DNA of 39,151 nt, taken from positions 1 to 39,151 of the forward strand of contig JAGWGB010000012.1 in the NCBI GenBank assembly GCA_028867595.1, in the 5' to 3' direction. The notes under the pieces are model-generated. The model did no database searches. It was not told the DNA's origin and saw only the letters and a list, made by a program, of their open reading frames with translations. The stretch is from Nitrososphaerota archaeon (GTDB taxonomy: Archaea > Thermoproteota > Nitrososphaeria > Nitrososphaerales > Nitrosopumilaceae). A program made the translations under genes and the position numbers. Shown here piece by piece: positions 1 through 39,151 of the stretch (its first letter is position 1; each line of letters begins with the position of its first letter).

Positions 1-85
1 CAGTATAGTCTACCAGAATCAAGGTGCCTTTTTGGAAAGCCAACGTCATCGATCCTTTTTGTTCCTTATATTAAGTTAACAGGAT

Positions 86-1228
86 TTACAGCGCTTTTAG
101 TTTCTCTTCAGCTACTTTGAGTGCTTCAGGATTTGTCTTGTATCCCATCATGTCAAGTGTAGAGTGAATTGCAGATATTGTTCTCATCACGTGATACTTG
201 CTGACCTCGCCCATGCAACCAACTCGGAACACTTTGCCTTTTAGTTCACCAAATCCACCAGCAACTAAGACTCGGAATTTTTCTGACAAAGTTCCCCTGA
301 AAGTTTTGTCATCTAGTCCTTGCAAATAGTTTAGTGCAATGACAACTGTAGAGCGTGCATCTTCTTTTGCAAATGGAGTAAGGCCAAGTGCACTCAATCC
401 GCTGTAAAACGCATCAGAGCAAACTCTGTGTCTGTGTACTCTCTTGTCCATTCCCTCTTCTAGTATCATATCAAGTGCTTCTTTGTATGCATAAAGCAGT
501 GGTATTGCAGGAGTGAATGGAGTCTCTTTGTTTTCATCATAATACTTGAAGTATCGTGCCATGTTAAAGTAGAATGTAGGCGGCTGATTTGCAATCATGT
601 GCTTTTTTGCCTTGGGGCTTACTGCAATAGGCGAGATTCCAGGTGGAGCTGCAAGTGCTTTTTGTGCTCCTGTAACACATACATCTATTCCCCACTTGTC
701 CATGTGGAGCTCTTCTCCTCCAACTATTGATACACCGTCTACTACAAAGAACGAATCGTTTCTTGCAGTAAGACTTGAAACTTTGTCAAGATACTTTACC
801 ATTGTACCAGTTGAGGTTTCATTCCATACTACATAGAATGCCTTGACGTCCTTGTTGTTGTCAAATGCTTCTTTTACTTGATCAAAACTTGCATTCTGGC
901 CAAATGGTGTTTGCAGTTTGATAACGCTTGCTCCTGCCCATTCTAGCATAGTTGCAAGCCTGCTGCTAAATTCTCCGTTGACTGGAATTATTACCTTGTC
1001 GCCTTTTTTTACCATGTTTACAACAGAGGCCTCTACTGCGCCAGTGCCAGAAGCGCTCAGTGCTACAACGTCGCCTGTAGTATCAAAGACTTTCTGGGTC
1101 TTTTCTACAACATCAGTGTATAATTTTACAAAATCTTTACTTCTGTGGTTTATCATATGGGTAAACATTGCGCGTGTTACTCTTTCCGGAACGTTTGTGG
1201 GTCCGGGCAACATTACTAGATATTCCAA
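86..1228 (-). CDS. Class V aminotransferase (serine/alanine-glyoxylate type)
   Basis: A 380-residue PLP enzyme of the alanine-glyoxylate / serine-pyruvate aminotransferase family, which moves an amino group between small amino acids and 2-oxo acids in the cytosol. The N-terminus has the family's PGPTNVPERV segment, the middle has SASGTGAVEAS (phosphate-binding loop) and VVDGVS, and the PLP lysine is K190 in the VTGAQKAL motif. Length is normal for the family and no signal peptide is seen. It lies about 36 bp downstream of nadM on the same strand, so the two could be cotranscribed. Exact substrate (serine, alanine, glyoxylate or another acceptor) cannot be read from sequence. Confidence 0.9.
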   Translation of the reverse strand: MEYLVMLPGPTNVPERVTRAMFTHMINHRSKDFVKLYTDVVEKTQKVFDTTGDVVALSASGTGAVEASVVNMVKKGDKVIIPVNGEFSSRLATMLEWAGASVIKLQTPFGQNASFDQVKEAFDNNKDVKAFYVVWNETSTGTMVKYLDKVSSLTARNDSFFVVDGVSIVGGEELHMDKWGIDVCVTGAQKALAAPPGISPIAVSPKAKKHMIANQPPTFYFNMARYFKYYDENKETPFTPAIPLLYAYKEALDMILEEGMDKRVHRHRVCSDAFYSGLSALGLTPFAKEDARSTVVIALNYLQGLDDKTFRGTLSEKFRVLVAGGFGELKGKVFRVGCMGEVSKYHVMRTISAIHSTLDMMGYKTNPEALKVAEEKLKAL

Positions 1229-1264
1229 ATAAATTCTCCATTCCCTAAAATTAGCAACCGCTAT

Positions 1265-1774
1265 TTATTCTAACAGAATTTTAGCTAGTCTTTGCTTTGC
1301 ATCTATATTCAAAAGCACATTTCGGGTTCCTTCTGGAACAAGACTTGACCAGTCTTTTCCTGCAGCGATCATCTCTCGTATATTTGTGCCAGAAACCATT
1401 TCCCTTTGTAACAATGGAACAGGAATTACTTTGGTTCCTCTTTTTTGGTATAAAGAGATGGTAAAGTCGTCGTTTGAAAAAACAACATCGTATTTTGGCA
1501 CTATCGAGTCAACGTGATACGTCCACTTTTCATGATCTCCCGTATCTGGTACATAGTAGATCTCAACTCTATTCCTAGTCTCAGCATCAAGCGAAGAGAG
1601 AATCATTTCTTTTCGCTCATCTGCGGTAAATGGATTTCTTTTTTCATTGCTTTTGTTTGAGCTGCCGATTCCTATCCAAAGTTTTTCTACATTGGATAAA
1701 GCAAACTTGACTGCTGAAAGGTGTCCAATATGAAATGGCTGAAATCTGCCAATTAAAAGTCCGTTCATTGCCAA
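1265..1774 (-). CDS. nadM: Nicotinamide-nucleotide adenylyltransferase, archaeal NadM type
   Basis: A 169-residue nucleotidyltransferase that joins NMN (or NaMN) with ATP to give NAD(+) or its acid form. The N-terminal GRFQPFHIGH motif (around residues 9-18) is the HxGH-type nucleotide-binding signature. The second family motif appears as SGTNIREMI near residue 130 (ISxxxIR-like). The length matches archaeal NadM. ATG start; the gene reads toward the aminotransferase with a gap of about 36 bp. Confident family call. Confidence 0.93.
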   Translation of the reverse strand: MAMNGLLIGRFQPFHIGHLSAVKFALSNVEKLWIGIGSSNKSNEKRNPFTADERKEMILSSLDAETRNRVEIYYVPDTGDHEKWTYHVDSIVPKYDVVFSNDDFTISLYQKRGTKVIPVPLLQREMVSGTNIREMIAAGKDWSSLVPEGTRNVLLNIDAKQRLAKILLE

Positions 1775-1854
1775 GATCAGGATTACTTAATTAAAAAACC
1801 ATGCTATGTAAAATTTGAATCTGTATGTTTTATGAGAGGATTATAGATTGCGAT

Positions 1855-2043
1855 TTACTCTGTCAAAGAAATATTTGGAGATACAAAGTTGTGGCTTATC
1901 TGAGAAAAACATCTCAAATGTAATCTCTCTATTGTTCTTTTACCACATTTTATACAAATTTGTTGTATGGACTTTTTACATTCAAAGCATTGGGAATAAC
2001 TAATTAGCTCTTCACCACATGTTCTACAAATCTTGTCTGGCAT
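1855..2043 (-). CDS. Small multi-CxxC zinc-ribbon protein
   Basis: A 62-residue protein with four CxxC-type pairs (CRTC, CFEC, CIKC and a terminal LRC), enough for two small zinc knuckles. The C-terminal 15 residues lack cysteine. No family name is recognised. Small proteins of this type are common in ammonia-oxidising archaea and may bind nucleic acid or protein, but nothing here fixes a role. ATG start; flanks are AT-rich and it appears to stand alone between nadM and the phosphate genes. Confidence 0.6.
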   Translation of the reverse strand: MPDKICRTCGEELISYSQCFECKKSIQQICIKCGKRTIERLHLRCFSQISHNFVSPNISLTE

Positions 2044-2164
2044 TACTTTATCACTATTGTATGTATATTCGAGATTAGACTTTAATTGAGTGCAAATAGT
2101 TAATGTAAACTCTATACTTACATGATGTTCTATTTTTCATTCATAATTTACATTAGATGATACC

Positions 2165-2186
2165 AAATAATAAAAAAGAAAAAGTT
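2165..2186 (-). terminator. T-rich terminator after first pstS
   Basis: Directly after the stop of the leftward pstS the minus strand reads a run of T broken by single C and A bases. This is the usual archaeal oligo-T terminator and fits the end of the phosphate cluster. Confidence 0.5.
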
Positions 2187-2192
2187 GGGGCA

Positions 2193-3353
2193 TTAGTTGC
2201 CTGAATCTGACCACAATTGTTGTCCTTTGTACTTGAACATTTGGAGCCCGTTGATGTCAACCAGTTGGATATTTTGAGGAAGCGGTACGTACCAAAGCTT
2301 TTCAGCATATTGCTGCCCGTCAGTTACTATCCAATATATGAAGTCGACAAGAGCGTTTGCTTTGTTCATGTCTGTACCTTTTACTGTATCACGGTTCTGG
2401 TACGCCATGATGTATGTCAATGAAGCAATTGGGTAGGAATTTGGTCCTGGCGCATTAGTGATTGAAACTTTGCTCCAATCTCCATTTGAAGGTGGTATAT
2501 TCGACAGGGTGCTAGCTGCTGCCTTTGTCGAATCTATTGTTGGTGCTAGAAATGCATTTCCATCAGCATTTTTGACATATGCAAATGACATGTGATTCTG
2601 TTCTGCATATGCAAGTTCTACGTATCCAATTGAAAATGGAGTTAATTGTACGTAGTGTGCAACACCTGCGTTACCTGGGCCTCCAATTCCTGTTCTCCAC
2701 GGAACCGAGGTTCCTTCACCAATATCATGCTTCCAAGTACTACTAACCTTGGACAAGTAATCTGTGAACCCATATGTTGTTCCTGAGCCATCTGAACGAT
2801 GAACTACTGTTATCTTTGCATTTGGCAGATAAACTCCTGGATTGTTGGCTACTATGGCCGGATCATTCCAGTATATTATCTTGCCCTCAAAGATGTTTGC
2901 AATAGTTGGACCATCTAGCTTTAATCCGCTTGGTATGATTTGAGCAACACCATTCTTGATTTGACCATTTGGTATGTTGTAGGATATAGTAATTGCACCA
3001 ATTGAATCTACAAAGGTTAGCGAATTTTTGGCTGCCTTTGCTTGACTTGGTGACAGTGGGGCATCAGATGCTCCAAAGTCAACTGTTTTTGCGGTAAATT
3101 GGTTTATTCCTGCAGCACTTCCAACAGATTGATAGTTGATAGTCGCTCCAGAATAAAGCCCGTGGTATGTTACTCTCCATTTGTCCATCAATGGAAAGAT
3201 GAAGCTCGAACCTGCACCAGTAAGTTTGATGTTACTTCCGTCTGCAGGTGGAGTCGGTGGGTTTTGTACTAGTTGTGCATGTGCTACCATATTTGTGGTT
3301 GGCATCATTAGGATCAGCGTTAAAGCTAAACCTAAGATTATTTTTTTTGCCAT
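2193..3353 (-). CDS. pstS: Phosphate ABC transporter substrate-binding protein PstS (soluble paralogue)
   Basis: A 386-residue extracytoplasmic phosphate-binding protein that would feed PstCAB. Residues 1-27 form a signal peptide. Phosphate-binding loops are visible: TGAGSSFIFPLMDKW, FGASDAPLSPSQ and HRSDGSGTTYGFTDYL. Unlike the next gene it has no C-terminal PEFG/transmembrane tail; it ends in a charged sequence, so it is either released or held only by its N-terminus. It is a clear paralogue of the adjacent pstS, most similar in the binding loops. It is the last gene of the leftward pst cluster, with about 195 bp separating it from the other pstS, so it probably has its own promoter. Confidence 0.93.
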   Translation of the reverse strand: MAKKIILGLALTLILMMPTTNMVAHAQLVQNPPTPPADGSNIKLTGAGSSFIFPLMDKWRVTYHGLYSGATINYQSVGSAAGINQFTAKTVDFGASDAPLSPSQAKAAKNSLTFVDSIGAITISYNIPNGQIKNGVAQIIPSGLKLDGPTIANIFEGKIIYWNDPAIVANNPGVYLPNAKITVVHRSDGSGTTYGFTDYLSKVSSTWKHDIGEGTSVPWRTGIGGPGNAGVAHYVQLTPFSIGYVELAYAEQNHMSFAYVKNADGNAFLAPTIDSTKAAASTLSNIPPSNGDWSKVSITNAPGPNSYPIASLTYIMAYQNRDTVKGTDMNKANALVDFIYWIVTDGQQYAEKLWYVPLPQNIQLVDINGLQMFKYKGQQLWSDSGN

Positions 3354-3392
3354 AAGCTTATGGCAATTCTTTGGTTATTTCTAAGTGATCGG

Positions 3393-3416
3393 TATAGAAT
3401 ACATAGCAAGATGTAT
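3393..3416 (-). promoter_or_regulatory. Candidate Pho-type element upstream of pstS
   Basis: About 40-63 bp upstream of this pstS lies TATAGAATACATAGC followed by an inverted repeat ATACAT-6-ATGTAT (3399-3416). The ATAGAA(T/C) core also appears upstream of the other pstS (4789-4800) and in the pstC/regulator intergenic region (8246-8269). Shared placement suggests a phosphate-responsive operator, but this is inference. Confidence 0.3.
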
Positions 3417-3520
3417 GTTATGTTTATAACATAAGGCAAGCTAAAAAATCATACGATTCATAAATCTATATAGCATTTAGTTTCTAATTTTAAAAACTCG
3501 TATGTGATTTGGAACAATTA

Positions 3521-3542
3521 ATTTTAAAAAATAAAGAAAAGG
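3521..3542 (-). terminator. T-rich terminator after second pstS
   Basis: Just past the stop of the leftward pstS (3549) the minus strand reads CCTTTTCTTTATTTTTTAAA, a T-rich archaeal-type termination tract, separating the two pstS genes. Confidence 0.4.
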
Positions 3543-3548
3543 AAAGAT

Positions 3549-4730
3549 TTAGAGTCTTGGTGCAAGTCTCAATCCGGTCTTTGCAGACACTGCAATTATT
3601 GATACGATTGCAATGGCAAGAACCGCTGTTGCGATTGGACCAAACTCCGGAACTGCGCTACCACCAAACCGAATCTCTGAAATTGCATTCTGATCAGCCT
3701 TCACCATGGCATCTGGCAATGGAACATACAACAGAGTAGAGGCGTACTTTTGTCCATCTGTTACTATCCAGTTAAGGAAGTTGATTACCTCTTGTGCCTT
3801 GTCTGATGTTTCTCCACTTACCTGACTTAGGTCCTTATAGACAAAGACATATGTCAAAGTCGAGATCGGATAGGAATTGCTGCCTGGTTGATTTACTATA
3901 GATACCTTGCTCCAATCTCCATCGGGTGCTGGGAGACTTGTTGCTGCAGCCGCTGCATCAGCAGCTACTGAATCTATGGTAGGCTCAACAAACGCATTTC
4001 CATCTGCATTTTGTACAAATGCATATGACATGTTGTTTTGGTACGCATATGCAAGCTCTACATATCCACAGGCATATGGCGTGCTTTTCACTATGTTGGC
4101 TACGCCTGCATTGCCTGGGGCAGCAGTGCCTACTGGCCATGGAACTGTCTTACCCTGACCTACAGATGTCTTCCATTGTGGATAGACTTTTGACAGATAG
4201 TCTGTAAATGCATACGTTGTTCCTGAACCATCTGAACGATGAGCTGTCAGGATCTTCTGAGATGGAAGATTCATTCCAGGATTCAGATTTGCAATAGCTG
4301 GGTCATTCCACATAGTGATGCTACCCATGAATATCTGTGCAATTACCGGGCCTGTAAGTTTCATGCCCTTGTCAATTCCAGGAAGGTTGTAGGATATTGT
4401 TATTCCTCCAATTGATTCTGGAATGGTTACTGTTCCAGCTGCAGCTGTTTGTTCAGATGGTTGCAATGGTGCATCTGAGGCTGCAAAGTCTACAGTCTTT
4501 TGGTCTAACAGCTTGATACCTGCTCCACTTCCAATGGATTGATAGTTTAGTTTTATGTTAGAATGCAAATTATTGTATTGCACTCTCCATGTATCCATCA
4601 GTGGAAAGACAAATGTCGAGCCACCAGCCGTAATTGTATATGACTGGCTGCTTTGAGCATTCGCATACAGTATTACGGATGGTACTGTTAGCAATAGCAT
4701 GAAAGCTACTGCCAAGAAAGTTTTTTTCAT
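3549..4730 (-). CDS. pstS: Phosphate-binding protein PstS with PEFG-CTERM anchor
   Basis: A 393-residue phosphate-binding protein. It has an N-terminal signal peptide (about residues 1-25), binding loops TAGGSTFVFPLMDTW, FAASDAPLQPS and HRSDGSGTTYAFTDYL, and a C-terminal PEFGPIA motif followed by a hydrophobic stretch and a basic end. That tail is the PEFG-CTERM sorting signal known from ammonia-oxidising archaea, and implies a surface-anchored protein cut and attached by an archaeosortase-like enzyme. The paralogue next to it lacks this tail. It sits downstream of phoU with a 126-bp gap that contains a candidate Pho-type element, so it may be transcribed separately from pstCAB-phoU. Confidence 0.94.
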   Translation of the reverse strand: MKKTFLAVAFMLLLTVPSVILYANAQSSQSYTITAGGSTFVFPLMDTWRVQYNNLHSNIKLNYQSIGSGAGIKLLDQKTVDFAASDAPLQPSEQTAAAGTVTIPESIGGITISYNLPGIDKGMKLTGPVIAQIFMGSITMWNDPAIANLNPGMNLPSQKILTAHRSDGSGTTYAFTDYLSKVYPQWKTSVGQGKTVPWPVGTAAPGNAGVANIVKSTPYACGYVELAYAYQNNMSYAFVQNADGNAFVEPTIDSVAADAAAAATSLPAPDGDWSKVSIVNQPGSNSYPISTLTYVFVYKDLSQVSGETSDKAQEVINFLNWIVTDGQKYASTLLYVPLPDAMVKADQNAISEIRFGGSAVPEFGPIATAVLAIAIVSIIAVSAKTGLRLAPRL

Positions 4731-4788
4731 CGATATTACGACATTGTGTAGTTATTTACGTATGACCAAGATAGTTTATGTAATTATT

Positions 4789-4820
4789 CATAGAACATGA
4801 TAACTATATAGAGACAGTTA
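4789..4820 (-). promoter_or_regulatory. Candidate Pho-type element upstream of anchored pstS
   Basis: CATAGAACATGA is followed by an imperfect inverted repeat TAACT...AGTTA (4801-4820), 60-90 bp before the pstS start. The CATAGAAC core matches one arm of the inverted repeat in the pstC/regulator intergenic region. Function inferred only from recurrence and position. Confidence 0.3.
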
Positions 4821-4856
4821 ACTTGTGGAAAAAGAATTTACAAATAAAGGATTTTT

Positions 4857-5483
4857 CTAGTGAAAACGTCTCTGCCCTGTAACAATATAGTTTACTGATT
4901 CGCCCATAAATGCTGCATGATCAGCAATTCTTTCTAGATATCTTAGAACCAACGCATCAGCTAGAGCACATTTTACATTAATTGAATTAATCAACATTGG
5001 AAGATGTTTATTGTAATACTTGTCTACCAAATCTTCATCAGTTCTAAGTTGTTTTGCTTTTTCCAAGTCCAAAGTCGCGAAACACTGTATTGCCATGTTT
5101 ATCATATGTTTTATCTCTCCTGAAAGTGTGTAGATTGCCTCATTTTTGCAGTCGGAGAGATCTCCAAACGTGTCTCTGACTACAGTAATATCGTATGCGT
5201 AGCGTCCAAATCTTGTAAAGCCATAGGAAACCTCGATGCATGATCTAATTAATCTAAAATCACTTGCAACGGGTTGATATCGCAATATCATATCAAAAGT
5301 AAGATCGCCTACCTCATCATACAGACTCATTATTTCTTGGGAAAGTTTGTGTGCTTCATGACGTACGTTTTTTCCTTCTAGGTAAGAGTCCAGTGCCAAA
5401 TTTATTGATTGAAGAGCAAGTGAGCCCATTTTTTCCATCATATATGATAGCTTTTGCAGATGGGGATCTATTAGACGAGTCAA
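4857..5483 (-). CDS. phoU: Phosphate transport regulator PhoU
   Basis: A 208-residue all-helical PhoU protein with two three-helix repeats. Such proteins damp Pst uptake and phosphate signalling when phosphate is plentiful. Metal-site-like acidic helices are visible (SLYDEVGDL; the second repeat ends RYLERIADHAAFMGES, the usual E/D-xx-x-D-H pattern). The start is TTG at 5483, immediately after the pstB stop codon with no gap, which suggests translational coupling. An alternative start would have to lie inside pstB or delete the first helix. Confidence 0.9.
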   Translation of the reverse strand: MTRLIDPHLQKLSYMMEKMGSLALQSINLALDSYLEGKNVRHEAHKLSQEIMSLYDEVGDLTFDMILRYQPVASDFRLIRSCIEVSYGFTRFGRYAYDITVVRDTFGDLSDCKNEAIYTLSGEIKHMINMAIQCFATLDLEKAKQLRTDEDLVDKYYNKHLPMLINSINVKCALADALVLRYLERIADHAAFMGESVNYIVTGQRRFH

Positions 5484-6290
5484 CTAACCAAACTGCCCCT
5501 GAACATATTTGGCTGTGATCTCATTTCTTGGATTCTCAAAGATTTGCTTGGTCTCCCCAAACTCAACCAAATCTCCAAGATACATGAATCCTGTATAGTC
5601 TGATACTCTCACAGCTTGTTGCATGTTATGAGTTACTATGATTATGGTGTATTCTTTTTTCAATTCAGTTATCATTTCTTCGATCTTTTGAGTAGCAATA
5701 GGATCAAGTGCAGATGCTGGCTCGTCCATCAAAAGGACTTCAGGTTGTATAGCAAGTGCACGTGCAATGCATAGACGTTGCTGTTGCCCGCCTGAAAGGC
5801 TCATCCCAGGTTTTTTCAGATCATGTTTTACCTCATCCCAGAGATATACCATTTCTAGGCATCCTTGTACTATTTGGTCTATGATCTTTTTGTCTTTTAC
5901 ACCGTTTAACTTCAAGCCTGCAGCGACATTATCATAAATTGACATTGTGGGAAATGGATTTGGCTTTTGAAAGACCATTCCAATCTTTCTCCTGTGAATA
6001 ATGGCATCTTCTTTATTTGAATACAGATCCTGATTATCCAATAGAACTTTTCCTGTCACTGTGGCGCCCTTTGTCAACTCATGCATTCTGTTAAGACATC
6101 GAAGAAACGTAGTTTTCCCACATCCAGATGGTCCTATCAATGCAGTGACCGCCTTTTCTCTGAATTTCATGTTGACTCCCTTTACAGCTGCAATGCCATT
6201 GTAGCTTGCAACAATATTTTCTGCAACTAGTTTGTATCGTGACGCTTCTATAGATGAGCGTGCAATTGGAGTTCTTGTGAGTGTTTCCAT
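5484..6290 (-). CDS. pstB: Phosphate ABC transporter ATPase PstB
   Basis: The ATPase of the phosphate importer, cytoplasmic. Walker [11 protein letters not shown]-loop VFQKPNPFP, signature LSGGQQQRL, Walker [11 protein letters not shown] and the switch histidine in IIVTHNM are all present and intact. The open frame continues to a GTG at 6323 inside pstA, but an ATG at 6290 sits two bases after the pstA stop and is preceded by GGTGG, so I chose it (268 residues; 279 with the GTG). Part of pstC-pstA-pstB-phoU. Confidence 0.95.
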
Positions 6291-6291
6291 T

Positions 6292-7203
6292 CTATCCACC
6301 TGTTGTGATTCTAAAGCTGCCACCTCTGCGTTTTCGCAAGAATAGATATCTTATTCCTATGTTAAGTGAAAGTATTATCAAGATTAAAACCAACGCACCA
6401 CCCCATCCTTGGGCTGTTGCACTATCATAAGGAAGATTTGCTAGTCGGTAAATTCTAAGTGGTAAAGCATCCACTGGTTGATCAAAACCCGAAAAAAAGT
6501 CTTCGTTGCCAAGAATTGTAAAGATCAGAGGAGCTGTCTCACCTGCTATTCTTGCTACTGACAACATGATTCCCGTGATCAATCCACTTTTGGCACTTGT
6601 TAGTAGAATTCTAAATATTATTACCGATCTTTTGATTCCAAGTGCATATCCTGCTTCTCTGTATGACACAGGAACAAGCTTGAGTGACTCTTCGGTTGTT
6701 CGTGTTATAATTGGCAGCATTATAATTGAGAGCGCAAACATTCCTGCAAGAATAGAAAAATAGCCAAGCGAAAGTACGATGACTGCAAATGCAAAAAGTC
6801 CTATTACGATAGTGGGAAATTCTGCCAAGACATCATTGAAAAATCTTATCGTCTGGCCATATTTGTTGTTGCCATACTCTGAAAGGAAGATTCCACCCAA
6901 GACTCCAACTGGCACTCCAATTAAGCTTGACAAGCCAATTAACATCAGTGTGCCTTGAATAGCAGGTCCAATTCCACCTGGTTGATTTGACCCTACAGCT
7001 CCTGGAGGTTGAGTGAGAAAGTCTATGCTTAGTACAGGAACTCCATTTCGTATAATTTCAAAAAGTATGCTTCCAAGCGGAATTATTGCTAGTAGAACAC
7101 AACCAAATACAATTCCCTTCACTATCTTATCGGTAGCTACTCTACGTGAAATGTTGTTTCTAAAGTGTTTTCTAAATTCAGCTCTTTGTTCTATGGTAAT
7201 CAT
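6292..7203 (-). CDS. pstA: Phosphate ABC transporter permease PstA
   Basis: A 303-residue inner permease subunit with about six membrane helices and the conserved cytoplasmic EAA-type loop ([21 protein letters not shown]). A conserved [13 protein letters not shown] segment follows, typical of PstA. The ATG overlaps the pstC stop as ATGA (7200-7203), so translation is coupled. Together with PstC it forms the channel energised by PstB. Confidence 0.94.
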
Positions 7204-8198
7204 GCTAAAACTGCTCCTTGATGTGTTTTTAGGACTTTAGAAACTAGGAATTGGGCAACTATGTTGATAGTTATTGCAATAACAAAAAGTATCAATCCAC
7301 ATCCAATTAGAGCTGCCATGTGAAGACTTCCATTGGCAGCTTCTGGAAATTCATTTGCAATTATACTTGATAATGTTTGACCTGGAGCAAACAAAGATGA
7401 TGGAAATGCACTTTGTCCTGTAGCATTTCCAATCAATAATGTAATAGCCATAGTTTCTCCCACAGCTCTTCCAAGTCCAAGTATTGATGCGCCAATAAGA
7501 CCTGACTTTGAATATGGAATAACTGCCATCTTGAATACTTCCCATTTTGTAGCACCTAACATGAATGCGGCTTCTCTTTGGCTAGATGGTACTGCAATCA
7601 TGATTTCTCGTGAAATAGATGCTATAGTTGGAATTATCATAATAGCAAGTACTACACTAGCAGTGAAAATATCAAGTCCAAATGGAGTTCCCGAGAAGAG
7701 TATGACATTATTGCCTAGAGCGCTATTAAGCGGTGTTTCAATCCAGTCTCTGATATAATCTCGAAACACAAACATCCCCCATAAACCGTAAATGATACTT
7801 GGGACTGCTGCCAGCAGCTCGACTACAAATGAAAGCACAGAGCGCAGAAATTTAGGTGCAAGCTCTGAGAGGAACATTGCAATGCCTATACTTATCGGTA
7901 CTCCGATAAGCATAGCAATTCCTGCGGTCACAAATGTGCCTGCAATATATGGCGCTGCCCCATATGATTCGCTTCCTTCTACAGCATTCCAATCAGAACC
8001 AGTCAGAAACGAGACTCCTTCCTGAGCCCATATTTGATACGAGTTGGTAGTTAGTTGTATTACGATGAGAACTATAATTGCCAGTACGTAAGTGCCTGCA
8101 ATAGTAACTCCAATCTTGAAAATCTTATCAAATATAGGGGAACCTCCTTTTAGCTTAACAGTTTCCATCAAATACAATTGATGTGATCTTCGTGACAA
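7200..8198 (-). CDS. pstC: Phosphate ABC transporter permease PstC
   Basis: A 332-residue permease with about six membrane helices, the EAA loop SSQREAAFMLGATKWEVF and the PstC-type GRAVGETMAITLLIGN segment. The longest frame starts at TTG 8198; an ATG at 8168 (METVKLKGG) would give 322 residues and may be the true start. First gene of the leftward operon, divergent from the AbrB-PhoU regulator across about 115 bp. Confidence 0.93.
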   Translation of the reverse strand: MSRRSHQLYLMETVKLKGGSPIFDKIFKIGVTIAGTYVLAIIVLIVIQLTTNSYQIWAQEGVSFLTGSDWNAVEGSESYGAAPYIAGTFVTAGIAMLIGVPISIGIAMFLSELAPKFLRSVLSFVVELLAAVPSIIYGLWGMFVFRDYIRDWIETPLNSALGNNVILFSGTPFGLDIFTASVVLAIMIIPTIASISREIMIAVPSSQREAAFMLGATKWEVFKMAVIPYSKSGLIGASILGLGRAVGETMAITLLIGNATGQSAFPSSLFAPGQTLSSIIANEFPEAANGSLHMAALIGCGLILFVIAITINIVAQFLVSKVLKTHQGAVLA

Positions 8199-8245
8199 AT
8201 ATCAGAAGTTCGACCATAATTTCTTAAGTTTCATATTTGAATATA

Positions 8246-8269
8246 GTTCTATATAGCACTACATAGAAC
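8246..8269. promoter_or_regulatory. Inverted repeat in pst/regulator divergent promoter
   Basis: GTTCTAT and ATAGAAC form perfect 7-bp arms around a 10-bp spacer, in the gap between pstC and the divergent AbrB-PhoU gene. The ATAGAAC arm recurs upstream of the anchored pstS. A likely place for a phosphate regulator to control both directions; the binding protein is unknown, the adjacent AbrB-PhoU protein being the obvious candidate. Confidence 0.4.
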
Positions 8270-8312
8270 GTAGTCACAACCGCTTTAATTCTAACAGATA
8301 TAGAAAGAGCAG

Positions 8313-9362
8313 TTGGCAGAACTATTGAATGAAAAAGAAGTACGAAAACTACAGCTTGTCGGTGGATCTACCTATGTACTTTCACTCCCTAAGAAATGGA
8401 TTGATGAGCTAAATCTCAAAACCGGCGATCCAGTATCCATTGTAAAAAATGTCAATCGATCTCTTTCAATTTTACCTACCGGAACATCGCAATCACCCAA
8501 AATAACAAAATCAAAAACTATCATCAGTCAAAAAGAGCCAGTAGAGTCTATTCAGCGCAAGGTGATTGCGATGTATCTGGCTGGATATCAAATGATTAAG
8601 ATTCAATCTAAAGGAGGAAGAATTCAACTTGAACACAAGCAAACAATAAGAGATCTCGTGAGAAGAAACATGATAGGAACTGAAATTGTCGAATCGTCAC
8701 CAGAATCTATAACTGTTCAAATCCTGACGAGTTTGCCTGAACTTTCTATAAGTGATGCCCTAAAGCGCATGTTTTTGCTGACAATTACAATGCATAGACA
8801 AGCAATTGATGCACTAAAAGAGATGGATATTGAACTTGGAGAGGAGATTACCCATCTGGATGATGAGGTAGATCGTTTTAGTTTGTACATACTACGAAAT
8901 CTTACGTTAGCAGTAGAACATGAGAGAATACTACGTGATATTGGATTGAAAAAGCCTTCTGATTGTATAAGCTATAGAATAGTGGTAAAATCAATAGAAC
9001 GAGTTGCAGATCATGCAGTTTCAATAGCAAGTAGGGTAAAGTTCCTCAAATCTACGCTAGAACCAGCACTTTTGCAAAAGGTTACAAAACTCAGTGAAGA
9101 ATCACTCAAAGTTTTTGAGGATTCTATTGCTGCACTAAACAAAAGAGACTATGCATTAGCAGACATAGTTGCATCAAATGCACGTAGAATCTCGGTAAAG
9201 GAGAAAGAATTCACAGATAGTTTGGAAGAGTCCAAAAAGTATACTAGTGTGATAAAGTTTGTCTTAGAAGACATCCGCAGAACGGCTGAATATTCTAGTG
9301 ATATTGCAGAGGCAGTGATTAATGAAACAGTACAAGATGTCATATCAGAAAATGGTTCATAA
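8313..9362 (+). CDS. AbrB-domain PhoU-like phosphate regulator
   Basis: A 349-residue protein. The N-terminal 50 residues form an AbrB/SpoVT-type DNA-binding domain (LQLVGGSTYVLSLPKKWIDELNL...GDPVSI). The remainder (from about residue 140) is a PhoU-like helical domain with the acidic metal-site pattern (EEITHLDDEVDRFSLYILR; RIVVKSIERVADHAVSIASR; VLEDIRRTAEYSSDIAE). Such fusions are common in archaea next to pst genes and probably couple phosphate status to transcription. The start is TTG at 8313; a second in-frame TTG is at 8325. It is divergent from pstC. Confidence 0.88.
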   Translation: MAELLNEKEVRKLQLVGGSTYVLSLPKKWIDELNLKTGDPVSIVKNVNRSLSILPTGTSQSPKITKSKTIISQKEPVESIQRKVIAMYLAGYQMIKIQSKGGRIQLEHKQTIRDLVRRNMIGTEIVESSPESITVQILTSLPELSISDALKRMFLLTITMHRQAIDALKEMDIELGEEITHLDDEVDRFSLYILRNLTLAVEHERILRDIGLKKPSDCISYRIVVKSIERVADHAVSIASRVKFLKSTLEPALLQKVTKLSEESLKVFEDSIAALNKRDYALADIVASNARRISVKEKEFTDSLEESKKYTSVIKFVLEDIRRTAEYSSDIAEAVINETVQDVISENGS

Positions 9363-9372
9363 CAAAAAACTT

Positions 9373-9389
9373 CTTTCTTTTTGTTTTTC
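9373..9389 (+). terminator. T-rich terminator after AbrB-PhoU gene
   Basis: TTTCTTTTTGTTTTTC follows the stop codon by about 10 bp on the plus strand, an archaeal-type T-tract. Confidence 0.45.
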
Positions 9390-9431
9390 AATTCGTGAGG
9401 TTACAATCTAGAATAATTATCAGATTTTTGT

Positions 9432-9884
9432 TTATCCTTTATCTTTATACAATTTTACAGATCTTGCTATTAGATTTACACAAATCAAATACACTACAAA
9501 TGATATGGACTGAGCTAGAGCAGATGAGATGTATGCTTCATAGTTACTAGTCAACAGATAATACTGTATCAGCCATCTGCAAATGCTGTAAATTATCTCT
9601 CCTAGTCCTAATGATGTAATTATTTTTAGAAGGTCCGTTTTTAGTCTCGATTTATCTAACTTACCAGATTCTAGGAGGTATTTTTTTCTGTTATCTATGT
9701 AAAAAAAACCTGAAAAAGCTGCGTAATAAATTGATAAATCAACTGCAAGAGTAGCTGAGCTGTTAAGGTACTTTGCCTGAACAGACAAAACCTGTGCCAC
9801 AATAGCAGAAACGGTAACGGATACAAAAAAAGCAAATAAAATGTTCTTGTTTAGCTTGAAATACTCTTTATAGTGATTTTCCAC
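9432..9884 (-). CDS. Four-helix membrane protein, unknown
   Basis: A 150-residue protein with four predicted membrane helices (about residues 14-35, 45-62, 86-110 and 122-142), and a basic loop KKYLLESGKLDKSRLKTD between helices 2 and 3. The family was not recognised. Charged ends and regular helix spacing make it a convincing integral membrane protein. It faces the AbrB-PhoU gene tail to tail and has no operon partner. Confidence 0.6.
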   Translation of the reverse strand: MENHYKEYFKLNKNILFAFFVSVTVSAIVAQVLSVQAKYLNSSATLAVDLSIYYAAFSGFFYIDNRKKYLLESGKLDKSRLKTDLLKIITSLGLGEIIYSICRWLIQYYLLTSNYEAYISSALAQSISFVVYLICVNLIARSVKLYKDKG

Positions 9885-10027
9885 AATTCTTTTTTTGATA
9901 TGTTACAGATAAAGTCACCAGAATGTATACTGCCAAACAAATAACGCTGATTGCTCTTTTATTTTATTGTAAATGAAAGGAAGTATCAAAATAAGATTTT
10001 TCTACCATAGTAATCTAACCAATAAAC

Positions 10028-10150
10028 ATGGTTAAATTGAGCGATTTGAGGGCATGCAAAAACTGCCACATGGTGTATTTTAAGACTCCTTCAGAGAAAT
10101 GTGCGCATTGCAACGCATCAACACAACAAGAAGAAGTAAAATTTGATTAG
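10028..10150 (+). CDS. 40-residue zinc-ribbon protein
   Basis: A very short gene with a clean ATG-to-TAG frame encoding MVKLSDLRACKNCHMVYF and then a second knuckle CAHC, ending in an acidic tail. Two CxxC pairs about 14 residues apart form one zinc ribbon. The beginning (RACKNCHMV) resembles the first knuckle of archaeal Spt4/RpoE'' proteins, but the rest of Spt4 is absent, so I do not call it that. Codon use and the metal ligands argue that it is real despite its size. Confidence 0.6.
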   Translation: MVKLSDLRACKNCHMVYFKTPSEKCAHCNASTQQEEVKFD

Positions 10151-10400
10151 ATTTCTTTCATAATGAATTTCTAATCTTCATTTTTCTAGCACTATATTAC
10201 AATAATGCAAAATATGTGTAACTTACTAATATCAGCGAAAATTGAACAATCTGCTAAAAATAATACATAGAAAGACGATTCCCAGAAAAATGTTTTTTCC
10301 ATACAGAATTTGATATAATTTTTCTGTATTTTTGATCAAAATTTTAATCTTATATCAGTATATCATTTTATATTTCAAACATTATGAGACGAATTTGACT
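10151..10400. other. AT-rich gap before small membrane protein
   Basis: No gene seen. Holds the palindrome TTTTGATCAAAA (10330-10341), sharing 10 bp with the ureE/ureA promoter palindrome, and a TATA-like stretch near 10368. Confidence 0.35.
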
Positions 10401-10556
10401 ATGATTGAAACTTTGGAAGTTATAGCAATCTTCGGATCCTGTGGATTTCTGACATGGTGTGTAATGAAGAAGTATAATTCACAGATTGAACGAAGACTTG
10501 ACGAAATCGATAATCACAGTACTGAGTTCATAACAGAAAGAAAGTTGAGAAAATAA
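10401..10556 (+). CDS. Small single-span membrane protein
   Basis: Starting at the ATG at 10401 gives 51 residues: one membrane helix (IETLEVIAIFGSCGFLTWCVM) and a charged cytoplasmic helix (KKYNSQIERRLDEIDNHS). An upstream in-frame ATG at 10332 adds 23 residues, but a TATA-like TTTTATATTT near 10368 lies about 25-30 bp before 10401, which favours the short form with almost no leader. Function unknown. Confidence 0.45.
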   Translation: MIETLEVIAIFGSCGFLTWCVMKKYNSQIERRLDEIDNHSTEFITERKLRK

Positions 10557-10586
10557 ATATCAATAATTACTTTGATAAATTCCATC

Positions 10587-11411
10587 TTAGGAATTGTTTT
10601 CTTCGGTTTCTTTTGTAACACTATGACTGTGTACATTTTTGTTTTTTCTAGTTACTAACGCGTACACAAATGAGATGGAGACTATGCTTACAGCTAGAAC
10701 AGGTCCTGCCCATTGTGGCAATATGTCTGTATTAGTGACTCTTCCGTAGGACTCTAAAGATGCAACTGATACTGCAGCACCGCTTAGGGCATAAGCCATG
10801 TATCTGAAACTATTAGTATTGAATATTCTAGAAAATGCAGAACGAAGCAATACACTATTTAGTGTGTCTATAGGAATCATTCCAAGTGCAAAGAATCCAG
10901 AGAGAATTAATGCGGTTTGAATTCCAGTTGTTGCAGATGCTACAGCAGATAAGCTGATTGCAGAGATTTGTGTAGCCGTATCAAAACCCAAACCAAAAAC
11001 GAGACCAGTAACGAGGGAAGAACCTACAGGACCCAACATCCCAGTTCTCTTTAGAATTTTTGTTGCAAGTATTGCAGAACCGCTCTTACCCCATTTCTTT
11101 ATCGCATAGATATTAATTCCACCAATTACGCCTAGTGCAACTGCGCCCACTATGCCTCCCCAAAACTGAAGATTTCCTGTACTAACAAGGCCACCTACTA
11201 CGTAGATTATGAGAACCATTTCAGCCAAGACGGACAACATATGGCCAGAACTAAATCCTATTCCTACCAACCTAGATTTTTTTGTAGCATTATGCAATCT
11301 GACTAGATTATCAATTGCAGTAATATGGTCAACATCAACTCCATGACGCATTCCTAGAACTAGCATCGTAGGCACTGACAATAGAATAAAGGCCCAAGAG
11401 GTATCAATCAT
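10587..11411 (-). CDS. NiCoT-family nickel/cobalt permease
   Basis: A 274-residue integral membrane protein. The family signature RHGVDVDHITAIDN is near residue 23 (helix II HX4DH motif), followed by GIGFSSGHMLSVL and GLVFGLGFDTATQI, both typical of NiCoT. About seven helices are predicted. These permeases take up Ni(2+) and/or Co(2+) using the proton gradient. Because the urease locus begins 3 kb away and urease needs nickel, nickel is the likelier substrate; selectivity between Ni and Co cannot be read from sequence. The C-terminal tail carries one HSHS-like histidine group. Confidence 0.9.
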   Translation of the reverse strand: MIDTSWAFILLSVPTMLVLGMRHGVDVDHITAIDNLVRLHNATKKSRLVGIGFSSGHMLSVLAEMVLIIYVVGGLVSTGNLQFWGGIVGAVALGVIGGINIYAIKKWGKSGSAILATKILKRTGMLGPVGSSLVTGLVFGLGFDTATQISAISLSAVASATTGIQTALILSGFFALGMIPIDTLNSVLLRSAFSRIFNTNSFRYMAYALSGAAVSVASLESYGRVTNTDILPQWAGPVLAVSIVSISFVYALVTRKNKNVHSHSVTKETEENNS

Positions 11412-11714
11412 GATAGATATCTCCGTATGATGGACCTGATAGTATTACAAAATTTGGTAGGAGTAATACTAACACAAGAGGTGTGTTTAATCTTTGTATA
11501 AAAATATGCCTTAAAAAAACGTAAACTACAAAACTTCTTCTAAAACATATGCGTAAAATGCAAAAAGGGTTTGATTTTAAACAAGGGATACAAAATTTAC
11601 TTTTAGACTCTTGGTGGCGCTGTTTTCTGAAATTTTTCTTGTCAGATCTTTCATTTTTTGTATTATGATAGAATCAGAAAAAATTATGTAGTGGTGTTAT
11701 CCTGATTACAGAAT
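11412..11714. other. Gap between NiCoT and DHS-like gene
   Basis: 303 bp holding the two divergent promoters. A CGTAAACTACA motif (11520-11530) is a distant relative of the GTAGATTACG repeat. A 39-codon frame at 11549 was seen and not accepted. Nothing else recognised. Confidence 0.4.
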
Positions 11715-12791
11715 ATGGATTATCATCATTTTCATGGTAAGAATATTCCGCATATAGAAGTCAATCCCGATATGAAAATAGATGACCTTGTAGAAATCTA
11801 TTCCAGATCTGGTTATAATGCAAGACAGCTTGGAGAAGCTGCAAAACTCTTCCGTAAAATGATAGAGGATGATGCCACAATCTGCCTTACTATTGCTGGT
11901 GCAATGACACCAGTTGGCTTTGGTGGCCTTTTCAAGTCCCTTATAGAGAAGGGATTTGTGGATTGGATAATATCCACAGGTTCTAATCTATACCACGAGG
12001 ATCATTTTGCATGGAATTTGCCTGTAAAACAAGGACATTTTGAGGTAGACGACATGATTCTTTATCAAAAAGACATTGTCAGGATACGAGATGTATATAT
12101 CAAAGGTGAAGAGACGCTAAAAAAACAAGATAAGATTGTACAAAAAATGTTTGAAAATAATTCAATGGATAGACCGTTTACCACTGCCGAGTTTGCAAAT
12201 TGGATGGGCAAATATTCAAAAGAACACTCAAAGCATCCTGAAAAAAGTTTTGTAGTTTCTGCTTATGATTACGATGTTCCTCTCTACATATCTACGTTAA
12301 AAGATTCTTCATTGGCTCTTGATTTGGCTCCTCTGCGACTTGCCAATAAACAATTTTCACTAGATTTTGTTCGTGAAATAATTGAGCAGGCTGCAATTTT
12401 GTACAATTCAAAAAAGGCAGGAATTGTAGAGATAGGTGGCGGCGTACCCAAAAATACAGCACAACAGACGGGTCCTCTGTTAGACCAGATCTTGGGCCTG
12501 GGGCATGGAGGACAAAATTATATTATTCAGATAACTGATGCCAGGCCTGACACTGGTGGGTTATCAGGCGCTACTCTTCAGGAAGGCAAGAGTTGGGGCA
12601 AGGTAAAAGATTCTCATGAAGATGTCATTGTAGTTTACACAGATGCCACTATTGCGTTTCCAGTTTTGTGTTTGTATGCATTAAGCACTGAAAGCCCAAG
12701 AAAACCAAAACGCATCTACAAGAAATTAGGACAATATTACAAAGAATTGTCTGAAATGTATTTTGATAAAAAGAAATTATCTCAACGCTAA
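11715..12791 (+). CDS. Deoxyhypusine synthase-like protein (divergent paralogue)
   Basis: A 358-residue member of the deoxyhypusine synthase (DHS) family, NAD-dependent enzymes that transfer the aminobutyl group of spermidine. The Rossmann parts and the active-site lysine (K296 in SWGKV) are kept. The region that in true DHS reads GGGxxKHH is here GGGVPKNTAQQTGP, so the His pair is lost and the downstream loop is longer (LGLGHGGQNYI). That matches DHS-like enzymes of bacteria that act on other acceptors or make other polyamines. Substrate is therefore open. It is one of two family members in this region, with arginine decarboxylase between them. Confidence 0.85.
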   Translation: MDYHHFHGKNIPHIEVNPDMKIDDLVEIYSRSGYNARQLGEAAKLFRKMIEDDATICLTIAGAMTPVGFGGLFKSLIEKGFVDWIISTGSNLYHEDHFAWNLPVKQGHFEVDDMILYQKDIVRIRDVYIKGEETLKKQDKIVQKMFENNSMDRPFTTAEFANWMGKYSKEHSKHPEKSFVVSAYDYDVPLYISTLKDSSLALDLAPLRLANKQFSLDFVREIIEQAAILYNSKKAGIVEIGGGVPKNTAQQTGPLLDQILGLGHGGQNYIIQITDARPDTGGLSGATLQEGKSWGKVKDSHEDVIVVYTDATIAFPVLCLYALSTESPRKPKRIYKKLGQYYKELSEMYFDKKKLSQR

Positions 12792-12826
12792 TTGCATTTT
12801 CTTTTCTTCTTATACAAGAAATTATT

Positions 12827-13378
12827 TTAAAGAATTAAAACTGCAGCTGCAAAGACAGTAGTCCATCTGCCCTTTGAATCTCCAACCGCACTTTGAGTAA
12901 TATTTCGTGTTTTGTATATCTGACCTGATACCTTCCATTGTTGTCTTTTCTCATCCCAGTTTTTCTCTACATCAAATGGTATTCCAATAGATGATGCCAA
13001 CATTTGTGCTGCAATATCTTCAGCATAGTCTCCAGCTTCTTTTTCTGTTTCACCAAACGAATGATATTCAGATAGATATCCCCATCTTTTTCTGTCAGAT
13101 GGTTCTGCCAATCCTACCGAGGCCGCCATTAATCTATGTGGTTCGTTAGATTGTTGTCGTGCATATATTACGAACTGTACGCTACCAGGACGAATGAGCT
13201 TCAATCCCTCAGGACGGGGAATTATTTTTGCACCTGGAGGAAATATACTTGAAATTAATACCAAATTGGTATTTGGGATACCAGCATCTCTCAATGCATA
13301 TTCAAAGCTTGTAAGTTGATCTTGATGTACTCCCTTACCTTTGGTAAGGAATAATTTTTTTGGAACTAGGTCGAGCAT
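12827..13378 (-). CDS. pdaD: Pyruvoyl-dependent arginine decarboxylase
   Basis: The enzyme that turns arginine into agmatine, entry to archaeal polyamine synthesis. The proenzyme cuts itself at the Ser-Ser bond in LISSIFPPGA (S43-S44 with my start) to make the pyruvoyl group. The frame stays open to 13498, but the ATG at 13378 (MLDLVPKKLFLTKGKG) matches the family's N-terminus and follows a TATA-rich stretch; the extra 40 residues are unlike the family. 183 residues from this start. It lies between two DHS-family genes on the opposite strand. Confidence 0.92.
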   Translation of the reverse strand: MLDLVPKKLFLTKGKGVHQDQLTSFEYALRDAGIPNTNLVLISSIFPPGAKIIPRPEGLKLIRPGSVQFVIYARQQSNEPHRLMAASVGLAEPSDRKRWGYLSEYHSFGETEKEAGDYAEDIAAQMLASSIGIPFDVEKNWDEKRQQWKVSGQIYKTRNITQSAVGDSKGRWTTVFAAAVLIL

Positions 13379-13509
13379 GTTATCTTCTTTGTTTCCCAAA
13401 TGAACATTATTTAAAAATTGGTCTCTAATGCGTACATTACGTTTTAATTTTGAATGGTTGATTATATAACAATACAAGGAATTTATACCACAGATCAAAC
13501 TGTAATAGG

Positions 13510-14448
13510 ATGAGCAGTAAAGCTAGACCAGTACGAGATATCACGATAAAAAGCGATACTGATCTTCAAGATATTTTCAAACAGATGGCAGCGTCTGGCG
13601 GTTTTGAATCAAGAAATCTTTCTGATGGTCTTGAGATACTCACAACAATGATAAACGATAAACATTGTTTGAAATTCCTTTCATTTGTAGCGGCAATTAC
13701 ATCAACTGGCCTTCGTGGAATAATTGCAGATATGTTGAAAAATAAAATGTTTGATGTTGTTATAACTACATGTGGTGCACTAGATCACGATATCGCTAGA
13801 TATTTTTCAAATTATTTGGAAGGATCATTTACTCTTGATGATTCAGAACTTTTAAAGAAAAACATTCACAGATTAGGTAATGTACTTGTTCCCATGGATA
13901 GCTATGGACCAATAATTGAGGAAAAGATGCAGCAATTCTTGGAAGCAGCGTACAAATCAGGTAAAAAAGAAATGTCTACTGCAGACATTACAAGAATGAT
14001 AGGTGAAAATCTAGGAGAAGGATCATTCTTGTATTGGGCATACAAGAACAACATTCCAGTAGTTGTACCGGGGATAATGGATGGTGGAGTTGGTAGTCAG
14101 ATTTGGATGTTTACTCAAAAACATAGTGATTTTAAGATAAATGTTGCAGCAGACAGTGATCTATTATCTTCACTTATTTTCAAGGCAAAAAAATCGGGAG
14201 CTCTTATGCTTGGAGGAGGAATCTCAAAACACCATACACTTTGGTGGAATCAATATCGAGATGGTTTAGATTATGCGGTCTATATCACGACTGCACAAGA
14301 ATTTGATGGAAGTTTGAGCGGAGCTCTTGTAAGAGAAGCAATCTCTTGGGGGAAGGTTACTCAAAGTGCAAAGCAAACTACTATTCATGCGGAAATAACT
14401 ACTATCTTGCCATTCCTCTATTCTGCGCTTCTAGATAGAATAAAGTAG
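13510..14448 (+). CDS. dys: Deoxyhypusine synthase (canonical-like)
   Basis: A 312-residue DHS that uses NAD and spermidine to modify the lysine of archaeal aIF5A. It keeps the diagnostic LGGGISKHH (H241, H242), TAQEFDGSLSGA and active-site K282 in ISWGKV, so of the two family members here it is the one expected to be the true enzyme. No aIF5A gene is in the window. It is divergent from the arginine decarboxylase frame, with the start about 130 bp from the preferred decarboxylase start. Confidence 0.9.
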   Translation: MSSKARPVRDITIKSDTDLQDIFKQMAASGGFESRNLSDGLEILTTMINDKHCLKFLSFVAAITSTGLRGIIADMLKNKMFDVVITTCGALDHDIARYFSNYLEGSFTLDDSELLKKNIHRLGNVLVPMDSYGPIIEEKMQQFLEAAYKSGKKEMSTADITRMIGENLGEGSFLYWAYKNNIPVVVPGIMDGGVGSQIWMFTQKHSDFKINVAADSDLLSSLIFKAKKSGALMLGGGISKHHTLWWNQYRDGLDYAVYITTAQEFDGSLSGALVREAISWGKVTQSAKQTTIHAEITTILPFLYSALLDRIK

Positions 14449-14482
14449 TTCAAAACGCTAAATCAAAAAACATTATCACAAT

Positions 14483-16180
14483 TCAATAATAATGATGTGA
14501 TGGTCTCTGTATCTTTCCAAGCTTGTCAAAGTGATCATGCGGTTTGTTTCCTTTTGCATGTGAATGTGTAGTGCCATCCCCATGAGTATGTGTATACATT
14601 GCAGGTTGTTTCATAATAACTTCATCTACACGTAGAAGTAATGATGCAACGTCTGACGCTGTTTTTATTACTTGTTCTTTGACTATCAAAGGTTCAACAA
14701 TATGTTCAGAATACATTTCTTTCACTTTTCTTTCATTTGTGTCTATACCATACCAAGAATGAATTTTTCCGTTATTGTGCTCAGAATTTTTGCTTCTTAG
14801 TTGAACAAGCGCATCAATTACATTCATTCCAGAATTTCTAGCTATTGTTAATGGAATTTCCTCTAGGGCTTCAGCAAAATTTTGAATAACGGTTTGTTCT
14901 TTGCCCTCTATCAAAAGCGATTTTTTTCTTAGTTCATTTGCAATAATTATTTCAGTGGAACCTCCACCTGCCACTATTGATGGATGAGTAAAGAAATCTT
15001 TTAGGACAGTTATAGCATCGAGCACCGTACGATGATATTCATCTAACAGTCTCTTGGAATTTGCACGTAATAATATCGTGACTGATTTTGGGTTTTTGCA
15101 TCCTTCTGCGAATACCATTTTATCATCGCCTACAAATTTTTCATAGACTTTACCTGCAAAACCTAAATGTTCTTGGGTTATGTTATTCAGATCGTTTGTT
15201 ATCATACCGCCTGCAGCCTTTTCCAACCAATGTAGATCATTTTCTTTCACTCTACGAATAGATATCATGCCTGCCCTTGATAGATAATGCTGAGCTAGAC
15301 GGCTGATTCCCTTTTGACAGACTACAACATTTGCACCTGAATTAATTATCTTCTGAGTTTTTTCTTTCACGTCTTCATTTTCTTTTGAGATATATTGTTG
15401 CATTTCTTCTGGCGAATGGATGATAATTTCTGCATCAGTTTTTGTTCTCTCATTGTCAAGCTCTACATTAATTAGAAGAATTTTTGCATTCTTTATTATC
15501 CTAGGCATTGCAGAATTGTCAATTGTTTTGTCAATCACGATTCCTCGGACTAGTTGAATATCCGATGTATTTCCTGGTTTTTCTTCTATCTTAATGTCAT
15601 CTGTTTCAACTTTTTTATTTGCAAAATCTGCAATTGTGCAAAATGCATCAGTGACTAATTCTGCAATAGGCTTATCTTCACATAACATGGAGATAGATTT
15701 TGAATTCAGACATGTTTTTGCTAGATTGATCATTATTTCTTTATTCCTGTAACTTGATGATTTTGCAATTGATTTCACAATATCTAGTGCCATCTCACCA
15801 GCCTTTTTGTATCCTGCTTCAATGGTAGAAGGTGATATTCCTAGATCCAGCATTTTTTCTGCTTTTTCAAGAAGAGATCCAGCTAGAACAACTACCGATA
15901 TTGTTCCATCTCCTACTTCATTATCAACTGAATTTGATGCATCTATCATTACCTTAGCAGCTGGATGTTCAACATCGATTTTGCGCAATATGGTAGAACC
16001 ATTCTTGCTTAGGGTAACCTCGCCTAGAAGATCAATGTAGATTTTTTCAAATCCTCTTGGTCCAAATGATGTTTTGACAAGATCTGCAATTAATTTCCCA
16101 GCAAGTAGATTATATCTACGAGTTTCTTCCCCTACAGAAAATTGGGTTCCCTCACCAAGTAAATTATCGGTAGAACTCAT
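14483..16180 (-). CDS. Divergent thermosome-family chaperonin with His-rich C-terminus
   Basis: A 565-residue group II chaperonin subunit. Equatorial motifs are recognisable: SFGPRGFEKIYID, VGDGTISVVVLAG (D91) and VAGGGSTEIIIA preceded by VLDAITVL (catalytic Asp kept). The nucleotide-loop motif normally written NDGAT is KNGST here (Asp to N60), so ATP turnover may be altered. The last 38 residues carry eight histidines (H531, H533, H539, H541, H548, H550, H562, H563) in HTH, HSH and HDH pairs, unlike the usual Gly/Met-rich thermosome tail. It lies directly after ureD in the accessory operon, though a TATA-like element about 25 bp upstream suggests its own near-leaderless transcript too. A role in urease or nickel handling is inference. 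Confidence 0.85.
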   Translation of the reverse strand: MSSTDNLLGEGTQFSVGEETRRYNLLAGKLIADLVKTSFGPRGFEKIYIDLLGEVTLSKNGSTILRKIDVEHPAAKVMIDASNSVDNEVGDGTISVVVLAGSLLEKAEKMLDLGISPSTIEAGYKKAGEMALDIVKSIAKSSSYRNKEIMINLAKTCLNSKSISMLCEDKPIAELVTDAFCTIADFANKKVETDDIKIEEKPGNTSDIQLVRGIVIDKTIDNSAMPRIIKNAKILLINVELDNERTKTDAEIIIHSPEEMQQYISKENEDVKEKTQKIINSGANVVVCQKGISRLAQHYLSRAGMISIRRVKENDLHWLEKAAGGMITNDLNNITQEHLGFAGKVYEKFVGDDKMVFAEGCKNPKSVTILLRANSKRLLDEYHRTVLDAITVLKDFFTHPSIVAGGGSTEIIIANELRKKSLLIEGKEQTVIQNFAEALEEIPLTIARNSGMNVIDALVQLRSKNSEHNNGKIHSWYGIDTNERKVKEMYSEHIVEPLIVKEQVIKTASDVASLLLRVDEVIMKQPAMYTHTHGDGTTHSHAKGNKPHDHFDKLGKIQRPSHHYY

Positions 16181-16272
16181 ATACTATGACATATTTAGTA
16201 ATTATAAAAACTTCTGATCACAGCATGCCCAGAAATTTCTACAGAAAAAATTGAAAATATTTTACATTATGG

Positions 16273-17166
16273 TTATTGCGGACTATGAATTGGAGGTTCT
16301 ATTTTGTGTTCGATATTGGCACAAGTTCTGATAACATGAATTATAGACTCTGTCAAAGTGATTATTTCAGATGCTGAATCTGCAAGTATTCTCATAATTA
16401 TTCCACAGTCATTGGGCAGAGATGAACAACTCGCTAAAATGGATGTATTTTTTGTGGCTAGATTGATTTCTTCCATGATTCTTTCTGTTGAAATAGAGAT
16501 GCCAAGTATGTAAACAGTAGAAAAAGCACCTTTTCCTTCAAATACTGCCTCTAGATATGGCTTATCTTTATGGTTCAGGCTCATAACATCCGTGAAAAGA
16601 ATTTGGTCATTTCTGCAAGCTGAAGTACGAAGAAAACAGAGATCAAAGTCATATTTTTCTCCAGATGCAACACGACCTGCAGATATAATTTCAGAGTAGA
16701 TCAGTATCGCATTCTTGTCAACCTCAAGATTTACCTCTTGATAAAATCTTGATGATTTAAATGGAATAATCTGATGTGGAACAAATTCTAGATAGCTTCC
16801 TTCCTGACCATGTATGTTGATGTATTGCGAGGCATATCCATCTTCCATCTTGTAAATTTTGGTTGCAGATTGATTAGTGATTCTTCCTTTAGAATTTTTT
16901 CCCATGACGATATCAATTTTCTGTTCATCACCCTGTAAGATGCCTCCAGAAGATGACATCATGTAGATGTGTGCAAATTTTGGGTAATCCGAGTCTGGAT
17001 ACATGGCCTTTTGAATTAGAAATGGAGCTTTTGACATCAATGATTTTACATATGTTTTGGAATTTTTATCTAATTCAAGCTCCAATCTTATTGTACCATT
17101 TTGACCTGGCATTTTGGTTTCTTTATTTTTGAAATTTTTGAAGATGTCTGGAATATGATGACTCAT
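16273..17166 (-). CDS. ureD: Urease accessory protein UreD (UreH)
   Basis: A 297-residue UreD/UreH protein, the scaffold that binds apo-urease and recruits UreF and UreG for nickel loading. Family features include the ILQGDEQKIDI segment, ATKIYKMEDGYASQ (typical TxxxxKVYR-like turn) and LEFVPHQIIPFKSSRFYQ. ATG overlaps the ureG stop by ATGA (17163-17166), so translation is coupled. A 93-bp gap precedes the chaperonin gene. Confidence 0.92.
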   Translation of the reverse strand: MSHHIPDIFKNFKNKETKMPGQNGTIRLELELDKNSKTYVKSLMSKAPFLIQKAMYPDSDYPKFAHIYMMSSSGGILQGDEQKIDIVMGKNSKGRITNQSATKIYKMEDGYASQYINIHGQEGSYLEFVPHQIIPFKSSRFYQEVNLEVDKNAILIYSEIISAGRVASGEKYDFDLCFLRTSACRNDQILFTDVMSLNHKDKPYLEAVFEGKGAFSTVYILGISISTERIMEEINLATKNTSILASCSSLPNDCGIIMRILADSASEIITLTESIIHVIRTCANIEHKIEPPIHSPQ

Positions 17167-17828
17167 CTGATTCTATCCTTTTTGGCTATAGTTTTTTTGT
17201 CAAACAGTATTGATTTGATTATGTTTTCGGCAACATATTCTATACCCTCGCCAGTTTGGCAATTAACAAACACAAAGGGTTTTCCTTCTCGGATTTTTTG
17301 TGCGTCTCGCTTCATTATACTGATGTCTGCTCCTACATGTGATGCCAAATCAATCTTGTTGATCACAAGTAAATCGCTACTTTCTATTCCCAATCCACCT
17401 TTTCTTGGATATTTGTCACCACCTGCTACATCGACTATGTAAATGAAATAATCTGCAAGAGCCGGGCTAAAGGTAGTCATAACATTATCGCCACCACTTT
17501 CAATAATGATTAAATCAAGACTGGGATCTTTTTTTTCTATTTCGTCAATCACTGCTAAATTTATTGTGGGGTCTTCACGTATTGCAGTATGGGGACAACC
17601 TCCAGTAGCTATTCCTATAATCATGTTTTCAGGCATGACTTTAAGCTCTGTAGATAATACTCGTTGCATTCTTTCTGCATCTTCTTTTGATATAACATCA
17701 TTTGATATTATACAACATCTGTAGCCTTTTTCTATCAAAACCGGTACTATTCGTTCAATTAATCTAGTTTTCCCAGAACCTACCGGTCCACCAATTCCAA
17801 CTTTGGGTATTTTTCTATTTTTTGACAT
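17163..17828 (-). CDS. ureG: Urease accessory GTPase UreG
   Basis: The SIMIBI-class GTPase that delivers nickel to urease. P-loop GGPVGSGKT, the CPH nickel motif in GGCPHTAIRED, DLIIIESGG (Walker B region) and the guanine specificity motif NKID are all visible. The ATG at 17828 is chosen; an in-frame TTG directly before it (17831) would add one residue. About 221 residues, normal size. It follows ureF by 15-18 bp and overlaps ureD. Confidence 0.96.
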   Translation of the reverse strand: MSKNRKIPKVGIGGPVGSGKTRLIERIVPVLIEKGYRCCIISNDVISKEDAERMQRVLSTELKVMPENMIIGIATGGCPHTAIREDPTINLAVIDEIEKKDPSLDLIIIESGGDNVMTTFSPALADYFIYIVDVAGGDKYPRKGGLGIESSDLLVINKIDLASHVGADISIMKRDAQKIREGKPFVFVNCQTGEGIEYVAENIIKSILFDKKTIAKKDRIR

Positions 17829-17845
17829 CAAAAATCACTTCAAAT

Positions 17846-18547
17846 CTATGTTATGAACATCTTAGAACTGTCATGCTCGTGAATCATTTGGAAAATATCT
17901 GTAAGTGGTGTCAGTTGCCAAATATTGTCAAGTGATTCTTTCTCAATATTTTTTGAAATGCTATTAATCTTGACTGAAAGTAGTGTAAGAATTTTTTGAC
18001 CACTAATATGATCAATTATTCCCAATCTAATTGCTGCTGCAATAATGTTTTGACTGAATGAATAAAGCATCATCCTTATTCCACTCTCAGGTGGAATTCC
18101 AAATAGATTTGCTGCCATGGCATAACAGACAGGATGCGTTCCAGGAGTTTTATTTGATAATATTTTCTTTTGAAACTGCTTTGCTATTATGTTTTCTTTT
18201 TTATCAGACGCCATTTGGATTACACAATTCAAGATTTGTGAACCAGATCTGACAGAGGCATTCCGTACTTCTTTTATTAGTCTCATTGTGTAGAATCGAT
18301 TATCTATTTCAACTAGTTCTTCAATATTTTTATTTTCTATGGCATTTATTGCTGCTAGAAAAATCATGCAGTCACAAGGTACTAGCTGAAATTCTATTTG
18401 TCGTTCAATGAAACTTGTAACATCTTTATCATTTCTGATTCGCTGATGCTTTACAAGTGATTCCAATCCATTAGACATTCCAAACATGCCTGACGGAAAG
18501 AAAGAATCTGCCAATTGCATTAAAAAAAATTCATGATCAGTGTTCAT
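17846..18547 (-). CDS. ureF: Urease accessory protein UreF
   Basis: An all-helical activator that works with UreD and gates UreG GTPase activity. The N-terminal MQLADSFFPSGMFGMSNGLES matches the family's LQLxDSxxPxGxFxxSxGLE pattern. The frame reaches a GTG at 18562, but the ATG at 18547 (MNTDHEFFLMQL) is a better start and overlaps the end of ureE by 11 bp. About 233 residues. Confidence 0.92.
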   Translation of the reverse strand: MNTDHEFFLMQLADSFFPSGMFGMSNGLESLVKHQRIRNDKDVTSFIERQIEFQLVPCDCMIFLAAINAIENKNIEELVEIDNRFYTMRLIKEVRNASVRSGSQILNCVIQMASDKKENIIAKQFQKKILSNKTPGTHPVCYAMAANLFGIPPESGIRMMLYSFSQNIIAAAIRLGIIDHISGQKILTLLSVKINSISKNIEKESLDNIWQLTPLTDIFQMIHEHDSSKMFIT

Positions 18548-19037
18548 GTATATACATTCCACGTTGAGGTTGAAAAATCTGTTCTTCTACCATAAATTCA
18601 AAGTCATGCATGATTCCAGAAAAGAGTTTTTTGAACACCTCGACTTCAGAATCCACATGTATAGGAAAAGAGAGAGTATCGTCGTTTATCATGATTGGTT
18701 TATGCCTGTTTCCTATAATATGTCCAAGAGTGACTAGATTAACAGGGTTATCCTTTAGATTCTTTATTTTTATCGAAATTACCTTTTCAGGTAATTGTTC
18801 AACTATAACGAATTTTTCTTGATCTGCCATTATAACATCACCGTGATAGAGTTGAGAATTCAAAATTAGACCTATGTCAGTTCCAAGGTCGGTCGTTTTC
18901 CTAATCCTACCTCTTTCCAGCTCATGACGCAGGATTTTCATCCTCTCACATTTTTTTTGAGATTCCATTTGTTTGAATTTGTTCATTAACTCTTTATCAT
19001 GAAAAATATTTCCAACTATTGTTGTAATAGTGAGCAT
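18537..19037 (-). CDS. ureE: Urease accessory protein UreE (no His-rich tail)
   Basis: A 166-residue nickel metallochaperone. The N-terminal domain holds ERGRIRKTTDLGTDIGL; the C-terminal domain holds LVTLGHIIGNRHKPI, where the GN.H segment contains the dimer-interface metal-site histidine. It ends GMYIHEH with only two late histidines, so it lacks the long His-rich tail of enterobacterial UreE. First gene of the leftward accessory operon, with a TATA-like AAAATATAAT (19061-19070) about 25 bp before the ATG. Confidence 0.92.
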   Translation of the reverse strand: MLTITTIVGNIFHDKELMNKFKQMESQKKCERMKILRHELERGRIRKTTDLGTDIGLILNSQLYHGDVIMADQEKFVIVEQLPEKVISIKIKNLKDNPVNLVTLGHIIGNRHKPIMINDDTLSFPIHVDSEVEVFKKLFSGIMHDFEFMVEEQIFQPQRGMYIHEH

Positions 19038-19131
19038 GATGATCTAGTTTAAACTATGAAATTATATTTTTTGATCAAAGTCTAGTAATTTATTATAAAT
19101 AATAAATACAAGAAGTCATGAAGATACAGAT
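19038..19131. promoter_or_regulatory. Divergent ureE / ureA promoter region
   Basis: This 94-bp gap serves both urease transcripts. TATA boxes: minus strand AAAATATAAT (19061-19070) for ureE; plus strand TTATAAAT (19093-19100) for ureA. Two perfect palindromes sit between: TAGTTTAAACTA (19045-19056) and TTTGATCAAA (19070-19079). The second 10-mer also occurs at 10331-10340. Both are operator candidates, unproven. Confidence 0.55.
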
Positions 19132-19434
19132 ATGATGCTCACTCCAAGAGAAATAGACAAACTCTATATTTTTATGACAGCAGAAGTTGCACGAAGAAGA
19201 AAATCGAGAGGGTTGAAGCTTAACTACGTAGAAGCGTTGGCATTGATTTCAGACCACATAGTTGAAGGAGCAAGAGACGGAAGATCAGTGTCGGAATTAA
19301 TGAGTTCTGGAAGGAAGGTGTTAACAAGAGATGATGTTTTACCTGGTGTACCTGAGTTAATTAAGACGGTTCAGACTGAAGCAACATTTGAAGATGGAAC
19401 CAAACTTGTTACGGTTCATGATCCTATCGTATAG
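19132..19434 (+). CDS. ureA: Urease gamma subunit UreA
   Basis: A 100-residue structural subunit. Recognised by [35 protein letters not shown] and the highly conserved [12 protein letters not shown], ending VHDPIV. Separate UreA, UreB and UreC indicate the three-subunit prokaryotic enzyme. Tandem ATG codons at 19132 and 19135 leave the first residue uncertain. The ureB start is two bases past its stop. A paralogue of this protein lies at 28384-28764. Confidence 0.96.
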
Positions 19435-19436
19435 GT

Positions 19437-19808
19437 ATGATTCCTGGAGAATATTTCATAAATGATGTTCCCATTATTGCAAATAAAGGCAGAAAGACAA
19501 TAAAGATCACAGTTAGCAATTCCGGAGACAGACCAATACAAGTAGGTTCTCATACGCATTTTTTTGAAACCAACAAAGCTCTAGTGTTTTCTAGAGAGAA
19601 AGCTTATGGTTTTCGGCTGAATGTTCCCGCAGGAACATCAGTAAGGTTTGAACCTGGGGATACAAAAGAAATAGAACTTACAGAATATGTCGGACAAAAA
19701 ATAGTATATGGATTTAACAGTCTTGTTAATGGCAAACTCTCCACTAGAAAACAAATTGCAATCAAGAAAGCACGAAAGCTAGGGTTCAAGGATAGTGATC
19801 AGAAATGA
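19437..19808 (+). CDS. ureB: Urease beta subunit UreB
   Basis: A 123-residue beta subunit. IPGEYF, the [12 protein letters not shown] motif, [18 protein letters not shown] and the [12 protein letters not shown] region match the family closely. ATG overlaps nothing upstream (2-bp gap to ureA) and its stop overlaps the ureC ATG as ATGA. Confidence 0.96.
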
Positions 19809-21517
19809 CATTGATCATTCCCAGAAAACAATACGTTGATCTTTATGGACCTACTAAAGGAGATAAAATTAGACTTGCTGACACGGATCTGATAATTGAA
19901 ATCGAAAAAGATTTTCAGACATATGGAGATGAGATAGTTTTTGGCGGAGGCAAAAGTGCCAGAGATGGAATGGGTCAGGCAAGTGGGGTTACTAGTAGAA
20001 ATGCTCTTGACCTAGTAATAACAAATGCAGTTATCATAGATCCAATTCTAGGTATTGTCAAAGCAGATATCGGTATCAAAAATGGATTAGTAGTTGGCAT
20101 TGGAAAGGCAGGCAATCCAAACATCATGGACGATGTGGATATGATAATATCAGCAAATACCGAAGTGATTGCAGGAGAACACACGATATGTACTCCTGGG
20201 ATAATTGATACACATATTCATTTTATTGCTCCTCAACAAGCAATAGAAGCAATCTGTAGCGGCACTACAACCATGATTGGTGGTGGTACAGGACCTGCTG
20301 ATGGTACTAAGGCAACAACATGTACTCCTGGTCCATGGAATATTCACAGAATGCTTGAGGCTCTCGATGAATTTCCTCTAAATTTTGGATTGTTGGGAAA
20401 AGGGAATGATTCTAGGGAACCTGCCCTAATGGAACAGATTGCTGCAGGAGTCTGCGGTTTGAAATTACATGAGGACTGGGGTTCTACTCCTGCTACTATT
20501 GATGCCGCTCTGCGTGTTGCCGATAAAACTGACACTCAAGTGGCCATTCATACAGATACATTAAACGAATGTGGTTTTGTTGATGACACAATCAATGCAA
20601 TAGATGGAAGAACAATTCACACATATCACACAGAAGGCGCAGGTGGAGGACATGCCCCAGACATTATGAAAATAGCTGGTGAGAAAAACATTCTTCCTTC
20701 CTCAACAAATCCAACGAGACCATTTACCGTTAATACATTAGAAGAACATCTTGACATGATGATGGTTTGCCATCATCTAAATCCCTCTGTAAGAGAAGAC
20801 GTTGCATTTGCAGAATCTAGAATTAGGGGCGAGACTATTGCTGCAGAAGATGTGTTGCATGATATTGGCGCTCTAAGTATGTATTCTTCTGATAGTCAAG
20901 CCATGGGTAGAGTTGGGGAAGTAAGTATCAGATTGTGGCAGACTGCCGATAAAATGAAAAAGACGGTTGGTCGCCTAGCAGAAGAGACAGGAGATAATGA
21001 CAACATACGTGTTAAAAGATATCTTGCAAAACTTACCATCAATCCAGCAATAACACATGGCATTTCTAGTTATGTAGGTTCTTTGGAGACAGGTAAATTG
21101 GCTGATATCGTCATGTGGTCACCCGAGTTTTTTGGTGTAAAACCTAAACTCGTAATAAAAGGAGGATTTGTAGCCTATTCTTTGATGGGGGATCCAAATG
21201 CATCTATTCCCACTCCAGAGCCAGTATATTATCGCCCCATGTTTGGTGCATTTGGACAAGCGATGTATTCTACCTCAGTGACCTTCACTTCAAAATTAGC
21301 AATAAGAAACGGTTTGGCAAAAAAATTAGGTTTGAAAAAGAGACTACTCCCAGTCAAAAATTGCAGAAAGATAACCAAGAAAGATATGGCTTACAACAAC
21401 TTGTTGCCGAAAATAGAGATTGATCCTGAAACTTACAAAGTTTTGGTCGATGGAAAGCTTGCCACAACTGAAGCTTCAAAAAAACTCTCCATGGCTAGAC
21501 TGTATCATTTGTTCTAG
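19805..21517 (+). CDS. ureC: Urease alpha (catalytic) subunit UreC
   Basis: A 570-residue dinickel amidohydrolase that splits urea into ammonia and carbamate. All catalytic residues are present, each three positions later than in Klebsiella urease: nickel ligands H137 and H139 (DTHIHF), carbamylated K220 (GLKLHEDW), H249 and H275, D363 (SSDSQAMGR), and the flap histidine H323 in MVCHHL. An apparently active enzyme. In an ammonia oxidiser it supplies ammonia from urea. The ATG overlaps the ureB stop. Confidence 0.98.
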
Positions 21518-21530
21518 TTCGACAATCGAA
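21518..21530. promoter_or_regulatory. 13-bp palindrome, copy 1 (TTCGACAATCGAA)
   Basis: Palindrome TTCGAC-A-ATCGAA with one broken pair. With four upstream bases it gives a 17-bp exact match (CTAGTTCGACAATCGAA, from 21514) to copy 2 at 23794-23810. It sits between the ureC stop and the TATA-like stretch of the next gene, about 40 bp before its ATG, as an upstream operator would. Confidence 0.6.
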
Positions 21531-21570
21531 AATCAATATATTTTTATATTTACTAAGTATAAATTGTATT

Positions 21571-21825
21571 ATGTCACCAGTCAAGACACGCGATGACGTA
21601 GAAAAAGCTTCAAGGAAAGCAGTAGAGTCACTCTATGGCAATGAAATACAAGATTTCAAGATAAGAGAGCTCTTTCCATTACCAGAAAAAGGTCCACAAG
21701 ACTCTTGGGATGTACAAACGACTTTTCTGCTAAACAAGTTGAAGCATACAGTAGATTTGGTTATTCAGATGAAAGATGGGCATGTAACCAATGCAAGACT
21801 GATTGATACAATGGTTCCTTTGTAG
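21571..21825 (+). CDS. 84-residue protein downstream of ureC, unknown
   Basis: A small soluble protein with an N-terminal helix (RDDVEKASRKAVESLYG) followed by a predicted beta-rich part (IQDFKIRELFPLP...WDVQTTFLL...HTVDLVIQMKDGHVTNARLI). It looks like a small alpha/beta fold; no family recognised. It has its own AT-rich promoter (21535-21555) and a palindrome just upstream, and a T-rich tract after the stop (21838-21860). Position after ureC suggests, but does not prove, a link with urea use. Confidence 0.65.
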   Translation: MSPVKTRDDVEKASRKAVESLYGNEIQDFKIRELFPLPEKGPQDSWDVQTTFLLNKLKHTVDLVIQMKDGHVTNARLIDTMVPL

Positions 21826-21837
21826 ACCCATTGTAAA

Positions 21838-21860
21838 ATAATATTTTTAATTATTTTTTA
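21838..21860 (+). terminator. T-rich tract after the 84-residue gene
   Basis: ATATTTTTAATTATTTTTTAG follows the stop by about 12 bp on the plus strand, an archaeal oligo-T terminator pattern. Confidence 0.4.
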
Positions 21861-22012
21861 GATACCTTAAGCACTATTTTAAACCCTTTTAGTTTACAAT
21901 AAAATGATTAGAAAATTTGATGTTTTGCATTTGATTGAAGATTTGACTAAAATTATTGATTTTATTTAAATACAAATTAAAGATTTTAAAATAACCAATT
22001 GATCAAACCTAC

Positions 22013-22534
22013 ATGCCTAGTCAAGGGTATGGAACCATAGGACTAAAGCCAGCTATCATCTCCAAATTACAGAAAGCTACGGATGAGTACTATCCAGGTA
22101 TGTTTCTTCCAAGTGCACTGATAATTATCATGAATGAGATAAAACGACAGTACTATACAATAGGAATGTATAATTTCAAGATAGATTTTTCTGGCAGATA
22201 TACGTCTCTGACAGTCAGATCTGATGTAAAGAAATGGTTTGAAGAGAATTATGAAGCACTAAGAGAAAAATATGAGGAGAAATACAAAGCAAACAACTTT
22301 ACAAAATTTGCAAGCATCTTTATGCTCAACATGTTTGAATCCAAGGCAGCATCTCAAAATAATGTAATCAAGCTCAAAGAATCAGACTTTACTTGGTTGA
22401 TGTGGGAATACGAGCAACGAAAAAAAGAATATGAGACAAAGTATGGTGTTAAAACATTCGAACGTTTCTCTGATGTATTTCTTAAAGACCTGTTAGAACG
22501 GGTTAGCTCTGCAAAAAAAATACTGACCTTATAG
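22013..22534 (+). CDS. Protein with internal duplication, unknown
   Basis: A 173-residue protein. Two similar stretches are visible: residues ~76-107 (LREKYEEKYKANNFTKF then ASIFMLNMFESK) and ~138-168 (RKKEYETKYGVKTFERF then SDVFLKDLLERV). Both follow KYExKY-x4-F-x2-F-x3-F-x4-L/M-x-E, which suggests a duplicated helical motif, possibly DNA- or self-binding. Not assigned to a family. TATA-like TTTTAAAATAA about 20-28 bp upstream of the ATG fits a leaderless start. Confidence 0.65.
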   Translation: MPSQGYGTIGLKPAIISKLQKATDEYYPGMFLPSALIIIMNEIKRQYYTIGMYNFKIDFSGRYTSLTVRSDVKKWFEENYEALREKYEEKYKANNFTKFASIFMLNMFESKAASQNNVIKLKESDFTWLMWEYEQRKKEYETKYGVKTFERFSDVFLKDLLERVSSAKKILTL

Positions 22535-22559
22535 AAGGTACTTTTTGCTTAGGTCATAC

Positions 22560-22853
22560 TTAGTTTGATAACATGGCAAGACCGGACGTTGTTGGTTTGC
22601 CTACTCCTGCCTTCAATAATAGGCTAAAAGTCAAAGAGATGTCAGTTTTTGTGATATTGGGCATATCTATTGCATTTCCTTCATGTTTTAGATCATTTAT
22701 GAAGTCAAATATTTCATCCACCGTGACAGGCTCATTTTCAAATCCCAATTGATCATTTACAGCGTTGTATGTGGCAATGTAATAGCTCAAAATAGATGCC
22801 TTGCTTAGGAATTCTTCTGTTTTTGTATAGAAACCAGAACTAAATTTTTCCAT
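22560..22853 (-). CDS. 97-residue protein, unknown
   Basis: A small mostly helical acidic protein (ASILSYYIATYNAVNDQLGFE...VDEIFDFINDLKHEGNAIDMP). No membrane segment or metal motif. It converges on the preceding gene with a gap of about 25 bp. Family not recognised. Codon use is like its neighbours and the ATG is preceded by an AT-rich promoter-like stretch. Confidence 0.5.
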   Translation of the reverse strand: MEKFSSGFYTKTEEFLSKASILSYYIATYNAVNDQLGFENEPVTVDEIFDFINDLKHEGNAIDMPNITKTDISLTFSLLLKAGVGKPTTSGLAMLSN

Positions 22854-22934
22854 ATTTTTATCTTAATCTTTCAAAAATGATTTAAGGATTGGGGTAAAAA
22901 ATGTAAACTACCTATTCATAGCAGAAAAATGATG

Positions 22935-22945
22935 CGTAATCTACA
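22935..22945. promoter_or_regulatory. Repeated intergenic motif (CGTAATCTACA)
   Basis: Reverse complement of GTAGATTACG, a 10-mer also found at 27140-27149 and 29485-29494 and with one change at 27214-27223. It lies between the 97-residue gene and the ParB-like gene. A related TGTAAACTACC is at 22902-22912. Meaning unknown. Confidence 0.35.
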
Positions 22946-23015
22946 TTTTATTCAAAAGCTACTTGCAAATTTTGTATAATTGAGACAATCTTGTTCTGTA
23001 TGCATGAGAAGGAAA

Positions 23016-23023
23016 TTATAAAT
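23016..23023 (+). promoter_or_regulatory. TATA box of ParB-like gene
   Basis: TTATAAAT ends about 25 bp before the GTG start, so transcription would begin at or very near the start codon (leaderless). Confidence 0.5.
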
Positions 23024-23047
23024 AGATTTACTAATTAAATTAATTCT

Positions 23048-23797
23048 GTGAAGATCAAAAACATTCCTCTTAAGCTCATAGACATTGCAGAAGAAAACGT
23101 TAGAAAAGATCATCCTTTTGGCGAAGATAGTAGAGACCAATTAATCAAGGAACATTTGTCAAAGTTTGAGTTGTTACAACCGGTAGTTGTAAGATTCGAT
23201 AATGCGAGTAAAAGGTACAAGCTGCTAATAGGACGTAGAAGATTTCTATCACTTAGCGCAAAGGGATCAAGAGAAATACCTGCAGTAATAACAGAAATGG
23301 AAGGTTCAGAAGCAGAAGCGGCATCTTTATTTGAAAATCTAATCCGTAAAGATCTTTCTCCAATTCAAAAAGCAAAGATGGTGAAAAAATTAGTTGATTC
23401 TACTGAGTCAGGCATTACAGGCGTTTCAAGAAAATATGGATTGTCAAAGAGTACAGTCAGTGAATGGTTGAGTGTTCTGACTTTGGCGGAACCATTGCAA
23501 CAGGCAATAGAAAGTGGTGAAATAACTCTTTACGAAGCTATACAGATAGCAAGAAAACCAAAAGCACTTCAGGAAAAATTGGTAAATGCGGTATATGATG
23601 GAAAGTTGCAAGAAGTAATGATAAAAACAGGAGTTAAACGTGGAGCTCCAAAAGGTCTCTTAACTGTACGTCTTGTTTTTAATCCAAAGAAAAAATTTGA
23701 CAAAAAGATATGGGATCAATTAAATCAACAAGCTTCTCAGAATGGGTTAGATGTGACTGATTACGTCAAAAATCTACTCATAAAACGCCTCAACTAG
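23048..23797 (+). CDS. Orphan ParB/Spo0J-like DNA-binding protein
   Basis: A 249-residue ParB-family protein. The N-terminal ParB domain shows LIGRRRFLSLSAKGSREIPAVI and LFENLIRKDLSPIQKA, corresponding to the GERRxRA and ENxxRxxL boxes of the CTP-binding fold. A helix-turn-helix follows (ITGVSRKYGLSKSTVSEWLSVL, about residues 117-139). The last 50 residues (LTVRLVFNPKKKFDKKIWDQLN...) look like a ribbon-helix-helix-type dimerisation tail. The start is GTG, set by the TATA box 25 bp before. No parA is in the window. It may be a chromosome-segregation or nucleoid factor or a site-specific regulator; a 13-bp palindrome abuts its stop codon. Confidence 0.85.
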   Translation: MKIKNIPLKLIDIAEENVRKDHPFGEDSRDQLIKEHLSKFELLQPVVVRFDNASKRYKLLIGRRRFLSLSAKGSREIPAVITEMEGSEAEAASLFENLIRKDLSPIQKAKMVKKLVDSTESGITGVSRKYGLSKSTVSEWLSVLTLAEPLQQAIESGEITLYEAIQIARKPKALQEKLVNAVYDGKLQEVMIKTGVKRGAPKGLLTVRLVFNPKKKFDKKIWDQLNQQASQNGLDVTDYVKNLLIKRLN

Positions 23798-23810
23798 TTC
23801 GACAATCGAA
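23798..23810. promoter_or_regulatory. 13-bp palindrome, copy 2 (TTCGACAATCGAA)
   Basis: Identical to copy 1 over 17 bp (CTAGTTCGACAATCGAA from 23794). It lies immediately after the parB-like stop, in a 28-bp gap between convergent parB and uspA, where no promoter is expected. This placement differs from the other copies and leaves open a parS-like role. Confidence 0.55.
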
Positions 23811-23825
23811 CTATAACTCTTACAA

Positions 23826-24293
23826 CTACCTTATTGCCAATACGGGGCAATGCGCATATGTTACGACATGATTGGCTACACTGCCCATTAGGAATTTTTC
23901 TATTCCAGTCATGCCTTTGGTTCCAATTACGATCAAGTCCATTTTATGTTTCTTGGCATAATCTATTATTGCCTTCTCAGCGGATGAATCCACTAGAACT
24001 TCAGACTGCATACTTATTCCATTTTCTTCACCCCACTTTACTGCTCCGTTAAGCAATTTTTCGGCGTTACGTTTCATTGCGTCTTGATATGCCTTGAGCT
24101 TTCCACCTCTGTAATATCCAAGCACGTCACCTGTCGCTCCAAATGATGACTTTCCTATTACATGTACTACAGTCACCTCTGCTCCCAAGGCTTTGGCAAG
24201 AGTAATCGCATATGCAGTAGCTTTGTCTTTGTAACCTGATTTGTCAATTGCCAAAAGAATTTTGGATATTTTGCTTTGATTTTTTTCTGACAT
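23826..24293 (-). CDS. Universal stress protein (UspA family)
   Basis: A 155-residue cytosolic UspA-fold protein. The ATP-binding signature G-x2-G-x9-G-S is present as GTKGMTGIEKFLMGSVANHV near the C-terminus and KILLAIDKSGYKD at the N-terminus, so it is of the ATP-binding type. It lies downstream of the SSS transporter on the same strand with a gap of about 35 bp and may be cotranscribed with it. Confidence 0.92.
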   Translation of the reverse strand: MSEKNQSKISKILLAIDKSGYKDKATAYAITLAKALGAEVTVVHVIGKSSFGATGDVLGYYRGGKLKAYQDAMKRNAEKLLNGAVKWGEENGISMQSEVLVDSSAEKAIIDYAKKHKMDLIVIGTKGMTGIEKFLMGSVANHVVTYAHCPVLAIR

Positions 24294-24328
24294 TTATTTT
24301 TCTATCCTACTCATTATATCATCAGATG

Positions 24329-25915
24329 TCATATTGCCCCACGTTTGCTACCACCAGCATCTACTACTCTCATATCAATAGGATTGACCCACTCTTTCAC
24401 GTCAGCACCGCTAACTACATCCATGTCATTTGGAATCAAGTACACCACATCATGTCGTGGTGGCGTTCTTCTTTGGGTTGCCAAACTTGTCAATATGAAC
24501 ACTGGTAATGACACCAATGGTGGAATGATCGTATCAAGACCTGCGTAAGCTAGATACGGGCTACCAGTTGGTGCATTTGTTATGAGGAAGAATAAGAACA
24601 GTCTTAGTCCAGTACCTACCGCAATGGATGCTACTGCTCCTGAAGCTGTGGATTTCTTCCAGTATGTTCCAAAAACTAGAGGGACCAAACATCCTGCTAG
24701 CACAATGTCAAATGCCAATATGAGATAGATTCCAGGCCTTGGAATCAGATCACCTAGAGCAAAAGCGGTAAAGAACATAGGTATTACAAGAAGCCGCGTA
24801 GCAAGTAGCAGCTGCCTATCATTGAGTTTCTGTTTTTTCATAATTCTTAAAATATTGCGTTGCAAAAAGTTCCTTGACAGTACACTGGCAATAGCCAAAG
24901 TTCCTCCATTTGCAGTAGACATGCCACAACTTATTGTACTTACCAACATCAGAATACCTATTACCATTGGCGCGTGTTTTATTGCTACAATTGGAAATAG
25001 CGTATAGGAATCAGTAAGACCTGGTTCTAGGCTTAGTCCAATTATTCCTACCATTGTAGTTGGAATCAAAAATATTAATGTCAGACCTGCTCCAAAATAG
25101 CAACTCTTTTGTGCAGTCCTTCCACCATCTGCTGCAAATACTCTTTCCATGAAATCTAATGCAACAATATCTCCTACTCCTAACGAGATTATTCCTGCCC
25201 AATTGGGTAGTGCACCATTATTGATATCATATAATCCAGACATATCCATGAAGTTACCCGGAACATTTGCAACTATAGATTCCAAGCCTCCCGGAATTGG
25301 TGACCATGGACTAATAAAGTACAGAAATCCTGCCCAAAATCCAATTATTGCAAGATAAATATGGAAAATATCTGTATAAGCACAGGAAAACAGGCCACCG
25401 AAATAAGTATACAGTAATACTACAGCAGTTGAAATTAACATTGCATAAACTAGAGGTATTCCAAGTAAGACAGATAAGATATATCCACTTGCACCGAGAT
25501 TTCCCGCAACAAGAACAATGAAACTGATTGCCATCAAAGTTCCTGACATTACTTCAGTTGTGTTTCCATATCTCCTGTAATAGAAATCTGCGAGTGTGAT
25601 CATAGACATTCTGTTAAATCTTTTTCCAAAGAATGCACCAGTTAAAACTAGACAGACAGCCAGACCAAGCGGAATCACTGCACCTCCCCAGAATCCAAAT
25701 TGATAGGTTAACGAAACATTTCCAAGCGAAGCATTTCCATCAACTGCTTCAGACACCAGCATTGTTCCGATAAAAAATAATGGCAAACTTTTACCAGCAA
25801 CAATGTATCGTTTGCTGCTTCTTTTAACAAATTTTACTGCAAGAACTCCAATTGCAGCGGTTGCAGCTACAAATGCTAGAACCACTATAGGATACGCAAT
25901 TGGAATATCTCCCAT
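24329..25915 (-). CDS. Sodium:solute symporter (SSS), urea-transporter-like
   Basis: A 528-residue symporter with about 13 membrane helices. SSS hallmarks include LADFYYRRYGN in the cytoplasmic loop after helix 2, GGLFSCAYTDIFH, and STISCGMSTANGGTLAIASVLSRNF. Ammonia-oxidising archaea with urease commonly carry a DUR3-like member of this family as urea transporter, and its place beside ureABC and the ureohydrolase supports that, though substrate is inferred from context. The gene is preceded by a TATA-like AATATATAATT (about 25930-25942) and a 13-bp palindrome at 25968. Confidence 0.88.
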   Translation of the reverse strand: MGDIPIAYPIVVLAFVAATAAIGVLAVKFVKRSSKRYIVAGKSLPLFFIGTMLVSEAVDGNASLGNVSLTYQFGFWGGAVIPLGLAVCLVLTGAFFGKRFNRMSMITLADFYYRRYGNTTEVMSGTLMAISFIVLVAGNLGASGYILSVLLGIPLVYAMLISTAVVLLYTYFGGLFSCAYTDIFHIYLAIIGFWAGFLYFISPWSPIPGGLESIVANVPGNFMDMSGLYDINNGALPNWAGIISLGVGDIVALDFMERVFAADGGRTAQKSCYFGAGLTLIFLIPTTMVGIIGLSLEPGLTDSYTLFPIVAIKHAPMVIGILMLVSTISCGMSTANGGTLAIASVLSRNFLQRNILRIMKKQKLNDRQLLLATRLLVIPMFFTAFALGDLIPRPGIYLILAFDIVLAGCLVPLVFGTYWKKSTASGAVASIAVGTGLRLFLFFLITNAPTGSPYLAYAGLDTIIPPLVSLPVFILTSLATQRRTPPRHDVVYLIPNDMDVVSGADVKEWVNPIDMRVVDAGGSKRGAI

Positions 25916-25967
25916 TCCATATGATTAGTAATTATATATTATTAAATATGTCGGCATGATGCAAAAT

Positions 25968-25980
25968 TTCGACAGTCGAA
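25968..25980. promoter_or_regulatory. 13-bp palindrome, copy 3 (TTCGACAGTCGAA)
   Basis: The only perfect copy: TTCGAC-A-GTCGAA, 6-bp arms around one base. It lies about 53 bp upstream of the SSS transporter start, just beyond the TATA-like stretch, where an archaeal activator would bind. Confidence 0.6.
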
Positions 25981-26061
25981 CAACAAATTTCGTATGTTGT
26001 TCAACGTAAAATTATTTTCAGTTTGATCTCAAATGCATCTGATCATTCAAACCAAAAATGC

Positions 26062-26244
26062 TTAAACTCTATGTTCACGAGCCATATGTAACATAAAAGA
26101 CGACTCGTTTTCATAAGATTCATCGCAGGTTATACACAAATATGTAGTTTTTTTGTCATGACTATCTTGTGCATGCTTGACCAACTCGTCACGATATTTA
26201 AATCGCATACCACATGCACCGCATCCATAGCTTTTCGCAAACAA
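26062..26244 (-). CDS. Two-finger C2H2 zinc protein
   Basis: A 60-residue protein with two C2H2 zinc fingers: C-x2-C-x12-H-x4-5-H in GCGACGMRFKYRDELVKHAQDSH and the second in CITCDESYENESSFMLHMAREH. Small archaeal C2H2 proteins may bind DNA or protein. The start is TTG at 26244; the only nearby upstream ATG (26252) is out of frame. An A/T-rich promoter-like stretch lies at 26262-26280. Confidence 0.7.
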   Translation of the reverse strand: MFAKSYGCGACGMRFKYRDELVKHAQDSHDKKTTYLCITCDESYENESSFMLHMAREHRV

Positions 26245-26282
26245 TTGTGCATCTTTTAGGTTTATTTTTATTTAAAAATTTC

Positions 26283-26294
26283 TTGACAGTTGAA
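26283..26294. promoter_or_regulatory. Degenerate relative of the 13-bp palindrome
   Basis: TTGACAGTTGAA matches TCGACAGTCGAA at 10 of 12 positions, and sits about 40 bp upstream of the C2H2 gene. It could be a decayed copy or chance; listed because all stronger copies are within 5 kb. Confidence 0.2.
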
Positions 26295-26313
26295 AATTGA
26301 TTGGTATAAAAAT

Positions 26314-26835
26314 TTATGATTTCATTTTTTTAAGTTTTGTATACAGCATAGGATCTAATTTTCTTGCAGTATCAAAACTTTTTTGGCCTTCCCTTTCATT
26401 TCCTAGAAGAGCGAGTGCACGACCTTTGTTATACCACGCTTTTGCATATTTTTCATTTAATTCTATAGCTTTATCAAAACATTCAATGGATTCTTCTATT
26501 TTATTTGATCTTATTAGCGTCAGTCCTTTGTTATGCCATGTTATTGCATTAGATGAATCTATCACTAATGCTCTAGAGAATGATTCGATTGCCTCATCTT
26601 TTCTGCCTAGTTTATCTAGCATGAGCCCGCGGTCACCCCATGCAAAATCATTTTTTGGATTCATCTCTATGGCTTTCTCAAAATATTTCAGCGCTTGTTC
26701 ATAATTGCTCTTATTTGCAGCGTCTTCACCTATTTTCACCAAATCTTCAGAAGCTTCTTTTTTTGAAGAAACTTTCTTGTATTCTATAGTGGGTGGAAGT
26801 TCAGGTTTATTTTTTTTAAACCAACTAAATACCAT
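26314..26835 (-). CDS. TPR-repeat protein
   Basis: A 173-residue protein with about four tetratricopeptide repeats between residues 30 and 165 (for example YEQALKYFEKAIEMNPKN, DEAIESFSRALVIDSSN, EESIECFDKAIELNEKY and EGQKSFDTARKLDPM), forming a protein-binding superhelix. The N-terminal 28 residues are basic and disordered-looking. No enzymatic domain. Partner unknown. Confidence 0.88.
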   Translation of the reverse strand: MVFSWFKKNKPELPPTIEYKKVSSKKEASEDLVKIGEDAANKSNYEQALKYFEKAIEMNPKNDFAWGDRGLMLDKLGRKDEAIESFSRALVIDSSNAITWHNKGLTLIRSNKIEESIECFDKAIELNEKYAKAWYNKGRALALLGNEREGQKSFDTARKLDPMLYTKLKKMKS

Positions 26836-26898
26836 CCCTATACTCTTGTATTCCTAGTTTAAATTAGTATATGTGCAAGAGAAGCAAGTAGAGAGAGG

Positions 26899-27042
26899 TT
26901 AAGAGTCTGGAGATTCTTCGGATTTGTGCAATTGGTCTTCCTTTTTGTCGCCTTTTATTCCAATTGTACCCAAGTACAAGAAAAATCCCGCTGCGACAAG
27001 TATTGCAGCAAACATACCGTAAACTCCTGTTAAATCCGTCAT
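26899..27042 (-). CDS. 47-residue single-span membrane protein
   Basis: A short clean frame, ATG at 27042 to TAA at 26899. It encodes one membrane helix (VYGMFAAILVAAGFFLYLG) followed by a charged tail (KGDKKEDQLHKSEESPDS). Amino-terminal outside / tail inside is predicted from charge. It lies 64 bp upstream of the TPR gene on the same strand and the two could be cotranscribed. Unknown family; size and composition resemble small accessory membrane peptides. Confidence 0.55.
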   Translation of the reverse strand: MTDLTGVYGMFAAILVAAGFFLYLGTIGIKGDKKEDQLHKSEESPDS

Positions 27043-27138
27043 CCCCCTATTATTAATTCTAATATATTTAAAATTTTATTACAACTGTCATAATCACCAT
27101 TGCGTTGTAATTGTATGATAATTTTTCTTTCATACACA

Positions 27139-27149
27139 CGTAGATTACG
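27139..27149. promoter_or_regulatory. Repeated intergenic motif (CGTAGATTACG)
   Basis: An 11-bp near-palindrome with arms CGTA/TACG. Upstream of the ureohydrolase gene by about 120 bp. The 10-mer GTAGATTACG is shared with 29485-29494 and, inverted, with 22935-22944. Confidence 0.4.
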
Positions 27150-27187
27150 AAATTCTTTTCACGATGCATGGATTGTGCAGGAAAATG

Positions 27188-27204
27188 TTCGACTGTAGAA
27201 CTAG
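27188..27204. promoter_or_regulatory. 13-bp palindrome, copy 4 (inverted, one arm changed)
   Basis: TTCGACTGTAGAACTAG is the reverse complement of CTAGTTCTACAGTCGAA, matching copies 1 and 2 at 15 of 17 positions. It lies 65-80 bp upstream of the ureohydrolase ATG, in the promoter region. Confidence 0.5.
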
Positions 27205-27212
27205 TTGAAAAA

Positions 27213-27223
27213 CGTAGATTACT
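27213..27223. promoter_or_regulatory. Repeated intergenic motif, variant (CGTAGATTACT)
   Basis: Second copy of the GTAGATTAC core in the same promoter region, 46 bp before the ureohydrolase ATG, and 74 bp after the first copy (about seven helical turns, same face). Confidence 0.35.
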
Positions 27224-27268
27224 TAGACAAATTTAAGTAGATACTAATGTATTATTAAAACGATAAAC

Positions 27269-28387
27269 ATGGGAATGGAATTCTATGGAGATTCATACAA
27301 AGGCAATGACGAACCAATTTTTGTGGGCATTCCTACGTTCTTGAAATTGCCTTGGATAAGAAGTAAGGCAGAGTTAGAAAAAGTAAGACCAGATATTGCA
27401 ATAATAGGAGAACCTTTTGATTTTGGAACAACCATCAGACCAGGTGCAAGATATGGACCTAGAGCTATAAGAGCTGCATCTACAGTACCGTCTCCACCAT
27501 ATGAGCATTTCAACATTGAAACAGGAGTTGATCCTTTTGGTGTATTCAGAACAGTCGATTATGGTGATGTAAACATCTCACCAGGCGATGTAGTAGAATC
27601 GCATAGAAGAATGACTGATAAAGTTAAAGAAGTTTTAGACATCGATGGCATCCCAGTCATGCTTGGGGGCGATCACTCCATTACTTTTGCAAATGTAAGG
27701 GCTTTTGCAAAGAAATACAAAAACATTGGAATGATCCACATCGATACCCACGCTGACTGCGCTCCACAAGGACTATGTGGCTTCAAATACGATCATGGTG
27801 CACACATCAGACGAATTATGGAACTTGGCTGCTTGAAGGGCAAGAACTATACTTTGATAGGACCTCGAGGATACTGGCCTGGCCCAGATCTCTACAAATG
27901 GATGGCAGACCAAGACTTTCAGTGGTTTACCATGCTTGATGTAGAAGAGCTAGGAATAGATCAAATTGCAAAAGAAGCTGCAGACAGAGCAAATGACAAT
28001 GTAGATGCAGTTTACATTAGTTGGGATATTGACACATTTGATCCCGCCTACGCTCCAGGAACAGGAGAACCAGAACCCAACGGCCTGACCTCTAGAGAAG
28101 GAATGAGATTGATGAGATTGCTATCAACCTCATTTGACCCAGACAAATTCGCCTTTGATCTAGTAGAAGTAGCTCCAAACTACGATGTAAGTGATGGCAA
28201 TTCCTACAATGGAGGAATCACTTCTGGCCTTGCAAATCGCCTGATAGTGGAACTCATGGCTGGACTATCTCTTACAAAGAAAGGACTACAAAATGGCAGC
28301 CCAGTAAGGCCAAAACTCTACCGTGGCAAAAACCACACGTATGACTTTGGCAACGGACCAAAAGCAAAAATTCCGAAAAGAAATTGA
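27269..28387 (+). CDS. Agmatinase/arginase-family ureohydrolase
   Basis: A 372-residue binuclear metallohydrolase that cleaves a guanidino group and releases urea. Metal ligands are complete: H136 (GGDHS), D159, H161, D163 (HIDTHAD) and D253, D255 (WDIDTFDP). PGTGEPEPNGLTSREG follows the agmatinase pattern. Compared with typical agmatinases of about 300 residues it is longer, mainly by a longer N-terminal part, an insert containing GPRGYWPGPDLY (199-210) and a basic C-terminal tail. Agmatine is the likely substrate given the arginine decarboxylase nearby; guanidine or another guanidino compound is possible, because nickel-dependent guanidine hydrolases belong to this family. The stop overlaps the start of the UreA-like gene. 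Confidence 0.9.
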   Translation: MGMEFYGDSYKGNDEPIFVGIPTFLKLPWIRSKAELEKVRPDIAIIGEPFDFGTTIRPGARYGPRAIRAASTVPSPPYEHFNIETGVDPFGVFRTVDYGDVNISPGDVVESHRRMTDKVKEVLDIDGIPVMLGGDHSITFANVRAFAKKYKNIGMIHIDTHADCAPQGLCGFKYDHGAHIRRIMELGCLKGKNYTLIGPRGYWPGPDLYKWMADQDFQWFTMLDVEELGIDQIAKEAADRANDNVDAVYISWDIDTFDPAYAPGTGEPEPNGLTSREGMRLMRLLSTSFDPDKFAFDLVEVAPNYDVSDGNSYNGGITSGLANRLIVELMAGLSLTKKGLQNGSPVRPKLYRGKNHTYDFGNGPKAKIPKRN

Positions 28388-28764
28388 TCAGCATCCAAGC
28401 CTTGGTAAAAGGTGAGCCAGACATTACTCCTTTTACCAAGCTTTTTGAGTTTTCAGATCAGGATGAACCTATTTTTTTAAATGTAATAGAAATGGTGAGA
28501 GACAAACTATCTAGAAAACTTCAACTAAATGTTCATGAGGCTTTATTGGCATATTATGATTATTTGGTAAGCGAGATCCGAGCAAAAAAATCAGATTCAG
28601 ACATAATAGAAAACTCATCAAAGATTCTAACACGTGATGATGTTTTAATTGGAGTGCCTGAAACTCTAAGAGAAATTACATTCAATATTACAGTCGATAA
28701 TTTTCTAAAACGAACAATTCAGTTTGTCAAACCTATTCCAGTTGTAGACTATACAATGGTATAG
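28384..28764 (+). CDS. Urease-gamma (UreA)-like protein coupled to ureohydrolase
   Basis: A 126-residue protein whose residues ~40-110 resemble UreA: KLQLNVHEALLAYYDYLV versus [16 protein letters not shown], and ILTRDDVLIGVPETLREI versus [18 protein letters not shown]. It has about 17 extra residues at the N-terminus and a longer C-terminal end (TIQFVKPIPVVDYTMV). The start is TTG at 28384 overlapping the ureohydrolase stop (TTGA), so the two are translationally coupled. There is no UreB or UreC with it. UreA has no catalytic residues, so a structural or assembly role is likeliest: partner of the ureohydrolase, or a bridge to urease or its maturation factors. The role is unknown. Confidence 0.8.
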   Translation: MISIQALVKGEPDITPFTKLFEFSDQDEPIFLNVIEMVRDKLSRKLQLNVHEALLAYYDYLVSEIRAKKSDSDIIENSSKILTRDDVLIGVPETLREITFNITVDNFLKRTIQFVKPIPVVDYTMV

Positions 28765-28776
28765 TAGTAAATACAT

Positions 28777-29364
28777 CTACAGTTTTAAAATTTGGGTGGG
28801 ATTATCCTGATATCTCATCAGGTTTTTTTCTTCAAGATATGTATGCAAATAATGAACTGCCCTATGCACATCTGCTTCATTTCGCGCTCCAGCACACACA
28901 AGTTTTCCAGAAACAAAGATCAAAGTTACAGCTTTGGGATCAATCATTCTATGTATGATACCGGGGAATTGTTCTGGTTCATACATGCTTCTAGGAAGGC
29001 TTCTTGCTGCAAGAGGTAGATGAACTCCTCCTCCAAGATCTACCGATGCAACAATGTTTTGAATTTTAATGATAGGATCATTTTTGATATTTATCTTGGC
29101 TTTTCTAAGATATTGTACCACTGTTTTTATTGCACTAATCGCACTTTTTTCTGATTTTGAACCTGTACAAACAAACTTTCCTGAGCTAAATATGAGAGTT
29201 GCAGTTCTTGGAGATTTCAATCGGAAAACTAGACCGGGAAATTGTTCCGGATGGTATTCGGCTTCAGGAAATTTTCTTGTAATTTCATTAAGATCAATTT
29301 TTTGATCAACTGATGCAGATGCAACTACATTTACAATGTCCACTATGGGTTTTGTTTGTGGCAT
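28777..29364 (-). CDS. tbp: TATA-binding protein TBP
   Basis: A 195-residue general transcription factor that binds TATA boxes with TFB. Two imperfect repeats are plain: PEQFPGLVFRLKSPRTATLIFSSGKFVCTG (first) and PEQFPGIIHRMIDPKAVTLIFVSGKLVCAG (second). The size is the usual archaeal one, with a short tail. It converges on the UreA-like gene with a 12-bp gap and is not part of that operon. Confidence 0.97.
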   Translation of the reverse strand: MPQTKPIVDIVNVVASASVDQKIDLNEITRKFPEAEYHPEQFPGLVFRLKSPRTATLIFSSGKFVCTGSKSEKSAISAIKTVVQYLRKAKINIKNDPIIKIQNIVASVDLGGGVHLPLAARSLPRSMYEPEQFPGIIHRMIDPKAVTLIFVSGKLVCAGARNEADVHRAVHYLHTYLEEKNLMRYQDNPTQILKL

Positions 29365-29483
29365 CCACAGGATTGAGATTTTTCTTGAATATATACCAGA
29401 TTATTAAATTTGTAATTTACTGATTTTGTATCAATTACGAAAAAATTATCTTATTTTTGCTTTGTTTCAGATATAAAATATTT

Positions 29484-29494
29484 TGTAGATTACG
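29484..29494. promoter_or_regulatory. Repeated intergenic motif (TGTAGATTACG)
   Basis: Third exact GTAGATTACG 10-mer, about 120 bp upstream of the TBP start, a distance like that of the 27139 copy from the ureohydrolase. A looser relative, TGTAATTTACT, lies at 29411-29421. Confidence 0.35.
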
Positions 29495-29561
29495 AATTTA
29501 CAATAATCACAGCGTTAATCAAATTAGTTGATAGGTAGGTTCTTCATTATAGTGATATTTT

Positions 29562-29960
29562 TTAGCATATTGATTTGACCTGATTAAGAATTATTTCTTT
29601 AATTCTCTGCTGTAGAGGTGTTGGTTCAAGTAGTGGTTTTGTTATGACAACCAAAACATGATCACATATCTGAAATGAGAATGCTGAGATCTTTTCCCTT
29701 TGAAGAATTAGGCCTTTTACTTTACCAAATTCATAGTCATATTCTCTATTCATTGATGCTTGGAGCACAAATTCCATGAATAACATCTCCCTCTTGTGTG
29801 CTGACAGGTCTCTGTTTATTCCACCAGCATTGGCAATCATTTCTACTACACGACCTTTGCGGTTTAGAATAGCTACCATTTCAATATGGTCATCTACACC
29901 TGAGATTTGTTTGCAGAGGACATCCAATGATTTTTGGGATTCAACAGCTTCTATAGCCAT
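29562..29960 (-). CDS. Roadblock-like small protein
   Basis: A 132-residue alpha/beta protein (EMVAILNRKGRVVEMIANAGG, a strand-turn-strand pattern; KVKGLILQREKISAFSFQICDHVLVVITK). This looks like a roadblock/profilin-type fold, common in ammonia-oxidising archaea as stand-alone proteins, usually binding small GTPases or acting in signalling. No GTPase lies next to it. Family placement is by fold impression only. Confidence 0.5.
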   Translation of the reverse strand: MAIEAVESQKSLDVLCKQISGVDDHIEMVAILNRKGRVVEMIANAGGINRDLSAHKREMLFMEFVLQASMNREYDYEFGKVKGLILQREKISAFSFQICDHVLVVITKPLLEPTPLQQRIKEIILNQVKSIC

Positions 29961-30177
29961 AAAATAGAGTAAATTTCATTCATGAAAAGGATTCACCGTA
30001 TAGAATGCATTTCATCTATAGCAGTTACATAAATCTATGAAGTATACAAAAAACCATAGCATAGCCTTAGATAATTACGATGTGAAATAGTGGTATGGTC
30101 TACTGTGATCACTTTATCCATTTTAATGGTCTGGTAGACTAACTCCCCACAACAGAACTAAGTACGATAGAATATAC
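29961..30177. other. Gap with no gene seen
   Basis: AT-rich, contains a weak inverted pair GGTCTAC...GTAGACT (about 30098-30140). No RNA gene or ORF supported. Confidence 0.4.
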
Positions 30178-30864
30178 TCATTGTTTTGCAATGTTCCTGT
30201 AGATACTGGCAGTTATAATGGAACCGGCAAAAGTTGCTGTCCAATATAGCCACAGATCATTGAGATAACCTGAAACTATGGCGGGTGCTAAAGACCTAGC
30301 CGGATTCATTGAGGCTCCAGATATGAATGCCAAAAAGAATATGTCTAATCCTATTATTCCACCTATTGCAATTCCACTAAATCCTTTCAATCCCTTCGTA
30401 TGCACTACCACCAAAATTACTGCCATCAGTAATCCAGTGGCTAGCATCTCAACACCAAATATCACGGGCATAGAAAAATTATAATCAGGTGCGTTTGCTC
30501 CAAGGTTTGCTTCGGTTCCTATAACATACTTTACAAAAATACTTGCTGTCAATGCACCAATTATTTCAGCCGCCAAATATACAGCCAAGAGATTTTTTGG
30601 CATATGTTTTGTGACAAGAAAACCCATAGTTACTGCTGGATTAAAGTGCGCCATCGATATTTTTCCAAATGCGTAAACCATGAGAGCCACTGCTACAGCA
30701 GGAGATAATGCTACAAACCATAATCCAAATGTTCCAACATACTTTGCGTCAAGTACTACTGAACCGGTTGCAAATACAACTATCATAAATGTACCAATAA
30801 GCTCTGCAAAAAACCTCTTTTGATTAGAGGTTAATCTGCTAGTTAGATTCAAGGTTCTTGACAA
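30178..30864 (-). CDS. Aquaporin / MIP-family channel
   Basis: A 228-residue channel with six helices and both pore NPA boxes (HFNPAVTMG and SMNPARSLAP). It conducts water and/or small neutral solutes. Its start overlaps the end of the arsenate reductase gene by 26 bp, so the two are cotranslated; in some bacteria an aquaglyceroporin replaces an arsenite pump beside arsC, and the same use is plausible here. No shortcut to say water versus arsenite from sequence. Confidence 0.92.
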   Translation of the reverse strand: MSRTLNLTSRLTSNQKRFFAELIGTFMIVVFATGSVVLDAKYVGTFGLWFVALSPAVAVALMVYAFGKISMAHFNPAVTMGFLVTKHMPKNLLAVYLAAEIIGALTASIFVKYVIGTEANLGANAPDYNFSMPVIFGVEMLATGLLMAVILVVVHTKGLKGFSGIAIGGIIGLDIFFLAFISGASMNPARSLAPAIVSGYLNDLWLYWTATFAGSIITASIYRNIAKQ

Positions 30865-31264
30865 GTTCTTTCACTTTTGCTTCTATCTTATCTCTGATCT
30901 CACGTACTTTTTCTATAGGTTTGTTCTTTGGATCCTCGATTCCCCAATCTTGAAAATTACCCAAAAATACAGCTGGACATTCTGCTTGATCAATGCATCC
31001 CATGCTTACCTTTAGAAATGAAGAGCGAATCAACTCTTCAGATAATTCTTTTGGTCTCTGTTTACTGATGTCTATTCCAACCTCATTCATGGCTTGTACT
31101 GCAAGAGGATTAATTTCTGGTGTTGGTCTTGAACCGGCACTAAGTGGAGCCCATCCTTTTGGAGCATATTTTCTAAAAAACCCTTCTGCTATCTGACTTC
31201 TCCCAGCATTTTCAACACATGCAAAAAGAATCTTCTTTTCTGGTTTTTTCCCAAACAGGCCCAT
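30839..31264 (-). CDS. arsC: Arsenate reductase ArsC, thioredoxin-coupled type
   Basis: A 141-residue low-molecular-weight phosphatase-fold protein. P-loop C16-x5-R22 in CVENAGRSQ, redox pair C90 and C96 in MGCIDQAECPAVF, and the WGIEDP general-acid motif match thioredoxin-linked ArsC, which reduces arsenate to arsenite. A phosphatase cannot be fully excluded, but three correctly placed cysteines favour ArsC. Divergent from an HxlR-type regulator, 63 bp apart. Confidence 0.88.
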   Translation of the reverse strand: MGLFGKKPEKKILFACVENAGRSQIAEGFFRKYAPKGWAPLSAGSRPTPEINPLAVQAMNEVGIDISKQRPKELSEELIRSSFLKVSMGCIDQAECPAVFLGNFQDWGIEDPKNKPIEKVREIRDKIEAKVKELVKNLESN

Positions 31265-31327
31265 ACATTAGTGTAATTAGTAAACCATTTAAGTTGTCAA
31301 GGGGAAATAATTACAATTGGAGTAAAA

Positions 31328-31705
31328 ATGGAAACTAAAAGAAAACCAATTCCTATGGTTCAAGATTTTTGTGGCTTTGAAGGATATGATGCTGCTTCCC
31401 TAATGTCAGAGACGCTCAAACTGAGAAAGATAATTACAAAGAGAGGCACGCTTGAGATTTTAATTCCATTGTGTTGTACAACAAAGCCTGTAAGATACAA
31501 GGAATTCAAACAAGCTTTGAAAGGAATAAGCAGCAAGACATTAGCAACAAGACTAAAGGAACTTGAAAAAAGTGGAATATTAGAGAGATTATCATATAAT
31601 GAAATTCCTCCACGAGTAGAGTACAAACTTACTTCCAAGGGTCAAGAGCTTGTCAAATCCATAATAGATCTTTTACAATGGATGAAAAAATGGTCCAAAT
31701 CTTAA
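31328..31705 (+). CDS. HxlR-type winged-helix regulator
   Basis: A 125-residue wHTH protein. HTH and wing: TKPVRYKEFKQALKGISSKTLATRLKELEKSGILERLSY...VEYKLTSKGQEL. C15 and the pair C49-C50 could sense metal or redox state. It is divergent from arsC-aquaporin, so it may regulate that pair in reply to arsenite or oxidants (inference). Confidence 0.85.
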   Translation: METKRKPIPMVQDFCGFEGYDAASLMSETLKLRKIITKRGTLEILIPLCCTTKPVRYKEFKQALKGISSKTLATRLKELEKSGILERLSYNEIPPRVEYKLTSKGQELVKSIIDLLQWMKKWSKS

Positions 31706-31805
31706 ATTATTAATATTTAAAATTCATGATCATCTTTTTAGCGAACAGATTAACTTAGACTGTCAAGACATCATTAATTAAATTCACATTTGTATCAAAC
31801 TCTGC

Positions 31806-32834
31806 ATGGAACCAATAAGAATAGACGGCTCTTTTGGGGAAGGCGGGGGGCAAATAATTAGAAGTGCGGTTACATTATCTGCAATCACTGGTAAACCAGT
31901 TGAGATAGAAAATATTCGTAAGAATAGAAAGGTTCCAGGTTTGAGACCGCAGCATATGTTAGGAATAAAGATCTTGGCAAAAATTTGTCAAGCCAAGGTA
32001 GACGGTCTACATGTAAACTCTACTAGTCTAAAGTTTATTCCATCAAACGGAATAGATATAGAACTTGTAGAAGATGTAGGTACTGCAGGAAGTATTCCTT
32101 TGATCTTACAGGTTTTGATTCCTGCAGTTTCGCTTCTTAAAAAGAACCTAAAAATTTCGATTAAAGGCGGTACAGATGTACCGTGGAGTCCTACTGCAGA
32201 TTATACAAAATTTGTATTGGGCAAGGCATTTTCTGCTATCGGAATTGATTTCTTGCTTGACACCAAAAAACGTGGATACTATCCAAAAGGTGGAGGATTA
32301 ATAGAGACAAAGATTCAACCGTGCAAAACCATAAAACCTATTTCACTTACTGAACGCAGAACAAAAAATGCAAATCTGTTGTGCTCTTATTGTAACATCT
32401 CAAAAGATTTAGTAGAACAGGAAATCATCAATGCAAAAAAAACTCTTGAAGAACATGGTTTCAAAGTAGAGCATTCAACAAGGGAAGAAACCGCTTTGGA
32501 TAGAGGATGTTCGATTCTAATATTTTCGCATGATGATACATCGGTGATCGGTTCTGATGTTATTTACCAAAAAAGCATGTCAGGAATAGGAAGATCAGTT
32601 GCAAATAGATTTTTAGAATCAAATCTGGGCGTAGATGTTTTTCTTTCAGATATGTTAGTTGTCCCACTCTCATTAATTCCTGAAACCTCGGTCTTTCAAG
32701 TGAATCAAATTTCAAAACATTTAGAGACGAATCTCTTTGTTGCATCAAAGATAACCAATTGTAAGTATGGGATAGGTAAGCTGGATAATGGTTTTGAAGT
32801 GCGAATAGCTGGTAGCTCAGACACCAGAATGTAA
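31806..32834 (+). CDS. rtcA: RNA 3'-terminal phosphate cyclase RtcA
   Basis: A 342-residue cyclase that converts RNA 3'-phosphate to 2',3'-cyclic phosphate through an adenylated histidine. SFGEGGGQIIRSAVTLS, the RxVPGLRPQH segment and SPTADYTKFVLGKAF are diagnostic; the probable active-site histidine is in SKHLETNLFVA near the C-terminus. Intact and normal length. Its 3' end overlaps the convergent CopD-like gene by 18 bp. Confidence 0.95.
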   Translation: MEPIRIDGSFGEGGGQIIRSAVTLSAITGKPVEIENIRKNRKVPGLRPQHMLGIKILAKICQAKVDGLHVNSTSLKFIPSNGIDIELVEDVGTAGSIPLILQVLIPAVSLLKKNLKISIKGGTDVPWSPTADYTKFVLGKAFSAIGIDFLLDTKKRGYYPKGGGLIETKIQPCKTIKPISLTERRTKNANLLCSYCNISKDLVEQEIINAKKTLEEHGFKVEHSTREETALDRGCSILIFSHDDTSVIGSDVIYQKSMSGIGRSVANRFLESNLGVDVFLSDMLVVPLSLIPETSVFQVNQISKHLETNLFVASKITNCKYGIGKLDNGFEVRIAGSSDTRM

Positions 32835-33311
32835 CAATGCGGCCATTAGAAGTATTGCAATAGAAACTATGACAGTTATTCTTCCTAGGGCGATAATTTT
32901 TGAGCGTATTTTTTGTAAGAGCTCATCTGAGATTTGTCTTGATTCAATTTTCTTTTCTATTTCAGTTCGAATCAACCGCACATGTACTGCAAATGTTATC
33001 AGCAAAATTATTACAAGAATGACTTTGATCATAAGAATTTGCCCATAGGTCGTTGAAAGTATCAGCGTTGGCTTGCTCAGAAGGTTACTAGAATTGTATA
33101 TTCCAGTTACGATAAGCACTATCAGGGAGGGAATGGCAAGTTTGTTGAATTTCCTACCCACACGAATCATGATTGCAAGCCTTCCCTCTATAGAATCAGA
33201 CATTGTTTTGAGAAGAGGAGCAAGAACTATTCCTATGAATATTGATCCTCCAACCCATATCGAGGCAGCAACAAGATGTGCCCACATGATCAATGCATCA
33301 GAAATCGGCAT
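32817..33311 (-). CDS. CopD-like membrane protein
   Basis: A 164-residue protein with four helices resembling the CopD (copper resistance D) domain: MWAHLVAASIWVGGSIFIGIVLAPLL carries the conserved His in helix 1 (possible heme or metal ligand). Copper is central to ammonia oxidation, which fits, but CopD-domain proteins have varied roles. Convergent with rtcA. Confidence 0.75.
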   Translation of the reverse strand: MPISDALIMWAHLVAASIWVGGSIFIGIVLAPLLKTMSDSIEGRLAIMIRVGRKFNKLAIPSLIVLIVTGIYNSSNLLSKPTLILSTTYGQILMIKVILVIILLITFAVHVRLIRTEIEKKIESRQISDELLQKIRSKIIALGRITVIVSIAILLMAALLHSGV

Positions 33312-33410
33312 GCCTCTATACCCTGTCGACTCATAATATCTATTATTATGATAAAACTATGATTTAGCTAAGAAGGTTTTTTAAATCAACAAAACCCGTT
33401 AGCTTTTAGA

Positions 33411-33908
33411 TTGGTCACCAAAGAAAAGGCAGTACTGATTGCAGCTTTTGCCGGTTTAGGTGGACTCATGCTTTTCTTCTACCTATATGCAAACTCGTAC
33501 CAACCACAACTGCAGCAAGTGACTATTGATATTCAGACAGTTAAGGTTACGGATGTAGACAAGATAAACAATAGAGCAGATCTTGAAATTGATTATATTC
33601 TTAACAACCCAACAACTGTTACTTCTACCATTTCAACAATCAATTACGAATTGTATGCAAATGGACAAGACATAGGTCAGGGCCATTACAGCGTGGAGGA
33701 CATACCCGAGGCAGGAAGACCGTCTCTATTTCCAGCTAGTAACATGACAGTACCAGTCAAGTTCAATCTCGTAGATTCGCCTAACATATCTGATATCTAT
33801 AATTCAATATTGAAAGGAGATCCGGTAAAATATGAAGCAAAAGGCCAGGTCACAATAGAATCAACCCTTACCAGCATTGACAAAGATTTTGATACAACTT
33901 TAGGCTAG
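33411..33908 (+). CDS. Membrane-anchored LEA14-like domain protein
   Basis: A 165-residue protein with an N-terminal helix (AVLIAAFAGLGGLMLFFYLYA) as signal anchor, then a beta-rich LEA14/WHy-like domain (DIQTVKVTDVDKINNRADLEIDYILNNPTTVTSTISTINYELYANG), faced outside the cell. Starts at TTG 33411. Role unknown; related proteins are common in thaumarchaeal genomes. Confidence 0.7.
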   Translation: MVTKEKAVLIAAFAGLGGLMLFFYLYANSYQPQLQQVTIDIQTVKVTDVDKINNRADLEIDYILNNPTTVTSTISTINYELYANGQDIGQGHYSVEDIPEAGRPSLFPASNMTVPVKFNLVDSPNISDIYNSILKGDPVKYEAKGQVTIESTLTSIDKDFDTTLG

Positions 33909-34303
33909 CCGATTCCCCAACTTGTTTTCTTTTTGGGAATAATTTTCACAAACGGAGCCTCACCTTCCTTCCAGGGCATTGCTCTTACCCATGCATAGTT
34001 TTTGTAAAATATGTCGTATAGTCGCTTGAACTCAGTGCCTTTTTCAATGAAAGTTACAGATCCTTGTGATACTATTCCTTTGTGTTTTCCAGGATTGTAA
34101 ATATCAACAGATATTGCAATCTTTTTGTTCTTTTTTAGATTTGAGTACTTTTTTGTGTCATAATCAGTTGCAAAATAAAAATAACCATCTTCAAAGTAGT
34201 ACGTTACAGGAGCAATATGCGGTATATCGCCGGAACTTGTTGCAACTCTGCACCCTTCATTTTCCTTTAGAAACTTGATCTCTTTTGGAGTAAATTTTAC
34301 CAT
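33905..34303 (-). CDS. PPOX-class (pyridoxamine oxidase-like) flavin protein
   Basis: A 132-residue split-barrel protein of the pyridoxamine 5'-phosphate oxidase / F420-related group. CRVATSSGDIPHIAPVTYYFEDGYFYFATD and KKYSNLKKNKKIAISVDIY are typical. Cofactor (FMN or F420) and substrate cannot be fixed by reading. Converges on the LEA14-like gene, overlapping by 4 bp. Confidence 0.85.
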   Translation of the reverse strand: MVKFTPKEIKFLKENEGCRVATSSGDIPHIAPVTYYFEDGYFYFATDYDTKKYSNLKKNKKIAISVDIYNPGKHKGIVSQGSVTFIEKGTEFKRLYDIFYKNYAWVRAMPWKEGEAPFVKIIPKKKTSWGIG

Positions 34304-34352
34304 ATGTTACACCACACACATGAAAATAAAAAGAAATGGGCCGGGAGAGGTG

Positions 34353-34420
34353 AACAAAGACAGACTTTGCAGGCATGGTTGCGACTAACAAAGACAGAGA
34401 GTTCAGACATGGCAGCGACC
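34353..34420. repeat. Tandem 34-bp imperfect repeat (two units)
   Basis: Unit 1 34353-34386 and unit 2 34387-34420 share an identical 12-mer AACAAAGACAGA at their start and the patterns CAGRCATGG and GCGAC later. No ORF spans them convincingly. Lies just upstream of the PPOX gene. Confidence 0.55.
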
Positions 34421-34491
34421 TATTGGGACGGTCACATAGTCCCTACCCATTAATTTTTTTTATAAATTTACAATAAACAGAGCTTTTGGCA

Positions 34492-34768
34492 AAGTTCATG
34501 CCTAAAACACAACACAAGTTCATGCCTAATTGCACTTTGGAATTATACAAAAGTTTCAGAATGGTTCAGGCATGAACTTTGGAGACGGTTTAAACTTTGG
34601 CAGAATTTAATTTCAAATTCGCAAGTTTTTTTGAACCCAAGGTTCAGGCACGAACTTTTCTGAACTTTGTCTGAACCTTCTGAACTTGGGTCTGAACTTC
34701 CTAAACTTTGGTTTAAACTCAAAGTTTAACCAAGTTCGTGCCTGTTAAACCGTCCAAGTTCGTGCGTA
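34492..34768. repeat. Structured block of direct and inverted repeats
   Basis: The 12-mer AAGTTCRTGCCT or close variants occurs directly at 34492, 34516, 34732 and 34756 (two pairs, each with a 24-bp period; the last copy ends GCGT) and inverted at 34568 and 34645. GACGGTTTAA (34584-34593) pairs with TTAAACCGTC (34745-34754). GTTTAAAC-type palindromes and many TGAACTT words lie between. The whole could fold as one long imperfect hairpin. No ORF. The remainder of the gap (34421-34491 and 34769-34826) shows no gene. Confidence 0.6.
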
Positions 34769-34826
34769 AAAAAATGAATTTTGTTGGTAGCAGAGCTTAA
34801 AATTCTGAAAAAGAAAGCGCAAGTTT

Positions 34827-36269
34827 TCATTTCTTACCAGTACAATCAGTAATTGTAAGTATGATAGCTTCTCCACCAGAACACACGCCAGGAGGGAGGT
34901 GAACCCAGTATGTTCCATGAGATGCATCTTTTGACGCTGCAAGCGTTATGATGATAATTGCAGAGTCGTTAGTTGACATAGTCTCAGATTTTGGATAGAG
35001 CGAGACGTATACTCCGGGATGATCATACATGTTGGCATCATGCATGAGTTGTACATAGTTTGTAATGTTTACCTCGTTTGAATATGTGGTATTTGTCCAA
35101 CTACGAAATGAACTGATTGAGATTTCATAAGATATGGTACCATTGTGCCCTGGTTCTAGGACAAAGTTTTGCGTGTTTGGAAATTTGGTATAGTTATAGA
35201 CGCCATAGAACCCTGTATAGTTGACTGTTTGCCCTCTTGCCTGGAAGGCTGCGAGTGGGCACATGAAAAAACCTGGAGCCCCAGCTGTTGCATATTGATT
35301 AGTGATTTTGGATGCGCAGGAAGGGATACCCTGTGAGACTTGACTTGTCTGGTTTATCGCTGCAAGTTGCAGCTGTTTAGGTAGTACTATGACCCAACCC
35401 AAAAGTTGAGGAGTGGTATGCCATATGAACTTGCCAGGCTTTGAAAAGGTGTACTCAAAACTCTGTCCGCTGTACAGGTAAGCTGGAAACCGCATAGCTC
35501 CAATATGACCACTAGTTGGAAATCGGGCAGAATTTGAGAATGCAATGTCAGCGTTATCTGGAGGAGTAAAAAACGAGATTGGGAAAGGGGTATTGTTCAC
35601 CCATCTTACGGTGTTGTTTGTTCCAATTGTTACTGTAAGATTTTCCGACTTGCCTTCGCATGATTGGCAAGAAGGCAGGTCTTGTTCAGTAATAGATACA
35701 GTAGATATCAGTGTAGAATGTTGTGTTGTTTTGTCAAGATATGTAGCAAGATGACTCCATCCACGTTCTAGAATCTTTGATATGCTAGAAAGATTTACGC
35801 ATGCAGGCTTGCCAGTTTCATTGTTTACAAGTAGGTATTGGTCATAGCCGCATTCGACCTCACCAATAGTTTCTCCCACCTTGAGTTGTTGTAATGGCGG
35901 TATATTGCACCTGGGTCCATTTGCAGACGATACAATTGATGGTGCTTGGTCGTTGAGATAATAATACCACCAAACATCGTAATTACTTTGATTTACGCAG
36001 GTCCAAGCTTTCAACAAATTGTTCGAGGTATAGTGGACCATCTCAATTTGTTTCATTTCCATCCATTGTGCTCCTTTGTATTGATAATATCCTGCCCAAT
36101 CACTTTTCATCTGTTCTTTGGTTACGTGTAAACCTGGAAGTGCATAGCACGGTGCTTTTGGCCAGTCAGGATTTAATCCTCCACAAAATGCATTAACAGT
36201 ATGAAATGTAACTGCAAAAACTAGAAACAAACCAATAACTGCAAGTATTGTAAGATGGAGAGTTTTCAT
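34827..36269 (-). CDS. Secreted multi-domain protein with cupredoxin-like domain
   Basis: A 480-residue exported protein (signal peptide about residues 1-27). An ECGYDQYLLVNNETGKPACV...ILERGW stretch (139-171) resembles residues 289-320 of the next gene. Residues ~208-297 look cupredoxin-like (LTVTIGTNNTVRWVNNTPFPISFF...YTFSKPGKFIWHTTP), but the usual first His and Cys copper ligands are not visible. The C-terminal part (~313-480) matches the 240-residue protein at 37842 (GFYGVYN, NFVLEPGHNGTISYE, HGTYWVHLPPG.C). Many cysteines suggest an oxidised exterior. Function unknown. Confidence 0.75.
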   Translation of the reverse strand: MKTLHLTILAVIGLFLVFAVTFHTVNAFCGGLNPDWPKAPCYALPGLHVTKEQMKSDWAGYYQYKGAQWMEMKQIEMVHYTSNNLLKAWTCVNQSNYDVWWYYYLNDQAPSIVSSANGPRCNIPPLQQLKVGETIGEVECGYDQYLLVNNETGKPACVNLSSISKILERGWSHLATYLDKTTQHSTLISTVSITEQDLPSCQSCEGKSENLTVTIGTNNTVRWVNNTPFPISFFTPPDNADIAFSNSARFPTSGHIGAMRFPAYLYSGQSFEYTFSKPGKFIWHTTPQLLGWVIVLPKQLQLAAINQTSQVSQGIPSCASKITNQYATAGAPGFFMCPLAAFQARGQTVNYTGFYGVYNYTKFPNTQNFVLEPGHNGTISYEISISSFRSWTNTTYSNEVNITNYVQLMHDANMYDHPGVYVSLYPKSETMSTNDSAIIIITLAASKDASHGTYWVHLPPGVCSGGEAIILTITDCTGKK

Positions 36270-36297
36270 TTTTCAGCTTTCCGAAAATTTTGACAGG

Positions 36298-37845
36298 TTA
36301 TTGTAACTTCATCTCTGTATAGCTCATTCCTCTTACCTCTACTCCTACAAGTTCATCTTCTCCCCTCGCGCAAGAATGATTCAGCATAGTAAACATGCCC
36401 TTTGAAAAATCAGACGAGTTTACCTCCTTTGCTGAATATCCTACTGCAAGTGGGTAATAGAAACATAGAGGCATAGGTATTGACTGGTCGTAAAAACCAG
36501 TGGCATTTGGAAGAGGCCTGATCAGATAAGTCACTGTAAAGTTAGATCCTACTGGATAATTTGCATGATCGATTGTTTTGGGAAATGCCGTGATGCTAAA
36601 TGAGTTTGTATAGTCCTTACCTTGAGTTACTCCGAAGCTGTTAGCATCTCCTTCATAGTTCAGATCATTTATGTGAAATTGCATAGTTTCATTCCGTGGC
36701 CAATTTACACCATCTTGAATCACACCATAAGGCCTGATGACAGTATAAGTCAGTTTCACACATGAAGTAGCATTTGGCTGCATCAAAAGAACTGGAAACA
36801 TCATTGCGCGGTAGTTTGGAGAAAGTATCGCAGTTCCATTACATGAAGAATTTACATCCAAGTTTGATGTGGCAACCTCTCTAGTCCAACCTCTTTCCAT
36901 CAATTTCTGTGCGGTATTAGTTGTTACACATGCTGGAGAGCCATCTTCTAACTTGAAAATCAGTACAAGATTAGTATTGCATTGTATTTTATTTGCTGCA
37001 ATTCCTGATTTGAATTGCTTCAAGGGAGAACTCACAAGTATTGGCATGCCATATGATGTAGGTCCACCTCCCGTAGCAATATTGTCACAGTTGTGCGAAT
37101 CCACTGTAGGATAGTATGCCGATATCACCTTCGTTGTTTTCATGTCTATTGTTACCATCGCATCCCATCCATGATCACAAGGCATTTTGGAGCTGGCTGA
37201 TGACGCTTTCAGATTAACAATTGCATACTGCCAGTTGCCTGGCTGGTTATTTGCAGTCATGAATCCCATTGTTACAAATTGCCAGTCATGCGACCAGCTT
37301 TGTATCCCCGGAATAGATGTCGCAATATCAATCAGTTCCTGATTTCTAGATGGCGTTAGCGTAGGTACCTTTGTGATAGGGTTTATCGTAAATGAGAATG
37401 GTGATGAGACATTTTCCTCCATGTTTGATTGGTTGGTTTCATTCCATATCAAATAGTGAAATGTTACAGTTGCGTTTGCTACACCTGCCTCTTTTGCTAC
37501 ATAGGCAAGATCTAGGTAAGGACTGGTTGCAGTTATTTTTTGTCCGGGATTTATTTTTTGCTCTACCATATCGGTTGTACAAGTAACGTTGTTTATTCTG
37601 GTCAAAATGTGGTTGTCAAAAGTTGCTGAGAATGACGCTTGACATGGTCCATGTTCTACGAATATAGGATTTGTAGAATTATTGACAAGAGTTGCATTCA
37701 TCTTGAATGTGTGGCCAATTATTATGGTAGCAGGAATGGTCTTGATGTCTTGAATCTCTATGCCACTGTCTGCTTTTGCTAAGTTTGGACATATTGATAC
37801 AAAAAGAATCGAAATTGCAATTATGGAAAGGAGTAGAATTTTCAT
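36298..37845 (-). CDS. Secreted cysteine-containing protein, unknown
   Basis: A 515-residue exported protein (signal peptide 1-25). The first ~150 residues look beta-sandwich-like (DIKTIPATIIIGHTFKMNATLVNNSTNPIFV). The middle has a GWDAMVTIDMKTTKVISAYYP segment. The module QCNTNLVLIFKLEDGSPACV...KLMERGW (289-320) recurs in its neighbour. The C-terminal part is Cys- and Asn-rich. About 28 bp separate it from the previous gene, and its start overlaps the stop of the next one, so all four are likely one operon. Confidence 0.75.
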   Translation of the reverse strand: MKILLLSIIAISILFVSICPNLAKADSGIEIQDIKTIPATIIIGHTFKMNATLVNNSTNPIFVEHGPCQASFSATFDNHILTRINNVTCTTDMVEQKINPGQKITATSPYLDLAYVAKEAGVANATVTFHYLIWNETNQSNMEENVSSPFSFTINPITKVPTLTPSRNQELIDIATSIPGIQSWSHDWQFVTMGFMTANNQPGNWQYAIVNLKASSASSKMPCDHGWDAMVTIDMKTTKVISAYYPTVDSHNCDNIATGGGPTSYGMPILVSSPLKQFKSGIAANKIQCNTNLVLIFKLEDGSPACVTTNTAQKLMERGWTREVATSNLDVNSSCNGTAILSPNYRAMMFPVLLMQPNATSCVKLTYTVIRPYGVIQDGVNWPRNETMQFHINDLNYEGDANSFGVTQGKDYTNSFSITAFPKTIDHANYPVGSNFTVTYLIRPLPNATGFYDQSIPMPLCFYYPLAVGYSAKEVNSSDFSKGMFTMLNHSCARGEDELVGVEVRGMSYTEMKLQ

Positions 37846-38564
37846 TTTTGTTTTTCACAATCCGATACGGTAAGAAGTACCAACGGCCCTCCTGCACAGT
37901 TTCCCGGCTCTAGAATGATCCAGTAGGTTCCACGAGGAATGTCTTGTGATGTCTTTATGGTGGCCGTTAGTGTAACAGTCTGATTGTCCTTGAGAGATTC
38001 AGATGTAGGGTCATACGTTACCTCAAGTCCATAGTGCGAGTTTGTCATCTCATTTTTCTGACGATGTGAGAAATCAACAATGTTTGTCTCATTGATAACA
38101 CTTGGAAAATTCATACCTGGGCAAGACCCTCCACACTTTAGCAATCGTACGGATGCATCATATGTTATAGTGCCGTTATGCCCCGGTTCTAGAACAAAAT
38201 TTCCTACCATTCTTGAATTTCCTGATCTATCCAATTCTTCTTGCAGGGGATTGTTTGTGTATGTATCTGGCCCTACTACGGTTTCATTGTTTATTGTGTG
38301 ATATACGCCATAAAATCCCGTAGAGTTTGTTATTTTGGTTGACATGTAAAATGGCATCACTGGACAGCTCAGGGTACCTGCGTATCCTGCAAATACTGTC
38401 TGGTTTAAGATATGCGTGACACAGGACGGCTCTAAATTATTTTGTGTCGTGTTATCGGCTTGGGTGATGCGTGGGTTTGTATTTTGATTGAATGGAATTA
38501 CCATCAATACGACAGCAGCTGCAACTATGGAGCATATGACGGCTGTAAGATGTAGAGTTTTCAT
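37842..38564 (-). CDS. Secreted protein, paralogue of the neighbour's C-terminal domain
   Basis: A 240-residue exported protein. The first residues MKTLHLT are identical to those of the 480-residue protein, as if the signal was duplicated too. Shared blocks: STGFYGVYH, NFVLEPGHNGTITYDA, LTATIKTSQDIPRGTYWIILEPGNCAGG, ending LTVSDCEKQK. Cysteine pairs are kept. The ATG overlaps the stop of the upstream gene (38561-38564) by four bases and its own stop overlaps the start of the 515-residue gene, so they are co-translated. Confidence 0.75.
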   Translation of the reverse strand: MKTLHLTAVICSIVAAAVVLMVIPFNQNTNPRITQADNTTQNNLEPSCVTHILNQTVFAGYAGTLSCPVMPFYMSTKITNSTGFYGVYHTINNETVVGPDTYTNNPLQEELDRSGNSRMVGNFVLEPGHNGTITYDASVRLLKCGGSCPGMNFPSVINETNIVDFSHRQKNEMTNSHYGLEVTYDPTSESLKDNQTVTLTATIKTSQDIPRGTYWIILEPGNCAGGPLVLLTVSDCEKQK

Positions 38565-39151
38565 TTAGTTGGAGTCACCAGAAAATCGCTTACCTTGAGA
38601 ACCTTGGTTTGGTTAATGTCTTCAGTTACCTGAATGTTTCTTGTGCCATTACTATCATCTTTTGCTCCAAACATTACCTCAGTGCCATTCCAGTACGTAT
38701 GACATGATTCGGAAGAAAACCAATCATTGTAGAATCCGCTGTATGAAACATTTCCGTACTGCTTTACCTTGGAAAGAAATTCTGGTGATGTATATGCAAG
38801 AGCAACTGCTTTTGTCGCATTTACAGTCTTGTCAATTTGCGCCATATGGAGCTGTACTCTTTCACCAGAGCAGTCAATCATTATTGCATTCTGGATTGGT
38901 ATCTCCATGGATGTAAACATCGAAGCCTGTTGTCCTTCCACTTCATAACTAAATTTGATCTGAACGTTGGTAATTGTATTTAGTCCTGTTGTGTTGTATA
39001 CAGTTTCGATTTTATTGCTTTGGACGTGCGCACTTTGATTTGGTTGTAGTATGTATTGTGACATGGCATTACAATGTATGGTGTAAGGAGATGTTTTGAT
39101 GTTGTCAAAAAAGAGAGAAAGTGGAGAGATGCATCCACCATAGTATGTGAT
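38561..39151 (-). CDS. Secreted-type protein, 5' end cut by window
   Basis: A partial gene. Taking the ATG at 39064 gives 167 residues, but the frame stays open through to the window edge and the extra codons look coding (a Gly/Cys/Ser-rich run GGCISPLSLFFDN then CNAMSQYILQPNQS). So the true start probably lies beyond 39151. The visible part is beta-rich, with TVNATKAVALAYTSPEFLSKV and SESCHTYWNGTEV. The last gene upstream in the secreted-protein operon as seen. Family unknown. Confidence 0.65.
   Translation of the reverse strand: MTYYGGCISPLSLFFDNIKTSPYTIHCNAMSQYILQPNQSAHVQSNKIETVYNTTGLNTITNVQIKFSYEVEGQQASMFTSMEIPIQNAIMIDCSGERVQLHMAQIDKTVNATKAVALAYTSPEFLSKVKQYGNVSYSGFYNDWFSSESCHTYWNGTEVMFGAKDDSNGTRNIQVTEDINQTKVLKVSDFLVTPTK

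Follow-up and report, generated by a model that had tools for sequence, protein, structure and literature searches.

Why should an archaeal chaperonin with a histidine-rich tail be encoded directly behind the urease accessory genes? The question is raised by a window of 39,151 nucleotides, the whole stretch of DNA analysed here, from an archaeon of the Nitrosopumilaceae (assembly GCA_028867595.1, contig JAGWGB010000012.1). The chaperonin, here called His-CPN, was considered in the first-pass annotation as a folding chamber or nickel reservoir dedicated to urease maturation. The features on which the argument rests are as follows.

14483..16180, minus strand: His-CPN, His-tailed group II chaperonin of 565 aa (PF00118, 498.5 bits; own clade)
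14486..14593, minus strand: conserved His-rich C-terminal tail, residues 530-565 (invariant residues; dN/dS 0-0.13)
15017..15019, minus strand: codon of D388, equivalent in the family alignment to the catalytic Asp D386 of Mm-cpn
16001..16003, minus strand: codon of N60, in the alignment column of the NDGAT Asp of thermosomes
16273..19037, minus strand: ureD, ureG, ureF and ureE, 5' of His-CPN
19132..21517, plus strand: ureA, ureB and ureC
21571..21825, plus strand: X84, conserved module protein of 84 aa (57/80 AGM loci)
22013..22534, plus strand: X173, conserved module protein of 173 aa (45/80 AGM loci)
24329..25915, minus strand: SSS-family sodium:solute symporter (PF00474; close to His-CPN or AGM in most loci)
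27269..28387, plus strand: AGM, arginase-family ureohydrolase of 372 aa (PF00491, E 1.7e-79)
28384..28764, plus strand: UreAL, urease-gamma-like protein (PF00547, E 3e-9)

A separate chaperonin clade with a conserved tail

The open reading frame of His-CPN starts with ATG, and its PF00118 match spans residues 31-525 and profile positions 1-489 of 490 (E 2.5e-149), the full-length Cpn60_TCP1 domain of group II chaperonins. The minus-strand gene order is ureE-ureF-ureG-ureD-chaperonin, with 92 nt between ureD and His-CPN. Both the domain match and this order confirm the earlier description of a group II chaperonin after ureE-F-G-D. UreE (18537-19037) is itself divergent, its N-terminal Pfam domain scoring below its cut-off.

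Further thermosome genes had been predicted elsewhere in the genome, and two were found on other contigs (627 bits each, with Gly/Met/Pro tails), which are 66% identical to each other and about 44% identical to His-CPN. Phylogenetic analysis placed 65 His-CPN orthologues in a single clade (support 100/100) separated from the canonical thermosomes by 0.97 changes per site. His-CPN thus shares with thermosome alpha/beta the full-length PF00118 domain and the GPxG and GDGT nucleotide motifs, the latter with Asp91 kept in 57/57 orthologues, but it is an accessory protein of a separate clade, with a His-rich rather than Gly/Met tail and with D60, and in many lineages also D388, altered. Grouping with the canonical subunits of the class and a Gly/Met-type tail, the marks of a housekeeping thermosome, are both absent. 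The curated cut-off of TIGR02339 is missed (530.7 versus 671.1 bits), while NF041082 and NF041083, whose cut-offs are lower, are passed. The His-CPN core has diverged faster than the canonical one, core identity between families f1 and f3 being 48.8% for His-CPN versus 68.8% for canonical thermosomes. Beyond the class, one match was obtained in the phylum (G416, a partial match), in which the His tail is absent.

The final 38 residues of His-CPN, MYTHTHGDGTTHSHAKGNKPHDHFDKLGKIQRPSHHYY, contain 8 His arranged as HTH, HSH, HDH and HH, in place of the Gly, Met and Pro of the two thermosomes of the host, and the initial claim of an eight-His HxH tail unlike normal thermosome tails is borne out. 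The consensus of the tail is THxHxDGxxHxHxxGxxxHxHF...GxxQRxxHHYY-COOH. Invariant in all orthologues with complete tails are H531, H533, H539, H541, H548, H562, G536, G555, Q558 and R559, whereas H550 and H563 are kept at 93-94% and either terminal Tyr at 94%. Since six His together with G536, G555, Q558 and R559 are invariant across complete orthologues, the conservation of the tail is far beyond chance. Columns conserved at 98% or more make up 28% of the tail, compared with 8-20% of the other His-CPN domains. The dN/dS of the tail (0-0.13) and of the core (0.06-0.20) are low, also in the lineages lacking catalytic Asp, indicating that the genes are maintained and not decaying. The conservation of the tail, which the first-pass annotation had proposed to check, therefore stands, with its C-terminal end nearly fixed, and the tail is specific to the His-CPN clade.

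Distribution with AGM and with urease

In a census of 300 Nitrososphaeria genomes, the whole His-CPN, its 76-residue C-terminus, UreC and AGM were used as queries. The whole-protein query scored four candidates per genome, and the C-terminus query added eleven carriers; the carrier count rests on the C-terminus query plus G238, whose gene runs off the contig before the tail. His-CPN was detected in 68 genomes, AGM in 72 and ureC in 108. AGM accompanies His-CPN in 67/68 carriers (Fisher 1e-59, Jaccard 0.92; Jaccard for ureC 0.57), and the one carrier without it, G193, has His-CPN at a contig end. Five genomes have AGM without His-CPN (G272, G184, G291, G037 and G112). Contig breaks fall where His-CPN would lie in G272 and G184, and the AGM of G291 is just a fragment where a contig ends, but G112 is nearly complete and appears truly to lack His-CPN while retaining the AGM module. 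Among 34 closed genomes, the His-CPN set and the AGM set are identical (nine genomes), whereas ureC is present in 17.

His-CPN was not detected in 44 of the 108 ureC genomes, 4 of which have AGM, mostly at contig ends; urease is therefore made without His-CPN. Within six genera, the presence of His-CPN tracks AGM, not urease. Counted among ureC-positive genomes as both genes/chaperonin only/AGM only/neither, the figures are 11/0/0/13 in g7, 7/0/0/7 in g23, 7/0/0/3 in g27, 2/0/0/6 in g9, 4/0/0/1 in g4 and 1/0/0/1 in g11. The proposed dedication to urease maturation finds no support in this distribution, in which His-CPN and urease part within the same six genera. It had also been reasoned that urease-less relatives carrying the His-tailed gene would speak against a urease role. 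Four carriers without detected ureC (G231, G255, G265 and G276) point weakly that way, but urease-less carriers are unproven because all four are fragmented assemblies.

The gene neighbourhood agrees with the census. In the nine closed carriers, His-CPN lies 1.6-8.6 kb from AGM throughout, while the closest ureC copy is found at 2.6 kb in two of them and at 15.8-2159 kb in the other seven. Adjacency to ure genes is found mainly in the genus of the window and in a few other genera. For instance, in G079, a closed genome of the window's genus (L039:7307-8923), the ureD, ureG and ureC beside His-CPN have decayed to fragments, whereas His-CPN, AGM, UreAL and the transporter are intact, and a second, intact urease cluster lies 115 kb away (L225).

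Urease was thus rejected as the main partner of His-CPN by distribution and neighbourhood. A role as a urease-maturation chaperonin, active in the folding of urease or in nickel supply to UreEFGD, would agree with the position of His-CPN directly after ureEFGD here and in close relatives of the host, with the presence of ureC in 64/68 carriers and with a tail that could suit nickel. We consider it unlikely, given that many of the ureC genomes without detected His-CPN belong to the carriers' own genera, that ureC is remote in most closed carriers, that His-CPN outlasts decayed urease genes in G079 and that the ureC-ureE gap elsewhere holds another chaperonin.

This other chaperonin calls for a distinction. 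Abby et al. (2018; PMC5797428) described an Hsp60 homologue that is conserved in urease loci in Nitrosocaldus and Nitrososphaerales but that Nitrosopumilales lack. In our data, a second chaperonin family without a His tail occupies the gap between ureC and ureE (ureABC-x-ureEFGD; L092:11684-13237, L216-L224) in 29/300 genomes, all Nitrosocaldus-like or Nitrososphaeraceae, and its position and taxa suggest that it is the published Hsp60. Its members score 831-1107 bits to the query from their own family and 127-152 bits to the His-CPN family, and several genomes hold both chaperonins. Like His-CPN, the published Hsp60 belongs to the chaperonin family and has its gene close to those of urease in ammonia-oxidising archaea, but identity of the two was rejected, as His-CPN follows ureD, bears the His tail and is separated by the low scores between families. 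This keeps two chaperonins from being mistaken for a single urease-associated Hsp60.

The ureohydrolase module

The recurring neighbours of His-CPN are the SSS symporter, AGM, UreAL, X84, X173 and often a TPR protein. The usual order in Nitrosopumilaceae is chaperonin, SSS, (TPR), X173, X84, AGM, UreAL, with urease farther off, and a NicO nickel transporter is nearby in some loci only. Linkage of SSS and an 'agmatinase' has already been noted in one clade (PMC11131427), and no paper joining His-CPN to SSS and AGM was found within the open-licence PMC literature.

AGM belongs to the arginase family, and all six metal ligands (H, D-H-D, D-D) are kept in 86-87 of 87 homologues. Its closest solved relatives are guanidinobutyrase and guanidinases. 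The nickel-dependent guanidinase GdmH of N. inopinata, likewise of the arginase family with six metal ligands, defines a guanidinase signature of Thr105, His222 and Trp313 in its own numbering (PMC11410670). AGM, as placed by alignment, shares the Thr and His but has Glu for the diagnostic Trp in 86/87 homologues and Gln in one, and a guanidinase by the published signature was therefore ruled out. AGM is also unlikely to be the housekeeping agmatinase, because the genome has two other arginase-family genes.

The start codon of UreAL overlaps the stop codon of AGM. Its AF2 model (pLDDT 93) finds urease gamma subunits as the best PDB matches in Foldseek (E 5e-6), so that its urease-gamma fold is assigned with confidence, and UreAL is possibly a subunit or a docking protein. 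X84 is predicted to adopt a cystatin-like fold (AF2 pLDDT 94.5), although the fold search gave no confident relative, and X173 had no Pfam match.

In haloarchaea (L203 Halonotius, L204 Haloglomus and L205 Natrinema), an AGM homologue of about 55% identity lies beside an SSS symporter, with no His-tailed chaperonin within the fetched flanks. These pairs support the view of importer and ureohydrolase as the core, with His-CPN as an addition to it in ammonia oxidisers. Together with G112, they also show that the AGM family does not always need His-CPN. In L203, the one such locus read, a PhoU-like ORF lies between the AGM homologue and the symporter.

Hydrolysis residues and a possible role in metal handling

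The nucleotide loop of His-CPN reads TLSKNGSTIL, with N60 where 11/11 alignable canonical thermosomes have Asp. The predicted replacement of the NDGAT Asp thus proved correct, and alignment to the host's other thermosomes upheld both this change and the contrast in tails; N60 is one of several replacements at the position. Among 57 orthologues, residue 60 is H in 26, D in 22, N in 6 and S in 3, non-Asp in 35/57. D388 is intact in the His-CPN of the window but replaced by N or S in roughly half the orthologues. One or both of D60 and D388 are absent in 46/65 orthologues while core and tail stay under purifying selection, which is new; both are kept in 19/65. The combinations follow lineages: H60/N388 in a large Nitrosopumilaceae clade (30 sequences), D60/S388 in g23, N60/D388 in the window's genus and S60/D388 in g5, with both Asp kept in several lineages, including most Nitrososphaeraceae outside g23. 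The tree requires at least four changes of D60/D388 state, not necessarily all of them losses.

A substitution of the catalytic Asp has consequences in a related protein. Mm-cpn D386A binds ATP without hydrolysing it, stays open and largely fails in complementation in vivo (PMC5019054). ATP-driven lid closure of a double ring is accordingly predicted to fail in many His-CPN orthologues. A permanently closed, His-lined cage was accordingly dropped as an explanation, given that this group II mutant stays open. The same findings bear on the view of His-CPN as an ordinary ATP-driven folding chaperonin for AGM and UreAL, whose tail would capture clients or contribute to the chemistry of the cavity and not bind metal. 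The GDGT Asp, kept throughout, and the lineages with both catalytic Asp would agree with it. So would precedent, as the chaperonins MmoG and MimG are dedicated to di-iron monooxygenase operons. These resemble His-CPN as chaperonin paralogues encoded with one metalloenzyme but belong to group I, and to our knowledge no His tail has been reported for them. Folding as the main function is nevertheless quite unlikely, since catalytic Asp is absent in two large lineages, a loss that blocks the folding cycle in Mm-cpn (PMC5019054), and since the H-x-H spacing is typical of metal sites.

A loss of hydrolysis could be tolerated if His-CPN were a third subunit in mixed rings with the two canonical thermosomes, adding a His-lined patch to a common chamber. 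Archaeal chaperonin rings can be hetero-oligomeric, and canonical subunits are encoded in the same genome. With about 42% identity to canonical subunits in general and an accessory distribution, His-CPN is very unlikely to act in this way.

A metal-handling role for His-CPN is reasonable, because the tail is conserved, selected and clade-specific and because the change in the ATP loop belongs to a broader loss of residues needed for hydrolysis. Thermosome C-termini point into the central cavity. Those of His-CPN, with about eight His per subunit, may there bind Ni, Mn or another transition metal and help in loading or holding AGM, a dinuclear metalloenzyme, perhaps with UreAL as well. In the lineages without the Asp, His-CPN would stay open with ATP bound, as a scaffold or holdase that donates metal, and would not cycle as a folding cage. 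The module (SSS importer, AGM, UreAL, X84 and X173, with His-CPN) would serve nitrogen acquisition: a guanidino compound may enter by SSS, AGM would release urea and urease would yield ammonia. We thus favour, at close to even odds (about 0.48), a group II chaperonin specialised for the metal handling of the ureohydrolase module, often as a non-hydrolysing scaffold; metal binding, client, oligomeric form and substrate are what we infer within this reading. Points against it are the AGM loci without His-CPN in G112 and the haloarchaea, the lineages that keep both catalytic Asp and the presence of NicO near some loci only; moreover, His-CPN and AGM could occur together because they were inherited or transferred as one island, without being direct partners. 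A bolder proposal is doubtful: a scaffold that donates metal and does not cycle, with hydrolysis residues changed at two positions in different lineages, would mature a new ureohydrolase family with a urease-gamma-like partner and so open an unrecognised guanidino-to-ammonia route.

The tail may instead serve a metal reservoir or buffer without specific client, its link with AGM reflecting metal demand or inheritance of an island. The invariant His tail, the missing hydrolysis residues and the faster divergence of the core would all fit, and mycobacterial GroEL1 offers a parallel, as an accessory chaperonin with a His-rich tail whose role is considered to lie in metal homeostasis and not in folding (PMC10170517). 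GroEL1 differs from His-CPN in being a group I protein of monomeric or low oligomeric form, which handles copper, has an unrelated tail sequence and lacks a ureohydrolase module. The His-rich C-terminus of Helicobacter pylori GroES/HspA, with its nickel and urease role, is likewise that of a chaperonin-system protein, but of a group I co-chaperonin, and group II chaperonins work without GroES. A general reservoir should also be retained alongside other metalloenzymes or in genomes that lack AGM, which is not the case for His-CPN, and conservation of the Gln-Arg pair and of the terminal Tyr-Tyr comes close to that of the His, which suggests a specific contact. We regard a clientless reservoir as rather unlikely.

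If the favoured reading of metal handling for the module is true, a group II chaperonin has retained a tail that binds metal but abandoned the ATPase behind the folding cycle of its family. The evidence suggests that a chaperonin has become an aid to metal handling in a new pathway of nitrogen use. The module would then be likely to widen the range of nitrogen substrates open to ammonia-oxidising archaea, a group for which a published survey saw no known guanidine-degradation genes (PMC11410670).

Two other parts of the window may be recorded. Positions 34827-37845 hold two adjoining proteins with WING-49 domains (NCBIfam) and no other assignment. Adjoining His-CPN, positions 11715-14448 encode two deoxyhypusine synthases and a pyruvoyl-dependent decarboxylase, and these genes occur in several Nitrosopumilaceae loci as well.

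Follow-up and report, generated by a model that had tools for sequence, protein, structure and literature searches.

A urease gamma-like protein paired with a ureohydrolase in ammonia-oxidizing archaea, a possible accessory subunit

Ammonia-oxidizing archaea (AOA) are a globally important group. In a 39,151-nucleotide stretch of DNA from one of them, a member of the Nitrososphaeria (contig JAGWGB010000012.1; hereafter the window), a gene resembling ureA directly follows a ureohydrolase gene and does not adjoin ureB or ureC. What does a urease gamma-like protein do in such a place? The initial annotation suggested a new accessory subunit, which might either dock the ureohydrolase onto urease or borrow the nickel-delivery machinery of urease. 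We examined the identity of the two proteins, their linkage across related genomes and the genes conserved around them (Table 1).

Table 1 Features of the window and related chaperonin genes in other loci
Feature	Position	Strand	Basis
NicO/NiCoT-type nickel/cobalt transporter	10587..11411	-	PF03824, E = 1.1e-19
Thermosome (TCP-1/Cpn60) paralogue with conserved His-rich C-terminal tail	14483..16180	-	PF00118, E = 2.5e-149
ureE, ureF, ureG, ureD (urease nickel-delivery machinery)	16273..19037	-	Translations and homology in relatives
True urease, ureA-ureB-ureC	19132..21517	+	UreA: PF00547, E = 7e-45; UreB and UreC: translation and homology in relatives
84-aa protein, conserved in cassettes	21571..21825	+	No Pfam match over cut-off
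173-aa protein, conserved in cassettes	22013..22534	+	No Pfam match
97-aa protein, conserved in many cassettes	22560..22853	-	No Pfam match
ParB-like regulator, conserved in many cassettes	23048..23797	+	PF02195, PF17762
Universal stress protein (Usp) beside the symporter	23826..24293	-	Translation; homologues in related loci
Sodium:solute symporter, 528 aa, cassette-specific	24329..25915	-	PF00474
C2H2 zinc-finger protein, 60 aa, conserved in part of the family	26062..26244	-	PF00096
TPR protein, 173 aa, conserved in the cassette	26314..26835	-	
Ureohydrolase (arginase/agmatinase superfamily), 372 aa, cassette core	27269..28387	+	PF00491, E = 1.7e-79
UreA-like (urease gamma-derived) protein, 126 aa, TTG start	28384..28764	+	PF00547, E = 3.1e-9
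Second TCP-1/Cpn60-type protein in urease operons of other AOA families	L169 2847-4259; L170 3683-5092; L171 3022-4428; L184 1508-2941; L188 11017-12429; L190 6804-8216		

The ureohydrolase and its UreA-like neighbour

The upstream gene encodes a member of the arginase/agmatinase superfamily, with a PF00491 score of 267.7 bits against a cut-off of 22. The coordinates, lengths and six metal ligands given for it in the initial annotation were all correct, and the ligands (His136, Asp159, His161, Asp163, Asp253, and Asp255) are invariant among 82 full-length family members. The protein falls below the cut-off of the agmatinase equivalog TIGR01230 (155.4 vs 174.3 bits). Its dN/dS of 0.00–0.04 indicates very strong constraint, and the same genome encodes two further agmatinase-like paralogues. 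The enzyme itself belongs to a known superfamily; the novelty of the locus lies in its UreA-derived partner and in a His-tailed chaperonin described below. One distant family member, the ureohydrolase of genome G038 (L064 9521-10837), carries a His-rich C-terminal tail (GRTHIHSHKHGHHAHNHTK) that is absent from the other 81.

The nearest solved structures are GbuA (3nio) and the guanidinases 9fek and 7esr. Like GdmH of Synechocystis (7oi1/7esr) and the guanidinase of N. inopinata (9fek), the window protein belongs to the arginase superfamily and has the same metal ligands; Thr105, His222, and Glu344 of the N. inopinata enzyme correspond to Thr55, His176, and Glu300, all of which are kept. However, similarity to these enzymes is moderate (163 bits), and the position of the guanidinase-diagnostic Trp313 is occupied by Glu267, a residue that is Glu in 81 of the 82 members and Gln in one. 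This replacement disfavors a free-guanidine hydrolase, which had been one of the activities suggested for the protein. Agmatine or another guanidino compound of larger size, probably cationic, would fit as substrate, but the protein misses the agmatinase equivalog cut-off and the genome has its two other agmatinase-like paralogues. The best-scoring solved relative is GbuA (181 bits), which, together with proclavaminate amidinohydrolase (1gq6) and guanidinopropionase (3nip), likely performs comparable chemistry on a larger guanidino substrate; members of this group have Thr at the Glu267 position in our alignments. We know of no accessory subunit like the UreA-like protein for any of the three.

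The UreA-like protein scored 37.5 bits against PF00547 (gathering cut-off 23.9), which places it in the urease gamma domain family, and its best PDB match was the urease gamma subunit of M. tuberculosis (2fvh, E = 3.6e-7). The AlphaFold model (mean pLDDT 86) matched the same structure (Foldseek E = 4e-6, probability 1.00), and all Foldseek matches to an E value of about 0.02 were urease gamma subunits or gamma-containing chains, with gamma chains alone up to E = 0.001. Chance similarity is ruled out by these profile, PDB and Foldseek matches; the resemblance to UreA first noticed from the sequence is that of a strongly diverged but true urease gamma homologue. The protein differs from genuine UreA in several respects. 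Whereas UreA of the window (19132-19434) reaches 151.9 bits against PF00547, the UreA-like protein misses the UreA equivalogs TIGR00193 and NF009712 (29.3 vs 82.3 and 35.5 vs 123 bits), and its model has an N-terminal β-hairpin (residues 2–9 and 17–23) preceding the UreA-aligned region. In a tree of 39 UreA-like and 27 UreA sequences, the UreA-like proteins formed one clade, separated from UreA at 100/98 support. The true ureA with ureBC is present as initially described, at a distance from the ureohydrolase of about 8 kb rather than 9 kb.

The UreA-like proteins keep about 9 of the 47 positions at which UreA is nearly invariant, including Asn31, Glu34, Leu64, Val69, Gly72, Val73, Pro98, and Ile99, and the two groups share the motifs N-E, V-x2-GVPE, and PI. 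This pattern suggests that the UreA fold and one strip of motifs were retained while the remainder was rebuilt, and that the protein is unlikely to stand in for UreA in urease. Conserved metal-binding His or Cys residues were not found among the UreA-like proteins. Sequence identities of 44–76%, compared with 92–98% for the ureohydrolase, indicate that the UreA-like protein evolves far faster than its neighbor. Its dN/dS of 0.08–0.20, with dS mostly near or over saturation, indicates purifying selection, and on these values a pseudogene was rejected.

The two genes had been called translationally fused. The stop codon of the ureohydrolase (TGA, 28385-28387) indeed lies within a TTGA and the ORFs overlap by 4 nt, but they are in different frames; they are therefore translationally coupled at most and yield no fusion protein.

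Linkage of the two genes across the order

A close ureohydrolase (78–98% identical) is present in 10 of 61 relatives, and a UreA-like gene adjoins it in all 10; the other relatives have neither. Across 400 genomes of the order, the ureohydrolase was found in 92 (96 close matches). For 77 of the 96, a UreA-like profile match lies immediately downstream on the same strand, at a spacing (by profile match) of at most 8 nt in 56 of the 77 pairs; the match in G038 was counted as adjacent once the tail of its ureohydrolase was included. Among 88 judged loci, the UreA-like gene directly follows the ureohydrolase in 80. This count comprises 79 loci assigned by script and the locus of G130 (L122), which was counted as positive because its ureohydrolase ORF is merely interrupted by a TAG, with the UreA-like gene coming after the downstream fragment. 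The association is thus broader than one window could show.

The prospect that UreA-like proteins would be found mostly away from ureohydrolases did not materialize: among the matches listed for the 400 genomes, which cover the stronger ones, no family-level UreA-like protein lies elsewhere, although some distant stray copies may exist. A 300-genome sample taken phylum-wide showed the ureohydrolase in no other order. The linkage part of the accessory-protein idea is borne out by a urease gamma paralogue tied to this type of ureohydrolase. The UreA-like gene stays with the ureohydrolase, but the latter lacks an intact UreA-like neighbor in 8 of the 88 loci, one of which (L095) holds a broken remnant; in L099 and L100, a NicO gene comes directly after the ureohydrolase and the UreA-like gene is absent. 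These loci indicate that the subunit is not universally required.

We also examined the relationship of the pair to urease. Every ureohydrolase genome among the 400 has a gamma-type gene match, and a test of 31 ureohydrolase genomes showed UreG in 27, the remaining four being fragmented or incomplete assemblies. Urease genes share the locus in 24 of 33 well-covered cases. An apparent case of the pair without urease, in genus g60, did not hold up, since this genus does have UreC and the accessory genes and its UreA is truncated by a contig end. A local loss is seen in the complete genome G006, in which ureABC, ureE, and ureF are deleted save an end of ureC, and ureG and ureD are broken. These operon remnants (L059 16930-18537) adjoin a cassette whose ureohydrolase, UreA-like protein, symporter and His-tailed thermosome are all intact, and a different urease is encoded 113 kb away. 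The survival of the cassette argues that both the UreA-like protein and the chaperonin are partners of the ureohydrolase and not of the neighboring urease.

Genome G038 offers a view of how the pair may have arisen. Its gene UreA2 (72.5 bits to PF00547) sits on a long branch between the UreA-like and UreA clades, and the gene order on one strand is ureohydrolase, UreA2, NicO, ureABC, and ureEFGD, an arrangement that looks ancestral. Most likely, the UreA-like protein arose by duplication of urease gamma and turned into a dedicated partner of the ureohydrolase.

The surrounding cassette and its nickel-related genes

The symporter is present in all 33 well-covered loci, those in which 6 kb of sequence flank the pair to either side. 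It occurs in 9 of the 61 relatives, all of them ureohydrolase genomes; in the tenth ureohydrolase genome, G028, the locus ends at a contig edge. Symporters adjoining other ureases are just 21–23% identical to that of the cassette, which probably imports the ureohydrolase substrate (or urea). A cluster of an SSS transporter and an agmatinase (SpeB) has been reported in NS-delta soil AOA and is apparently the same symporter–ureohydrolase neighborhood; the passage describing it mentions neither the UreA-like protein, NicO nor the His-tailed chaperonin (PMC11131427). This cluster was all that our literature search returned on the pairing in AOA, and the searchable literature suggests that the UreA-derived partner and the His-tailed chaperonin have not been reported.

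Several smaller genes accompany the cassette. L060:13958-16396 includes a Usp part (PF00582), and homology to it also underlies the name of the universal stress protein. The small proteins encoded at 21571-21825, 22013-22534, and 22560-22853 recur in cassettes across families of the order. Beyond the UreA-like gene, an aquaporin-like channel gene adjoins an arsenate-reductase-like protein (30178-31264, minus strand), both named by sequence alone.

Two conserved neighbors point to nickel. The first is the NicO-type transporter, which matches TIGR00802 with E = 2e-21, under the cut-off of that model. In L058, L062, and L063, its homologue immediately follows the UreA-like gene, and of 83 loci, 40 have a NicO-type gene as the next gene downstream in the same orientation. 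The motif H-x4-DH is present in all 44 full-length copies; Pfam support ranges from E = 1.1e-19 for PF03824 down to weak or absent in many copies, and one copy resembles an efflux family.

The second is the thermosome paralogue, whose C-terminal tail (THTHGDGTTHSHAKGNKPHDHFDKLGKIQRPSHHYY) contains at least 8 His in all 51 full-length cassette neighbors. Tail and ureohydrolase occur together in 81 of the 400 genomes; a further 11 have just the ureohydrolase, 7 just the tail and 301 neither (Fisher p = 1.6e-63, a value that ignores shared ancestry). The same split among genomes with a urease gamma-type match is 81, 11, 6, and 67 (p = 4e-27, likewise without regard to shared ancestry). Most exceptions are incomplete assemblies, while G038 seems a genuine one. 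The occurrence of the His-tailed thermosome follows that of the ureohydrolase and not that of urease alone, and the protein is possibly a nickel-handling group II chaperonin. HspA of H. pylori is a GroES with a His-rich, nickel-binding C-terminus; it shares with the cassette protein a His-rich tail on a chaperonin component in the context of a nickel enzyme, but it is a co-chaperonin whereas the cassette protein is a group II chaperonin subunit. If its predicted role is true, the thermosome paralogue would be, as far as we found, the first case of a group II chaperonin linked to a metalloenzyme. The nickel-related and His-rich genes could instead serve urease. Genome G006 argues otherwise, as do the urease-only genomes G037, G043, and G053, which lack the ureohydrolase and have neither the His tail nor the symporter. 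In urease operons of other AOA families, a second TCP-1/Cpn60-type protein of about 470 aa, about 23–27% identical to the His-tailed one, is encoded between ureC and ureE.

Possible roles of the UreA-like protein

Nickel ureohydrolases are a recent discovery. GdmH and the comammox guanidinase are nickel enzymes that release urea, and the window enzyme may use the same metal. GdmH is activated by nickel chaperones, as is MefH, a nickel-dependent heteromeric metformin/dimethylguanidine hydrolase whose activation requires HypA and HypB (PMC11399263). The MefH/DmgH operon (hypA-hypB, two ureohydrolase genes and hupE) resembles the cassette in combining nickel maturation genes with a nickel transporter (PMC11399263). 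Its second subunit is a ureohydrolase paralogue that has lost catalytic activity and its chaperones are HypAB, whereas the cassette encodes a urease gamma paralogue and a His-tailed thermosome. HypA was not found over cut-off in any of 20 cassette genomes, while control genomes gave matches. UreD docks on the alpha domain of urease, where it is flanked by beta and gamma (PMC10121161). Taken together, the chaperone requirement of known nickel ureohydrolases, the lack of HypA matches, the presence of UreG and the position of UreD suggest that the UreA-like protein most likely helps to assemble and metallate the ureohydrolase.

Based on these findings, we propose a plausible scheme. The symporter would bring a guanidino compound into the cell, the ureohydrolase would split off urea, and urease would convert the urea to ammonia for nitrification. 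The UreA-like protein, made by translational coupling, would bind the nascent or apo ureohydrolase and help it to assemble and to take up nickel. The metal would be supplied by the neighboring NicO-type transporter, presumed to work as an importer; its likely donor would be the UreE/F/G/D set, and the chaperonin with the His-rich tail would act as folding cage and nickel buffer; the UreA-like protein might thereby present a urease-like surface to UreD. We give a probability of roughly 0.45 to the UreA-like protein being an accessory subunit for assembly and probable nickel loading of the ureohydrolase in a urea-releasing cassette. Several findings count against this reading: the 8 loci that lack an intact UreA-like gene, the contacts of UreD mainly with the alpha domain and not gamma, the weak Pfam scores of many NicO copies, the likeness of one copy to an efflux family, and the fast evolution of a protein that has no conserved metal-binding His or Cys and keeps only some 9 of 47 UreA positions. 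The earlier suggestion of a nickel-dependent guanidine or agmatine hydrolase fares better on the metal, given the NicO genes (40 of 83 loci), the His-tailed chaperonin, the lack of HypA matches and the His tail in G038, than on guanidine. A bolder and rather doubtful version of the nickel-loading scheme makes the duplicated gamma an adaptor that gives a nickel ureohydrolase access to the nickel-delivery proteins of urease, aided by the group II chaperonin, in place of HypA/HypB, and thereby opens a guanidino source of nitrogen and energy.

Should the scheme hold, the cassette suggests an undescribed way of building a nickel enzyme whose urea goes into nitrification. It would also predict an unrecognized urea-yielding substrate for 92 of the 400 genomes sampled from the order, roughly a quarter, in which the enzyme goes by the name of agmatinase. 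The cassette is a testable candidate for the nickel supply of ureohydrolases without HypA/HypB; for comammox, how nickel reaches the guanidinase is an open question (PMC11410670).

The strongest alternative, which we consider unlikely though worth serious attention, gives the UreA-like protein a structural or regulatory role as a subunit of the ureohydrolase hexamer, where it would govern stability, gating or specificity with no relation to urease or nickel delivery. The new N-terminal β-hairpin could bind a new partner, most UreA-specific residues are gone, the protein persists with the ureohydrolase as the local urease decays in G006, and some lineages have lost it yet kept the enzyme. This reading leaves the nickel-linked neighbors in need of a separate explanation, as well as the gamma-type gene in every ureohydrolase genome, the near-constant UreG and the continued conservation of the N-E, V-x2-GVPE, and PI motifs of UreA.

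Docking of the ureohydrolase onto urease, with the UreA-like protein as a stand-in gamma that passes urea on directly, appears improbable to us. The gamma fold, the restriction of the ureohydrolase to genomes with a gamma-type gene and the urease genes in 24 of the 33 well-covered loci would accommodate it. Nevertheless, the N- and C-terminal invariants of UreA are lost, urea diffuses easily, and in G006 the co-evolved urease has been swapped for a different one while the UreA-like protein is still constrained.

We hold as very improbable a decoy gamma that, on expression of the ureohydrolase, regulates urease maturation by competing for UreC or UreD. The shared GVPE motif and the dependence of the UreA-like protein on a urease background are compatible with such a role, but its strict coupling is to the ureohydrolase and not to urease genes, and most UreA surface residues have been lost. 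Least credible is a decaying ureA duplicate that merely hitch-hikes, as fast sequence change, the broken copy in L095 and some losses might suggest, since purifying selection at near-saturating dS largely refutes it and the gene is present in about 80 loci of three families.

An Rfam search of the window returned no guanidine riboswitch; its sole match, to the H. pylori antisense ureB RNA 5_ureB_sRNA (55.5 bits, 19959-20246, minus strand), runs antisense to ureC and probably reflects conserved ureC coding sequence rather than an RNA gene.
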